Assembly: GCA_001798075.1 (NCBI GenBank)
Contig: MGRG01000011.1
Coordinates: 136,476 to 188,584 of the forward strand
Direction of reading: 5' to 3'
From: Deltaproteobacteria bacterium RIFCSPHIGHO2_01_FULL_43_49
GTDB lineage: Bacteria > UBA10199 > SPLOWO2-01-44-7
DNA: 52,109 nt
The notes beneath the pieces are model-generated. The model did no database searches. It worked only from the letters and a program-made list of their open reading frames with translations, and was not told the DNA's origin. Within the stretch, counting starts at the first letter, position 1; the number at the start of each line of letters is the position of its first letter. A program made the position numbers and the translations under genes. Of the stretch, positions 1-52,109 are shown one piece after another.

Positions 1-22
1 AATTTTGGGTCGTCCCAAAATT
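1..22. repeat. Perfect inverted repeat at window edge
   Basis: Nine-base arms (AATTTTGGG and CCCAAAATT) around a TCGT loop form a perfect hairpin. It lies downstream of the 113-aa minus-strand gene and could act as its terminator, but no clear T-run follows and the left side is cut by the window edge. Positions 23-87 show nothing else I can name. Confidence 0.4.
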
Positions 23-87
23 GAGGGGCGTCCTTTCACCACCCTCTCCGCCAGGTAGCCAGGAGGAAACAAACTCAATAGAAATTT

Positions 88-429
88 CTAGAAATCTTTT
101 TCGATTTTGAGGTCGTTGATGATTTCGTCTATTTCCTCTTCGGTGGTGGTTGATTCCACGACTTCAAACTGGTCTTGTTCGGTACCGAATTCGGTTTCCA
201 CACGATCCTCAAAATCCTTGGAGCGGATGTCTTTCTTGATCTGATCGACATAGCGGTCGGGACTCCGTTTCAGAATCGATTCGACGTAGCGATTTAAATT
301 CTTGGCCGCCTTCTTTTTCTTTTCGGCCTGGAGTTTCTTCCAATTTCTTAAATAATGGAGACGGCACAGCCCTTGTGTGGTTTGCGCATTATGGCAACCC
401 TTATCCTTGCATAGTTTGATCTTGGGCAT
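88..429 (-). CDS. Hypothetical protein with small Cys/His motif
   Basis: 113 aa, function not recognised. The N-terminus carries a compact CxxxxC...CxxHY motif (Cys7, Cys12, Cys22, His25) that could bind one zinc ion, followed by a lysine-rich helix (residues 30-50), a basic middle, and a very acidic C-terminus rich in Glu and Asp. No signal peptide or membrane segment is visible, so it is probably cytoplasmic. ATG start with a weak AGAAAG ribosome site. It could be a small nucleic-acid-binding protein because a basic helix sits next to a possible zinc knuckle, but that is inference. Confidence 0.6.
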   Translation of the reverse strand: MPKIKLCKDKGCHNAQTTQGLCRLHYLRNWKKLQAEKKKKAAKNLNRYVESILKRSPDRYVDQIKKDIRSKDFEDRVETEFGTEQDQFEVVESTTTEEEIDEIINDLKIEKDF

Positions 430-474
430 ATCTTTCTAGTTAAAGAGAAATTTAGAGAAAGTCAAGGAAGCGAG

Positions 475-687
475 CTATTTTAGACGGGATTTTGTCTTAT
501 TCAAGATGTCGCGAAAGTGTCTCCTTTTTTCTAAAGCCTCTTCTCGTTCTTTGACGACTTCTTGCCAGACTTCATCGCGCATTGTCTCGGAGGTCTTCTT
601 TTTTAAATATTTTCGCTCACGAATCCAAAGAGTAACAATCAGCCCCATCAAACCTAGGAATAAAAGAATTAAAATAATGGAGCTCAT
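475..687 (-). CDS. Small single-pass membrane protein with coiled coil
   Basis: 70 aa. Residues 3-21 are a strongly hydrophobic helix, followed by RERKYLKKK (positive-inside) and then a charged heptad-like helix to the C-terminus, so the tail should be cytoplasmic. AGGA lies about 8 nt upstream of the ATG. The architecture (short N-terminal anchor, charged helical tail) is common among small envelope or cell-division accessory proteins, but I recognise no family. It sits between a hypothetical gene and the amidase gene, all on the same strand. Confidence 0.6.
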   Translation of the reverse strand: MSSIILILLFLGLMGLIVTLWIRERKYLKKKTSETMRDEVWQEVVKEREEALEKRRHFRDILNKTKSRLK

Positions 688-694
688 TGAAAAA

Positions 695-797
695 TCCTAA
701 ATTCTAAGCACTAAATTCTAAACAAATTCTAAATCACAATTTTCCAAATTCCAAACTAGATTATTTAGAATTTCGGATTTAGGATTTCGAATTTGCA
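695..797. repeat. AT-rich heptamer repeat cluster with inverted halves
   Basis: The spacer holds several copies of AAATTCTAA-type units at its left end and their inverse (TTTAGAATTT, GGATTTAGGATTT) at its right end, so the whole spacer can fold back on itself. The units follow a 7-base rhythm like the GAAC heptamers inside the S8 peptidase genes further right. Function unknown. Confidence 0.5.
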
Positions 798-798
798 T

Positions 799-2091
799 TT
801 ATAGTGAGGAGGCGAGTTTTGTGCGGGACTCAATATAGTTTTTAACCCCCCTGGCAATGCCATCCGCAATGGTCCACTGATAATTGGAGTCTTTTAGTCT
901 CTTTTCTTCTGAGGGATTCGTAATAAAGGAGGTTTCTACCAAAATACTGGGGCTCTTCGAACCGACCAGCACATAGAAAAGTGCGGAATCGACTTTCAAG
1001 TCTTTGACCGGCTTGTAATTTCCCTTCAAACGATCCACCAACGATTTGTGAACCGCTCTTGCCAAGTCTCTCGACTCTTCTGTATTGGCATTTTGCAACA
1101 TGGTTGAAAGAATTTGCTGCGAGAGATCTTTTGGTTTGCCATTGGCTTTGTTTTCTCTGTTCGCCAATCTTTTGGAGGCTTCGTTGGTGGCATTATTCAA
1201 ATAAAAAGTCTGGACCCCTTTCGCGTTTTCCGATTCGGATGCATTGGCGTGGATAGAAATAAACAAATCCGCGCCCCTTTTATTTGCAAAAAGGTTACGC
1301 TGTTCCAAGTTGCGCGTCCGGTTTGTCGTGCGAGTCAAATACGTGTTCAAACGCAAATCATTTTTGAGTTTGAAAGCAAGTTTTCTTGAAATTTGCAAAG
1401 CAACATCAGCCTCTCTTGTTCCCCTCGTCCCGATAGCGCCCGGATCATCACCACCATGCCCTGGATCAATCACAACGGTTCTCACTACAACATCACGATT
1501 TAAGTCTTTTTTGGGTTCTTCTTTGAGAGTTATCGTCGGCTCTTTTTCTGTTGTTGGGACATCGCTATCCTCTGCATTAGAAGGTATTGCAGAAATGACC
1601 TCGCCACCTCCACCATTCATCTTTTGTAAAAGCTCTTGAGCCTTGAGAGCCATATCCCCTTTGGGGTACTTCGCCAAAATGGCGTTCAGAGCCTTCTCCG
1701 CTTTCTCTTTCTCCTTTTCTTTTTGAAGGCGTAAAAGGGCAATGTGATAAAGACTATCATCCGCCAGGGAATGATTGGGATATTCTTTGATAAAGGAGTT
1801 ATAAGTATTAAAAGCTTTTTGCAGCTCTTCGTCATTGTGAGTGAGATCAAATTTTTCTTGATAAATTTTGGCAACACTAAATAGAGCTTTCGTTCCCGTC
1901 TCTGTGTTGGGATATTGTGAGGCAACTTCTTCAAACTTTCTGGCACAACGATCCCACCCTTGAGTACTCGTTTTGTCCAACGTGTGATAGCATTTCTGTG
2001 CGAGGGCATATTCTCCAAGGGCATCCTGGGACTGCGCAAAGCAAGGATAAATCAAAAACAAGCCCACAATAAGATAAGCTATCTGTTTCAT
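799..2091 (-). CDS. amiC: N-acetylmuramoyl-L-alanine amidase with N-terminal TPRs
   Basis: 430 aa. A Sec signal peptide (residues 1-19) is followed by TPR-like helices (about 20-160), an acidic linker, and an Amidase_3 domain (about 205-425) that cleaves the amide bond between MurNAc and L-Ala in peptidoglycan. The zinc ligands and catalytic Glu are visible: His in DPGHGG, Glu in GTREAD, His in SIHAN, and Glu in VETSFITN. N-terminal TPRs in place of the usual AMIN domain are seen in deltaproteobacterial versions. It should act in the periplasm, probably in septum splitting. It lies 45 nt downstream of pssA and is likely transcribed with the lipid genes. The domain call is secure; the amiC symbol is by similarity only. 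Confidence 0.9.
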   Translation of the reverse strand: MKQIAYLIVGLFLIYPCFAQSQDALGEYALAQKCYHTLDKTSTQGWDRCARKFEEVASQYPNTETGTKALFSVAKIYQEKFDLTHNDEELQKAFNTYNSFIKEYPNHSLADDSLYHIALLRLQKEKEKEKAEKALNAILAKYPKGDMALKAQELLQKMNGGGGEVISAIPSNAEDSDVPTTEKEPTITLKEEPKKDLNRDVVVRTVVIDPGHGGDDPGAIGTRGTREADVALQISRKLAFKLKNDLRLNTYLTRTTNRTRNLEQRNLFANKRGADLFISIHANASESENAKGVQTFYLNNATNEASKRLANRENKANGKPKDLSQQILSTMLQNANTEESRDLARAVHKSLVDRLKGNYKPVKDLKVDSALFYVLVGSKSPSILVETSFITNPSEEKRLKDSNYQWTIADGIARGVKNYIESRTKLASSL

Positions 2092-2136
2092 GAAAGTGGT
2101 TTATATCACAAACTTTTTATTTTTGGTATGTGTTTT

Positions 2137-2964
2137 TTATTTTTGGTCGACCGTTGATTGTTTTGTGGCGACAAGGCTTAAAGAGGATCGGGGTTGTTTA
2201 GGGACAGGGATATTTTCAGGGCGCTTTCCTTGCCTGAGCCACCAATAAAGCTCTTCCAACGGACCGGAGGCGACATAAGCCAGAGAGGCTAACAACATCA
2301 TGATGGTCGGCTCCCAGGCAATGACGGCAATCACACCGGCCGCTCCAACGAGGGCAAAAAAGGAGAGTCTACTTTTCAAATCCCACTGTTTGGTGCTTTG
2401 ATAACGAACGGTGGAGACCATCAACAAAGCAAGAAGAAAGGTTAAAAGCAAAATCCAGTGATTGCGAACGGGGAGCATCCCATATTGACCATCATAAAAA
2501 ATGACGGCGGTAGCCAAAACATAAGCCGACATGGGGATTGGTAATCCTTGAAAATATTTATACTCCACCGAATCGGCCTGAACATTATAACGAGCCAGAC
2601 GCAAAGCCCCACAGGCAAAAAATAAAAAAGAGACGATCCAACCCAAACGACTAAAATGATGGAGGGCCCAAGTGTAGATCAAAATTCCGGGCGCCAATCC
2701 AAAAGAGGCCAAATCAACCAGCGAATCATATTCGACGCCAAACTGAGAACCTCCGCGTGTGAGTCTCGCTAGCCTTCCATCGAACATATCAAAAACACCG
2801 GCTAACAAAATGGCCCACGACGCGGTGACAAACTCTCCATGCAACACCTTGATGACAGAAAAAAAACCGCAAAAAAGGCTGGCGGTCGTGCAGAGATTGG
2901 GAAGAAGATAAACCCCCTTCTTCACCCCTTCCCTTCTGCTAATGCGGCGCTTCAAAGGTCTCAT
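2137..2964 (-). CDS. pssA: CDP-diacylglycerol-serine O-phosphatidyltransferase
   Basis: 275 aa. Makes phosphatidylserine from CDP-diacylglycerol and serine at the inner membrane. The CDP-alcohol phosphotransferase signature DGxxARx8GxxxDxxxD is complete (FDGRLARLTRGGSQFGVEYD, then SLVD). About seven hydrophobic helices follow the usual order for the Bacillus/archaeal-type enzyme. The start codon overlaps the psd stop by 4 nt (ATGA), so the two steps of phosphatidylethanolamine synthesis are translationally coupled. A proline/serine-rich cytoplasmic tail of about 25 residues ends the protein. Confidence 0.95.
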   Translation of the reverse strand: MRPLKRRISRREGVKKGVYLLPNLCTTASLFCGFFSVIKVLHGEFVTASWAILLAGVFDMFDGRLARLTRGGSQFGVEYDSLVDLASFGLAPGILIYTWALHHFSRLGWIVSFLFFACGALRLARYNVQADSVEYKYFQGLPIPMSAYVLATAVIFYDGQYGMLPVRNHWILLLTFLLALLMVSTVRYQSTKQWDLKSRLSFFALVGAAGVIAVIAWEPTIMMLLASLAYVASGPLEELYWWLRQGKRPENIPVPKQPRSSLSLVATKQSTVDQK

Positions 2965-3656
2965 GAAATTCTCCCCAAAATTGTCTTGCCGGCATAAACT
3001 CGCTGCCCCTTTTTGACAAAAATTTCACAAGGGAAGGGACAATACAAATCGGTTCGCGATCCAAATTGAATGAGCCCAAAACGATTACCCCTTTTTAACG
3101 CATCACCACTTTGGATGTAACTAATAATCCGTCTGGCCAGAAAGCCGGCAATCTGAATGACGAGCCAGCTCTTGCCATATTGATCGCGCATCAAAACGGC
3201 ATGGTGTTCGTTGTGATCCATTGCCTTTCGCTTAAAAGCTGCTTTAAAAGAACCCGTCTGATAAAAACAATCGACGACCGTCCCCGAAATCGGCGAACGA
3301 TTAATATGGCAATTAAAAGGGGACATAAAAATGCTGATCCGTTTTGCCCTCCCTTTTAAATAGCGTTTTTCATCGCAATCGACAACTTCTAGAATCTTCC
3401 CATCGGCAGGCGCCAAAATGAATTCTTCTCCGGCAGGCCTCCGGCGCGGAGGGTTTCTGAAAAACGACACGATGTAGAGTGTGAGCAAAAAGGGGAACAA
3501 GGCCCCCCACTCACCAAAGGCAACCCAAGTCACAAAAGTAATCAATGCGCTAAAAAAAATGTAGGGATAGCCCTCTTGAGTGACGAGTCTTCTGCGCGGC
3601 TTTTTGCGATAGCAGGGAAGCCCTGGCTCCCCGCCTAACACTTCTTGTTTTATCAT
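2961..3656 (-). CDS. psd: Phosphatidylserine decarboxylase, short archaeal-like form
   Basis: 231 aa. Decarboxylates phosphatidylserine to phosphatidylethanolamine. The protein has one N-terminal hydrophobic hairpin (about residues 30-65), then the ADGKI, MSPFNCHINRSP and FGSR motifs. Family knowledge: the proenzyme is cut between Gly and Ser of FGS so that Ser becomes the pyruvoyl cofactor; here that is GLIQFGSRTD. The short length and FGSR motif fit the PSD-A subtype rather than the longer E. coli form. It starts 3 nt after the ydcH-like gene and overlaps pssA by 4 nt, giving a ydcH-psd-pssA-amidase operon. Confidence 0.95.
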   Translation of the reverse strand: MIKQEVLGGEPGLPCYRKKPRRRLVTQEGYPYIFFSALITFVTWVAFGEWGALFPFLLTLYIVSFFRNPPRRRPAGEEFILAPADGKILEVVDCDEKRYLKGRAKRISIFMSPFNCHINRSPISGTVVDCFYQTGSFKAAFKRKAMDHNEHHAVLMRDQYGKSWLVIQIAGFLARRIISYIQSGDALKRGNRFGLIQFGSRTDLYCPFPCEIFVKKGQRVYAGKTILGRIS

Positions 3657-3659
3657 AGT

Positions 3660-3896
3660 TTAATGGCTCGTAGCCTCTCCTCTATATTTCTTTAAAATGG
3701 TTTCAATTTGATCTTTCCCTTTCAGTTTCTTTTTCTGCAGTTCTTTTCTCAATACCACTTCTTCCGGTGTTAAAAAGAGCTTTCTATCAAGCTTGGCTAG
3801 CTGCCTTTCGTAGCTGACATGCTCTTTGTATAAATTCTCTAGAGCATTCTCCTTGGCACTAACTTGCTTGATCAGCTCTAAATCTCTTTCTTCCAT
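3660..3896 (-). CDS. YdcH/DUF465 family small helical protein
   Basis: 78 aa from the ATG at 3896, which follows a near-perfect AAGGAGGT site by 5 nt; a longer reading to 3959 would run through the rnr terminator and is rejected. The sequence KEHVSYERQLAKLDRK...LTPEEVVLRKELQKKKLKGKD matches the DUF465/YdcH pattern, a short antiparallel coiled-coil hairpin of unknown function common in proteobacteria. It begins the lipid operon just after RNase R. Confidence 0.85.
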   Translation of the reverse strand: MEERDLELIKQVSAKENALENLYKEHVSYERQLAKLDRKLFLTPEEVVLRKELQKKKLKGKDQIETILKKYRGEATSH

Positions 3897-3914
3897 TCTA
3901 CCTCCTTTTGGTAA

Positions 3915-3947
3915 AACAAAAAAGCCGTCAGCGTTGATCGCGACGGC
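3915..3947 (-). terminator. Rho-independent terminator after rnr
   Basis: On the minus strand GCCGTC and GACGGC pair around a 12-nt loop and are followed by TTTTTTG and TTTT. It lies 30 nt past the rnr stop and just before the ribosome site of the ydcH-like gene, so it should end rnr transcripts unless it is leaky. Confidence 0.75.
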
Positions 3948-3976
3948 CCCAATCAGCAATTAAGGTGCTGACCCAT

Positions 3977-5926
3977 TCACGCGTCCATCTTACTGAAGGT
4001 GTTTTTTGTGTCAAGTAAATTTAAAAATGTGCGTCTTTCCGACAACTTAACCTCTTCTACCGTGATACGCACCCGATCCCCTATCTTAAAGAGTTTTTTG
4101 TGTCGCTTCCCCTTGAGTGCCAAATGTTCCTGATCAAAGGCGTAAATGTCCCCTTTGAGGCTCTCCAGAGGCACCAAACCCTCCACAAAATAATCGATCA
4201 ATTCGACAAAAAAGCCAAATTTGGTGACATGGGAGATGACGCCTTCATAGGTCTCGCCCAATTTGTCTTGCATAAACAGCGTCATATGAAGGGCGATCAT
4301 TTCCCGTTCGGCCTCCATCGATCTTCTTTCTTGGCGGGAGCAATGTTCGGACATTTGTTCTAATAAAATTTCGGGTGGACGCCACTTGGCATCACCCCAT
4401 GCCGTCTTCAACAATCGATGGACAATCAAATCAGGATAGCGCCGGATGGGCGATGTAAAATGACAATAACATTTGCTAGCCAACCCAAAGTGACCGATAT
4501 TGTTTGCGCTATAGACAGCCTGCGCCATGGAGCGAAGCAACATAGAATTGATAAGGCGCATCTCTGCATGCCCCTTAAAATATTTTAAAATTTTCATGAG
4601 ATGATGAGAGGGAACAGGAAAATGAAAGCGCCCTTGAAAACCTAGACGTTGGACTATTTTGTAAAAGCGGCTGATTTTTTCTGGGTCGGGGCCGTCATGG
4701 ACACGAAAGACACAGCCGACTTTCTTTTTCACCAGAAATCGCGCCACCGCTTCGTTGGCGGCGATCATTAACTCTTCAATAATTTGATGGCTCCAGTTAC
4801 GTTCTGTTTTTTCGATATGTTCAATGCCACCCGTCAAATCCAAAATAATTTCTGGCTCCGGCAAGTCAAAATCGAGGGAGCCTCGCATGCTTCGCAAGTT
4901 TTTCAACCTTTCGGCTGCCTCTGATAATATCTCCAGCGTTTCCAGTAAAAACTGGGTTTCTTTTCTTAGTGATTCTTCTTTGTCAACCAACAACCTACGA
5001 ACAAGTGTGTAGGTCAGACGGGCATGACTTTGAAAGATGGCGGGATAAAAATGCTCTTCAATCACCTCGCCATGATGAGAAAGGAGCAGCTCAGCAACCA
5101 ATGCCAGCCGATCTTCATGCGGTTTCAAACTGCACAAGTCATTGGAAAGAATTTCGGGCAACATGGGTAAGACACGGCCGGGAAAATAGACCGACGTGGC
5201 CCTTTCATAAGCTTCTTTATCAAGGGCTGAATGCGGCTGGACATAGTGACTGACATCAGCGATGGCAACCCAAAGTCTTATTCTGTCGTTGGGCAATTTT
5301 TGCGCACAAACGGCGTCATCAAAATCTTTGGCGTCATCTCCATCGATAGTGATAAAGGGTAAAGAGCGCAGGTCTTTTCGACCGTCGCTTGTATCTCGTG
5401 AAGCGTATCTCGTAGGCGCTTCACTCTTCACGAACGACGCTTCACGCTCGACAGGCTCTGGAAACATCTTCGGCAATTGATGCTTCGCAATCACATATTC
5501 CACCTCTGACGGAAGACTTCCTCTTTTAGGCAGTTGTTCAATGACCTCTCCTTCTAATGGTCGTTTCTCGGACGGATATTGGGTTATTTTGGCGACAACG
5601 TAATCACCATGCTGCATCCCTCTGGGAGCAGAGACAAGACGCATCTTGTGTCTAACCCTCTGATCTTCCGACAAAACAGACCATTTGCCTGCCTGATATT
5701 CCAGTCTTCCCACCATTTGTTTGAGTCTTCTTTGAACAATTGCTTTGATGGAGCCTTCCATCAATCCCTTGGCATTTTTGCGGACGGTAACTTCCACCAA
5801 ATCACCATGCATGGCATCTCCCATCAGGCGGGCGGGGATAAAAACATCGGGATGACCAGATTGGGTGGGGGCTACAAAACCGTAGCCTTCATAATGGAGG
5901 GATAACTCCCCTATAATAGTGCTCAT
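3977..5926 (-). CDS. rnr: Ribonuclease R (RNB-family 3'-5' exoribonuclease)
   Basis: 649 aa. Degrades structured RNA from the 3' end. A cold-shock OB domain opens the protein (residues 1-65), a second OB region follows, then the RNB domain with TIDGDDAKDFDD (about 193-204) supplying the metal-binding Asp residues, and a C-terminal S1 domain (VISHVTKFGFFVEL). It lacks the N-terminal HTH and the Lys-rich tail of E. coli RNase R, so it is short for the family but complete at the core. Residues 160-181, in the linker just before GRKDLR, are an extra peptide (EASFVKSEAPTRYASRDTSD) encoded by a 64-bp palindromic element also present in two histidine kinases in this window. No good ribosome site precedes the ATG. 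Confidence 0.92.
   Translation of the reverse strand: MSTIIGELSLHYEGYGFVAPTQSGHPDVFIPARLMGDAMHGDLVEVTVRKNAKGLMEGSIKAIVQRRLKQMVGRLEYQAGKWSVLSEDQRVRHKMRLVSAPRGMQHGDYVVAKITQYPSEKRPLEGEVIEQLPKRGSLPSEVEYVIAKHQLPKMFPEPVEREASFVKSEAPTRYASRDTSDGRKDLRSLPFITIDGDDAKDFDDAVCAQKLPNDRIRLWVAIADVSHYVQPHSALDKEAYERATSVYFPGRVLPMLPEILSNDLCSLKPHEDRLALVAELLLSHHGEVIEEHFYPAIFQSHARLTYTLVRRLLVDKEESLRKETQFLLETLEILSEAAERLKNLRSMRGSLDFDLPEPEIILDLTGGIEHIEKTERNWSHQIIEELMIAANEAVARFLVKKKVGCVFRVHDGPDPEKISRFYKIVQRLGFQGRFHFPVPSHHLMKILKYFKGHAEMRLINSMLLRSMAQAVYSANNIGHFGLASKCYCHFTSPIRRYPDLIVHRLLKTAWGDAKWRPPEILLEQMSEHCSRQERRSMEAEREMIALHMTLFMQDKLGETYEGVISHVTKFGFFVELIDYFVEGLVPLESLKGDIYAFDQEHLALKGKRHKKLFKIGDRVRITVEEVKLSERRTFLNLLDTKNTFSKMDA
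5383..5446 (-). repeat. 64-bp in-frame palindromic element, copy A (inside rnr)
   Basis: The minus strand reads CGTGAAGCGTCGTTCGTGAA and continues to AAGCGACG. It matches the copies at 28217-28280 and 30395-30458 at nearly every base and has the same 64-bp length. Internal inverted arms (GCGTCGTTCGT against ACAAGCGACG; GTGAA against TTCAC) would fold the RNA. It is read in frame and lies in the RNase R linker. Confidence 0.85.
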
Positions 5927-5940
5927 TTATGATGAGGAGG

Positions 5941-6035
5941 GTGAGAAAGTGACGGGTCCTGTCCCTCCGTATTGCCGTGGGGGCCCCTAACAAAACCCCA
6001 CGGCCAACACTCCGGGCCACCCATTACTTTCTCAC
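5941..6035. ncRNA. Long imperfect hairpin, possible structured RNA
   Basis: Outer arms GTGAGAAAGT (5941-5950) and ACTTTCTCAC (6026-6035) pair perfectly. Inner arms GCCGTGGGG and CCCCACGGC pair around a roughly 12-nt loop, with weaker pairing and one purine-rich internal loop between. It fills the spacer between divergent rnr and the zinc-ribbon gene. It could be a small RNA, a leader structure or a MITE-like relic. It lacks the conserved SRP RNA loop. The structure is well supported; the role is unknown. Confidence 0.45.
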
Positions 6036-6147
6036 CAGTCCCATAGTACTTTATTGCTGAATTATGCTTGCAAAACAAGGCTATTTAGTGTTGGAGGATT
6101 TTTGGGCTTGCCGCAGCTCAAAGCTTTGGCGGAACAAGGAGGGATTT

Positions 6148-6309
6148 ATGGGCAAAGAAGAATGGGAAGAACTTGGGTTTGAAAAAGATGATGTTTGTCC
6201 TAATTGCGGCCAGATGACTGAAGGAGAAAATGTCTGTCCCCACTGTGGTGCCATATTAACGGAAGAAGATGACGAACTAGACGGTTTCCACGAAGACGAA
6301 GAGACTTAA
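6148..6309 (+). CDS. Small double-CxxC zinc-ribbon protein
   Basis: 53 aa from the ATG at 6148, preceded by AAGGAGGG about 5 nt upstream; upstream in-frame starts lack such a site. CPNCG and CPHCG, separated by 12 residues, form a zinc-ribbon knuckle, and the C-terminus is strongly acidic. Such proteins are often annotated only as zinc ribbon proteins and their role is unknown. The stop lies 10 nt before tRNA-Leu, so the two could share a transcript that is processed at the tRNA. Confidence 0.8.
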   Translation: MGKEEWEELGFEKDDVCPNCGQMTEGENVCPHCGAILTEEDDELDGFHEDEET

Positions 6310-6319
6310 AAATGCCTAT

Positions 6320-6403
6320 GCCGAGGTGATGGAATTGGCAGACATGCACGATTCAGGGTCGTGTGCCTGCAAAGGCATAAGGGTTCGAATCCCTTCCTCG
6401 GCA
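6320..6403 (+). tRNA. tRNA-Leu (anticodon CAG)
   Basis: 84 nt. Acceptor GCCGAGG pairs with CCTCGGC, with discriminator A. Anticodon stem CACGA/TCGTG encloses the loop TTCAGGG (anticodon CAG). A class II variable arm (TGCC/GGCA) and a T arm with TTCGAAT are present. The CCA end is not encoded. This is an ordinary leucine tRNA and a useful comparison for the unusual one at 45424-45513. Confidence 0.97.
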
Positions 6404-6445
6404 CAAAACATTTCTAATCGAACCACTCCAGTAGTAGTCATCATT

Positions 6446-6724
6446 CTAATTCATGGGAACAGATGGAGGTGGAGATTCTTCCGGAATCTTGCCAAACATC
6501 TTTTCATAACGAACGATGTTTTCTCCAAGTGCTTTTAAAAGGCGTTTTGCATGTCCGGGGGAGATGATGACACGTGCCCCAACAATCCCTTTTGGTGAAA
6601 AAACCGTCATGCAGTCCAAGAGAAACTCTCCCTGTGTATGCCTGATTGTAATACTATTTGAATAAGTGCCTTTTAGCACATCATCTGGAATGATGATGGG
6701 TAACTCCTTTTTTTCATCAGTCAT
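6446..6724 (-). CDS. DUF3467 family protein
   Basis: 92 aa from the ATG at 6724 (AAGGAGG 7 nt upstream). The pattern Y-N-S...GEFLLDCMTVF...GARVIISPGHAKRLLKALGENIVRYE..FG.I is that of DUF3467, a family of unknown function related in fold to small sporulation or gas-vesicle-associated proteins. The start overlaps the 3' end of the upstream Fic gene by 8 nt, so translation is probably coupled. A Pro/Ser-rich tail ends the protein. Confidence 0.8.
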   Translation of the reverse strand: MTDEKKELPIIIPDDVLKGTYSNSITIRHTQGEFLLDCMTVFSPKGIVGARVIISPGHAKRLLKALGENIVRYEKMFGKIPEESPPPSVPMN

Positions 6725-7979
6725 GGCTTTCCTCCTTGAGTTGGTAGATAAATTTTTTGCCGATTTTTCTGGAAACCAGAAAACCTTTTTTTTCCAGCTC
6801 TTGTAAATCGGTCCGAGCTGTTTCATAAACTATTTTTTGGAGCTTCTGATATTTTTTTACATCAACGTGTGAGATATCCGGACGCAGCAGATACTTGATA
6901 ATACTCATTTGTCTTTTATTTAATTCGAGCGAACGTTTCCCAACTAAATCTTCCAGGTGACTGGCGGTGGCATAGCGTTGGATTGCAAAACGCAAATTAT
7001 CAATGGCTTCTGTTGTAATGTCGCAAGAATAATGAATAAAGAACGTCAAGTCAGTTCTAGTTTCTTCAACATTAAGTATCGCTTGATCATACGCTTTTCT
7101 TTTCTGTCCGATTACGTGTGAAATGGAGAGAAACGGCATGGCATTATAAAACTTGTTTAGATAAAGATAATAAAGCGCGCGCGCTGTCCTCCCATTTCCA
7201 TCCGGAAAGGGGTGAATATAAACAAAATAGAAATGCAGAATGGAAGCCACACTCAATGGGTGAAGAGAGGACGCGTCTGATATCGTAATATCCTTCGGGT
7301 GGAGCCATTGAATAAGATACTCTAAAAACCCTTCTATCTTTTCAGGTGTCGGTGGAACGTAATAAATTCTTAACGCATCTCCAACCACAGTATCATGTTC
7401 TGGGGTTCTGAACTCCCCTGGTTTTCCGTCATCGAGGGCGTTATCTGTCACAATGCGATGGAGGTCTGTGATAGTTTCAATACTGATTTTTTTGTCTGGG
7501 TTAGACAGAATATATTCCATGGCTCTATAATTATTCAGCGTCTCACGTTCACTTCTATCACGTGGAAGTGAATTATGGCGTATCATCTCTTCGGCTCGTC
7601 GACGAGTGGTCTTAGCACCCTCGATCTGAGAAGAAAAGAAAGCCTCCTCCAAAAGGTTATCTTTTTCAATTTTTTCTATGGCCTTAGACGGAATATTTTC
7701 GAAAAGCGTATCATAACCATATCGGTCCATTACACTTTGAGCTTTTAGAATATGTTGTGTCGAACAGAAAAAAAATGGCTTTCCTCCTTGATTCAAAAGG
7801 GGGGTTGGCACCTTATGATGCTCACGCCACTGATGTACCTTGCTAAGAATATCTACCGAATCCCAATCTTTGGGAATCCGCCTCCTTATCTCTAGATTTG
7901 TAAGATATCTTTCATTACAAATCATTACAAAGGAATCTCTGTCATCATTTAATATTGCTTGTTTTAAGTCTATAACCAT
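6717..7979 (-). CDS. Fic-domain adenylyltransferase with C-terminal winged helix
   Basis: 420 aa. The Fic core motif HPFPDGNGRTAR is complete: catalytic His, Asp for metal and the Gly-Asn-Gly-Arg phosphate loop. Family knowledge: such proteins transfer AMP from ATP to Ser, Thr or Tyr of target proteins. Residues about 115-130 contain SSQIEGAK, the (S/T)xxxE(G/N) inhibitory helix, placed before the core as in class II Fic proteins, which keeps the enzyme off until relieved. The last 70 residues look like a winged helix (HVDVKKYQKLQKIVYETARTDL), so it may also bind DNA and control its own promoter. It is followed with 8-nt overlap by the DUF3467 gene. Confidence 0.9.
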   Translation of the reverse strand: MVIDLKQAILNDDRDSFVMICNERYLTNLEIRRRIPKDWDSVDILSKVHQWREHHKVPTPLLNQGGKPFFFCSTQHILKAQSVMDRYGYDTLFENIPSKAIEKIEKDNLLEEAFFSSQIEGAKTTRRRAEEMIRHNSLPRDRSERETLNNYRAMEYILSNPDKKISIETITDLHRIVTDNALDDGKPGEFRTPEHDTVVGDALRIYYVPPTPEKIEGFLEYLIQWLHPKDITISDASSLHPLSVASILHFYFVYIHPFPDGNGRTARALYYLYLNKFYNAMPFLSISHVIGQKRKAYDQAILNVEETRTDLTFFIHYSCDITTEAIDNLRFAIQRYATASHLEDLVGKRSLELNKRQMSIIKYLLRPDISHVDVKKYQKLQKIVYETARTDLQELEKKGFLVSRKIGKKFIYQLKEESHD

Positions 7980-8020
7980 ATGATATTATTTATATTTTTT
8001 ATACACAAAAACCAACATAC

Positions 8021-8081
8021 TACTAATCTAATACTATTTTTATCGGTTTGTCTACTAATATTTTACTAATTTACTACTAAT
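8021..8081. promoter_or_regulatory. Iterated TACTAAT motifs upstream of the Fic gene
   Basis: TACTAAT occurs four times on the + strand (8021, 8053, 8064, 8075) in an AT-rich spacer between the divergent Fic and EamA genes. Direct iterations like this can be operator sites; the Fic protein's own winged helix is a candidate binder. Base composition alone could explain part of it. Confidence 0.35.
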
Positions 8082-8172
8082 TGACTAGAAATTTTGGTCA
8101 GTGATTTTTGTTACTGAGCTTATAAATTTACTGTGGAAAAAGAGTAGAATTTGCTGATACACACTCTTCATA

Positions 8173-9123
8173 ATGAACCTCCTATTAATCCTTTTACTCC
8201 AACTCGTCTGGGCGGGGTCTTATGTTGGACAGAAATTTGCGTTGGCGGAAATGCCGGTGGGTCTTGTCCTTGTCTTGCGCTATGGGATAGCCAGCCTTGC
8301 CTTTTTATTGGCAGGCAAACTCAATCTCAGACAAAAATTTTCAAACAGGGATTGGGCCTTGATTCTTTTTATCGGTATCTTGAATTTTTCAGGCTCCCCC
8401 TTTTTTCAACTTCGCGCCCTTCAGTTAACAACCGCGACTGATACGGCCATACTGGTTGCCTTTGAACCACTCATCGCGTCCCTAATAGCCGCTTTGTTCA
8501 TCAAAGAGAAAATTCAGCGCTCCACTTGGCTGACTTTTGCTCTGGCAACGACAGGGGTCATCATCATGTCGGGTTGGAAAGGAAGCGTCGGCTCCATTCA
8601 TATGGGTAGGCTTATTGGAGATCTCCTGTTTTTGACCTCTCTTGTTTGCGAAGCCTTTGGCTCCACATCGGGAAGACACCTCACACAAAAACATGATCCC
8701 TTCCCCGTCATTGCCTGGATGATTTTCTTTGGATTTTTGGGAAATCTGGCAGGCAATTTTCAATGGCTAACGACATCTAGCTTTTCATACGTCACCACTA
8801 AAAGTCTCTTTTCCGTTTTATTCTTGGGACTTTTTTCTTCCGCCTTTGCTTATGGCGGCTGGTTTTACTTGTTGCGCAAAATGACGGTGAACCAGCTTTC
8901 TCTTTCTCTCTTTTTACAACCGATTTTTGGAAGCTTGCTTGCCTACCTATTTCTTACCGAAAGACCTAGTTGGGAGACACTCATTGGGGGATCAATCGTT
9001 TTATCAACCCTGTTTGTCTGGGTCTGGAATCATCTAGCGATAGCGAAAAACATGAAAAACCACGCCCGAAAAAAGAAAAAAATTGATCACGGCAAAGAGC
9101 TTGTAGCTGAGATCCGGACTTAA
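8173..9123 (+). CDS. EamA/DMT-superfamily transporter
   Basis: 316 aa with ten hydrophobic helices in two EamA repeats (about residues 1-135 and 148-288). The signature pattern of the family is visible in ALQLTTATDTAILVAFEPLIASLIAALFIKEKI in the first half and in LSLFLQPIFGSLLAYLFLTERPS in the second. Members export amino acids, nucleosides or other metabolites at the inner membrane; the substrate cannot be told. The tail is highly basic. No clear Shine-Dalgarno precedes the ATG. Its last 90 nt overlap the convergent PQ-loop gene. Confidence 0.88.
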   Translation: MNLLLILLLQLVWAGSYVGQKFALAEMPVGLVLVLRYGIASLAFLLAGKLNLRQKFSNRDWALILFIGILNFSGSPFFQLRALQLTTATDTAILVAFEPLIASLIAALFIKEKIQRSTWLTFALATTGVIIMSGWKGSVGSIHMGRLIGDLLFLTSLVCEAFGSTSGRHLTQKHDPFPVIAWMIFFGFLGNLAGNFQWLTTSSFSYVTTKSLFSVLFLGLFSSAFAYGGWFYLLRKMTVNQLSLSLFLQPIFGSLLAYLFLTERPSWETLIGGSIVLSTLFVWVWNHLAIAKNMKNHARKKKKIDHGKELVAEIRT

Positions 9124-9291
9124 GATGGCTTGAGGCAACATTGCCAGCGCACAAACCCAAACACCAACAGTCCAAACCAAACTAAACTCTCTAGAACTTT
9201 TGTTCTGACGAATTTTTAAAATCAGGGGAATGTTAAAAAAAGGAATGACAGTCCCTACGACCACGGCCAAATAGAAGAAAAAATTTCTCAC
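9034..9291 (-). CDS. PQ-loop/SemiSWEET-like three-helix membrane protein
   Basis: 85 aa, GTG start. Three hydrophobic helices (about 5-24, 37-57, 63-80) with NIPLILKIRQNKSSREFSLVW after helix 1, resembling the loop of PQ-loop and SemiSWEET proteins, which work as dimers to pass sugars or other small solutes. It follows the UspA gene by 7 nt and appears to end the mntH-uspA transcript. The 3' end overlaps the EamA gene by 90 nt in antisense. The family call is moderate because the classic PQ pair is not preserved. Confidence 0.55.
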   Translation of the reverse strand: MRNFFFYLAVVVGTVIPFFNIPLILKIRQNKSSREFSLVWTVGVWVCALAMLPQAILSPDLSYKLFAVINFFLFSGVVFHVFRYR

Positions 9292-9298
9292 GGAAACT

Positions 9299-9727
9299 TT
9301 ATACTTTGGGGGCTTTTAAAAGTAAAACAGGAATATCAACTTGATGGCGAACTTTAGTGGCGGTGGCGCCATGAATCAAATCGCTAAGAAACCGGTGCCC
9401 ATGGGTCGACATGGCAATGAGATCGCACTGATGTTCTTTGGCAAACTTGATGATTTCATCGGCCGGGTCCCCCATGGCAAGAAAGTGGGTTGTCTTGATC
9501 CCCTTTTTTTGAAGGCGCTTGGCCACTGCCTCAAGGTAGGCCCTATCCTGCCTGACCTCCTCGGAGTCTTTCAGCTGAAGTTCATCGTGGTATCTGGCCG
9601 CCCAGCCATCGGCCACATGAAGCAAAACAACCTCACTTTTAATAAATGGATTTAGACTTTCAATGTGGTGCAAAATTGCATCATCAGCGGCGCTGTGATC
9701 CAGAGTAACGAGAATTCGTTTATACAT
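9299..9727 (-). CDS. Universal stress protein (UspA family)
   Basis: 142 aa from MYKRILVTLD at 9727; the upstream in-frame start at 9754 would lie inside mntH. A single Usp domain: an N-terminal beta strand with Asp (TLDHS), and STHGHRFLSDLIHGATATKV, matching the ATP-binding GxxGx9G(S/T) loop with Ser in the first position. It overlaps the end of mntH by 8 nt, so it is coupled to manganese uptake. UspA proteins of this type help survival under oxidative or energy stress. Confidence 0.88.
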   Translation of the reverse strand: MYKRILVTLDHSAADDAILHHIESLNPFIKSEVVLLHVADGWAARYHDELQLKDSEEVRQDRAYLEAVAKRLQKKGIKTTHFLAMGDPADEIIKFAKEHQCDLIAMSTHGHRFLSDLIHGATATKVRHQVDIPVLLLKAPKV

Positions 9728-11045
9728 AAAAAGTTTGATACAAAAGCCAGCCATTTAATCCTGCGATAAAGATTGCAACCGCATAACTCACACCCTTTAT
9801 CAACCAGCCATTCACAAACGCCCCCATTTTAGCACGAGAGCTGGTAAATTGCACAAGGGGGAAAACCGCAAACGATAATTGTAAACTCAAAATGACCTGA
9901 CTCAAGATCAAAAGCTTGACCGTACCCCCCGTCCCATAGAGGGCTGTAACAAGGATGGCAGGAACAATGGCAATGAGGCGGGTGATGAGTCTTCTGATAA
10001 TAGGCGGGAGTCGAAGATTTAAAAATCCCTCCATCACGATCTGACCTGCCAAGGTCCCAGTCAGCGTTGAGTTCTGACCCGAGGCAAGGAGAGCAAGCGC
10101 AAATAAAAGACTTGCAATGGGAATACCCAAAAGTGGAGAGAGCAATTCATAAGCCCGTTCAATCCCTTGAACGTCATTGTAGCCGTGCCTGAAAAAAACC
10201 CCGGCAGAGACAATCAAAATGGCGGCATTGATAAAGAGGGCGAAAAAGAGGGCAATGGTTGAATCAATCGTGGCATATTTGATGGCCATCTTCTTTCCCT
10301 CATCGGTATCCTGAAAATTGCGTGTCTGCACGATGGAGGAATGGAGATATAAATTATGAGGCATGACGGTTGCCCCCAAAATTCCGATGGCAATGTAGAG
10401 CATCTCCGGGTTTTTCAAAATCTCCAAATTGGGAAGAAAGCCGCGCGCAATACCACCCAGATCGGGTCTCGAAAAAATAATTTCAGCCAAAAAAGCACTG
10501 CCAATAATCGCGATGAGAGACACGACTAGAATTTCCACATAACGAAACCCTTTGTTTTGAAGCCACAGGATGATTAAAACATCTCCCGCCGTAATACAAA
10601 CCCCCCAAATAAGGGGAATGGAAAATAGAAGATTAAGGGCAATGGCAGAACCGATCACCTCTGCCAAATCACAAGCGGCAATAGCAATTTCGCACAAGAT
10701 CCAAAGAGCAAAGCTGACTGGTCTGGAATAATGGCCTTTACAAGCTTGCGCCAAATCCCTTCCGGTAACGATGCCCAGCTTTGCGGAAAGGGCTTGCAAT
10801 AACATCGCCATCATATTGGAAAGCAAAATGACGGAAAGGAGTGTGTAATTAAAAAGGGAGCCCCCTGCGATATCGGTCGCCCAATTCCCGGGGTCCATAT
10901 AGCCGACCGCCACCAGATACCCAGGGCCTGCAAAAGCTAAGAGTTTGCGCCAAACCGAAGCGTTCCTTGGAACTTCAATGCTTTTGTGAACCTCCGCCAG
11001 ACTGGGCCTTGCTGGGGTCGATCGCCATGCGGTCACCTCATTCAT
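9720..11045 (-). CDS. mntH: Mn2+/H+ symporter, NRAMP family
   Basis: 441 aa, eleven hydrophobic helices. The two metal-binding motifs are intact: DPGN in helix 1 (residues 51-54) and MPHN in helix 6 (about 229). These coordinate Mn2+ or Fe2+ at the inner membrane. The gene is divergent from mntR with a 22-bp palindrome between them, so repression by Mn-loaded MntR is likely. UspA and PQ-loop genes follow in the same direction. Helices 1 and 6 and the length fit bacterial MntH well. Confidence 0.95.
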   Translation of the reverse strand: MNEVTAWRSTPARPSLAEVHKSIEVPRNASVWRKLLAFAGPGYLVAVGYMDPGNWATDIAGGSLFNYTLLSVILLSNMMAMLLQALSAKLGIVTGRDLAQACKGHYSRPVSFALWILCEIAIAACDLAEVIGSAIALNLLFSIPLIWGVCITAGDVLIILWLQNKGFRYVEILVVSLIAIIGSAFLAEIIFSRPDLGGIARGFLPNLEILKNPEMLYIAIGILGATVMPHNLYLHSSIVQTRNFQDTDEGKKMAIKYATIDSTIALFFALFINAAILIVSAGVFFRHGYNDVQGIERAYELLSPLLGIPIASLLFALALLASGQNSTLTGTLAGQIVMEGFLNLRLPPIIRRLITRLIAIVPAILVTALYGTGGTVKLLILSQVILSLQLSFAVFPLVQFTSSRAKMGAFVNGWLIKGVSYAVAIFIAGLNGWLLYQTFYV

Positions 11046-11062
11046 CCTTAGCTCCTTCTCAA

Positions 11063-11084
11063 AAATTTAGCCTTGGCTAAATTT
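11063..11084. promoter_or_regulatory. MntR-like operator (22-bp perfect palindrome)
   Basis: The core TTTAGCCTTGGCTAAA is extended by AAA and TTT into a perfect 22-bp inverted repeat. It resembles the enterobacterial MntR site in size and in the AGC...GCT core. It lies 18 nt upstream of mntH and overlaps a possible -35 (TTGGCT) of mntR, with TAATAC at 11095-11100 as -10. One site could therefore control both genes. Confidence 0.82.
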
Positions 11085-11108
11085 CGGCGTTGTGTAATAC
11101 AAAGACCC

Positions 11109-11543
11109 ATGGTTGTCAAGCAGCGGAAATTTTCCAAATTGAGACAAGCCCACCATCGGGAAAAGGCCGAGGATTACGTAGAAATGATCCAAGAGCTTTT
11201 GGGCAAACAGGGGGAAGCAAGATTAACCGATATTGCCAAACAATTCGGCGTTAGCACAGTGACCGCCCATAAAATTGTTGCGAGATTGCAGAGAGAACGT
11301 TTGATTGCTTCCAAGCCGTACCGCGCCCTTTTCTTAACATCGAAAGGGAAAAAAATGGCTACTCAAAGCAAACATCGGCATGAAATTGTCTACCGTTTTT
11401 TGCGCAGCCTTGGCGTGCCGGAAAACGTTGCCCAAGTCGATGCGGAAGGAATCGAACACCACGTCAGCCCCAAAACTCTGTCAATTTTCCAACGCTTTCT
11501 AAAAAGAAACGTTAACCGAAATCAGCCTCTCAGCCCCGATTAG
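11109..11543 (+). CDS. mntR: Manganese-responsive DtxR-family regulator
   Basis: 144 aa from the ATG at 11109. The N-terminal winged helix (about residues 15-80) includes LTDIAKQFGVSTVTAHKIVARLQRERLI, and a dimerisation/metal domain follows with HRHEIVYRFLRSLGVP...DAEGIEHHVS, which holds the Glu and His metal ligands of the family. There is no SH3 domain, as in MntR. The putative -10 lies only 8 nt from the ATG, so the message may be nearly leaderless. Divergent placement next to mntH supports the role strongly. Confidence 0.9.
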   Translation: MVVKQRKFSKLRQAHHREKAEDYVEMIQELLGKQGEARLTDIAKQFGVSTVTAHKIVARLQRERLIASKPYRALFLTSKGKKMATQSKHRHEIVYRFLRSLGVPENVAQVDAEGIEHHVSPKTLSIFQRFLKRNVNRNQPLSPD

Positions 11544-11574
11544 CCTGAACTCTCAAGCCCCTGATTAGGAAATT

Positions 11575-11598
11575 ATTTTTCCAATGTAGTTGGAAAAT
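11575..11598 (+). terminator. Possible weak terminator hairpin after mntR
   Basis: ATTTTTCCAA and TTGGAAAAT pair around TGTAG about 30 nt after the mntR stop. The stem is AT-rich and no T-run follows, so a terminator role is uncertain. The rest of 11544-11748 shows no gene. Confidence 0.3.
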
Positions 11599-11748
11599 AC
11601 CCTTTAACATCAGTGGGTTTCCTTACGATTCTCACTTATTACCTATCACCCTAGCTATAGGAATATTTAAAAAATTAAAAAAGTACGCAACTTTTTTTGA
11701 GAAGTGCCGATAACCAATAGTGAGGGGGAAAAAATAAGGAGGTCTAAA

Positions 11749-11991
11749 GTGAGTGACCGTATTACAAATATAAAATCCGTTATTCCTAATGACTGGAGAT
11801 TCCACGAGAAGTTGTCTCTTACCATAAAACCCGTAGAGGATACAGGTTTAAAAGTATCAGAAGGTCCCTTTTCTGAGTCGCCGGCAACTCTCTCTGATTT
11901 AGAAAAAGGACGTTATTCTGGTATGCGTTTTGGTGGCGACTGCGATAACTCTTCAATGTCTCTTATTTTAGAATTTCGGAAGAAATTCTAA
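11749..11991 (+). CDS. Hypothetical 80-aa protein
   Basis: GTG start at 11749 with AAGGAGGT 5 nt upstream, which is better than the upstream GTG at 11704. No family recognised. The protein is soluble, with no signal peptide or membrane helix, and has a glycine-rich segment (RYSGMRFGGDCDN) near the C-terminus. Its 3' end overlaps the convergent TPR gene by 4 nt. The strong ribosome site argues that it is a real gene; function is unknown. Confidence 0.5.
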   Translation: MSDRITNIKSVIPNDWRFHEKLSLTIKPVEDTGLKVSEGPFSESPATLSDLEKGRYSGMRFGGDCDNSSMSLILEFRKKF

Positions 11992-13973
11992 AATTGTTCC
12001 GCGCGTTTGGTCGCCTCCTGCGAAGCCTGAAGCTCCCCAATTGCAGCGTAATAACGACTTAATGCAGAATAGAATTCTTTGTATGTTTTGGAATCAATCT
12101 TCAGCATTTCAATACCCAAAAAAGAAATCGCTGAGTCAACACGGTGAATGACCCCTGGATCAATATTTTTCGGATCCATTTCACGCAAGTTATCCAGAAT
12201 GGAAGATCGAACAAACTGGGTCACCTCTTCCATTGTCTCTAAAGCTTCTTGCCTGGATCCCGTATCCCAAAGAGCTTGAATAAGAATAACCCCCGCACTC
12301 AAGTCTTTTAAGAACAGGGACTGTTTTCTTATGAGTTGCATATAAGCATCTGCCTCTTCCTTTTCACCTAATGCATAAGCCACCGACGCAATTTGCCACA
12401 AAATCTTTAAACACCTTACAGAACCCGGCTCTTCCAAGGCAACTCCCTTTAAAAAGGTTTCTTTAGCCTCAACATACTTACCCTGTCTTTTGAGAAGCAT
12501 CCCCATTGCAGATTGAATCGAAGCATCTCTAGGATTTAATAATAAACTTTCCCTAAATGCATTTTCCGCAGCCAATAAATTGCCTCGTGTCTCCTCAATA
12601 AAACCAATACGGCTATAGAGAGAGCTGTCTTTAAACCCATTTGCAATCGCTTTGTCAGATTGTTCCAGAGTTTTATCAAACTGTCCCTCCTTAAAATAGA
12701 TCCCTGCCAGTTGAGCATGCCCAACTGGCTCTTTTTCTGCAAATTTTAGCCAGCGTTCTTTGGCAGCTGCCCAAAGTTCTCTCTCTTTCGGTAAGGCGAA
12801 GAGCCACTCGGGCTTGGGCAGAAGATCGGAAACTTCGGATATCAGTTTTCGCACTCGTTTTGAAAGTTCTCCTCGGTCGTGACGACGCATTGCTAAGTAT
12901 GCTAGATTAAAATCCAACAAATTGCTTTGAGAAGACTCCTGTAAAAGAAGGCCTCCCCGCAACGCCTGAGCACCTTGATCGTAAGCTCCAACATCCACAG
13001 AATCAACAGCCAAGTTGGAAAGATCTGCTTGTAACATTTCACGCAAGGTTAAATCCGTCGCAAAATTATTCATGCTATTGGAAGCAATCAATAGCTGAAC
13101 TCCCCCCATTTTAAAGAAGTCGACATAAATTTTCTGGCTGGGAAGTGGAAGGGCTATAGTCACATGCCCCATCCGTATCTCCTTAAAAGGCTGATTAGGT
13201 TGGAGCACCCCACCAAACTCACGCTCCAAGCGCTGACGCTTCCAAAAACTTAAATGATCTTGCCCCGTCAAATGAACAAAAACAGGATTTAACCCCGCGC
13301 GTTTTAACACAAAAAAAAAGACTCTGCTTCGCTCCGTACAGAGGCCCAGCGGCTGCTGCAAAGCTTCCAAAAGGGTCCCTTCCATCGGAAAATCCTTTCT
13401 CGTGAAGCCCAAACCCAGTCCACCTTTTTTTATAATATAGTCTGCAAAATCACCCAGACCCTCTTCAAATAAAAAGAAAAAAAGGGTTCGAAAAAAATGT
13501 GGATCTCGTTTTTGCAAAAGCTCTAACTGTTTTTTTGGGGGAGCACTTGCAAAAGAAGAAAGACCTATAAACAAACGTCTTTGATACTCTTCACTGTCTG
13601 GTGGAAACCCTTGTCGTTTAATTGCTGATTTCAGGACTGCAACAGTGCGATCTATTTTCTGAAGATATTCTGTGGCTTTATGTTCATCTTCAATCATCCA
13701 AGGAACAACTCTTCCTGTAATTTTTCTCAAAAAATCATGATATTGTGAATAGTGGTCAACAGTGGCTTCCGCAACCTCGGCACATTCAATGACACCATCA
13801 CCACTTCCTATCCGATAACGCTCCATTGAGGCTTCCGAAAGTTTTGGATTTTCTTTGCGTCTCAGTAGGTAGTACCCACGATCGATCTCTTTCTCAGAAA
13901 TGCCACCCTTAAGCATCTGATGAAACTGCTCAACCCAAATAGGCTCTTCACACTGTAAGTGGATTTTCGTCAT
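11988..13973 (-). CDS. Transglutaminase-like fold protein with TPR repeats
   Basis: 661 aa, cytoplasmic by appearance (no signal). The N-terminal half is shared with the upstream gene. Around residues 205-305 a transglutaminase-like core can be read: GLCTERSRVFFFVLKRAGLNP (Cys), GHVTIALP (His) and IYVDF (Asp), spaced as in the papain-like Cys-His-Asp triad. From about 420 on there are at least five TPR units (for example HAQLAGIYFKEGQFDKTLEQ and SAMGMLLKRQGKYVEAKETF). Transglutaminase-core/TPR proteins of the SirB1 type have unclear roles. The start overlaps the stop of its paralogue by 4 nt, so they form a coupled pair. Confidence 0.65.
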   Translation of the reverse strand: MTKIHLQCEEPIWVEQFHQMLKGGISEKEIDRGYYLLRRKENPKLSEASMERYRIGSGDGVIECAEVAEATVDHYSQYHDFLRKITGRVVPWMIEDEHKATEYLQKIDRTVAVLKSAIKRQGFPPDSEEYQRRLFIGLSSFASAPPKKQLELLQKRDPHFFRTLFFFLFEEGLGDFADYIIKKGGLGLGFTRKDFPMEGTLLEALQQPLGLCTERSRVFFFVLKRAGLNPVFVHLTGQDHLSFWKRQRLEREFGGVLQPNQPFKEIRMGHVTIALPLPSQKIYVDFFKMGGVQLLIASNSMNNFATDLTLREMLQADLSNLAVDSVDVGAYDQGAQALRGGLLLQESSQSNLLDFNLAYLAMRRHDRGELSKRVRKLISEVSDLLPKPEWLFALPKERELWAAAKERWLKFAEKEPVGHAQLAGIYFKEGQFDKTLEQSDKAIANGFKDSSLYSRIGFIEETRGNLLAAENAFRESLLLNPRDASIQSAMGMLLKRQGKYVEAKETFLKGVALEEPGSVRCLKILWQIASVAYALGEKEEADAYMQLIRKQSLFLKDLSAGVILIQALWDTGSRQEALETMEEVTQFVRSSILDNLREMDPKNIDPGVIHRVDSAISFLGIEMLKIDSKTYKEFYSALSRYYAAIGELQASQEATKRAEQF

Positions 13974-15766
13974 TTTGTGTCCCTTGCTGACAATCGAATT
14001 CTAACCTCCTCAAGACGCAAATCTAGACCTTCAGCATTTGGATCTAACTCTTTCGCGGCGCGATACCGCTCTAATGCTTTTTCCAGTGAGCCATGAAAAA
14101 GATAACCATCACCCCACCGGCGATAAACTGCTGCCATCGCCGACTTTAAAAATGGGTTTTGTGAAAGAAGGGTTGGAACGGACAAATGATCCAAATCTTC
14201 CTTCCAAACATTTATCATCTCATCGAGCGTCTTCAAATCCAAACTGAACTGCATATTGATGGCTTGCTTCAGAGTTTTCTGTGCTTCATTTAAATGACCT
14301 GCCTGTATATAAGCCAAAGCAAGATAAAGGAATTCAAGTTGGAACTCATTATTATTTAGATCCTCACGATCTAAATGATGTCGAAATGCTTGTACGGCCT
14401 CCTCACCTTTCTTCTGCCTAAGTAACAGCTTTCCCCATTGACTATAAAAACTTTTGGAATGATCCTCCGGCTGGAATGCCAACGCCTCTGCCTCTTCAAA
14501 TTCCTTTTGTGCCGCTTTTATTTCGCTTTGCCTTGCAAGGACTTTTCCCAGAATTTCTTTAGCGGCCAGACATTCGGGATCTTTTTGCAAAATCTGTTCT
14601 GCCAACCGCCTTGCCTCAAGAAAATCACCTTGTCCCAATACCGTTTGTAAAACAAGGATTTGTCTAACCCAGCTAGGGAATCCTGGATAATCGACAAAAA
14701 ACTCTTTGAAACTTTTCCAATCCGAATGCCCCTTTCCGTCTTCTTCTTTCCATTGTTGTTCCAGGATCGCTGTAACAGCTAAAGGATGCCAGTGATAGTG
14801 GTTCAAATATTTTTCCCAACCCTCTTGACTCAAACCGGTTCCTTTTTTCTCCATTAAATACGCTCCAGCCTGTACAACAAGATCTTTTCCTGCCATTAAT
14901 AAATTGAGATGTTCTGATAATGGAATGGGATAAAAAGGAAACTGTTCGGCATGCTCCTCGTGTTCATCAAGAGAAAAAACCCTCCAATCTCTCCCCAAAT
15001 AAATGCCAACCCCATGGTCCAAATAAACATTGGAGTCGCAGACACTTTGATCTATTTGCCGAGAACGAATGATCTCTATGACACTGTTTTCAATTCCCGC
15101 CTCCTCAAAATATCCATAAAGGGTGTTATTGATGGTTGACGACAACGTTGTTACAAAAGAAAAAGCTGATGGGTCAATACGTCCTTTCAATGTAGTATCA
15201 AAAGGGCGTAAGTAATAATATCCTAATCCCCCCTCTTGTTCTAGATAATGGATAACTCGTTCTAGGCCAAAATTTTTAAACTCTGATAGGTGTTGGCGAA
15301 TCTCTTGTTTTTGCTGAGTGGCCATGAACTTCCAATTCTTCTTTGCAGGAAAAAGAACCCACCAAAAAATGGCGAGCGCTTTGGCTTCAAGATATCTGGG
15401 AGAGGATGGGTCAATCTTTTTCTCCTTCAGAGATTCTTCAACCAAACCGAGCAACCTTTTAAAATTTGGATTATCCGCTTTTACAACCCATGGAAGTTTT
15501 CCCCCAATCCACTTTTCCAATGGCTTCCTGTAATGCCGCCAATTGCTAACAACATACTCCATGACTTCCTCTTCGGTAACAACACAGTCTCCCTTCCCTA
15601 AAATCTCACCAGCCTCGCCAATTTTGCGATAATCGATGGAGTGAGTCCCCCGATCCAGTATGTCATTGGCAACGCCGTCTTTTTGAAGAAGGTCATAAAA
15701 ACTTCTGGCAGGATGTTGCGGGTCTATTTCAATCTGATAGGAAGAACAACCAGACATGGCCTCCAT
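13970..15766 (-). CDS. Paralogue of the transglutaminase-like/TPR protein, triad degraded
   Basis: 598 aa, homologous over its N-terminal 300 residues to the next gene: shared ILDRG/EIDRG, LPWVV/VPWMI, EEGGLG/KKGGLG and DTTLKG blocks. In the segment matching the catalytic Cys it reads INNTLYGYFEEAGIEN, with no Cys; the His region reads DHGVGIYLG and an Asp follows in WRVFSLD. It therefore looks catalytically dead or altered. TPR-like helices fill the C-terminal 250 residues. The ATG at 15766 or the one 9 nt downstream may be used. The pair could be an active/inactive heterodimer. Confidence 0.6.
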   Translation of the reverse strand: MEAMSGCSSYQIEIDPQHPARSFYDLLQKDGVANDILDRGTHSIDYRKIGEAGEILGKGDCVVTEEEVMEYVVSNWRHYRKPLEKWIGGKLPWVVKADNPNFKRLLGLVEESLKEKKIDPSSPRYLEAKALAIFWWVLFPAKKNWKFMATQQKQEIRQHLSEFKNFGLERVIHYLEQEGGLGYYYLRPFDTTLKGRIDPSAFSFVTTLSSTINNTLYGYFEEAGIENSVIEIIRSRQIDQSVCDSNVYLDHGVGIYLGRDWRVFSLDEHEEHAEQFPFYPIPLSEHLNLLMAGKDLVVQAGAYLMEKKGTGLSQEGWEKYLNHYHWHPLAVTAILEQQWKEEDGKGHSDWKSFKEFFVDYPGFPSWVRQILVLQTVLGQGDFLEARRLAEQILQKDPECLAAKEILGKVLARQSEIKAAQKEFEEAEALAFQPEDHSKSFYSQWGKLLLRQKKGEEAVQAFRHHLDREDLNNNEFQLEFLYLALAYIQAGHLNEAQKTLKQAINMQFSLDLKTLDEMINVWKEDLDHLSVPTLLSQNPFLKSAMAAVYRRWGDGYLFHGSLEKALERYRAAKELDPNAEGLDLRLEEVRIRLSARDTK

Positions 15767-15895
15767 TAGCCAACCACAGCTTTCAAAGTCAAGAATGAAT
15801 GCTTTATCTTGAAGACCCCTAAAAAATTCGCGTGAGCAAGCTGCTTGTGATTTTCTCTCTATTTCTTTTCTCTATTTCTGTGCTAAAATGGCTGC

Positions 15896-18800
15896 ATGGA
15901 TTTTGGTGTGCTTCCCTCTAAAATTGATAAGAAATATCAAGTACTTAGGCTTCTTGGCAAAGGGGGTGGGGGGCAAGCGTTACTGGCTCGAAAAGGGAAT
16001 CAATGTTTTGCCATCAAATTACTGGACACTAGGCTTTTCAAAAATCCCGCCAAGTCGATTGAAAAATTCAAAAAAGAATTTTTAACACTCAAAAAACTCA
16101 ACCACCCTCACGTCGGAAAACTTTTCGATTTTGGTTTCGATAGTCAGCTTAACCAATATTATTTTGTGGGGGAATATATCGAAGGAGAAAATATTCATGA
16201 AGCCTCTTTACACATGACATTGGAGGCGAAGGAAAAACTCTTTGTCCAATCACTCCAAGCCCTACACTATCTTCATACTTTTGGAAGGGCCGGCATTCGC
16301 CACAACGATATCAAAGCCGCTAACATGCTCGTCACCAAAAATGCCAACGGCGAACCGCAACTTAAATTGATTGATTTCGGATTGGCCTCGTTCGCTCCAC
16401 TGGATGTGAAAGGAGGAACGGCCTCTTACATGTCGCCGGAACAAATTGTTCTCACCTTTCCTAGCCTGTCACAAGAAAAATTTCCAAAACCCGATTTGCG
16501 CGCTGACCTTTATTCACTGGGAGTGGTTTGGACTCTTTGCTTCACCGATCAGAATCCTTTTTTGGTTGAAAAAGATTCACAAGCCACTTTGAAACGTCAT
16601 TTTGAATATGAGCTGGAGTCCCCTTCCAAACTCAGACCGGAACTCCCCAAATATTGGGATAAAATTATCCTAAAACTGCTGAAACAAAATCCTGATGACC
16701 GATACAGCAGTGCGGCCGAAGTGATTCAGGAGCTGAAATTTTTAAGTAACAAACCCTACTCGGTGATTCCTTCAACGATGCGGCATTATTATTTGCCAGA
16801 AGGAGAATGGATTGGCCAACAGAATACCTGGATCTCTCTCAAAAAAAATTGGGATGGGCTAGTGAACAACCCTGCTTTTGAGCCTGAGCTTGTCTGGATT
16901 GTAGGGGGGCGAGGTCAAGGCAAGACAAAAATCCTGGAGCATTTTAAAAGTCATGTGCAGTCACATGAAGGGCGGTTTCTTTTTTTGAACAAAGAAAATG
17001 AGTTGATTCAAGAAGAATCGTTGAGCGATTTGGATCGTTTCACTCAAGATTCAAAGGATTTTCTTGTGATTGCCGTTGACGACTTTTGCAAAGGAGACCC
17101 CACACTCCCCCATTTGGAAAGACTATGGCAAAAAGTTCGTTATCATAAAAGATGGGGTGGTAGCTCGCCCCTTCACTGGCTTTTTGTGATCACCATTCAA
17201 AAAACAGAGGAACAAATCAATGTTGAGGGACTGAATGCGACCATCTTCTTTCTGAAAAATTTCGGTCTCCAAGAGATCAAGGAACTTGTCCAAAAAATTT
17301 CGCCTAAAAACACCGATCCGCCGGAGCAGTTTATTCAGCAATTGAAAGACCACACCGACGGCAATCCGTTGTTTGTCACAACTGTTTTAAAAACATTGGG
17401 TGAAAAAGGCTTGCTCTGGAATGACGCCGGCGCTTGGCACCCAACTCTTTATAAAGATATCGGTATCGACTTCGAAAAATTATCTATCCCACAAGATTTG
17501 GAAACCACATTGCGTGAGGACTGGAAATTTTTGAAACCAAAAGAAAAGACATTATTGAAATGGCTTTCTTGCTTTTCTGAAGGAACGCAAATTGCATCGA
17601 GGGAAGCCGACAACCTGCTTCAAGAGGGAATCCTTATTCGCGACGAAAAAAACCGAGTGCTCTTCAAAAGCTCTTTTTTCCAAAGAACAATCTATCAACG
17701 ACTCACCAACACCGAAAGGCAACGCTATCATGCAAAGATTGCAAGCCTCCTTAAAAAACAAAAACGGCCGGCACATATTATTGCCCAACATTTGATACAG
17801 TCCCCTAATAAAAAACTCCGATTGAAAGCGATGGAAGATTTAGCGCAGTTTTACACGGAGAATGGCAAATTGGCAGAGGCGCTCAAAATTCGTCAGACAC
17901 AACCTCAAAAACCAGCCATTGCGATCCAAACATTGCGCCTTCTCGTTAGACTCAAAAAATTTGATGAGGCTTTGCACCTTGTTAACAAGCAGATTGCCAA
18001 AAGTGACAAAAACAATTTCTTGCTGCAAAACATGCGAGCCAGAATTCTTCTGGACGAAGGAAAGATCAAGGAAGCCACCGCCATTTACAAAAAAACGCGT
18101 GAGACAGAAATGCGCAACAACGATTTGGGATATACTTATCTACTTGCCCAGGATGGCACCCAAGCGCTGCGCTCTCTCAAAGAAGAGCTTAGCTTTGCTC
18201 AAAAAGAAAAAGATAAGGCGGGGCAACTTCGTTGTCACTACTTTCTAGGGGATGTCTGTCGAAAATGCTTAAGGGAGTTCGATGAAGCGATCAAGCAGTA
18301 TCAAATGAGCGCCAATTTAGCCAAAGACATCAAAGATGCGGATTGGCTGATGCGTATTTATAATGGTTTGGCGGCTACCTATCTTGACCGCGCACAGGAA
18401 ACGGGGGGACCTGGCCTCCAAAGTAGTAGTGGCGGACAAAATGTTTACAAACAAGCGCTCCGATATTTTGAGGAAAGTTTGGCCCTCTGCCAATATTTGA
18501 AAAAAGAAGATAGCGAGCTCGACTTTGAAACGGCGGCAATTTATCTCAACATCGGAACTGTTCAGCGTGAGCTAGGCAATTTTTTGAAAGCGCGGGATGC
18601 TTTTCAAACTATTTTAACGGTGCTCGAGCGAAAATCCAAAAAAAGCCGGCTTGACGAGGGACGTCTTTGTGAAACGTATATCGCGCTGGCCGATTGTTTG
18701 TTTGCTGAAAAGAAGTTTCAGGAAATGAGCGAACCGCTCAACAAAGCGTGGAGGATTGCCAAAAATTCGAAGGATCTTTTGGAGCACCAATGGGGAATCC

Positions 18801-18958
18801 AACTCTTGCTAGCCGAGATGTTCCAAGAAATGCGTAATTTCAGTCAGTTCAAGGAACACCTAACGCTGGCCGAACGCCTCCAAGCCCAACACAAAATCAA
18901 CCCAACCCCGTTTGCAAAAAAACGACTCGAGGAGTTGAAAAAACTGGCCCCGCAGTGA
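15896..18958 (+). CDS. Ser/Thr protein kinase fused to ATPase and TPR domain
   Basis: 1020 aa. Kinase domain (about 13-285): Gly-rich loop GKGGGG, Lys41 in FAIKLL, HNDIKAAN catalytic loop (HxD), DFG in LIDFGLA, and SPEQ. A signalling NTPase follows (about 330-560) with Walker A GGRGQGKT and Walker B VIAVDDF, then more than six TPR-like helical pairs to the end. The layout is like PknK/AcoK-type STAND regulators but with no C-terminal LuxR HTH visible, so the output is unclear. The kinase is cytosolic. Fragments of its extreme 3' end recur at 28830-29040 and 49320-49357. Confidence 0.9.
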   Translation: MDFGVLPSKIDKKYQVLRLLGKGGGGQALLARKGNQCFAIKLLDTRLFKNPAKSIEKFKKEFLTLKKLNHPHVGKLFDFGFDSQLNQYYFVGEYIEGENIHEASLHMTLEAKEKLFVQSLQALHYLHTFGRAGIRHNDIKAANMLVTKNANGEPQLKLIDFGLASFAPLDVKGGTASYMSPEQIVLTFPSLSQEKFPKPDLRADLYSLGVVWTLCFTDQNPFLVEKDSQATLKRHFEYELESPSKLRPELPKYWDKIILKLLKQNPDDRYSSAAEVIQELKFLSNKPYSVIPSTMRHYYLPEGEWIGQQNTWISLKKNWDGLVNNPAFEPELVWIVGGRGQGKTKILEHFKSHVQSHEGRFLFLNKENELIQEESLSDLDRFTQDSKDFLVIAVDDFCKGDPTLPHLERLWQKVRYHKRWGGSSPLHWLFVITIQKTEEQINVEGLNATIFFLKNFGLQEIKELVQKISPKNTDPPEQFIQQLKDHTDGNPLFVTTVLKTLGEKGLLWNDAGAWHPTLYKDIGIDFEKLSIPQDLETTLREDWKFLKPKEKTLLKWLSCFSEGTQIASREADNLLQEGILIRDEKNRVLFKSSFFQRTIYQRLTNTERQRYHAKIASLLKKQKRPAHIIAQHLIQSPNKKLRLKAMEDLAQFYTENGKLAEALKIRQTQPQKPAIAIQTLRLLVRLKKFDEALHLVNKQIAKSDKNNFLLQNMRARILLDEGKIKEATAIYKKTRETEMRNNDLGYTYLLAQDGTQALRSLKEELSFAQKEKDKAGQLRCHYFLGDVCRKCLREFDEAIKQYQMSANLAKDIKDADWLMRIYNGLAATYLDRAQETGGPGLQSSSGGQNVYKQALRYFEESLALCQYLKKEDSELDFETAAIYLNIGTVQRELGNFLKARDAFQTILTVLERKSKKSRLDEGRLCETYIALADCLFAEKKFQEMSEPLNKAWRIAKNSKDLLEHQWGIQLLLAEMFQEMRNFSQFKEHLTLAERLQAQHKINPTPFAKKRLEELKKLAPQ

Positions 18959-18973
18959 AACGATAAGATATGT

Positions 18974-19012
18974 GATAGCAAAGTACGTGGTAGCAAAGTG
19001 CTAGGTACTAAC
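18974..19012. repeat. 15-bp unit repeat (ACGTGGTAGCAAAGT), copy 1
   Basis: Two or three degenerate units (GTGATAGCAAAGT, ACGTGGTAGCAAAGT, GCTAGGT) lie just after the Ser/Thr kinase stop. The same unit follows both beta-helix genes and the matrixin gene. Confidence 0.7.
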
Positions 19013-19027
19013 CTTTCTAACGTATTC

Positions 19028-19048
19028 AAAAGGCGTCGGATGCCTTTT
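19028..19048. repeat. 21-bp palindrome, variant copy 1; possible bidirectional terminator
   Basis: AAAAGGCG pairs with TGCCTTTT around a 5-nt loop (one G-T pair). It can act as a terminator on both strands. It lies between the kinase and the first S8 gene, and the same element stands upstream of the other S8 genes. Confidence 0.65.
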
Positions 19049-19103
19049 AAAATATCTCTTTACATTCCAAGTAGTTAGACAGATTTTCCTTTTGGATAAG
19101 CAA

Positions 19104-19159
19104 CCTTTTTATCCGACAGTCGATAAAAGGATTGACACAGTTTGTCACAGGAATAAATT
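19104..19159 (+). promoter_or_regulatory. Conserved dyad and sigma70-like promoter of S8 gene 1
   Basis: A dyad CCTTTTTATCCGA / TCGATAAAAGG (19104-19130) abuts a promoter TTGACA-16 bp-TAAATT (19132-19137, 19154-19159). The spacer holds a second dyad, TGACA..TGTCA. The whole block is conserved upstream of S8 gene 3 (46504-46559), so it is probably a shared operator and promoter. Confidence 0.6.
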
Positions 19160-19186
19160 GCGGAGTCAGGATAAGGGGTAAGGGAA

Positions 19187-22165
19187 ATGCATTTCAAGTT
19201 CCAAGTTCCAAGTTCCAGGTTCCAAGTTTTAAGTTTTGTTTTTTTTGTTTTGTTGTTGACCAGTTGCAGCGGAGGACAGAGTTTATTGCCAAATAGTCAA
19301 AATCTTTTCACACCCTCCGAAAACAACTCTCAATCAAACAACCCCTCCCCTGACGGAACCTCGAACCTCGAACTAGGAACCTCGGACAATCTTATTAAAG
19401 CAATCGATTCTCCAAACTATAAGGGTGAAATTGCTCTTTCATTAAAATCTTTTGATTCGGTATCTCAACTCAAAGATCGCTACCCTACTTTTTCATTCAA
19501 AAATCAATTTGGTGATCCTGTTTTGGTGGAAAGAGAGAGAAAGAGACTCGAAGTGGTTGTTAGCAAATCTTTGCCAGATTTGCGAAGGCATCTGGTTGTT
19601 GCAGAGCCCAACAGAACAAAAGCCAAAGAGCTTTTGATAAAGTTTACGAAAGAGCCGTTGTTTGAAATGGTTTATCCAAAAATGAAAGGCGAGGCGGCAT
19701 CGGTTACAACACCGCCGAACTTGCTTAACAAACAAAGCTATCTGGATGATTTGCAAATTAGAACCGCGTGGACAAGAGGAGCCAAGGGGCAGAATACTCA
19801 TTTAGACGACCAGGAAGAAGATTGGAATCCAGCTCACATCGATTTGCCACAATCACCTTATATTAAATCAACTAATTCACAACTACCCCAAGCAATTGCT
19901 CATGGAACGGCTGTCTTAGGTATATTGGTTGGTAAGGACGATGGAATAGGTGTTACGGGTATTGCTCCTCAGGCCACTGCAGAAAGCAGCTTCGGAGATG
20001 CGGCTGGAATTGCTTCTGTAAGGAACGAAGGCACAGGTGAGCGCTTCATAAACTTCATCCACCTCCTCGAAGAGCAATATTCGAATCCAACCTATGCCCC
20101 TTGTAATGCGCCGGCGAGTAGCGATGTTTGTGTCGCCGGAGAATTCTACCCCGATGCTTTTGAAGCTTATCAAATTGCAACTGCTATGGGAGTTCCTGTT
20201 GTTCTTCCTGCCGGCAATGGTGGGATCAACATGGACACCACGCGCTATATGGACAACTGGCCCAATTTGAGCCGCCAAGATTCTGGCGCCATCATGGTGG
20301 GTGCCTCCATGGGAGCCAACCGTCAAAAAGCCAGCTTTAGCAATTGTGGTCAGCGCATTAACTTGTTTGCGTGGGGCTCAGGAGTCGTCACCACCAGCTA
20401 TCCTGGCGCTGGGCTCGATTGGTTTGGCCCAGACAATCCCAACAATGGCGACCCCAATGCCCACTACACCAATGCTTTCGGCGGCACCTCTTCGGCGGCA
20501 GCAATCATTGCCGGCACTGTTTCACTTTTGCAAAGCTATGCCTCCACTAGAATGGGCACCTACAAATATCTCTCTCCAGAAAAGGTTCGCGAAATTTTGA
20601 TCCAATCTGGCGTTCCGGCTGAAGGTGAAAATGGCTGCAACATTGGCAAGCAACCCCGCATGAATGTGGCTTTAAATATTTTTGATGATTATTGGGCCGG
20701 CATTCAAAGGGATTTTCCAGAAATTGCAAACGGCACGGAGATCAAAGGAGATCGAAGAAGAACATTGCGTCAAAGAGGTGTGGGGCTTGTTTGCAATTAT
20801 CATCGCCCCGATTTGAGTGATCCCAACTGTCCTGAAACGGCCAAATGCGTTTTGGTACCTCCTGCTCAAAGAGGGCCGAGAAATATTCCTGATCCGACGG
20901 TCAACCCAAGCGATTGTGCGGGTGGTGTGAAACCAGCCTGCATCGCCATTGACTTCACAAAGTCTGATTATGATTGTGCCGCGGGTGCTATTTGGCCGAC
21001 AGGGATAGAGATAGCCAAAACACTCGATTTTGATGGTGATCAAAAGGCTGATTTGGTCAATTGGACAAATAACAAGTGGCAAATCGATCTCTCTTCCATT
21101 GACGAACATGGAACCTCGAACCTCGAACCTGGAACCTCAAATCTTGGAACCTGGAACTTAGAACTTAGAACTCCCGCCGTGAGTGGGAAATGGGTCTGGC
21201 CGGTGGCGGAGGATTACAACAGTGATGGTCGTGTGGATCTGGCAGTTTATGATAAAGAGCACGGAGTTTGGTACATCAAATTCACAAACAATGAATTACT
21301 TAGAACTCAGAACTCAGAACTTAGAACTTTTAATTGGGACTGGCAAATCACATTGGACTATCACGATGAATTGAACAGGGATGTTTGGCAGGCCAAATAT
21401 GGCCGACCGGTGCCTGGTGATTACAACGGAGATGGATATATCGATTTAGCAATAGCAAGGAGTGACGGCATTTGGAGCATTGATTTTGGCGGGCCCAATC
21501 GAACTGATTATGGAACGTTTGATCTCAATGTGACTTATCTCACACCGGCGGAACTGGCCGCTGCCCCTGGCTGGGCTTATTTGCCGATTGTTGGTAATCT
21601 TGTTTATGGGGGTGGAAGTTCTACTAGAGATGGTGAATTTGATGAAGTCACGATTAAATTTCCAGATGGTATTGTTGATGTTGGCAAAGTGGTTAGCTTG
21701 ATCGGAGACTCAGGCTCCCAATTTCAATATGCGGTCAGCATCAATGACGCACCCTATGGTGGAAATGAGTCTATTCCCCTAGTGATGAACGGTATTGACT
21801 TGAGTTTTAAGTCGAGTAGCGGCAGTTGGCCAGTGGCAGGAGATCGCGACTCTTATAATTTGTCAATGATCGCCCCAGCAGAAGGCTACGGCGGACTAGA
21901 GTGTCACCCTGTTATTGCTGACTTTGATGGTGACAACAAGGATGATCGAGCCGTTCAGTGTCCAACCGAGTTTAGAATAGGACTCAGTTCCACCGGACAA
22001 CTAAGAAAAATCGTTCTCGGTTATAACACGCAAGAGTTTAGCCTCCCTGGGAAGCCTTACTTTGGAGGGATATCCTACATGACAGTCCAAAGACTCATTG
22101 AATATCAACTGATTAATTCCACTCAGGCACCCATTATCCCTGTCGATATGGTGTCCATTCATTAA
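19187..22165 (+). CDS. S8 subtilisin-like peptidase lipoprotein with FG-GAP repeats (copy 1)
   Basis: 992 aa. The signal ends in a lipobox (LLLTSC), so the protein should be lipidated and face the periplasm or cell surface. The S8 catalytic core shows His in AHGTAVLGI (about 238), oxyanion Asn in PAGNGG (about 344) and Ser in GGTSSAA (about 434); Asp is in the DDQEEDWNPAHIDL segment. The C-terminal half has FG-GAP/VCBS-like calcium loops (DFDGDQKADL, DYNSDGRVDL, DYNGDGYIDL, DFDGDNKDDR), probably a beta-propeller for adhesion or substrate binding. Parts of the signal peptide and two linkers (for example NLEPGTSNLGTWNLELRT) are encoded by 7-bp DNA repeats. First gene of cassette 1; paralogues at 35097 and 41576. 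Confidence 0.88.
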   Translation: MHFKFQVPSSRFQVLSFVFFVLLLTSCSGGQSLLPNSQNLFTPSENNSQSNNPSPDGTSNLELGTSDNLIKAIDSPNYKGEIALSLKSFDSVSQLKDRYPTFSFKNQFGDPVLVERERKRLEVVVSKSLPDLRRHLVVAEPNRTKAKELLIKFTKEPLFEMVYPKMKGEAASVTTPPNLLNKQSYLDDLQIRTAWTRGAKGQNTHLDDQEEDWNPAHIDLPQSPYIKSTNSQLPQAIAHGTAVLGILVGKDDGIGVTGIAPQATAESSFGDAAGIASVRNEGTGERFINFIHLLEEQYSNPTYAPCNAPASSDVCVAGEFYPDAFEAYQIATAMGVPVVLPAGNGGINMDTTRYMDNWPNLSRQDSGAIMVGASMGANRQKASFSNCGQRINLFAWGSGVVTTSYPGAGLDWFGPDNPNNGDPNAHYTNAFGGTSSAAAIIAGTVSLLQSYASTRMGTYKYLSPEKVREILIQSGVPAEGENGCNIGKQPRMNVALNIFDDYWAGIQRDFPEIANGTEIKGDRRRTLRQRGVGLVCNYHRPDLSDPNCPETAKCVLVPPAQRGPRNIPDPTVNPSDCAGGVKPACIAIDFTKSDYDCAAGAIWPTGIEIAKTLDFDGDQKADLVNWTNNKWQIDLSSIDEHGTSNLEPGTSNLGTWNLELRTPAVSGKWVWPVAEDYNSDGRVDLAVYDKEHGVWYIKFTNNELLRTQNSELRTFNWDWQITLDYHDELNRDVWQAKYGRPVPGDYNGDGYIDLAIARSDGIWSIDFGGPNRTDYGTFDLNVTYLTPAELAAAPGWAYLPIVGNLVYGGGSSTRDGEFDEVTIKFPDGIVDVGKVVSLIGDSGSQFQYAVSINDAPYGGNESIPLVMNGIDLSFKSSSGSWPVAGDRDSYNLSMIAPAEGYGGLECHPVIADFDGDNKDDRAVQCPTEFRIGLSSTGQLRKIVLGYNTQEFSLPGKPYFGGISYMTVQRLIEYQLINSTQAPIIPVDMVSIH
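21106..21176 (+). repeat. GAAC heptamer repeat tract inside S8 gene 1
   Basis: About nine 7-bp units of the form nnnGAAC (CTCGAAC, CTGGAAC, TTGGAAC, TTAGAAC) in tandem, read through as peptide NLEPGTS-NLGTWNLELRT. The paralogous genes carry fewer units at this place. Further tracts are at 19191-19232, 19356-19385 and 21296-21330. Confidence 0.8.
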
Positions 22166-22260
22166 GATTTCGAGTTTCTCATTTTGAAATACGCAAAAGG
22201 GTAAAAAAGACCTCAGCATCGGGATTAACCCCGCCAAGGAAAATTAAAATCACTTTATTT

Positions 22261-22296
22261 CTTAACCACTTACGCACTTAACCACTTACGCACTTA
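22261..22296 (+). repeat. 16-bp tandem repeat in S8/beta-helix spacer
   Basis: CTTAACCACTTACGCA occurs twice in tandem, plus a partial CTTA. The equivalent spacer of the inverted copy has a diverged version. The rest of 22166-22327 carries a short CGGG..CCCG hairpin conserved in both copies and no gene. Confidence 0.6.
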
Positions 22297-22327
22297 TTTG
22301 GCACAGGGTTTGCAGACTTAGCCCTTC

Positions 22328-23695
22328 GTGAAACCTCTATTTTTTATCTTGGGCTTGTTTTTGGCGGCTCCTTCTTTGGCTTTGGCAGCATCACCTTGTG
22401 AGAATTTTTCAAATAAAATTCTTGTAGCAAACAGAGCGAGTATTATTGAAGATGCTTTTAAAAATTATCAGGATCCCCGCTATAAAAGTGCCGCAGACAA
22501 CTCGATCTTACTTTGTTTTATCTCTCTTTCATCGCTTCCTCTCGAAGTTAGTAAAGCTTTTTCACTCATCAACACCTCTTCATTGCCAGTTTACATTGAA
22601 GGCTTAAACATCAGGGCAGACACAACTTTAACAAACGCGCCGCTTTTAGACTTTGGCGGCTCAAAGCCAATCATTTTTTCCAAAAACAAACTTTCCTGCT
22701 CTTCCAAGCAAAATACAATCGGAATCAAACTGGCAGGGGAGAGTCATCAAATTCAGGAGAGCGAGATTTTAAATTGTGGTATCGGCGTTCAAGTTGAAGG
22801 AAACAAAATGCAAGTGGGGCCCAACAATATTATTCACGACAACGGCATTGGGGTGAAAATTGCCAGCGGCTTGGGGAATTTAATTCAAAAAAACAGTGTT
22901 TATATGAATAATAGCAACAATGACGACCAATATGCTCAGGAAGAAGGAATTTACATTATGTCGGGTACAAATAATAATGTTACTTCACCTATTATTTATA
23001 AAAAGTTAGAAAATTCTGCACAAGTGGACAATGTTGTCGCTCAAACAGACAACGATATTTTAAACTATCCAGAAGGTGTTACTGATTTGCCTGCTGATAA
23101 TGAACCTCCCGTCTTGGCGACATTTTCAATGGAGTTAGTTGATTTGCAAGGTCAAGTGCAAATTGATTTGGTGAGACAAGAATTATACCCTCGGCCCCAA
23201 ATAGACAGTAAACCCGATCCTTTCCAAGGCCGTGAATTTTTTGCTGATGCTGATTGTGTTGCCGATAGCAATCTTTTAAAATGTCAAATCCCAATGACTC
23301 AAGGCAAAAAAAATCAAAAGGCTCTTCTTTTATTCCATCATCCAGAGTTTGGAAGTTCAACTTACTCCTTGCGCTTCAATCTCAATGGCCCTGGGTTGGT
23401 TTCGGCTGCGGGAATGGGCCCTGGAACAGGTGTTGTGGGTGATCCGTCTCTGCCGCCCCCCAGTCCCGAAGAAGAAAAAAGTGATTCAGGCTCCGGCATT
23501 GGCGCCAGCACCCCCTCCGGCGAGGCTCCAGCCACAGTAATGGCAGGTGGCATCGGCGCTACCGGCGCCCCGGGTGGTGTCAAATCCGGCGGTTGCGGTG
23601 CCTCGCTGAATGCTAATGCCTCCCCTTCATCGCTTAGTATCTTACTCTCCCTTTCCCTCTTTTTGACCCTTTTAGCCTACCGCCGCAGGGTTTAG
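22328..23695 (+). CDS. Beta-helix surface protein with MYXO-CTERM-like sorting tail (copy 1)
   Basis: 455 aa, GTG start. A Sec signal peptide (to about residue 20) is followed by a right-handed parallel beta-helix region (about 90-220) with short repeats such as GESHQIQESEIL and GNKMQVGPNNIIHDNGIGVKI, similar to pectate-lyase-like or NosD folds. A Pro/Ser/Gly-rich linker leads to the tail: GGIGATGAPGG, the GGCG motif, a hydrophobic helix and RRR at the end. Family knowledge: such tripartite tails are cut by a myxosortase-type membrane protease and anchor proteins at the surface. It stands downstream of S8 gene 1 and upstream of the DHp-like gene. Confidence 0.82.
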   Translation: MKPLFFILGLFLAAPSLALAASPCENFSNKILVANRASIIEDAFKNYQDPRYKSAADNSILLCFISLSSLPLEVSKAFSLINTSSLPVYIEGLNIRADTTLTNAPLLDFGGSKPIIFSKNKLSCSSKQNTIGIKLAGESHQIQESEILNCGIGVQVEGNKMQVGPNNIIHDNGIGVKIASGLGNLIQKNSVYMNNSNNDDQYAQEEGIYIMSGTNNNVTSPIIYKKLENSAQVDNVVAQTDNDILNYPEGVTDLPADNEPPVLATFSMELVDLQGQVQIDLVRQELYPRPQIDSKPDPFQGREFFADADCVADSNLLKCQIPMTQGKKNQKALLLFHHPEFGSSTYSLRFNLNGPGLVSAAGMGPGTGVVGDPSLPPPSPEEEKSDSGSGIGASTPSGEAPATVMAGGIGATGAPGGVKSGGCGASLNANASPSSLSILLSLSLFLTLLAYRRRV

Positions 23696-23698
23696 CCG

Positions 23699-23740
23699 GT
23701 ACGTGGTAGCGCAGTACGTGGTAGCAAAGTGCTAGGTAGT
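23699..23740. repeat. 15-bp unit repeat, copy 2
   Basis: Two to three units of ACGTGGTAGC(A/G)(A/C)AGT directly after the beta-helix stop codon. In the inverted copy the same repeat has become coding. Confidence 0.75.
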
Positions 23741-23793
23741 CGTCCCCAATTTTTTCTTGACCTTTTAGGGGGAGTATTCTTTAAAAAGGGAGG

Positions 23794-23997
23794 ATGGCTT
23801 CAGAGTTCTCTAATAGCTCGCAGAGTAGCAAGGCCGCGCTCCTCCACAAAATCAAAAACTGCTTAGCACCCCTTCAAACCTTCCTCGATGTGATCGACAC
23901 CAGCAAAGAAGAGCCAAAACTCCAGAAATTTCATCAAACCTGCATTGAAAGCTTTAACGAAGTTAAAACGCTTTTGAAGAAATTGGAGGAAGGATAG
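23794..23997 (+). CDS. 67-aa DHp/HisKA-like helical protein (copy 1)
   Basis: Residues 16-65 form two predicted helices. The first, LLHKIKNCLAPLQTFLDVI, resembles the H-box of histidine kinases (compare AHEIRNPLGG and AHDIRSPLSS in kinases of this window), with His17 in the phospho-acceptor position and Asn at +3. The second helix is charged (NEVKTLLKKLEE). No ATPase domain is present. This suggests a free phosphotransfer or dimerisation module, but the distance from known HPt or HisKA families is large. A 50-residue core is almost identical in the copy at 33300. It lies between the beta-helix gene and the nucleoside hydrolase. Confidence 0.65.
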   Translation: MASEFSNSSQSSKAALLHKIKNCLAPLQTFLDVIDTSKEEPKLQKFHQTCIESFNEVKTLLKKLEEG

Positions 23998-24249
23998 ATA
24001 AACGAAATATTGTATTTTGAGCAACTTTTTTAAAATGCTTGCCGATAAGCAAATCGAATGACTATCTCAACATTGTTTTCGGGGCCGGGGGTATATGCGG
24101 GATCCGGTCTTATCGCGTTAACCACCGGCTTTGCATCAGAAGTTGGTCGTTTGTCATTTGAGAGTGAGGAGTCTCGGTCAAATGAAGCATATAATTATGC
24201 CGATGGATTGCGTCGGGTAATTGAGGGACGCGATAGAACAGGAGACATC

Positions 24250-25161
24250 ATGAATTTGAATTTCCACTTCGATAATGATGCCCATATTGATGACCTTGCG
24301 GCATTCGTTGTGCTGTGGTCAGCTGTTGGAGACAGGCTTTTATCTGCCACGGTCAGTAACGGCGATTCCATTTTGGCTTCCGCATTGGAAACTTACAGGC
24401 GTCTTTTCAAATTGCTCGACATAAAACATATGAAACTGGGTGCTGCACAAAAAAATGTGCGCAACTCCTTTCCGATGGCCTGGAGGAAGACATCAGATGA
24501 GGTTAATGGCATTGAGTTGATCTCAAAAACTGATGCCTCATCGCAACAAACAAAACCTGATTCTTCAATTGAAGTACTAAGAGAATGTGTTCAAAAAGGG
24601 CCGGTGCGCTTGGTGACAACAGGTCCTCTAACAAATATCGCCGAATGGTTTCAGTCGCGTCCGGAGGACAGGGACAAAATTCACAGTCTTGTTATCATGG
24701 GAGGGGCGCTGAATGTAGCCGGAAATGTGCCTGTATCTGAAACGTCGGACGGAACAACCGAGTGGAATTTTTTCGCAGATCCAGCAGCAGCCGAAGTCGT
24801 TTTAAGTTCCGGACTTCCCATTCTACTCATCCCTCTCGATGTAGCGGGTCAGATTCCCGTTTCAGACGATTTTATAAGACTATTAAGCCAGGAGAAATTA
24901 ATCAAAAGCCAGCTCGTCCACCAATTGTGGGATATTGTATACCGCCGATATGATTATTTTTTGTGGGATGTTGTGGCTGCCGTTGCCGCCGTCAATCCGG
25001 AATTGTTTACTTTCGAGGAGCATAGACTATCTGTTGTGCAAGAAGGACGTGCACAGGGGAGGTTGATGGCAATCGGAGATGGCCCTCTGTGCCAGGTGGC
25101 CATTCAGCTGGATAAAGCGGCTGTGCTGGCAAGAGTCATGGATTTGCTGAGCAAAGGTTAA
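24250..25161 (+). CDS. Inosine/uridine-preferring nucleoside hydrolase family protein
   Basis: 303 aa from the ATG at 24250, preceded by AGGAG 7 nt upstream and beginning at the place where the family starts; the frame stays open to an ATG at 24058, so a 64-aa extension is possible. The N-terminal motif DNDAHIDDLAAF is a variant of DxDPGxDDxxA that binds Ca2+, followed by VTTGPLTNIA, IMGGA and FFADPAAAEVVL. The usual active-site His before the final helix is not seen (YFLWDVVAAVAAVNP). It may hydrolyse nucleosides or related N-glycosides. It is 2 nt from the binding-protein gene, pointing to one pathway. Confidence 0.82.
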   Translation: MNLNFHFDNDAHIDDLAAFVVLWSAVGDRLLSATVSNGDSILASALETYRRLFKLLDIKHMKLGAAQKNVRNSFPMAWRKTSDEVNGIELISKTDASSQQTKPDSSIEVLRECVQKGPVRLVTTGPLTNIAEWFQSRPEDRDKIHSLVIMGGALNVAGNVPVSETSDGTTEWNFFADPAAAEVVLSSGLPILLIPLDVAGQIPVSDDFIRLLSQEKLIKSQLVHQLWDIVYRRYDYFLWDVVAAVAAVNPELFTFEEHRLSVVQEGRAQGRLMAIGDGPLCQVAIQLDKAAVLARVMDLLSKG

Positions 25162-25163
25162 AA

Positions 25164-26207
25164 ATGAAAGCAAAATTTCTGACCATTCTTCTTCTGTTTT
25201 TGGCTTTTCCCGTTTCTGTATTTTCAAATGATGATTCTTCAAGTGAAAAATTGCAACCATTGCGAGTTTATCTCGATTGGACGCCCAATATCGAATTTGC
25301 CGGCATGTATGCCGCCCTGGAAAAGGGTTGGTATGAGAAGGTGGGCATTGATCTCAAAATGGTTTTTGAGGGCTTGGATATCATTCCAAATGTGCTTAAA
25401 GGAAAAGCCGATATCGGTATGCATTCCGCTCATGATCTTATCAATTATGTGGAAAAGGGATCCACCTTAAAGGCCTTCGCCGCCCAATATCAGCTCAACC
25501 CTAATTCCATTGTTGTTGGAAAAAATTCTGGCATCAATTCAGTCAAAGATTTGAAAGGAAAGGTTTTGGGCGTATTTTCACCACAGGAATATGGCATGTT
25601 TCAGATTATGCTCGAATATAATGGTCTTTCTCTATCCGATGTAAAGTTTAAAGATATTAAAACTTTCCGCGAATCTGAAATCATTGATCTTTTAAAAAGC
25701 GGAACAGTGGATGCCATTATCGCATGGGAGTTTAATTGGACCGTAACATTTGCCCTTTTGGGATATGACGTCAGGGTTTTTCCTGGATATGACAATGGTT
25801 TTGACTATTATGGCATCGTGTTTTTTGCCCCGGAAGAATACATTCAAAATAATTCTAATCTGCTCAAACGGTTTTTGAAGGTTACCTTTGATGGTTGGCG
25901 AGAAGTCTACAAACGTCCTGAATATTATGCCAAATTCGTGGTGGATCAATATTATCCAAAGGAGTCCTATATCAATGGTTCCAGAGATCTAACCTATAAA
26001 CAACAATTGCTGGAACTGAGATTGAGAAAAAAATATTTTATGGAGGGCGTCGGCGAAAAATATATCGGCATGATGTCTGCTTTCCGATGGAACAAATCGC
26101 TCAAGATATCCAAAAAATTCGGCCTTATTCCTGCGACAAGTCGGTTGAAAGCTGAAGATCTTTTTGATCATTCAATCATGGTGGCTATAGCAAGGGAAAA
26201 CCGATGA
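25164..26207 (+). CDS. NMT1/THI5-type periplasmic substrate-binding protein
   Basis: 347 aa with a Sec signal (residues 1-20). LRVYLDWTPNIEFAGMYAAL, GIDLKMVFEG, KADIGMHSAHDLI and GKVLGVFSPQEYG are hallmarks of the NMT1/SsuA/ThiY group, which binds pyrimidines, thiamine precursors or sulfonates. No ABC permease or ATPase gene is nearby; instead its stop overlaps the start of a histidine kinase gene by 4 nt (ATGA). It is therefore likely to be a ligand-sensing partner of that kinase rather than a transport subunit. The ligand is unknown; the preceding nucleoside hydrolase hints at a pyrimidine or nucleoside product. Confidence 0.87.
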   Translation: MKAKFLTILLLFLAFPVSVFSNDDSSSEKLQPLRVYLDWTPNIEFAGMYAALEKGWYEKVGIDLKMVFEGLDIIPNVLKGKADIGMHSAHDLINYVEKGSTLKAFAAQYQLNPNSIVVGKNSGINSVKDLKGKVLGVFSPQEYGMFQIMLEYNGLSLSDVKFKDIKTFRESEIIDLLKSGTVDAIIAWEFNWTVTFALLGYDVRVFPGYDNGFDYYGIVFFAPEEYIQNNSNLLKRFLKVTFDGWREVYKRPEYYAKFVVDQYYPKESYINGSRDLTYKQQLLELRLRKKYFMEGVGEKYIGMMSAFRWNKSLKISKKFGLIPATSRLKAEDLFDHSIMVAIARENR

Positions 26208-28639
26208 AATTGCGCACTTATCTTATTTTGTTTTCGGTCCTTCTTATCAGCATCGTTATGGGTGTTTTGATTGCTCAAACAAAGAACATGCTGAACACCG
26301 GCTTTTTCCAACTGCAGGAGGCAAAATTAAGCAACATATCACAACTGATTCATTCCTTGATTGAATCCAAAAAAGAGGAGCTGAAAAATTTTAGTAGAGC
26401 AGTGCGATTTAATAATGATCTGTCCAGCGCCTATCTGTTGTCAACAGAAACAAAGGACCGTAACTTGGTAGGCGATAAACTGGAAAAGATACAAAAAGAC
26501 ACTGGCATGGATTTTATCGAGATCCTTTCCTCATCGGGACAACCCTTCGTTTTTAAGAATCATTGGAGCAGTGAATTACAGCAAGTCATTTATTCCAGAA
26601 AGGACAAATCGGGTTCCGTCTTGCTGAACTGGGGAGGGAAACCAATGCTGGCATTTTTTGCCCCTCTCAATCTTTATGGTCAGACAGTTGGCACTTTAGT
26701 CGTGGGGTCGTTTTTGGATAAATTGACAGAATCTGAAATCTTGAAAGCAACCGATTCTAATGTCCAATTCGTGTCTGATAAAGGGATTCAAAAAACGTCG
26801 CAACTCACTCAGCAAATTCAAGTTTTGCCGAATGAGAGCGCTTCACCTATTTATGTAAATGTAACGCTGAATAAAGAATCGGGAAAGATTTTGGAACAAA
26901 CTTTTTCGAACCAGTTGTTATGGTTGGGACCTGTCAGCGTATTAGTGCTGGTTGTTTTGATTTATGCATTTTTGGAATTTGGATTTTTGAGAAAATTCAT
27001 GGGTATCGTGCACGCTGTTCAAGATTACGCATCAGCCGTCGGCAAAGGAAAAGTACATGCTATGGATCTGGGAAGACATCACATTCGTGAAATTGACATG
27101 TTGGGAAGGGCGTTTGGGCAGTTATCAACGGCTTTGATTCAATATGAACGCATACTCCAGGAAAAGACCAAGATGGAAGAGGAGTTTGGCAAACAAAGGG
27201 CCTTAACGGAACTGGCTAGACAGGTGGCCCATGACATTCGAAGTCCTCTTTCATCTCTTCAGACAGCATTGGAGTATCTTGGTGATCTCAAAGTCAATGA
27301 AAGACAATTTTCAGACTATATGAATTTACTTCAATTGAGCACCAAACGTTTGACGGGTATTGCAGATGGTTTGCTGGGCCAAAGTGGCAAAAAAGGGGTC
27401 GTAAATGTTTCTTTTTCCGTTCATGAGATTTTGGATGAACTCATTGGAGAATTTGAGGGACAGATGCAATTCAAGGGGATTAAGTTTGTCAAACAGTATC
27501 ATTCGGAAGCTGCTGAAATAAGTGGGGACAGGGTAAGGTTTCAGCGCGTTTTTGGAAATATTATCAAAAACGGTATGGAGGCAATGAATTTTCAGGGACA
27601 AATCTTCATTTTTACAGAAAGTGGAAAAGATTGTCTTATTGTTTCGATCAAAGATACCGGGCCCGGGATGTCACCGGACAAATTGGAAAAAGTTTTGGCC
27701 GGCGGCTACACGGAAGGAAAAGAAGACGGACACGGGATCGGGCTGAAGGTGGTGAGGGATGTGGTGGCAGAGTTCGGTGGCCAGATTTGGGCCGAATCAG
27801 AAAGTGACCAAGGCACGACATTTTTCATAAAGTTGCCGATGGTGAAAAAGACAACAACACAATTCATACTGGAAACTAGGAAGAAGGGGCCTGTTTTGGT
27901 CATCGACGATGAGCCCTCGATGCGAGAACAATGGCGCTTGATTCTCAAAGAAAGGAATAGGGAGACTATATTGTGCGCGTCTTGGGAAGATTTTGATGGG
28001 CTCTCCATGGGAAAAGAATCGGCAGCTGGATGTGTGATCGACTATCACTTTGAAAACAGCGAGTTGAATGGGATTGAGATCATCAAACGGTTGCGTGAGC
28101 AGGGATTTGAGAACTTGTATCTTTGCACGGCGGAGTATTGGAAACCTTCATTGAAAAAAGAAGCGAAAGAATTAGGAGTGGTGATTTGTCCGAAACCGTT
28201 GCCGAAAATTCAGATACGTGAAGCGTCGTTCGTAAAGAGTGAAACGCCTACGAGATACACTTCACAAGATACGAGCGACGCATCTCGGGGTTATACTGTT
28301 TTGGTGATTGACGATGAAAAGGTTATTCGAATGGCTTGGGAGCTGATTCGGGAGAGACTGCATATTGAGACACTCTATACCTTTGCGAATTTGGAGGCGT
28401 TGCAGTCAGCCAAAGTTGATTTGAGCACGATTGACATCGCCTTTGTGGATAAGAATATTGAAGATTCCAATTACACCGGTGCGGATATCATTCACTATCT
28501 CAGATCAAAGAATGTGGGGAAAGTTGTTTTGGCCTCCGGGGAGAGTGAGGAGACTTTGAGACAAGACCCCCAATTTTCTCATGTTGATTTCATCGTTCCC
28601 GAAAAAATCCCCACTTCGTTTAGGCAGTTTTTCTCATAG
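26204..28639 (+). CDS. Hybrid sensor histidine kinase with two receiver domains (HK1)
   Basis: 811 aa. TM1 (6-26), an extracytoplasmic sensor of about 210 residues with Cache-like character, TM2 (about 240-262), a HAMP-like linker, HisKA with AHDIRSPLSS (His342), HATPase (NGMEAM, DTGPGM, GHGIGL), then REC1 (from about 562, VLVIDDEP, acceptor in VIDYHF) and REC2 (from about 696, VLVIDDEK, acceptor in AFVDKN). Residues 671-692 between the receivers are encoded by the 64-bp palindromic element. It is coupled to the binding protein gene upstream. It is paralogous to HK2 from HisKA onward, while the sensor parts differ. Confidence 0.92.
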   Translation: MKLRTYLILFSVLLISIVMGVLIAQTKNMLNTGFFQLQEAKLSNISQLIHSLIESKKEELKNFSRAVRFNNDLSSAYLLSTETKDRNLVGDKLEKIQKDTGMDFIEILSSSGQPFVFKNHWSSELQQVIYSRKDKSGSVLLNWGGKPMLAFFAPLNLYGQTVGTLVVGSFLDKLTESEILKATDSNVQFVSDKGIQKTSQLTQQIQVLPNESASPIYVNVTLNKESGKILEQTFSNQLLWLGPVSVLVLVVLIYAFLEFGFLRKFMGIVHAVQDYASAVGKGKVHAMDLGRHHIREIDMLGRAFGQLSTALIQYERILQEKTKMEEEFGKQRALTELARQVAHDIRSPLSSLQTALEYLGDLKVNERQFSDYMNLLQLSTKRLTGIADGLLGQSGKKGVVNVSFSVHEILDELIGEFEGQMQFKGIKFVKQYHSEAAEISGDRVRFQRVFGNIIKNGMEAMNFQGQIFIFTESGKDCLIVSIKDTGPGMSPDKLEKVLAGGYTEGKEDGHGIGLKVVRDVVAEFGGQIWAESESDQGTTFFIKLPMVKKTTTQFILETRKKGPVLVIDDEPSMREQWRLILKERNRETILCASWEDFDGLSMGKESAAGCVIDYHFENSELNGIEIIKRLREQGFENLYLCTAEYWKPSLKKEAKELGVVICPKPLPKIQIREASFVKSETPTRYTSQDTSDASRGYTVLVIDDEKVIRMAWELIRERLHIETLYTFANLEALQSAKVDLSTIDIAFVDKNIEDSNYTGADIIHYLRSKNVGKVVLASGESEETLRQDPQFSHVDFIVPEKIPTSFRQFFS
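28217..28280 (+). repeat. 64-bp in-frame palindromic element, copy B (in HK1)
   Basis: Begins CGTGAAGCGTCGTTCGTAAA and ends ACGAGCGACG. It encodes ASFVKSETPTRYTSQDTSD between REC1 and REC2. It has the same length and reading frame as the rnr copy. Confidence 0.88.
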
Positions 28640-28646
28640 AGTTTTT

Positions 28647-28790
28647 ATGGGCGCTACCGGCGCCCCCAGCGGCCTCAAAGCCCCCGGCTGCGGCACCTCC
28701 CTGAATCCAAACGTTGCATTGAACCCGGCTCAATTTCTTATGATTTTGTTTTCTCTCGGTCTTTTGATCCGTTTGCGCAAAAGGAGCTAA
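28647..28790 (+). pseudogene. Detached sorting-tail fragment after HK1
   Basis: 47 codons starting 8 nt after the HK1 stop and in another frame. They encode GATGAPSGLKAPGCGTSLN, a hydrophobic helix and LRKRS: a complete MYXO-CTERM-like tail with no signal peptide, no passenger domain and no ribosome site. It matches the ends of the beta-helix proteins. It is probably the 3' remnant of a lost surface-protein gene; a functional tail without its protein would make no sense. Confidence 0.6.
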
Positions 28791-28807
28791 GGCCCCAAAA
28801 GCCCTCC

Positions 28808-28828
28808 AAAAGGCGTCCGACGCCTTTT
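28808..28828. repeat. 21-bp palindrome, copy 2; possible bidirectional terminator
   Basis: Core AAGGCGTCCGACGCCTT flanked by AA and TT. It lies between the HK1 tail remnant and a Ser/Thr kinase 3' fragment, which begins directly at its right edge. Confidence 0.7.
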
Positions 28829-28829
28829 A

Positions 28830-29040
28830 AGCTTGGAAGATTGCCAAAAATTCGAAGGATCTTTTAGAACACCAATGGGGAATCCAACTCTTGCTAGCCG
28901 AGATGTTCCAAGAAATGCGTAACTTCAGTCAGTTCAAGGAACACTTAACGCTGGCCGAACGCCTCCAAACCCAATACAAAATCAACCCAACCCCGTTTGC
29001 AAAAAAACGACTCGAGGAGTTGAAAAAGGGTTTAACTTGA
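28830..29040 (+). pseudogene. 3' fragment of the Ser/Thr kinase gene
   Basis: About 200 bp nearly identical to 18748-18955, the last 70 codons of the 1020-aa kinase (LEHQWGIQLLLAEMFQEMRN and onward), ending in a slightly different tail (LKKGLT). It has no start, promoter or kinase part. It begins exactly at the 21-bp palindrome, so the duplication breakpoint lies in or beside that repeat. Confidence 0.8.
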
Positions 29041-29051
29041 AATGGCAACCA

Positions 29052-29504
29052 CTAGCCTGTGAACGCTGCTGACTTGAGGGTGGCAATCTCTGTATCGTGT
29101 TCGTTGACTTTCTCGGTAACCTCATTCAGCTTTTTTTCAATGCGATTTAAACGCTCCGTATGCTCGCCTTGTGTTTTTTCAATACGGATGGTGTCGCTTT
29201 TTACTTCTCGGATGGCTATTTGAGTAAAACGAACTTCGGACTCTATGCTATCAATTGCTTTGACCAGTTTGTATTCTGACGCAGCTATCTTTGAATTCAC
29301 ACCAATAGCAACGCTTTGTATCTGTTCCTTGGCATCTTTCCTAGAAAAGTCTATCTTCGCTTCTAGTAACTCGCGGGCGTGATCGATCTTTGAATCTACA
29401 TTTTTTAAAATTCTTGTTTCGAAGTTTTGAAGCTGGTCTACCAGAAATTCTTTCGTCAATGAAGATTTTACTTTTGGGGATGATGATTTTTTTGTGGATG
29501 CCAT
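29052..29504 (-). CDS. Coiled-coil protein
   Basis: 150 aa with no signal peptide. A Lys/Ser-rich N-terminus (residues 1-17) is followed by long amphipathic helices with heptad spacing (about 20-145), typical of a dimeric or trimeric coiled coil. The end EHDTEIATLKSA matches the end of the other coiled-coil protein at 38196 (RHDVDILRLKSA), so the two are distant relatives. Both lie beside cassette boundaries. A ribosome site AGAGAGG precedes the ATG at 11 nt. The function is unknown; a scaffold role is only a guess. Confidence 0.6.
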   Translation of the reverse strand: MASTKKSSSPKVKSSLTKEFLVDQLQNFETRILKNVDSKIDHARELLEAKIDFSRKDAKEQIQSVAIGVNSKIAASEYKLVKAIDSIESEVRFTQIAIREVKSDTIRIEKTQGEHTERLNRIEKKLNEVTEKVNEHDTEIATLKSAAFTG

Positions 29505-29587
29505 AGCTTAGAACCTCTCTAGCAAACTCTAAGCTGACGGGCAATGGTTAATAGTGGGTTGTGGATAACCACTCTCTCTCTCTCTTT

Positions 29588-29857
29588 CTATTCCTTATTT
29601 AAAATTCCGTGGATAACTAGGCCCAACAAAATTGGGATGGCCAGAAAAGTGAGCAGGCCCATGAGGATCAAGGTTGTGGTTTGTCTTGTCATCAAAGAGT
29701 CAATGCCTAACGCAAAATGTGTTGCGGCATCTTTTCGAATGGCAAGGATGCTTAAAGTTGAAACCAGAAGAAAGAAGGCCATCGTCACCGAAGAGAGAAC
29801 AACGATCAATTGATTGCGTAACGAGCGCCGATAAAATTCAGAGATTTTTCGTTTCAT
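29588..29857 (-). pseudogene. N-terminal fragment of a histidine kinase
   Basis: 89 codons from the ATG at 29857. Sequence and spacing match the first 90 residues of HK3 (SLRNQLIVVL against SIRNKLMVVL; TRQTTTLILMGLL against TQTITLILISILG): two membrane helices and the loop between, then a stop where HAMP should begin. No HisKA or ATPase follows. It overlaps the end of the detached sorting tail by 20 nt. It may be dead or may make a small two-helix membrane protein. Confidence 0.6.
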
Positions 29858-30035
29858 GAATGAGCCGCTTCTTATAGCGGAAATAGCAAAGTGTTCCCAG
29901 GGAAAAAATGAAGAGGAGCAAAATTGCAAATGGCGGAAGGGTGGAAGAAAAATTGGGATTGAGGGAGGTGCCGCAGCCGCCCGATTTGACACCACCCGGG
30001 GCGCCGGTAGCGCCGATACCACCCGCCAAGAAGTG
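29838..30035 (-). pseudogene. Sorting tail directly after HK2, in frame past a TAG
   Basis: The HK2 stop TAG is followed in the same frame by HFLAGGIGATGAPGG, then VKSGGCG, a hydrophobic helix and RYKKR: a full MYXO-CTERM-like tail. It has no separate start except a TTG and no ribosome site. It is very similar at DNA level to the tail of the beta-helix protein. Either it is a recombination relic or, less likely, a readthrough extension of HK2. Confidence 0.55.
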
Positions 30036-31898
30036 CTAAGAAAAAAACTCTTTGAAGGAAGTTGGAATCTTCTCTGAGGTGATAAAGTCGACGTGCGAAA
30101 ATTGAGTCTCTTGTCTAAGGGCTTCTTCGCTCTCTCCCGAAGCCAGTACGACCTTTCCAACTTTGCGCATTTTAAGATAATCGATAACCTGCGAGCCTGT
30201 ATAACTTGAATCCTCAATGTTTTTGTCTACAAAGGCAATGTCAATTGTTTGCAAGTCAATCTTTGCTGACTGCAACGTCTCCAAATTTGCAAAGGTATGA
30301 AGAGTCTCAATGTGTAACTTTTCTTTCACAATCTCCCAAGCCAAGCGAATCACCTTTTCATCATCAATCACCAAAACGGTATACCCCAGAGAGGCGTCGC
30401 TCGTATCTTGTGAAGTGTATCTCGTAGGCGTTTCACTCTTTACGAACGACGCTTCACGTATCTGAATTTTCGGCAGCGGTTTCGGACAAATCGCCACTCC
30501 TAATTCTTTCGCTTCTTTTTTCAATGAAGGTTTCCAATACTCCGCCGTGCAAAGATACAAGTTCTCAAATCCCCGCTCACGCAACCGTTTGATGATCTCA
30601 ATCCCATTGAGTTCACTGTTTTCAAAATGATAGTCGATGATGGCTGTTGAATAAAGTGCGGATGTAATTTTCTGTTTTTCAAAATCTTCGAAAGATTCAC
30701 ACAAAATAGAATTTCTATCATGCTTTGCTAAAACCAAACGCCACTGCTCCAGTATTGACGCATCATCATCGATCACAACAATAGGCTCTCTCTCCTTCGC
30801 CAACAGGACAAATTTGTCGGTCATATCCTCTTCTTTTTCAGCCTCTTTTACATGACGAGATTCCGGTAAGGGCAGTATGACATGAAAAATAGTTCCAATG
30901 CCAATTTCTGATTCCGCTTTCAAATCTCCTTTGTGTTCAGACATAGCCTGCTTGACCATAGAGATACCGATTCCATGTCCTTCTTCTTTTCCGATACTCT
31001 TTCCACCGGCCAAAACTTGCTTCAAAATTTCTGGAGTCATACCAGGCCCTGTATCTTGTATTTCAGTGACCGCAGTTCCTTCGACAATCTTGGTGCAAAC
31101 TGTCAAAGTGCCGAACTTGTCCATTGCCTCGACAGCATTTTTTATCAAATTACCAAATGCCCTTTGAATTTTTGCGCGGTCTCCATATAGAAAAATGGCA
31201 CGTTCGTGGTACATTTTGATGAACTCAACCCCTTTAAACTCTGTTTGTGTTTGGTATTCACCGACAAGCTCATCTAGTAATTTGTGCAAAGAAAAAAGAA
31301 TCTGTTTGGGAGACCTCCCTTTGTGATGGTCTAAAAGTTCCCTTGAAATGGTTTTGAGTCTTTTAGAGCTAAGTTCGAGTAGATTCACATAATCGGATGT
31401 TTTAGAATTCACCGCTTTGAGATCTTTGAAATACTCAAGAGAGGCCTGCATGGAGGACAACGGCGAAGCCAGATCGTGGGCAACTTGGGCGGCAATTTTG
31501 CCCATGGCTTCATCCGCTGATTTTTGCTTTAATTTCAGTTCATAATCGGACAGCTCCACCCGCAGTTTGTCAAGACCTTCAACCAGTTCCTGTACCTCGA
31601 TGTCCGCATCCTCTACCCGAAAAGAGGATGTCCTTTCACCTTGAGCCAGACGCCGAAGGTACCCAACCGATGCCTGAAGAGGTTTTGATAAAGACCTTGC
31701 GGCGCGTTTAATCATCCAAAGGCACACAATACCCATCATCACAACAAAAAAAAGGACTACAAACTCTGCCAAATTACCCCGCCAGATAAAATCGGAAGAG
31801 CCTTGTCCAATAAAGTAGAGGAATCCAAAGGCAAGGATGGCAAGCGGAATAATGGTAAGTGGCAGAAAAAGAAGTATAAGGCGTTCATGAAATCGCAT
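30036..31898 (-). CDS. Hybrid sensor histidine kinase with two receiver domains (HK2)
   Basis: 620 aa from MRFHERLILL at 31898; the longer reading to 31997 lies inside the MFS gene. TM1 (about 6-30) and TM2 (about 38-60) are separated by only a short loop, so there is almost no external sensor. HAMP follows, then HisKA with AHDLASPLSS (about His138), HATPase (NAVEAM, DTGPGM, GHGIGI), REC1 (about 371) and REC2 (about 503). The 64-bp element encodes residues about 480-501 between the receivers. It overlaps the MFS gene by 14 nt, which suggests the transporter itself may supply the signal. Confidence 0.92.
   Translation of the reverse strand: MRFHERLILLFLPLTIIPLAILAFGFLYFIGQGSSDFIWRGNLAEFVVLFFVVMMGIVCLWMIKRAARSLSKPLQASVGYLRRLAQGERTSSFRVEDADIEVQELVEGLDKLRVELSDYELKLKQKSADEAMGKIAAQVAHDLASPLSSMQASLEYFKDLKAVNSKTSDYVNLLELSSKRLKTISRELLDHHKGRSPKQILFSLHKLLDELVGEYQTQTEFKGVEFIKMYHERAIFLYGDRAKIQRAFGNLIKNAVEAMDKFGTLTVCTKIVEGTAVTEIQDTGPGMTPEILKQVLAGGKSIGKEEGHGIGISMVKQAMSEHKGDLKAESEIGIGTIFHVILPLPESRHVKEAEKEEDMTDKFVLLAKEREPIVVIDDDASILEQWRLVLAKHDRNSILCESFEDFEKQKITSALYSTAIIDYHFENSELNGIEIIKRLRERGFENLYLCTAEYWKPSLKKEAKELGVAICPKPLPKIQIREASFVKSETPTRYTSQDTSDASLGYTVLVIDDEKVIRLAWEIVKEKLHIETLHTFANLETLQSAKIDLQTIDIAFVDKNIEDSSYTGSQVIDYLKMRKVGKVVLASGESEEALRQETQFSHVDFITSEKIPTSFKEFFS
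30395..30458 (-). repeat. 64-bp in-frame palindromic element, copy C (in HK2)
   Basis: The minus strand reads CGTGAAGCGTCGTTCGTAAA and ends ACGAGCGACG. It is identical in frame and position to copy B, so B and C may descend from one insertion before the kinases duplicated. Confidence 0.88.
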
Positions 31899-33303
31899 TG
31901 GACACTTCCCCAACGGGCGACCCATTGGCTTCGGATGTAGCATTGCGGGTAAGCCTTCTCTGCTCATCCGATCGCAGGGTAAACCAGGCACCCACAACGG
32001 CTACGAGGAGAATCACAGCGGGGATGGACCAACTAATGGGCGATTCTTGAGCATTTGTTCCTCCTGCCGGAATCGCAAGAATAAGCGTCAAAAGGCTGCG
32101 CACCATGCTCCCGGCCGACACGATTGTCGCGCGATCCTTCGCTCGTTCAGGGCCTATGAGTGAGTTTACCAAAATATCAAACCCAGACATCAGAAAACCC
32201 GCACTAAACAAAATAATCCCAAGCATGGCGATAAAGGTCGCAATGGGCGGATGTCCAATGAATGACCACGCACTGAAGGTGATAACACTCACGGCACACA
32301 ATGCCCCCATACTGACATACAATCTTCTGTATGTCGCAAAACGAAATGCCGTTCCCCGGTCCTTTCGGGTCCATCGGTCATTGATCCAGACAAAGAGACG
32401 GGCGCCGAACATATTAAGGCACAATATAATGACAGTAATGCCTATCCACGCCCGGCTCAATTGTGCGGCACCCGTTGCCGTCCTCAAATAGATGGGCCAA
32501 AGATGCAACATAAGACTCATCATGAACATATAAGCGCCGTAAACCAGAATAACCCATGAAATAACGGAAGAATTGCGAACGACAACAAATCCCTCGGCTA
32601 TACGCTGACCGATTTGGCGGATGACCGCGGATGTCTGAAGCTTCCCTGCAGCACTTCTTTTGATGACCTTGGGTTCCTGCAGTCTGGAAAATCCAAAACC
32701 CATGAGCACATAGGCAATGCCGGCGCCCACCAAAAAAACGATGAACGGATATCCCTTGATAAAACAAACTATGGACAATACAGCCCCAAAAATTTCTCCA
32801 ATAGACTGATAAACTGCGTATCGCGAGGATAACCACGCATAGGGTATATTGGGATCACATTCATACAATGTGTCCGCGCACCAGGCAGAAAAGGCGCCGT
32901 TGAAGAAAGTGTAGCTTATTGCATAACCGATACTCGCAAGACTTGCCCAGAATATGGTCGTGGAGATATGACTGCAAAATGTTATGGCCGCAAGAGACAG
33001 AAAGAAAATGGAACGAACGGCAAAAGCAAGCAGCGTAACATGGCCGCGGCCAATGGTATCGGCAAGTGCCCCTGTGGGTACTTCCAGAAAAGCGACCATC
33101 CCCTGGCGAAAAGCAAAGAGGAACATCGTGATCGTTATGGCTGTGCCAACATCCACCCCGCGTGCAAAATGATCGTAGAAATAGGGACCCCAGACATACA
33201 GAAACAACCCGTTCATGAACCCTTGACCCGCCTGGACGACGAGTGTCGTAAACCATATCCTCCGAATTTGGGGAGACTTCTTCAAACACCCCTCCACTTT
33301 CAT
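31885..33303 (-). CDS. MFS transporter (cassette 2)
   Basis: 472 aa, twelve hydrophobic helices. The motif between helices 2 and 3 is VPTGALADTIGRG, the MFS signature GxLaDrxGrk. Close in layout to the other MFS protein at 39781 (shared start IWxxTxVVQxxxGFxxGLxLYxxGxxF and EVPTGA). The substrate is not evident. The start overlaps the DHp-like gene by 4 nt and the end overlaps HK2 by 14 nt, so transporter and kinase are made together. Transport-linked sensing is a reasonable inference. Confidence 0.88.
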   Translation of the reverse strand: MKVEGCLKKSPQIRRIWFTTLVVQAGQGFMNGLFLYVWGPYFYDHFARGVDVGTAITITMFLFAFRQGMVAFLEVPTGALADTIGRGHVTLLAFAVRSIFFLSLAAITFCSHISTTIFWASLASIGYAISYTFFNGAFSAWCADTLYECDPNIPYAWLSSRYAVYQSIGEIFGAVLSIVCFIKGYPFIVFLVGAGIAYVLMGFGFSRLQEPKVIKRSAAGKLQTSAVIRQIGQRIAEGFVVVRNSSVISWVILVYGAYMFMMSLMLHLWPIYLRTATGAAQLSRAWIGITVIILCLNMFGARLFVWINDRWTRKDRGTAFRFATYRRLYVSMGALCAVSVITFSAWSFIGHPPIATFIAMLGIILFSAGFLMSGFDILVNSLIGPERAKDRATIVSAGSMVRSLLTLILAIPAGGTNAQESPISWSIPAVILLVAVVGAWFTLRSDEQRRLTRNATSEANGSPVGEVSNAIS

Positions 33304-33503
33304 TCTTTCTCCAACTTCTTCAAAAGGGTTTTGACTTCGTTGAAACTTTCAATGCAAGTCTGATGGAATTTCTGGAGTTTTGGCTCTTCTTTGCTGGTGT
33401 CGATCACATCTAGGAAGGTCTGGAGCGGGCTTAGACAATTCTTGATTTTGTGGAGGATGTCTTGATGGACCTTCGCAGAACTCACTAAGCCCTTAAATCT
33501 CAC
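33300..33503 (-). CDS. 67-aa DHp/HisKA-like helical protein (copy 2)
   Basis: 67 aa, GTG start immediately after the beta-helix stop codon. From residue 18 it is nearly identical to the copy at 23794 (LHKIKNCLSPLQTFLDVI), while the first 15 residues differ (MRFKGLVSSAKVHQD). The diverged start and conserved core argue for selection on the helical hairpin. It overlaps the MFS gene by 4 nt. A decayed third piece is at 49398-49430. Confidence 0.65.
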   Translation of the reverse strand: MRFKGLVSSAKVHQDILHKIKNCLSPLQTFLDVIDTSKEEPKLQKFHQTCIESFNEVKTLLKKLEKE

Positions 33504-34934
33504 TCAGTTAGATAGGTCAAGAAAAAATTGGGGACGACTACCTAGCACTTTGCTACCACGTACTGCGCTACCACGTACTTTGCTACCACGTACTCTGCGG
33601 CGGTAGGCTAAAAGGGTCAAAAAGAGGGAAAGGGAGAGTAAGATACTAAGCGATGAAGGGGAGGCATTAGCATTCAGCGAGGCGCCGCAGCCGCCGGATT
33701 TGACACCACCCGGGGCGCCGGTAGCGCCGATGCCGCCCGCCAGTATTGTGGCTGGGGCTTCGCCGGAAGGAGAGCCAACACCTATGCCAGAGCCTCCGTC
33801 ACTCTTTTCTTCTTCGCCTGGGGCGGGGGGCGGCAGAGACGGAACACCCACAACGCCAGGGGCATCCATGCTGGGAGCAGAAACAACGCCGGGGCCGTTG
33901 AGGTTGAAGCGCAATGAATAGGTAGAACTTCCAAACTCTGGGTGATGGAATAAAAGAACTGCTTTTTTGTCTTTTTTCCCCTGAGTCATTGGAATTTGGC
34001 ATTTCATGGCATTGCCCTCCGCGAGACAGTTGGCGTCAGCAAAAAATTCACGACCTTGGTAGACTTCAAGTCCACTAAGCGAAACCTCTCCCGCTTCTTG
34101 AGGATATAAATCTTTTCTCACCAAATCAATTTGCGCCTTTCCCTGCGAATCAACCAACTCCATCGAAAACGCCGCCAAGACAGGTGGTTCATTATCAGCA
34201 GGCAAATCAACAACACCCTCGGGATAAACCAAAATATTATCATCTGTATTAGCAATTTCCCCATCTTTATTGAACAGGATGGGCAGTTGAATATTGCTGT
34301 TGGCGCCGGCAGCTAATTCAATGCCCTCATTTTGTGAGTATTCGTAATCGTTACTATTGTTATTCATATAAACGCTATTTTTTTGAACTAAATTTCCGGA
34401 GCCGCTGGCAATTTTCACCCCAATGCCGTTGTCGTGAATAATGTTGTTGGGCCCCACTTGCATTTTGTTCCCTTCGACTTGAGCACCGACACCACAATTT
34501 AAAATTTCACTCTCCTGAATTTGGTGACTCTCCCCTGCCAGTTTGATTCCGATTGTATTTTGCTTGGAAGAGCAGGATAGTTTGTTTTTGGAAAAAATGA
34601 TTGGCTTTGAGCCGCCAAAGTTTAAAAGCGGCGCGTTTGTTAAAGTTGCGTCTGTTTTGATGTTTAAGCCTTCAATGTAAACCGGTAATGAAGAGGTGTT
34701 AACAAGTGATAAAGATTTTAAGACATCCCCTGGGAACGTTGAAAAAGAAGTGAAACAGAGCAAAATTGAATCTCCAGTTGAATTTTTATACCTAGAGTTT
34801 TGATAATCATTGAAAGCATTTTCAATAGAAACAGGTGACGTCACCAAAATTTTATTTGGGAAATTACCACAAGGCTCAGCAGCCCAAGAAGGGCTCACTA
34901 GTAATAGACCTAACATTAAAGCTAGAATCTTCAC
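33504..34934 (-). CDS. Beta-helix surface protein with MYXO-CTERM-like tail (copy 2)
   Basis: 476 aa. Signal peptide (about 1-18), parallel beta-helix region and Pro/Gly linker as in copy 1; long blocks are identical (FGGSKPIIFSKNKLSCSSKQ; HDNGIGVKIASG). The GGCG motif, hydrophobic helix and YRRR are present, but translation does not stop there: 15-bp repeats continue in frame as VRGSKVRGSAVRGSKVLGS, adding about 28 residues to the cytoplasmic side. Whether this blocks sorting is unknown. It ends directly at the DHp-like gene. Confidence 0.82.
   Translation of the reverse strand: MKILALMLGLLLVSPSWAAEPCGNFPNKILVTSPVSIENAFNDYQNSRYKNSTGDSILLCFTSFSTFPGDVLKSLSLVNTSSLPVYIEGLNIKTDATLTNAPLLNFGGSKPIIFSKNKLSCSSKQNTIGIKLAGESHQIQESEILNCGVGAQVEGNKMQVGPNNIIHDNGIGVKIASGSGNLVQKNSVYMNNNSNDYEYSQNEGIELAAGANSNIQLPILFNKDGEIANTDDNILVYPEGVVDLPADNEPPVLAAFSMELVDSQGKAQIDLVRKDLYPQEAGEVSLSGLEVYQGREFFADANCLAEGNAMKCQIPMTQGKKDKKAVLLFHHPEFGSSTYSLRFNLNGPGVVSAPSMDAPGVVGVPSLPPPAPGEEEKSDGGSGIGVGSPSGEAPATILAGGIGATGAPGGVKSGGCGASLNANASPSSLSILLSLSLFLTLLAYRRRVRGSKVRGSAVRGSKVLGSRPQFFLDLSN
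33541..33597. repeat. 15-bp unit repeat, copy 3 (coding)
   Basis: Three and a half units of GTACGTGGTAGC(A/G)(A/C)A on the minus strand, translated as VRGSK/VRGSA at the C-terminus of the second beta-helix protein. Confidence 0.8.
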
Positions 34935-35096
34935 GAAGGGTTAGAGTTGCAAACCCCATGCCAAATAAGTGCGTAAGGGCTTAAGCGCGTAAGTGCCTAA
35001 GAAATAAAGTGATTTTAATTTTCCTTGGCGGGGTTAATCCCGATGCTGAGGTCTTTTTTACCCTTTTGCGTATTTCAAAATGAGAAACTCGCAATC

Positions 35097-38027
35097 TCAA
35101 TAAACGGACACCATATCGACAGGAATAATGGGTGCCTGAGTGGAATTAATCAGCTGATACTCAATAAGTCTTTGGACTGTCGTGTAGGATATGCCTCCAA
35201 AGTAAGGCTTCCCAGGGAGACTAAACTCTTGTGTGTTATAGCTCAAAGGAATCGTTCTCAGTTCACCTGTAGAACTTAAACCAATTCTAAACTCGGTTGG
35301 ACACTGAACGGCTCGATCATCCTTATTGTCACCATCGAAATCAGCAATAACAGGGTGACACTCTAGTCCGCCGTAGCCATCTGAAAGAGAGTCGACCTCC
35401 AAAGTATAATAAGGATATCTTGCAAGTTCCCACCTACCACTGCTGATTTTGAAACTTAAATGAAGCCCATCCATAACAAGGGGTATAAATTCATTACCCC
35501 TATAAGGAAGTTCAAAGAAATAGTCATTATTGCTGACCGCATATTGAAATTGAGAGCCCGAGTCTCCGATCAAGCTAACCACTTTACCAACATCAACAAT
35601 TCCATCTGGAAATTTAACGGTAATTTCATCAAAGCCTTCTCTGGTAGAACTTCCACCCCCATAAACAAGATTCCCCGGAATCGGCAAATAAGCCCAGCCA
35701 GGGGCAGCGGCCAGTTCCGCCGGTGTGAGATAAGTCACATTGAGATCAAATGTTTCATAATCACTTCGATTAGCTCCGCCAAAATCAATGCTCCAAATGC
35801 CGTCACTCCTTGCGATTGCTAAGTCAATAAATCCATCACCATTGTAATCTCCAGGCACCGGTCGGCCATATTTGGCCTGCCAAACATCCCTGTTCAATTC
35901 ATCGTGATAGTCCAATGTGATTTGCCAGTCCCAATTAAAAGTTCTAAGTTCTAAGTTCTGAGTTCTAAGTAATTCATTGTTTGTGAATTTGATGTACCAA
36001 ACTCCGTGCTCTTTATCATAAACTGCCAGATCCACACGACCATCACTGTTGTAGTCTTCCGCAACGGGCCAAACCCAACGGCCCCCTACGGGGGAAGTTC
36101 CAAGCTCCAAGTTCCAAGCTCCAAGATCATTTCTTGAAGACAAATCGATTTGCCAGCGATCTTTCGTCCAATTCACGAGGTCTGCTTTTTGATCCCCATC
36201 AAAATCGAGTGTTTTGGCAATCTCAATACCGGTTGGCCAAATGGCACCCGCGGCACAATCATAATCGGATTGAGTGAAGTCAATGGCGATGCAAGCCGGT
36301 TTCACACCACCCGCACAATCACTGGGATTGACGGTTGGATCTGGAATATCTCTCGGTTGTCTTTGCTCAGGAGGTACCAAAACGCATTTGGCTGTTTCAG
36401 GACAGTTGGCGTCACTCAAATCGGGGTGATGATAATTGCAAACAAGCCCCACACCTCTTTGACGCAATGTTCTTCTTCGATCTCCTTTAATCTCCGAGCC
36501 ATTTGCAATTTCTGGAAAATCTCCCTGAATGCCGGCCCAATAATCATCAAAAATATTAAGAGCCGCATCCATGCGAGGTTGCTTGCCAATATTGCAGCCA
36601 TTTTCTCCTTCAGCCGGAGCGCCAGATTGGATTAAAATTTCGCGAACCTTTTCTGGGCTGAGATATTTGTAAGTTCCCATTCTGGTGGAGGCATAGCTTT
36701 GCAAAAGAGAAACGGTGCCGGCAATGATTGCTGCAGCGGAGGATGTCCCTCCAAAAGCGTTGGTGTAATGGGCGTTGGGGTCACCGTTGTTGGGATTGTC
36801 TGGGCCAAACCAATCGAGCCCAGCGCCGGGAAAGCTTGTTGTTACCACACCGGAGCCCCAAGCGAATAAATTGATGCGCTGACCACAGTTGCTAAAGTCG
36901 GCTTTTTGACGGCTGGATCCCATGGAGGCACCCACCATGATGGCACCGGAATCTTGGCGACTCAAATCAGGCCAGTTGTCCAGGTAGCGTGCTGTGTCCA
37001 TGTTGACCCCGCCATTGCCTGCGGGAAGAACAACAGGGACTCCCATCGCGGTCGCAATTTGATAGGCCTCAAAGGCATCGGGATAGAATTCTCCGGCGAC
37101 GCAAACATCACTACTCGCCGGAGCATTACAAGGAGCATATGTTGGGTTAGAATACTGTTCTTCGAGGAGGTGAGTGAAGTTTGCTTGGCGTCCTAAGCCA
37201 CCCCCATTCCTAACCCTTGCAATACCTGCTGCATCTCCAAAACCGGTTCCAACATCTGCTTGAGGTGCAATGCCGGTGATCCCCATTCCATCATCTTTTC
37301 CAACTAATATTCCTAGCGTAGCAGTTCCATGCGAGATAGCTTGGGGTAGTTGCGAATTGGTTGAGTGAATGTGAGATGATTGAGGCAAATCCACATGCGC
37401 CGGGTTCCAATCTTCCTCTTGGTCTTCAATAAATGTATTCTGCCCCCTCGCCCCTCTTACCCACGCATTTTTTATTTGAAAATCATCCAGATAACCTTGC
37501 TTGCTTGACAAATTCGGTGGTGTTGTAACCGACGCCGCCTCGCCTTTCATTTTTGGATAGATCATTTCAAACAACGGCTCTTTCGAGAACTCTATCAAAA
37601 GCGCTTTGGCCTTTGTCCTGTCAGTCTCGGCTATCACAAGATGCCTTCGTAAATCTGGCAAAGATTTGCCAACAACCACTTCAAGTCTTTTTCTTTCCCT
37701 TTCGAGCAGAATTGGATCGCCAAATTGATTGTTGAACAAAAAAGTAGGGTAGCGATCTTTGAGTTGCGACAGGTCATTGGCCGATTTTAATGTAAGCGCG
37801 ATTTCGCCTTTATAGTTCGGTGAGTCGATGGCTTTAATAAGATTGTCCGAGGTTCCTAGTTCGAGGTTCGAGGTTCCGTCAGGGGAGGGATTATTTGATT
37901 GAGAGTTGTTTTCAAAAGGGGTGAAAAGATTTTGACTATTTGGAAGTAAACTTTGCCCCCCACCACAGCTGGTCAACAGCAAAAAAACCAACCAATAAGC
38001 AGTCCCTACCTTTTGGTAAACCTTCAT
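35097..38027 (-). CDS. S8 subtilisin-like peptidase lipoprotein with FG-GAP repeats (copy 2)
   Basis: 976 aa from MKVYQKVGTAYW at 38027, with GTGAGGG just upstream; the longer reading to 38087 lacks this site. Lipobox LLLTSC. Catalytic residues: Asp in EDQEEDWNPAH, His in SHGTATLGI, Asn in PAGNGG, Ser in GGTSSAA. Four FG-GAP-like Asp loops follow as in copy 1. The linker coded by heptamer repeats is shorter than in copy 1 (GAWNLELGTS). The promoter region differs from copies 1 and 3, with TTGACA but a poor -10. First gene of cassette 2. Confidence 0.88.
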   Translation of the reverse strand: MKVYQKVGTAYWLVFLLLTSCGGGQSLLPNSQNLFTPFENNSQSNNPSPDGTSNLELGTSDNLIKAIDSPNYKGEIALTLKSANDLSQLKDRYPTFLFNNQFGDPILLERERKRLEVVVGKSLPDLRRHLVIAETDRTKAKALLIEFSKEPLFEMIYPKMKGEAASVTTPPNLSSKQGYLDDFQIKNAWVRGARGQNTFIEDQEEDWNPAHVDLPQSSHIHSTNSQLPQAISHGTATLGILVGKDDGMGITGIAPQADVGTGFGDAAGIARVRNGGGLGRQANFTHLLEEQYSNPTYAPCNAPASSDVCVAGEFYPDAFEAYQIATAMGVPVVLPAGNGGVNMDTARYLDNWPDLSRQDSGAIMVGASMGSSRQKADFSNCGQRINLFAWGSGVVTTSFPGAGLDWFGPDNPNNGDPNAHYTNAFGGTSSAAAIIAGTVSLLQSYASTRMGTYKYLSPEKVREILIQSGAPAEGENGCNIGKQPRMDAALNIFDDYWAGIQGDFPEIANGSEIKGDRRRTLRQRGVGLVCNYHHPDLSDANCPETAKCVLVPPEQRQPRDIPDPTVNPSDCAGGVKPACIAIDFTQSDYDCAAGAIWPTGIEIAKTLDFDGDQKADLVNWTKDRWQIDLSSRNDLGAWNLELGTSPVGGRWVWPVAEDYNSDGRVDLAVYDKEHGVWYIKFTNNELLRTQNLELRTFNWDWQITLDYHDELNRDVWQAKYGRPVPGDYNGDGFIDLAIARSDGIWSIDFGGANRSDYETFDLNVTYLTPAELAAAPGWAYLPIPGNLVYGGGSSTREGFDEITVKFPDGIVDVGKVVSLIGDSGSQFQYAVSNNDYFFELPYRGNEFIPLVMDGLHLSFKISSGRWELARYPYYTLEVDSLSDGYGGLECHPVIADFDGDNKDDRAVQCPTEFRIGLSSTGELRTIPLSYNTQEFSLPGKPYFGGISYTTVQRLIEYQLINSTQAPIIPVDMVSVY

Positions 38028-38115
38028 TCCCTCACCCTCGCCCAGCTTTCTACTCCCCTGACTGACCCTGTCAAGAACATTCTTCAAAAACCTCTTTTAT
38101 TTCAATAACTTCCAA

Positions 38116-38136
38116 AAAAGGCGTCCGACGCCTTTT
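38116..38136. repeat. 21-bp palindrome, copy 3; possible bidirectional terminator
   Basis: Core AAGGCGTCCGACGCCTT, perfect, between S8 copy 2 and the coiled-coil gene. The adjoining stretch 38137-38195 holds nothing I can identify. Confidence 0.7.
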
Positions 38137-38195
38137 GGCGCTCATCTCCATCATCGGCAGTGCACCAGAAAAGTTGCGTGAAATTTTGAAAAACT

Positions 38196-38582
38196 TCAGG
38201 CTGGTAATACAGCGGATTTCAGGCGGAGAATGTCAACATCATGGCGCTCGACCTTTTCGATGACAGGGTCTAGTTTTTGCTCGAGGCGCTGAATTGTCAC
38301 GGTGTTCTTTTTGATATCCTCGCTGTTCTTTTTGATATCCTCGCTGTTCTTTTTGATATCCTCGCTATTTCCCCTAACAACCATTTCAACAATTTCAAGT
38401 CTTTCTGTAAGTCTTTTCTCAACCCCGTCTATTTTTTCATCCAATCGTTGACCCGTCAGCTGCACCGTCTCAATCACTCCATTCATTTGTGAACGGATCT
38501 CTTCCAGCAACACGGCGTTGTAGTGCTGGTATTCTTTTGTGGAGGCGTCAGGGGGAAGCTTCGATTTTTTGTCGCGGGACAC
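38196..38582 (-). CDS. Coiled-coil protein with NSEDIKK tandem repeat
   Basis: 128 aa from the GTG at 38582; a TTG at 38618 is an alternative. A long amphipathic helix is predicted from about residue 20 to the end. NSEDIKK occurs three times in a row, coded by a 21-bp tandem repeat (38303-38365), adding exactly three heptads to the coil. The end RHDVDILRLKSA resembles that of the protein at 29052. No signal or membrane helix. It lies between S8 copy 2 and HK3. The function is unknown. Confidence 0.6.
   Translation of the reverse strand: MSRDKKSKLPPDASTKEYQHYNAVLLEEIRSQMNGVIETVQLTGQRLDEKIDGVEKRLTERLEIVEMVVRGNSEDIKKNSEDIKKNSEDIKKNTVTIQRLEQKLDPVIEKVERHDVDILRLKSAVLPA
38303..38365. repeat. 21-bp tandem repeat, three copies
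   Basis: TTCTTTTTGATATCCTCGCT plus G, three times with the last unit partly changed. A multiple of three and of seven residues, so it lengthens the coiled coil without breaking its register. Confidence 0.85.
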
Positions 38583-38648
38583 GTGGAGACGCCTAACAAA
38601 ACTGATACAAGTTGGCAAATGGAATTTTTAAGACGTCAAAATGAGAAT

Positions 38649-39788
38649 CTAAGAAGCATTCACAACATTCGGATTACGAACGGGAAGCTCAACATAAAAA
38701 GTGGTCCCCTGGCCGAGTTTGCTATCAACAGTTATAGCACCATTGTGACCATCGACAATTTTTTTGCAAATAGCCAGTCCAAGACCTGTGCCTCCTTGCT
38801 TGCCGGTAAAGAAAGGCTCAAAAATTCTCTCTAAAGTTTTTTCGTCCATGCCTGGGCCAGTATCTTTAAAGACCAATTCAACTCGATCAGTATTATCTTG
38901 CTCGTCATAGATTTTTTTAAGAGAGATAGTCAGCGAACCTGCACCATGCATTGCCTGGACTGCATTTTGGATGATGTTTTTAAAGACGCGCACCAAGGCA
39001 TATTCGTCAGCAACAATCTCCCACGAAACGTCGTCTCCTTCGTCTAGGTCAACATTCAATTTAACCGAGCCACCATTTTTGAAATCGGGCAAAACTTGCA
39101 AAAGCAATTTTTTGGCGTTGACCGTTCGAAATTGCAAGTTTACGGGTCTGGCCACTTCTAAAAGTCCATTGACCAGATTTTTGATGCGATCGAGCTCTCG
39201 CGGGACCGTTCTCACAAAGGTGTTCCTAAATTTTTCTTCCTGCCATTTTTCTTCAAAGAGCTGGCAGAAAAGATCGATACCGCCGAGTGGGTTTCTAATT
39301 TCATGGGCTAGTTCCGCTGACATGCGCCCGATGGCTATCAGTGCTGCATCCTTTGATTTTTCCTGCTCCATTTTGTCGATGTGAGCAATGAAGTGGTTAA
39401 TGCTTTTAGCCAATGTTCCCACTTCGTCTGGGCCTTCGTGGGGGAGCGGTTTTAAATCTCTTTTCCCTTGCGCCATTTGCTCGGTGTCCTTTGCAAGAGT
39501 GGCAATAGGTTCTGTCACAGAATAAGCCATAATGATTATTAAGATAACCATGGAACCAATGCCTAAAATGCTGATCAAAATGAGTGTTATGGTTTGAGTC
39601 AAGAGTGCATTTTGTATTTCCGGCAACGCTTCGCCCATTTTTTGGAGATGTTCTGTCAATTGCATGCGCAATGCAAAAATACTTAGAACATTTGGAAATA
39701 ACAAAAAGAGGGCGGTAATAACTGGCAAAACAACCATCAACTTATTACGAATTGAGCCTTGGCAGAAATGATAAACTTTTCTAATCAT
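38649..39788 (-). CDS. Sensor histidine kinase (HK3)
   Basis: 379 aa. TM1 (about 17-40), a short periplasmic loop of about 27 residues, TM2 (about 68-90), HAMP (about 91-143), HisKA with AHEIRNPLGG (His162), and HATPase with FKNIIQNAVQAM (N box), DTGPGM (G1) and GTGLGLAI (G2). It has no receiver; the separate receiver gene two positions upstream in the same operon is the likely partner. The start overlaps the MFS gene by 8 nt. The N-terminus is homologous to the fragment at 29588-29857. Confidence 0.93.
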   Translation of the reverse strand: MIRKVYHFCQGSIRNKLMVVLPVITALFLLFPNVLSIFALRMQLTEHLQKMGEALPEIQNALLTQTITLILISILGIGSMVILIIIMAYSVTEPIATLAKDTEQMAQGKRDLKPLPHEGPDEVGTLAKSINHFIAHIDKMEQEKSKDAALIAIGRMSAELAHEIRNPLGGIDLFCQLFEEKWQEEKFRNTFVRTVPRELDRIKNLVNGLLEVARPVNLQFRTVNAKKLLLQVLPDFKNGGSVKLNVDLDEGDDVSWEIVADEYALVRVFKNIIQNAVQAMHGAGSLTISLKKIYDEQDNTDRVELVFKDTGPGMDEKTLERIFEPFFTGKQGGTGLGLAICKKIVDGHNGAITVDSKLGQGTTFYVELPVRNPNVVNAS

Positions 39789-41169
39789 AATTTTGCCCTA
39801 CTGGTCGTAGAGGTAATTCTCCTATTTTCTTTTGATATCTTGTCATGAACAAGTGTAATATCAGTGCCAATCCAACTAGTATGCCACTTGGGATAATCCA
39901 GCCTATTGCTGTTGTAGCTCCCGTTTGACCACTAGAAGGCAACATGAGTACAATTAGGAATAAATTAGATAACATACTTGCAAAAGACATGATGGTTGCT
40001 CTTTCCTGAGAGTGTTGAGTCGGAATATAGTTGTTAACCAAAGTCTCATAACATGGGCGCAAAAAACCATAACCGAATTGATTTAAAGCAATTGTGATAA
40101 TAAAAAACCATAGGTTCATTTTCCCATCCATGACTAAGCGGCCTAATAGGATAACCGGAACGGACATAACAAATGAAACAATAATAAACCACCGCCACAG
40201 TTTTACGTTTGGGACTTTTTCTCGTTCTCCATTGACGGTATGAGTGTGATTAATTTGTTCCAAGGTTTTAGCGCCGATGAAAGTCAAGACCAATGCAGCA
40301 AATACAATTAGAAACCAATAAGGGCTCATTCTTCCAGCTCCGAAATTTGTTTTCATCGCAACGGGCCAAAGATATTCCACAACATGAGTTAGAAACATAA
40401 AAGCAGCGTACATCACCATGAGATAAGTAACCGCAGGGTTTTTAAAACAAATGTGAAAACCATTAACGATAATATTTTTCATCCTTGTAGCCGATTTTTG
40501 AAAGGAGAGTTTTCCTTGATGGAAATCCAGAGATTTTGTTTCTTTCATGACAACTCCACAAAAGAAAGCGCATAAGATACAAACAATAAATCCTAGAGCG
40601 AACGCATAGAATATATAGCCTGAGAGATAAAGTGAAAGTCCGATAGCAGCTCCAATAATTTGCGTCAGAAACAGAATAGAGTAAGAACGGGCCAGTACAG
40701 AGCCATGTCCCTCTTTGATATTTCGTTCACGAATGCTATCAACAACCCACGCGATGAAAGAGCCACTATAAAAAGTATATCCAAAAGCAAAACAAAACAC
40801 AGCGAGAAGAGATATTAAAAAGGCACCTGTTACTGAGTTAATGAATGGAACCCACGCTAGACAAAAGAAAAATAAGGAACGAAATACGAAACTCACCATC
40901 ACTGTTTTTTTGCGTCCGATGAAATCACCGATTGCGCCAGTAGGCACTTCCGCAAATAATTCAACAAAGAACATAATCATATATATAAGAGCAGTTAACT
41001 TTAAAGCTTGTGGACTTCCTTCCCCGCCAAATTTCTCGAAAAAGAAAATGCCATAAGTATAAAGATAAAGTCCCAGACTGAAACCCAAAGTAATTTGAAC
41101 AACACGGGTAACCAACCAAATATCTTTAATATCAGGATGAATTCTTTGGACTTTTGGTTTGGCGGTCAT
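39781..41169 (-). CDS. MFS transporter (cassette 3)
   Basis: 462 aa, twelve hydrophobic helices, motif A as VPTGAIGDFIGRKK after helix 2. Paralogous to the MFS protein of cassette 2. It sits between the receiver gene (4-nt overlap) and HK3 (8-nt overlap), so transport and two-component signalling are translated as a unit. Base composition here is lower in GC than in the housekeeping part. The substrate is unknown. Confidence 0.88.
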   Translation of the reverse strand: MTAKPKVQRIHPDIKDIWLVTRVVQITLGFSLGLYLYTYGIFFFEKFGGEGSPQALKLTALIYMIMFFVELFAEVPTGAIGDFIGRKKTVMVSFVFRSLFFFCLAWVPFINSVTGAFLISLLAVFCFAFGYTFYSGSFIAWVVDSIRERNIKEGHGSVLARSYSILFLTQIIGAAIGLSLYLSGYIFYAFALGFIVCILCAFFCGVVMKETKSLDFHQGKLSFQKSATRMKNIIVNGFHICFKNPAVTYLMVMYAAFMFLTHVVEYLWPVAMKTNFGAGRMSPYWFLIVFAALVLTFIGAKTLEQINHTHTVNGEREKVPNVKLWRWFIIVSFVMSVPVILLGRLVMDGKMNLWFFIITIALNQFGYGFLRPCYETLVNNYIPTQHSQERATIMSFASMLSNLFLIVLMLPSSGQTGATTAIGWIIPSGILVGLALILHLFMTRYQKKIGELPLRPVGQNYD

Positions 41170-41531
41170 TGGAGTTTCTTTTTTTCAATATCGTCAAGCA
41201 ACTTGCGCAGCTCGACAATGTCGATCGGTTTGCGATAATGAATCCACTGTTTGGAAAAGTTGCCGAACTTTTTTTCAAGAACTTCGGTGCTAAACGCGCT
41301 GATAATCACCACAGGAATTTCCGGTGCCTGTTTGTCCAAAAAGTCTAGAACCACATCGCCATTGTCTTGGCCCATAAACATATCGAGCAAAATAATATCT
41401 GGTCTTTGAGCCTGAATGGCCTCAATGCCTTCTGAAGCCGAAGCTGCACAGGATATTTTGTGGGAGTCTTCTAAAGCTAGTTGGAGGCCGCTCCGAATTC
41501 CTTCTTCATCATCAATAACCAGTACCTGCAT
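41166..41531 (-). CDS. Single-domain response regulator (CheY-like)
   Basis: 121 aa from MQVLVIDDEEG at 41531, with AAGGAG placed 5 nt upstream; the longer reading lacks this. Receiver fold with the acidic pair DDE, phospho-acceptor Asp in ILLDMFMG, Ser in VIISAFS and Lys in HYRKPID. No output domain. Probably phosphorylated by HK3 and acting by protein contact or through a DHp-like relay. It is 44 nt from the S8 gene stop upstream and overlaps the MFS start by 4 nt. Confidence 0.93.
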   Translation of the reverse strand: MQVLVIDDEEGIRSGLQLALEDSHKISCAASASEGIEAIQAQRPDIILLDMFMGQDNGDVVLDFLDKQAPEIPVVIISAFSTEVLEKKFGNFSKQWIHYRKPIDIVELRKLLDDIEKKKLQ

Positions 41532-41575
41532 CGCGCTCCTTTTAAAATCCAGTTCCCCCAAAAAATCAAGATTTT

Positions 41576-44344
41576 TTAGCGCACCTGCGCCATATCTACC
41601 GGAATGACAGGGGGTTGATTGGGGTCATTAATCAGCTGGTACTCAATTAACCGTTTGACCGTTTCATAAGATATTCCGCCGACATAGGGCCTGCCAGGAA
41701 GGCTGAATTCCTGGGTGTTGTAGACCAGAGGGATTTTGCGAAGACTATTATCCGAGCTTTGGGCTATCCTGAATTCTGTGGGACATTGCACCACCCGGTC
41801 GTCTTTACCGTCGCCATCAAAGTCAGCCGCGAAGGGGTGACATTCAGGTCCGCCAAAAACGCCGTTTGGTTGAGGTTGGATAATGCTATAAATGCTTAGA
41901 TCAAATAATGACCAAAAAGAATTTGATGTTTTGATTCCAAGAGAAGCTGGATAAAAGTCGCCAGACACTGGTACTGAATCATTACCCCCAAATGGCATAT
42001 CTACTAAAGCGTCTTCGTAGTAATTTCCTTTGTTTCCTCCATCCAAATCCACTCCCCACCATTGTCCCGCATTGGGAACACCATCCGGGATTTTATAACT
42101 AATAAAAGCAGCTGTAGAACCGCCCGCATCTGCCACTGGCAAATACGCCCACCCAGGCGCAGCAGCCAATTCTGCTGATGTAAGATAGGTCACATTCAGG
42201 TCAAATGTTCCATAATCACTGTGATTGGGCCCACCGAAATCAATACTCCAAATGCCATCACTCTTTGCGACTGCCAAATCGATGTATCCATCTCCGTTAT
42301 AATCTCCAGGCACCGGCCTCCCATATTTTGCCAGTTTTACATCCCGATTGAGTTCGTCTTTGTAAGGTAGTTGAATTATCCAATCCCAGTTCGTGGTTCG
42401 AGGTCCGGGGTTCGAGGTGCGTAACAACTCGTTGTTTGTAAACTTGATATACCAAATACCGTTTTCTTTGTCATAGATGCTCAAGTCGGTGCGCCCATCA
42501 CTGTTGTAATCCTCCGCCACCGGCCAAACCCAACGCCCCCCTATGGGGGAAGTTCCAAGCTCCAAGTTCCAAGCTCCAAAATCATTTTTGGATGACAAAT
42601 CAATTTGCCAACGATCTTTCGTCCAATTCACAAGGTCTGCTTTTTGATCCCCATCAAAATCAAGTGTTTTGGCAATCTCAATGCCGGTCGGCCAAATGGC
42701 GCCCGCGGCGCAATCGTAATCGGATTGGGTGTAGTCAATATCAATGCAAGTAGGTTTGATGGATCCTTGACAAGAAGTCGGATCTTGCAGAAGCAACTCA
42801 ACTTGTGGTGGACCTACCTCTCGCACTTTGTACCCAAGGCTTCTGATATACTGATCCACTTCCTCCGGAATGGGGGTTCCATATCGCCAGCCCGGAGCAT
42901 GTTGATCCAGGTAAGTTTCTATCTCCTTTGTATCTCTCAACACACACTTTGCAGTTTCGGGACAATTTACATCGCTGACCTCGGGATGATGGTAGTTGCA
43001 AACGAGCTGCACACCTCTTTGACGCAACTCTCTTCTTCGATCTCCTTTGATCTCCGTGCCACTCGCAATTTCTGGAAAATCCCTTTGAATGCTGGCCCAA
43101 TAATCATCAAAAATATTTAAAGCCGCATCCATGCGGGGCTGTTTGCCAATATTGCAGCCATTTTCTCCTTCAGCCGGAACACCCGATTGGATTAAAATTT
43201 CGCGGATTTTTTCAGGAGTCAATTGTTTATAATTGCTTCCCATCTGTCGCATTGCATAACTTTGTAAAAGGGCAACTGTACCCGCAATGATTGCCCCCGC
43301 CGGAGAAGTTCCCCCAAAGGCATTAGTATAATAAACATTGGGGTCCCCTGTGTTTGGGTTGGACGGCCCATACCAGTCGAAGCCTTTACCAGGGTAGCTT
43401 GTTGTTACAACACCGGAGCCCCAGGCAAATAAATTAACGCGGCGACCGCAGTTGCCAAAAGGAGCTTTTTCATGATTGGCCCCCATTGAGGCACCCACCA
43501 TGATCGCGCCGGAATCCTGTCTGCTTAAATTGGGCCACCTCAAACCTTCCTCATTCGTCAAATACCTCGTTGTATCCATGTTGATATTGCCGTTGCCAGC
43601 CGGCAAAATTACAGGAACCCCCATGGCGGTTGCGATTTGATATGACTCAAAAGAATCGGGAAAAAATTCCAAGGAAACACATTCCGTTTGATCATCGTTG
43701 TTACAATGCAATGCAGAGCTTGGCCAGGTGCCAGGATTAGACGTTTGTTCTTCCACTAACCATGCAGAAGCACCTTTTCGAATAAAATCAGGTTCTCCAC
43801 CTCCTGGAGGAATACAGGTTTTGCTGTCCGGACTGATTCCGTCAATTCCATGTTCATTGTGCAATCCTATTAAAATGCCCATCACCATTGTGGCATGCGT
43901 ACTTGGCCCATCCCCCATACTGCATTGATGAACAGTAGCAGGAAAATCTTCATGTTTCCAATTTGGCTTTCCTTCTTCGTCTCCAATGTAAGTGTTTTGA
44001 CCTGTTATCCCCCTCATCCAAACCGCACGAATATTCAGATCATCTAGATATCCTTGATTGCCTGTCAAGTCAGGTACGGAATTAATGCCAGGAAAACTGG
44101 ATTTCATTCTTGGATAGATCATTTCAAACAACGGCTCTTTGACAAGTTTTATCAAAAGCTCTTTGGCTTTTGTTCTGTCGGGCTCGGCTATCACAAGATG
44201 CCTTCGCAAATCCGGCAAAGACTTGCCAACAACCACTTCGAGTCTTTTCCGCTCTCTTTCCACCAAAACCGGATCGCCAAATTGATTTTTGAATAAAAGA
44301 GTGGGGTAGCGATCTTTTAGTTGAGACAAAGAATCAAAAAATTT
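41576..44344 (-). pseudogene. S8 peptidase/FG-GAP gene copy 3, 3' part, cut off by the transposon
   Basis: About 920 codons of the mature protein: Asp region GDEEGKPNWKHEDF, His in THATMVMGI (Ala replaces the usual Gly after His), Asn in PAGNGN, Ser in GGTSPAG, then four Asp-rich FG-GAP loops. The signal peptide and first part are at 46248-46478, on the other side of the 1895-bp insertion. Removing the element and one target copy restores the reading LKFFDSLSQL in frame. A truncated product could start in the transposon end but would lack a signal. Confidence 0.85.
44337..44344. repeat. Target-site duplication, left (AAAAATTT)
   Basis: Eight bases identical to 46240-46247 across the element. 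The length fits IS1595-family transposition. Confidence 0.9.
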
Positions 44345-44376
44345 CGGAAGTATGTACTTAGCGCACAAAATAACTC

Positions 44377-44403
44377 TTGACAAGTATGTGCGTTATGTAT
44401 AAT
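44377..44403 (+). promoter_or_regulatory. Transposase promoter
   Basis: TTGACA (44377-44382) and TATAAT (44398-44403) with a short 15-bp spacer, ending 9 nt before the transposase ATG. The very short leader leaves no room for a strong ribosome site, which would keep transposase output low. Confidence 0.6.
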
Positions 44404-44412
44404 AATTAGGCC

Positions 44413-45384
44413 ATGAAAACAAAGCAACACAAAGTAGGTGAGAATAAATCAGAAGTCCTAAAGGCCCTTCCAATCGCCTGTATGGATGAAACCAAAGCGG
44501 TTGAGTTTATAGAGGCTCAAAGATGGGGTGAAATCCCTTGTTGTCCCCATTGTGGAGGTAAAGAAGTTTCACAGATGAAAGATAAAGATGGAAATCGAAA
44601 CGAGCGGTTTTTATGGCGTTGTGCTAACTGCCAAAAAAGCAAGGCCAAGCAATCTCAATTTACTGTCCGTGTAGGGACTGTTTTTGAGTCCAGTCGGATA
44701 CCTCTTAAGTATTGGTGCTATGTTTTTTGGCGTGCCTGTACTTCCAAAAAAGGCGTGAGTGCTTTAGAAATTCAAAGGCAAACAGGTCTTTCTTATAAAT
44801 CGGCTTTGTTTCTTTTACACCGAATCCGTTATGCAATGGCCCCAGAAAATGTTGAATTGTTGAAAGGAACTGTAGAAGTCGACGAAACCTATGTTGGCGG
44901 TAAGCCTAGATATAGAGGCAATAATAAGCGAGGACGTGGAACAAAAAAGCAACCCGTTCTTGCAATGGTTGAACGTGGCGGCAATGTTAAAGCGCATGTC
45001 ATTCCTAACGTAAGCGGCAAAACTCTTAAAACAGCTATTAGAGAAAGTGTTGATAAGTCTTCTCGAATTATGACTGACGAAAACCCTTCTTATAATGGCT
45101 TGCATGATTTTGCTGGGGGTCATCATCCAATCAATCATAGCCTTAATGAATATGTCCGAGGCGACATCACTACAAACACAGTTGAGTCATTCTTTGCCAT
45201 TGTGAAACGTGGTATCAATGGGGTTTATCACTGCGTGAGCAAAAAGCACTTGCACCGCTATCTTTCAGAATTTGAATTTCGCTATAATCACAGGAAGTTA
45301 GAGGATGGCGAAAGGGTGGTTGCTCTTATTAAAAACACACAAGGAAAACGGTTACTTTACAGAGAGCCAGTAAGTTTAAATTGA
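44413..45384 (+). CDS. IS1595-family transposase
   Basis: 323 aa. An N-terminal zinc ribbon (CCPHCGG at 43-49 and CANC at 70-73) binds the transposon ends. The DDE/DDN-type catalytic core (ISXO2-like) has VEVDETYVGGK (Asp157), MTDENPSYNGL (Asp222) and TNTVESFFAIVKRGI (Asn255/Glu258), followed by HLHRYLSEFEFRYNHR. Length and motifs are complete, so the element may still move. It catalyses cut-and-paste or copy transposition with 8-bp target copies. Confidence 0.95.
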   Translation: MKTKQHKVGENKSEVLKALPIACMDETKAVEFIEAQRWGEIPCCPHCGGKEVSQMKDKDGNRNERFLWRCANCQKSKAKQSQFTVRVGTVFESSRIPLKYWCYVFWRACTSKKGVSALEIQRQTGLSYKSALFLLHRIRYAMAPENVELLKGTVEVDETYVGGKPRYRGNNKRGRGTKKQPVLAMVERGGNVKAHVIPNVSGKTLKTAIRESVDKSSRIMTDENPSYNGLHDFAGGHHPINHSLNEYVRGDITTNTVESFFAIVKRGINGVYHCVSKKHLHRYLSEFEFRYNHRKLEDGERVVALIKNTQGKRLLYREPVSLN

Positions 45385-45423
45385 CGGGTATTACGATTGA
45401 TATATAGTCAGAAATAAGAAATG

Positions 45424-45513
45424 TGGGAGTAGCGGGATTTGAACCCGCAAAGGGTGTTAGAGACCCTAGTAGATTCCAAGTCTACAGCGTTTACCGTGTT
45501 TCGCCATACTCCC
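45424..45513 (-). tRNA. Class II tRNA, leucine-type body with UGG (proline) anticodon
   Basis: 90 nt. Acceptor GGGAGTA/TACTCCC (7 bp), discriminator A, U8-G9, D stem GCG/CGC with GG in the loop, anticodon stem GTAGA/TCTAC around CTTGGAA, giving anticodon TGG, a long variable arm AGGGT/ACCCT, and T arm GCGGG-TTCAAAT-CCCGC. Two unpaired bases between the variable stem and T stem and A73 are leucine-type features; serine tRNAs usually have one and G73. Pro tRNAs are class I with C1-G72, while this has G1-C72. CCA is not encoded. Flanks extend the acceptor complementarity (GAAAT...ATTTC). Confidence 0.88.
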
Positions 45514-45550
45514 ACCATTTCTTAGGCGGGGAACCTAGCGTTCCCCGTTT

Positions 45551-45976
45551 TTACTTGAACATCTGCTTTACGTTACCTTCCTCTTTCTTCATCGTTAGTA
45601 AACCGAAAGTATTTGGTGCATCCTTATAAAAAGTGCGCCCCTCCTCCGAATAGCGATTTAATGAACCAACAATTGAAGCCTTATTTGCCCTCGTCAATTC
45701 CTTCCCCAGTGCTTTCAAAATTTCATCGGCGTGCATGGGTTTTCCGCTTGATTTTATAATGTCTCTAGCGTGAGCTAATTCACTTCCTTCCCGTAAAGGC
45801 CTTTCTTGATTTGGTTTATTAGATTGTGGAACTTTTTTGCGTACATCTTCAATCAATTCAAGTTGAGCTAAGATTTTATCGAGTTCTTTTTGAGCCGTAG
45901 CAATGGTAGCCTCGAAAGCCTCTTTCTCAGATTGCAGTTTTTTTTCTTTTTTCGTAAGCTCTGTTTCGTAACTCAT
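45551..45976 (-). CDS. HARE-HTH-like passenger protein of the transposon
   Basis: 141 aa from the ATG at 45976. Residues 1-50 form a charged coiled coil (KKEKKLQSEKEAFEAT); residues about 75-135 read HARDIIKSSGKPMHADEILKALG...YSEEGRTFYKDAPNTFGLL, matching the HARE-HTH winged-helix pattern found in RNA polymerase delta, ASXL and restriction-associated proteins. It may bind DNA, for example the element's ends, or modulate transcription. No strong ribosome site is visible. It is divergent from the 48-codon ORF. Confidence 0.7.
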   Translation of the reverse strand: MSYETELTKKEKKLQSEKEAFEATIATAQKELDKILAQLELIEDVRKKVPQSNKPNQERPLREGSELAHARDIIKSSGKPMHADEILKALGKELTRANKASIVGSLNRYSEEGRTFYKDAPNTFGLLTMKKEEGNVKQMFK

Positions 45977-46030
45977 GGTTTGCACAGGTAGCACAAGCCA
46001 GAATATATGCAAGGACGAAAAATACAAAAC

Positions 46031-46177
46031 ATGAACGATATGGATAAAAAAGGGGTGGGGCCAAAGGAAACTCGCCTTAAAATCAAAGGCTTAGAATGGG
46101 ACAAGGCCATCAAGAAAGCTCTTGATAAAAAACGGCCTGAAAAGGACTGGCCCAAGATGGACAAGAAATCAAAATAA
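46031..46177 (+). CDS. Small basic passenger ORF of the transposon
   Basis: 48 codons (an in-frame ATG at 46007 would add eight). The product is Lys-rich with KETRLKIKGLEWDKAIKKAL and RPEKDWPKMDKK. I recall similar short basic proteins beside transposases of this type but cannot confirm it here. AAGGA lies 15 nt upstream, rather far. It ends 40 nt before the right inverted repeat. Confidence 0.5.
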   Translation: MNDMDKKGVGPKETRLKIKGLEWDKAIKKALDKKRPEKDWPKMDKKSK

Positions 46178-46239
46178 AAATGGTTTGTTTTGAGATAGGA
46201 AGACTCGTAAACTGGCTGTGCGTTAACTACATACTTCCG

Positions 46240-46247
46240 AAAAATTT
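46240..46247. repeat. Target-site duplication, right (AAAAATTT)
   Basis: Matches 44337-44344 exactly. Confidence 0.9.
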
Positions 46248-46478
46248 TAATGTAAGGGCTATCTCACCTTTATAGTTTGGAGAATCGATTGCTTTAACAA
46301 AATCGTTCAAAGTTCCAGGTTCGAGGTTCCAGGTTCCGGTGGGGGAATTATCGGGTTGAGTATTGTTTTCGGAGGGTGTGAAAATATTTTGACTATTTGG
46401 CAGTAAACTTTGCCCCCCACCACAGCCCACCAAAACAGAGAACATCACACTTAGAACAGTAAACGTCTTTTGATTCAT
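46248..46478 (-). pseudogene. S8 peptidase gene copy 3, 5' part
   Basis: The first 77 codons: a signal peptide with lipobox (SVLVGC), GGGQSLLPNSQNIFTPSENN shared with copies 1 and 2, a heptamer-coded GTWNLEPGT segment, then IDSPNYKGEIALTLK. Reading continues a few codons into the transposon and stops. A short lipoprotein could still be exported. Promoter and leader are intact (46504-46559). Confidence 0.85.
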
Positions 46479-46503
46479 CCCTTACCCCTTATCCTGACTC
46501 CGC

Positions 46504-46559
46504 AATTTATTCCTGTGACAAACTGTGTCAATCCTTTTATCGACCGTCGGATAAAAAGG
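46504..46559 (-). promoter_or_regulatory. Promoter and dyad of S8 gene 3
   Basis: On the minus strand TTGACA-16 bp-TAAATT (46526-46531, 46504-46509), preceded by the dyad CCTTTTTATCCGAC / GTCGATAAAAGG (46533-46559). Almost base for base the block upstream of S8 gene 1. Confidence 0.6.
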
Positions 46560-46614
46560 TTGCTTATCCAAAAGGAAAATATATCTAACTAATTGGAATA
46601 TAAAGAGATATTAT

Positions 46615-46635
46615 AAAAGGCGTCCGACGCCTTTT
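46615..46635. repeat. 21-bp palindrome, copy 4; possible bidirectional terminator
   Basis: Perfect AAGGCGTCCGACGCCTT core with AA/TT, between the S8 gene 3 promoter and the matrixin gene. Confidence 0.7.
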
Positions 46636-46655
46636 AAGAAAAAGAAGCTTAGAAC

Positions 46656-46697
46656 TACCTAGCACTTTGCTACCACGTACTGAGCTACCACGTACCG
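46656..46697. repeat. 15-bp unit repeat, copy 4
   Basis: Units TACGTGGTAGC(T/A)(C/A)AGT, read on the minus strand, directly after the matrixin stop codon. Confidence 0.7.
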
Positions 46698-46698
46698 G

Positions 46699-48264
46699 TT
46701 AACGTTTAAGAGTTTTTAAGGAAAAACTCTTTGAAGGGGGTAGGGATTTTTTTGCTCGAATAAGAATCAAAACAAACATGGGTGATATCAACGCAAACAA
46801 ATTGAGTGGAGACGAATGCGTTGGTTGCAGTGTGCAGCCGCCACCGCCGCTGTCCCCTCCTCCCCCTGCGTTGGAGTCCGTCGAGGCTGAAACATCGGAT
46901 TCTGAATTATTAGGAACAGTGGTGGGAGCAGGAACAGGAACAGGAACAGAAGAAGAAGTTGGATCAACTATAGGATCAGAGTCTACAGAGAAAGGTGTTT
47001 CCAAGTCAGGAGGGGTTTCAGGAACAGGGGTAGTGGATATCGGTTTTGGAATACCCAACAATTGCTCGTAATCTGTCGCATCAGTTTGACAACGATTGTA
47101 AGGGCCTGCCTTAAGTACGTTTTTTATTTCAGAATCGGGAGGCAGCGTAAAAACAGGCACGAGGACATTTCCGCTGGTCCCGGGAGAAGCCAATGTTACG
47201 TTAACACCCGTCGTAACTTGATTTGCATTGACGGTGACAGTATCAAACGCCAGCGGGTCTTCTATTGTTGCGTCGTTTTCATTAAAAAACTCTCCTGGAA
47301 CCATTGCGTTGAGCATTTGACCATTAACATTGTCAAAAGTGAGAAAATAATTTCCTGCCGGCAAACTGGGGAGGTAAAAACTTCCACTGCACACGCTGTT
47401 TTGATCACATTTTAACAAACTCCATGTTTGAAAAGTTTCACAAAAGGGGTCTGCTACTTCGCGGGCTGTTACACTGACCCAAACCGATCCGACCCCACTA
47501 TTAAGAGTAATTGCTCCCTCTATTGCGTTCGGTAATTCGTTAACATTCTTTGGATATAAATAAGATATGGAAGCGATGTCATCGGGATGCAGTAGGGTCG
47601 GATTAATATAAGATATTGGTGCCATGACGGTTTCTGAATTGTCGAAAATAAGGTATAGTCCAGCAAAGTGGCTTAAACCCAAAATATGACCTAGCTCATG
47701 CAGCGTTGTATGTATTACTCCTCTCAATTGGCGTGAGGAATTTGCCGTGTCATCGGGGTTATATATTGTGCCATCCAGAACAATGATCGTTCGTGTGAAA
47801 AACTGGGGGCCATTATTGGTGATGGCGACACAACGCGTAAATGCCAGTCCCCATGTTTGAGGATTTGAGTTGAGACTCTCTAAAATACTGCGATCGGAAT
47901 CAAATATAACAATGAGGGGTTCACTCACATAGGAAGAATCATTGGTCGGATTTTCGCAAGGCATCTCTAAATATTTTTGAAAATTCTCAGCGGTAACATC
48001 CTCGGTCAAAGTTCCATTGAATTCGAATTGAACTGCGGCGGCTTCTTCCCACTTTCCCATCATCAATTGCAAAATTTTCAGAGCTTGCTCATGTGAAAGT
48101 TGTCCCAATGATCCAGGATCCACACGGTATTTTATGCTGTTGGGGTTGATAATACCTATCGGTTTATTTATGCGCGTATTATGATAGAGGTAATCGACAG
48201 CGTGAGCATTCTGTTTGCCATAAGCAAAGAATAATACCAGTAGGGCTGTAAAAATTCTTTTCAT
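46699..48264 (-). CDS. Matrixin-like zinc metalloprotease with sorting tail
   Basis: 521 aa. Signal peptide (1-22). The metzincin motif HELGHILGLSH (about 188-198) gives three zinc His and the catalytic Glu; a Met-turn (TVMAPISY) follows. A beta-sandwich-like middle and an acidic Ser/Pro/Thr linker lead to GGGGDSGGGGC, a hydrophobic helix and IRAKK, another Gly-Cys sorting tail. The last 16 residues are encoded by DNA that in the +1 frame reads SKKIPTPFKEFF, the end of a REC2 domain, so the 3' end is chimeric. It overlaps the VWA gene by 4 nt. Confidence 0.85.
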   Translation of the reverse strand: MKRIFTALLVLFFAYGKQNAHAVDYLYHNTRINKPIGIINPNSIKYRVDPGSLGQLSHEQALKILQLMMGKWEEAAAVQFEFNGTLTEDVTAENFQKYLEMPCENPTNDSSYVSEPLIVIFDSDRSILESLNSNPQTWGLAFTRCVAITNNGPQFFTRTIIVLDGTIYNPDDTANSSRQLRGVIHTTLHELGHILGLSHFAGLYLIFDNSETVMAPISYINPTLLHPDDIASISYLYPKNVNELPNAIEGAITLNSGVGSVWVSVTAREVADPFCETFQTWSLLKCDQNSVCSGSFYLPSLPAGNYFLTFDNVNGQMLNAMVPGEFFNENDATIEDPLAFDTVTVNANQVTTGVNVTLASPGTSGNVLVPVFTLPPDSEIKNVLKAGPYNRCQTDATDYEQLLGIPKPISTTPVPETPPDLETPFSVDSDPIVDPTSSSVPVPVPAPTTVPNNSESDVSASTDSNAGGGGDSGGGGCTLQPTHSSPLNLFALISPMFVLILIRAKKSLPPSKSFSLKTLKR

Positions 48265-49178
48265 TCCAGTGAAACTTCCAAAACAGGTTGCAGAATTTCG
48301 CCTTGTTCGCGAATGTCGTGTAGGACTCGTCCATTGGTTTTTTGGGCCACCTCGGAAAAATCTTCATCGACACTACCCCCTGTCAAAACAACATCAATCG
48401 GGTTTTTAGCGATTCCGATTTGTTCCAAAAATTTCTTGAAAGAAGTTTTGCTTTTATTGTCTTTGCCATCGGTCAAAACATAAATTTCTTCGTTCGGGTT
48501 CTTTGCAATGAGGGCGATCAAATTATCATAAAGAGCTGTGTCCCCCTGGGGCTTTACGAATTCTAAATCCTTTAGGCTAATCTCTCTTAAGGAACCCCTG
48601 CCCGAAAAAGAATAAAGACTTTCGAATTGGATATTGGAATCTTTTAAGCCTCTCAAGGTATTTAATTTCTTTTTGCCACTCATGGAGCCAGAGATGTCTA
48701 TCAACCCAATTACCGGATTGTTAAAACGGGTTTGTTGTAATTTTTTAAAAGTTTGATCAATGCGCCACGTTGTGAATCCCGCTTTTAAGTCGGGTTTTGC
48801 CAAGGTCAGTTGGCCATCCCTTCCCATAGCATCGAATTTTTCGGAGGGGAGCCCAGCTAGGGCCAATAAATTCCCTGTCCTGCCATCCTGCGGCGATGTC
48901 AGTTTCAAAGAAACAGGGAGATCCTTGTTACGAAACGGTTTCAGGGCGTTCCAGCAAGGATAAGGTTTTCTAGTCTTTGAATGCCGATGTTCCAAAACAC
49001 GTTTAATGGCCAAAAGTTTTCCTTCTTCCCAAGCCGCTTTGGCATATGGAGTTTTGAACTGTAGATATCCCAATGTCGTCGGCTTTGTTGAAATTTGAGG
49101 TGATTTGGAGAAACTCTCTTGGTGGGCATAGCCAATTAATATAAGCCCCAGGACGATTAAAAATGTTGTTCTTTTCAT
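48261..49178 (-). CDS. VWA-domain secreted protein
   Basis: 305 aa with a Sec signal (about 1-22). The von Willebrand A domain (about 140-290) has an intact MIDAS: DISGS, the Thr in QGDTALYD and Asp in LTDGKDN, so it should bind a divalent ion and a protein ligand. Translationally coupled to the matrixin by 4-nt overlap, suggesting that the two secreted proteins act together, for example as adhesin and protease. No sorting tail is visible on this one. A promoter would lie in 49179-49260. Confidence 0.85.
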   Translation of the reverse strand: MKRTTFLIVLGLILIGYAHQESFSKSPQISTKPTTLGYLQFKTPYAKAAWEEGKLLAIKRVLEHRHSKTRKPYPCWNALKPFRNKDLPVSLKLTSPQDGRTGNLLALAGLPSEKFDAMGRDGQLTLAKPDLKAGFTTWRIDQTFKKLQQTRFNNPVIGLIDISGSMSGKKKLNTLRGLKDSNIQFESLYSFSGRGSLREISLKDLEFVKPQGDTALYDNLIALIAKNPNEEIYVLTDGKDNKSKTSFKKFLEQIGIAKNPIDVVLTGGSVDEDFSEVAQKTNGRVLHDIREQGEILQPVLEVSLE

Positions 49179-49298
49179 AGTGATTATCCTTTCTACAGGG
49201 GTGTAAGCAATTTTGATGCCAACCAGAAGTGCCTTATTTTATTGATAAAGAGGAAGATTGAACTATTTTGAGACAAGGTGTTGCAATATTGATATATT

Positions 49299-49319
49299 AA
49301 AAGGCGTCCGACGCCTTTT
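49299..49319. repeat. 21-bp palindrome, copy 5; possible bidirectional terminator
   Basis: Perfect copy between the VWA and FecR genes. A Ser/Thr kinase 3' fragment starts at its right edge, as at 28808. Confidence 0.7.
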
Positions 49320-49357
49320 AAATCAACCCAACCCCGTTTGCAAAAAAGCGACTAGAG
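49320..49357 (+). pseudogene. Tiny fragment of the Ser/Thr kinase 3' end
   Basis: About 38 bp matching 18895-18932 (AATCAACCCAACCCCGTTTG and onward) with a few changes. Junction with the 21-bp palindrome. Confidence 0.7.
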
Positions 49358-49397
49358 AAAAAATGAAGGGAGTTACGAGAAGAATTCTTTGTTGGGG

Positions 49398-49430
49398 TGG
49401 GCTTAGACAATTTTTGATTTTGTGGAGGAT
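49398..49430 (-). pseudogene. Fragment of the DHp-like gene
   Basis: The minus strand encodes LHKIKNCLSP as in 33430-33460, with one or two base changes, then loses similarity. It is a decayed relic next to the FecR gene. Confidence 0.65.
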
Positions 49431-49433
49431 TGC

Positions 49434-50483
49434 CTAAGGAGTAGGTAATGTAATTGTAATGGTTGCTGGGTTTGTCACTTCTGCTGCAGCCCCCGGCAAA
49501 ATCTCTGTCGTTGTTGTCGAAGCAGCCGGTGTCGTTGATGTGACAAAGCTTTCTTGTTCCCCTACACTTCCACCGCAGGCGAGGAGAGAACTTTGACATT
49601 CCCCAGCTTGTGTTCCTTCCGGAGCACTTGTAGTGCTAGAGGAGGTTGCAGAAGAGGTGGAAGAAGTCGAAGAGGAACTGCTGGAAGAGCTTCCTGACGT
49701 TGAAGAGGTTGAAGTTCCTGTGGTGGTTGTTGTTTGCGTGGTAGAAGATGTACCTGTCGTCTTGGCTGTTTCTGTTGAAATCGCCTTGGTTGTTTGTTGT
49801 GTAATTTGGCTGCTAGCACTTTGGGAAGAACTTCCACTCGCTTTCTCTTCTTTTGCCTCTGATTTGGAACTGACCGTTATGTCAAAGAGTTCGCGTTTGT
49901 TGTCCAAAACATCGGCTGGAATTGGAAGCAATTCTGAAGGAGGTATCCCTTCCAAAACTTCTGTGAAAAATCCTTCTTTTACCTGAATGATTTTATCTGG
50001 AATGGTAACATTGTACGCATCAAATAGGCCCTCAAAACAATAAAAAACGCTCGATTTCTTTTGTACCAAAGCACCGACGTCTGTTCCTCTTATCCCTGCT
50101 ATAGCCAAGGGTGTTTTGATTTCAACGGGCTGAGCTTTTCCAAAAAATCTCCCCACCACTGTGCGAACTCTTCCAAACAAAACATCAAAAACAGCTTTTC
50201 TTTCCTTTGCCTCGGAATTAAATAAAAACTTGGTAATTAGGGCTTTGGAGTTTTCTTTGATGGTCAAAAGGGTGTCATCAACAAACAAAATTTTAACGGC
50301 CCCCTCTTTTTTTGTTTCGATAACATCTCCGACATGGATGGATTGCTTGAAAGCAGCCAACGCCGGACTTTGCCCCTCTTGTGTCACCCAGACTCCCCCC
50401 ACCAGATCAGCAATTTGTCCAACAGGTTCAGCCCCTAAAGCTGTTTGGGAAAATAATAATAACAAAAAGAGAAGCTTTTTCAT
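49434..50483 (-). CDS. FecR-domain protein with Ser/Thr-rich tail
   Basis: 349 aa. Signal peptide (1-17), then a FecR domain (about 25-140): GDVIETKKEGAVKILFVDDT, LTIKENSK, TPLAIAGIRGTDV. Outside classic iron signalling such domains are found in periplasmic or surface proteins that may bind glycans or metal complexes. Residues 205-290 are almost all Ser, Thr and Gln, a flexible stalk. No membrane helix follows. It starts 6 nt after the TPR-barrel gene, so the two form an operon. Confidence 0.88.
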   Translation of the reverse strand: MKKLLFLLLLFSQTALGAEPVGQIADLVGGVWVTQEGQSPALAAFKQSIHVGDVIETKKEGAVKILFVDDTLLTIKENSKALITKFLFNSEAKERKAVFDVLFGRVRTVVGRFFGKAQPVEIKTPLAIAGIRGTDVGALVQKKSSVFYCFEGLFDAYNVTIPDKIIQVKEGFFTEVLEGIPPSELLPIPADVLDNKRELFDITVSSKSEAKEEKASGSSSQSASSQITQQTTKAISTETAKTTGTSSTTQTTTTTGTSTSSTSGSSSSSSSSTSSTSSATSSSTTSAPEGTQAGECQSSLLACGGSVGEQESFVTSTTPAASTTTTEILPGAAAEVTNPATITITLPTP

Positions 50484-50489
50484 AAGTGA

Positions 50490-51821
50490 TTAAAATCGTG
50501 TGGCCAGCGTAAAACCCGCAATATGACGCTTATAGGTAAAGCGTGCTATATTGGATCTCGTCATAGCATAAGTATACGACAAAGAGGCGGTCAAATGGGG
50601 AATAATTTCTTTGGACAAAGATCCCATCCCTGTAACGCTAAAATCGCCCCTTTTTACACTAAAAATCGAGTCTCTATGGTTAAATTTTCTCAAAACTCCA
50701 ATGTTAGCAACCCCCAGAAAATTGAAACCGGCACCTAAAGGGGTGTTAAAAGTAAAATTGGTTTTGTGAGCTCTATAATCCCAATCAGCCCCAGTTGCCA
50801 GATTCATCTCAAATTCATAACCCCCTTTTAAATAACGATTTCGGTTCCCAGGGAAAAAATAATATTGATCAATTCCAAAAGAAGTTCTGACGGCATCCCT
50901 CACCTGAGCTGCGTTGGACGGTATTGCAATAAATTCGTCTCTTTTAATTTTTCCTGCAAAAGTGGTTAGCCAATTTTTCTTCCAAGCGAGATCAAAGGCA
51001 GCCTCTCCACCGCCACCATACATGTACTTACTCTTTCCCAAAGAGACAAACATGAAATCAAGGGGGAGTCGAAATTGGAAATTATCAGATAGCTTGCGTT
51101 GATAACTAACGATGGCTCGATGCCTTCCATAATTGAAACGATTCATGTCAAAAAATAAGTTCCCATAAAAACTTTGGTACCCGGAATATCCAACATGCAT
51201 TTTTGTTTTCTCGGTGTTGTAAAAAAGATATTTTACATCGAGGGCGGCGGAACCCATGATGTCGTCTTGGTTGTTTTGAAAACCAGTTAAATTTTCACTG
51301 TCGGGGTCTAGTGTAACATTCGAATCATAATAGGCAGAAGTGGCGGCTCTTAAACTCCATTTTTGAATTTTTTCCTCTTCCCTTGATTCGATTGGTGTTG
51401 GTTTTTCTCCGGCTTCCAATCTTGTTATCCACTCCGTTGCCATCCGGGCAATTTCTGAATCTTTGGGATTGTTGGCATAGGCTTTTTTAAACCAACTCAG
51501 TGCCGTGGAATGTTTCTTTTCTCTGAGGAGGCTTAAACCATAGTCAAAATAGGCCCGGCTGAATTCTGGCTTTTTAAGAAGTAATTCTCTCAAATAATAA
51601 GACGACTTTGAAAATTGATTGAGTCTTAGATGGGTAAGACCTAAAAAATAGAGGTTATCTATATTATTGGCATCTTCTTGATAGGTTTTTTGGAAAAAGC
51701 TAAGGGCTTTTTCAAACTCGCCTGCTGAAAAGGCCAGAGTCCCCTTTGAAAAATCGATTGGAGAAGCGAAAGCAACTTGCCCTATCAAGAGGGCAACAAA
51801 AATTGTGGTGATCCCTTTCAC
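50490..51821 (-). CDS. Periplasmic TPR / outer-membrane beta-barrel protein
   Basis: 443 aa. Signal peptide (1-19), three or four TPRs (about 25-145: FSAGEFEKALSFFQKTYQED; YFLGLTHLRLNQFSKSSYYL), then about 280 residues of alternating strands rich in Tyr, Phe and Gly, ending in Phe as outer-membrane barrels do. The layout recalls Slam/DUF560 translocons (periplasmic TPR plus barrel that moves lipoproteins to the surface), but I cannot confirm the family. Partnership with the FecR protein and, by inference, with the many lipoproteins here would fit. Confidence 0.75.
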   Translation of the reverse strand: MKGITTIFVALLIGQVAFASPIDFSKGTLAFSAGEFEKALSFFQKTYQEDANNIDNLYFLGLTHLRLNQFSKSSYYLRELLLKKPEFSRAYFDYGLSLLREKKHSTALSWFKKAYANNPKDSEIARMATEWITRLEAGEKPTPIESREEEKIQKWSLRAATSAYYDSNVTLDPDSENLTGFQNNQDDIMGSAALDVKYLFYNTEKTKMHVGYSGYQSFYGNLFFDMNRFNYGRHRAIVSYQRKLSDNFQFRLPLDFMFVSLGKSKYMYGGGGEAAFDLAWKKNWLTTFAGKIKRDEFIAIPSNAAQVRDAVRTSFGIDQYYFFPGNRNRYLKGGYEFEMNLATGADWDYRAHKTNFTFNTPLGAGFNFLGVANIGVLRKFNHRDSIFSVKRGDFSVTGMGSLSKEIIPHLTASLSYTYAMTRSNIARFTYKRHIAGFTLATRF

Positions 51822-51880
51822 TGGGTAGATTTTTTATCACAACTGATGGGTGGAATAAAGGGGAAATATCCATAGGTTGC

Positions 51881-51916
51881 GAAACTCATCAGACGGAGGA
51901 AACTCATCAGACGGAG
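51881..51916 (+). repeat. 18-bp tandem repeat, two copies
   Basis: GAAACTCATCAGACGGAG twice, head to tail. It lies about 60 nt upstream of the TPR-barrel gene. Confidence 0.8.
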
Positions 51917-51947
51917 TACTCATGGAAAATAGGCTCCAAAGCAATGG

Positions 51948-52109
51948 GTGTTTAGAGTCGTTTTTGATGAAGATGTGGAGCGACTCCCAAAGTGGAACTT
52001 TTCCATGTCCAGAGTCCCATCAAAGAGTGTGCTGAGGTTTGAAATGTCCCTTAAGGACACACCCCGGCATCGAATTTGGGAGTTTTTGGAGTCATTGTTT
52101 GGATTTTTC
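51948..52109 (+). CDS. Possible partial ORF at the window end
   Basis: A frame open from a GTG at 51948 to the window edge (at least 54 codons) encodes VFRVVFDEDVERLPKWNF and continues with mixed charged and aromatic residues (KDTPRHRIWEFLESLFGF). No strong ribosome site is seen and the end is missing, so it may not be a gene. I recognise no family. Confidence 0.25.
   Translation, partial: MFRVVFDEDVERLPKWNFSMSRVPSKSVLRFEMSLKDTPRHRIWEFLESLFGFF

Follow-up and report, generated by a model that had tools for sequence, protein, structure and literature searches.

A predicted tRNA with a leucine-type body and a proline anticodon, matched by conserved CCA codons, in an IS1595-family transposon: a likely sense-codon-recoding mobile element

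The element and its insertion site

The window, by which we mean the whole stretch of 52,109 nucleotides that was analysed, comes from Deltaproteobacteria bacterium RIFCSPHIGHO2_01_FULL_43_49 (contig MGRG01000011.1), and all positions are counted from its first letter. It holds an IS1595-family element of 1,895 bp (44345-46239), which is single-copy in this genome and carries, besides its transposase gene, a cargo of a tRNA, a HARE-like coiled-coil gene and a small basic ORF (Table 1). The two ends of the element match over CGGAAGTATGTA, which lies inside a 35-nt arm that is 86% complementary. Every feature tested for membership of the IS1595 family was found, including the inverted repeats and the 8-bp target duplication, and an independent search found 8-bp copies and matching ends in many other elements.

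The transposase is intact. It matches the ISXO2-like DDE domain in Pfam (PF12762, E 9.5e-46), with the domain beginning near residue 150, the N-terminal Zn ribbon (PF12760, E 3.7e-11) and the NCBIfam model NF033547 (E 1e-60). Plasmid and phage collections yielded only distant transposases, less than 43% identical.

The first-pass annotation of this DNA had delimited the unit by its ends, its 8-bp target copies and an intact transposase, and sequence and domain matches confirm these limits. Of the cargo that it named, the tRNA is real as judged by Rfam and by its fold, the small ORF is real and conserved, and the HARE-HTH match is weak. That match scores 18.4 bits in the window, below the Pfam gathering cut-off of 25.9, and the homologue in another element, L181, reaches 25.2 bits against the same cut-off (E 2e-5). 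The window gene is encoded on the same strand as the tRNA and is placed 37 bp upstream of it. Searches of IMG/VR, phages, plasmids and the genomes of 99 relatives with this gene found nothing outside the window genome, and homologues surfaced only through transposase searches. The small basic ORF matched no known family in searches that included Pfam and NCBIfam; it is kept in related elements and was found in 14 tRNA loci.

The gene of insertion encodes a lipobox-bearing S8 (subtilisin-type) protease on the minus strand (41576-46478). When only one target copy is counted, the parts of the gene on either side of the element share a frame, and the gene can be treated as one split reading frame because the coordinate arithmetic agrees (46478-(44383+1903)=192, which is divisible by 3). 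The perfect target copies in an otherwise in-frame, interrupted gene are consistent with a recent movement of the element.

Table 1. Features of the element and of its borders in the window.
Feature	Position	Strand	Basis or remark
Left target-site duplication, AAAAATTT, 8 bp	44337..44344		Sequence
Left terminal inverted repeat, CGGAAGTATGTACTTAGCGCACA	44345..44367	+	Inverted repeat, 86% over 35 nt
Promoter-like site before the transposase, TTGACA-18-AATAAT	44377..44406	+	Consensus match (11 of 12) only
Transposase of the IS1595 family (323 aa) with Zn ribbon and DDE domain	44413..45384	+	Pfam, NCBIfam
CCA codon, transposase residue 20	44470..44472	+	CCA in 12/13 UGG elements that have Pro at this site
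CCA codon, transposase residue 144, immediately ahead of the DDE domain	44842..44844	+	CCA in 11/11 UGG elements that have Pro at this site
CCA codon, transposase residue 319, C-terminal tail	45367..45369	+	CCA in 13/15 UGG elements that have Pro at this site
tRNA of class II with UGG (Pro) anticodon on a Leu-type body; A73; CCA end not encoded	45424..45513	-	
Hairpin resembling a terminator, with a T run; converges on the tRNA	45528..45550	+	
Coiled-coil and weakly HARE-HTH-like gene	45551..45976	-	Pfam HARE-HTH, E 0.003
Small basic ORF, about 56 aa, motif GPxxxRLKIxGxxW..A..KA..KKRP	46007..46177	+	Two alignments, 14-locus cluster
CCA codon, small ORF, Pro of the GP motif	46061..46063	+	CCA in 11/17 UGG elements
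Right terminal inverted repeat	46217..46239	-	Inverted-repeat search
Right target-site duplication, AAAAATTT, 8 bp	46240..46247		Sequence

Promoter-like sites such as the one in Table 1 were, as a class, not more frequent than in shuffled sequences. The terminator-like hairpin is placed just past the tRNA, so a transposase mRNA ending there would carry antisense tRNA at its 3' end.

The chimeric tRNA

The tRNA gene of 90 nt scores 59.8 bits with the Rfam tRNA model and its class II cloverleaf has a fold z of -3.2. It has a 7-bp acceptor stem with G1:C72, a 5-bp T stem and a long variable arm. The anticodon stem GUAGA/UCUAC encloses the loop CUUGGAA, which gives the anticodon UGG. ARAGORN calls this tRNA Pro on the anticodon alone, while the body is of the Leu type.

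Classification of the tRNA was carried out with a covariance model and key positions and not with overall pairwise identity, which classifies poorly since it favours short class I tRNAs. Under a model made from the related tRNAs, the five tRNA-Leu of the host score 66-80 bits, compared with 40-50 for Ser, 37-38 for Pro and 27 for Tyr. In an alignment of 38 related tRNAs, A73, U8, A14, A15 and U48 are found in all 38, while G stands at position 1 in 36 and at position 72 in just 2. Among the identity elements for leucine are A73 and the A14/A15-U48 core, and LeuRS largely ignores the anticodon. Measured against tRNA-Leu, the window tRNA has the class II body features together with UGG in place of a Leu anticodon. 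A normal tRNA-Pro was rejected as an assignment, as the gene is class II, 90 nt long and has G1:C72, as opposed to a class I body with C1:G72. By these comparisons the predicted tRNA is a chimera of a tRNA-Leu body and a Pro anticodon, a combination that should take leucine and read CCA, normally a proline codon. The host has ordinary tRNA-Pro genes (UGG, CGG, GGG) and Leu tRNAs elsewhere in its genome, and CCA would consequently be ambiguous.

ProRS recognition of tRNA-Pro involves the anticodon bases G35 and G36 as well as A73. The tRNA shares all three with tRNA-Pro, and it could in principle be charged with proline, or with another amino acid, and simply supply decoding of CCA. We consider this very improbable: the body is class II, G at position 1 and the near absence of G at position 72 across the alignment disagree with the C1:G72 pair of bacterial tRNA-Pro, versions of the same body with UUA, UCA and UGC anticodons cannot be proline tRNAs, and the host already reads CCA.

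The sequences flanking the tRNA, AAGAAATG and CATTTCTT, lengthen its acceptor helix (fold z -4.7), and this pairing is perhaps a processing stem.

Recurrence in related elements

Relatives with ends of the CGGAAGTATGTA type were collected by searching with the transposase. They include L033 (74%, the window's own class) and, in Planctomycetota, L058, L059, L060 (about 58-61%) and L075. L033 has a 102-nt UGG tRNA that ARAGORN does not call. The set selected by transposase consists of 12 tRNA-bearing elements (window, L033, L058, L059, L060, L075, L180-L182, L084, L074, L192) and includes IMG/VR entries and a second copy in one genome. Its 12 class II tRNAs, which lie inside the elements or next to them, comprise nine with UGG, three with UUA, which reads the stop codon UAA, and none with a Leu anticodon. 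Elements found later add UGG (L276, L281, L286), AGG (L274), UGC (L264), UCA (L314) and UUA (L334) types.

Searches that began from the tRNA pattern lead to the same transposases. In 392 planctomycete genomes all six UGG tRNAs found have an IS1595 transposase no more than about 3 kb away, and in IMG/VR 8 of 16 structurally sound UGG tRNAs are beside one. Four further UGG pattern matches (L114, L137, L150, L176), which are phage tRNA-like, were excluded for poor anticodon arms. A cmscan of 35 more distant IS1595 loci gave Leu-body tRNAs only in L074 and L192. Some tRNA-less loci have short or contig-end flanks (e.g. L183, L261, L265), where a tRNA may be hidden, and three elements bounded by target copies (L262, L263, L271) have no tRNA inside.

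The gene adjoining the tRNA varies. It is HARE-like in the window and in L181, P63C in L060, and of the XRE-ImmA/IrrE type, resembling the RmrA/spr1629 repressor-antitoxins, in L180, L211 and L214. A coiled-coil winged-helix gene takes this place in L074, L192, L235, L253/L334 and L232 (UUA) and in L100 and L133 (UGG), within about 30 bp past the tRNA and on the same strand. The constant cargo is a predicted tRNA with the small ORF, and the HARE-like gene is one of several interchangeable genes of putative regulator type.

The first-pass annotation had proposed a tRNA and regulator as a defined cargo module rather than a random capture, a view that would fall if other copies with the same ends always lacked the cargo. 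Elements of other phyla with the same ends have both the small ORF and a tRNA of this kind, which bears the proposal out for the tRNA; the HARE-like regulator, however, is exchangeable between elements. The annotation had overlooked the combination of Leu body and Pro anticodon and the conservation of matching CCA codons in the transposase. A recurrent, defined module is thereby strongly supported by the sequence comparison. Acquisition of passenger genes by IS1595-family elements is known (cited in PMC3129680), and a chance capture of a host tRNA would fit that habit. We regard it as extremely improbable and in effect refuted by the copies found, since the same chimeric type occurs with intact stems in diverged elements of several phyla and since CCA codons co-vary with the type of tRNA, as described below.

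CCA codons conserved at fixed sites

Three proline positions of the transposase alignment were examined, corresponding to residues 20, 144 and 319 of the window protein (in some distant members the second lies three columns after 144). The first is close to the N-terminus, the second at the junction ahead of the DDE domain and the third in the C-terminal tail. In elements with a UGG tRNA, 41 of the 47 Pro codons at these sites are CCA, against 25/185 elsewhere in the gene. The site columns were picked on a discovery set of 14 UGG transposases, where CCA accounts for 31/34 Pro codons at the sites and 17/129 elsewhere (Fisher p 8e-18; within-gene permutation, 0 of 20,000). Only the validation set of nine further UGG elements is free of that choice, and it gave 10/13 at the sites and 8/56 elsewhere (p 2e-5; permutation, 3 of 20,000). 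Elements without a UGG tRNA show no such enrichment (2/17 against 32/253, p 1); with L184 included, CCA makes up 4 of the 19 Pro codons at the sites in this group.

The three sites rank highest in third-base conservation (100%, 92% and 87%) among 79 fourfold-degenerate columns of the transposase, and no other column has a consensus A, although third-position GC ranges over 0.30-0.88 and the codons next to the sites vary freely. Common descent of synonymous positions does not account for this pattern. In the transposase tree the UGG elements fall into at least two separated groups. In the main clade, the proline at residue 20 is written CCA in 12/13 UGG elements and in 1/5 others (p about 0.008), the five others being L084 (CCG), L274 (CCC), L183 (CCT), L262 (CCG) and L272 (CCA).

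A similar preference is seen in the small ORF, where the Pro of the GP motif is CCA in 11/17 UGG elements compared with 23/119 of other Pro codons (p 2.4e-4). Several of the small ORFs without CCA at this place have one a codon or two away. Exceptions to the pattern occur in both directions: L216, L286 and L175 have a UGG tRNA and no CCA at the sites, and L184 and L272 have some CCA without a clear UGG tRNA, with only degenerate tRNA-like sequences nearby. Comparison of the elements shows that CCA codon and UGG anticodon are conserved together, and that the chimeric tRNA recurs in such elements.

CCA might merely be tolerated at permissive sites and shunned at structural prolines, owing to misreading by a tRNA whose function lies elsewhere. 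UGG elements do use CCA less at conserved structural prolines (8%) than at variable ones (19%), and residues 20, 144 and 319 do vary in elements without the tRNA. Such tolerance would predict about 20% CCA at permissive sites, as at the variable prolines, and the observed value is 87%. Furthermore, conserved prolines are barely poorer in CCA in UGG elements than in non-UGG elements, where the values are 11% at conserved prolines, 13% at variable prolines and 21% at the sites (L184 included). We therefore consider this explanation quite improbable, and prefer to read the CCA codons as reserved.

The other anticodon types behave differently. No conserved in-frame UAA was found in UUA elements, so self-recoding lacks support for this type and another explanation is needed there. 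Stop-codon readthrough was considered for UUA and UCA elements and rejected, since the stop codons are mixed and there is no common extension. Codons matching the AGG and UGC tRNAs gave no signal, with a single example of each type.

The UUA tRNA itself has the form of a natural ochre suppressor with a Leu body, with no visible in-frame UAA target. The remaining rare anticodons, all in Leu-like tRNAs of IS1595 elements, are UCA (an opal suppressor, L314:5087-5212), UGC (Ala, L264:499-582) and AGG (Pro, L274:3720-3820). In the UGG element L258 an in-frame TAA interrupts the transposase at a position occupied by His or Gln in relatives, and this copy is probably decayed.

Proposed mechanism

We regard it as likely that the transposon carries its own sense-codon-recoding tRNA, by which reserved CCA codons of its own genes are decoded as leucine. 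We also lean towards a fuller proposal of a private genetic code, in which the tRNA reassigns CCA from proline to leucine as a multi-site lock on the transposase and the accessory protein, and in which sister elements have moved to UUA, UCA, UGC and AGG, making up a family of mobile recoding tRNAs. Leucylation of the tRNA, decoding in vivo and control by the regulator are inferred here from sequence comparison.

The tRNA would be leucylated and would compete with the host tRNA-Pro(UGG) for CCA. With the structural prolines of the element written mostly as CCC, CCG or CCT, CCA would be left as a reserved codon whose meaning in the element's proteins is set by the element's tRNA, and transposition would be made dependent on that tRNA. 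The co-oriented gene of DNA-binding type probably controls the tRNA beside it; this gene is HARE-like in the window and of the XRE-ImmA, P63C or coiled-coil winged-helix type in other elements. As several codons need the same reading, the fraction of all-leucine transposase would rise steeply with the level of the tRNA, and by this steep dependence the adjoining regulator could gate transposition.

Leucine at these sites could switch the transposase either on or off. At residue 319 seven elements without a UGG tRNA have a genuine Leu codon, and since leucine is natural at this site we slightly favour leucine at the CCA sites as the activating form. Residues 20 and 144 give no support for this: in elements without a UGG tRNA, Leu is rare there and several have non-CCA Pro codons, so leucine may not be the needed residue at these two sites. 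The tRNA could also act as a brake, with leucine inhibitory.

A different use of the same parts would be general mistranslation by the tRNA, kept in check by a linked repressor: an addiction or stress module of the toxin-antitoxin kind that places leucine at Pro or stop codons proteome-wide, and that the transposase would simply have to survive. A regulator-type gene adjoins the tRNA in the same orientation in many elements. In L180, L211 and L214 the XRE-ImmA/IrrE repressor-antitoxin gene is 6-32 bp upstream, with the tRNA in the place of the toxin gene, and UUA tRNAs directly precede the coiled-coil winged-helix gene. Dedicated mistranslating tRNAs are toxic in E. coli, yet can aid tolerance (PMC10365949). 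An antitoxin-like repressor adjoins the tRNA in some elements only. General mistranslation, however, leaves unexplained why CCA is fixed in the transposase and small ORF of UGG elements and of these alone. We consider it unlikely and retain recoding of the element's own CCA codons as the preferred reading.

Comparison with known systems

Phage-encoded suppressor tRNAs recode the phage's own stop codons. The present case is similar in that a mobile element brings a tRNA altering the decoding of its own genes, and differs in that a sense codon is involved at a few sites in a 2-kb transposon, instead of stop codons in a large genome.

The capture of passenger genes by IS1595-family elements was described by Siguier et al. 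(2009), as cited in PMC3129680. As far as that citation describes them, those elements resemble ours in transposase domains, inverted repeats, 8-bp target copies and extra cargo, and differ in that the window element has as cargo a chimeric tRNA for which the transposase keeps a reserved codon. In open-licence PMC papers we found, provisionally, neither tRNA cargo in IS1595 elements nor another precedent.

Nematode nev-tRNAs have a Leu-like class II body with a non-Leu anticodon and are charged with leucine in vitro, and no misincorporation was detected (PMC4300185). The window tRNA likewise combines a Leu body with a foreign anticodon, whereas nev-tRNAs are chromosomal eukaryotic genes with Gly or Ile anticodons, not mobile and with no reserved codons (PMC4300185). 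In Streptomyces and Kitasatospora, tRNA-ProX has a Pro body with an Ala, Asn or Thr anticodon and a partner enzyme, ProRSx, and is described as a chromosomal mistranslator (PMC11415595, PMC10365949). This too is a bacterial tRNA in which body and anticodon disagree, and the window tRNA is its mirror image (PMC11415595).

Among bacterial class II tRNAs, allo-tRNAs also carry foreign anticodons, the ochre one among them (Mukai et al. 2017, reviewed in PMC7609411), and to that extent they are similar to the window tRNA. They differ in having Ser or Ala identity and an acceptor domain of 12 bp (8/4 or 9/3), with no defined element and no codon co-evolution (PMC7609411). The 7+5 stems and A73 of the window tRNA place it outside this group.

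What is new here is a sense codon reserved in a mobile element's own genes and matched to the element's own tRNA. Reassignment of sense codons is known in whole genomes and organelles, and recoding of stop codons in phages. If the proposal is true, a tRNA with a reserved sense codon in a 2-kb transposon would be a new way of controlling transposition and a source of mobile missense and nonsense suppressors able to perturb or reshape host codes. The questions of how ambiguity of a sense codon begins, and whether nev-tRNAs, allo-tRNAs and other chimeric tRNAs serve dedicated targets, would become testable too. Screens that infer genetic codes can miss recoding of this kind, because Codetta leaves out the proteins encoded by mobile elements, transposons among them (PMC8629427), and ARAGORN reports 'Pro' for this tRNA.

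Further observations

Four elements listed with the UUA type have a second odd tRNA-like gene (L074:1224-1297, L192:1603-1676, L334:5123-5195, L084:2675-2745), with class I bodies and unusual anticodons, ACC, GCU and GGU being examples. Some elements hold pairs of apparently aberrant tRNAs. The element L272:3880-6329 has 8-bp target copies inside a helicase-type gene, a compact tRNA-like fold that ARAGORN does not call, and GCA at the GP site of its small ORF. A class I tRNA with a GGA (Ser) anticodon (L287:5122-5195) lies inside a bounded IS1595 element (3920-6218), while a tRNA-like sequence of 183 nt (L320:5149-5331), whose anticodon arm seems to contain an insertion, lies outside its IS1595 element. 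Finally, L302:47-1029, on a contig of a viral collection that also has an IS1595 transposase, contains an array of about nine tRNA-like genes.
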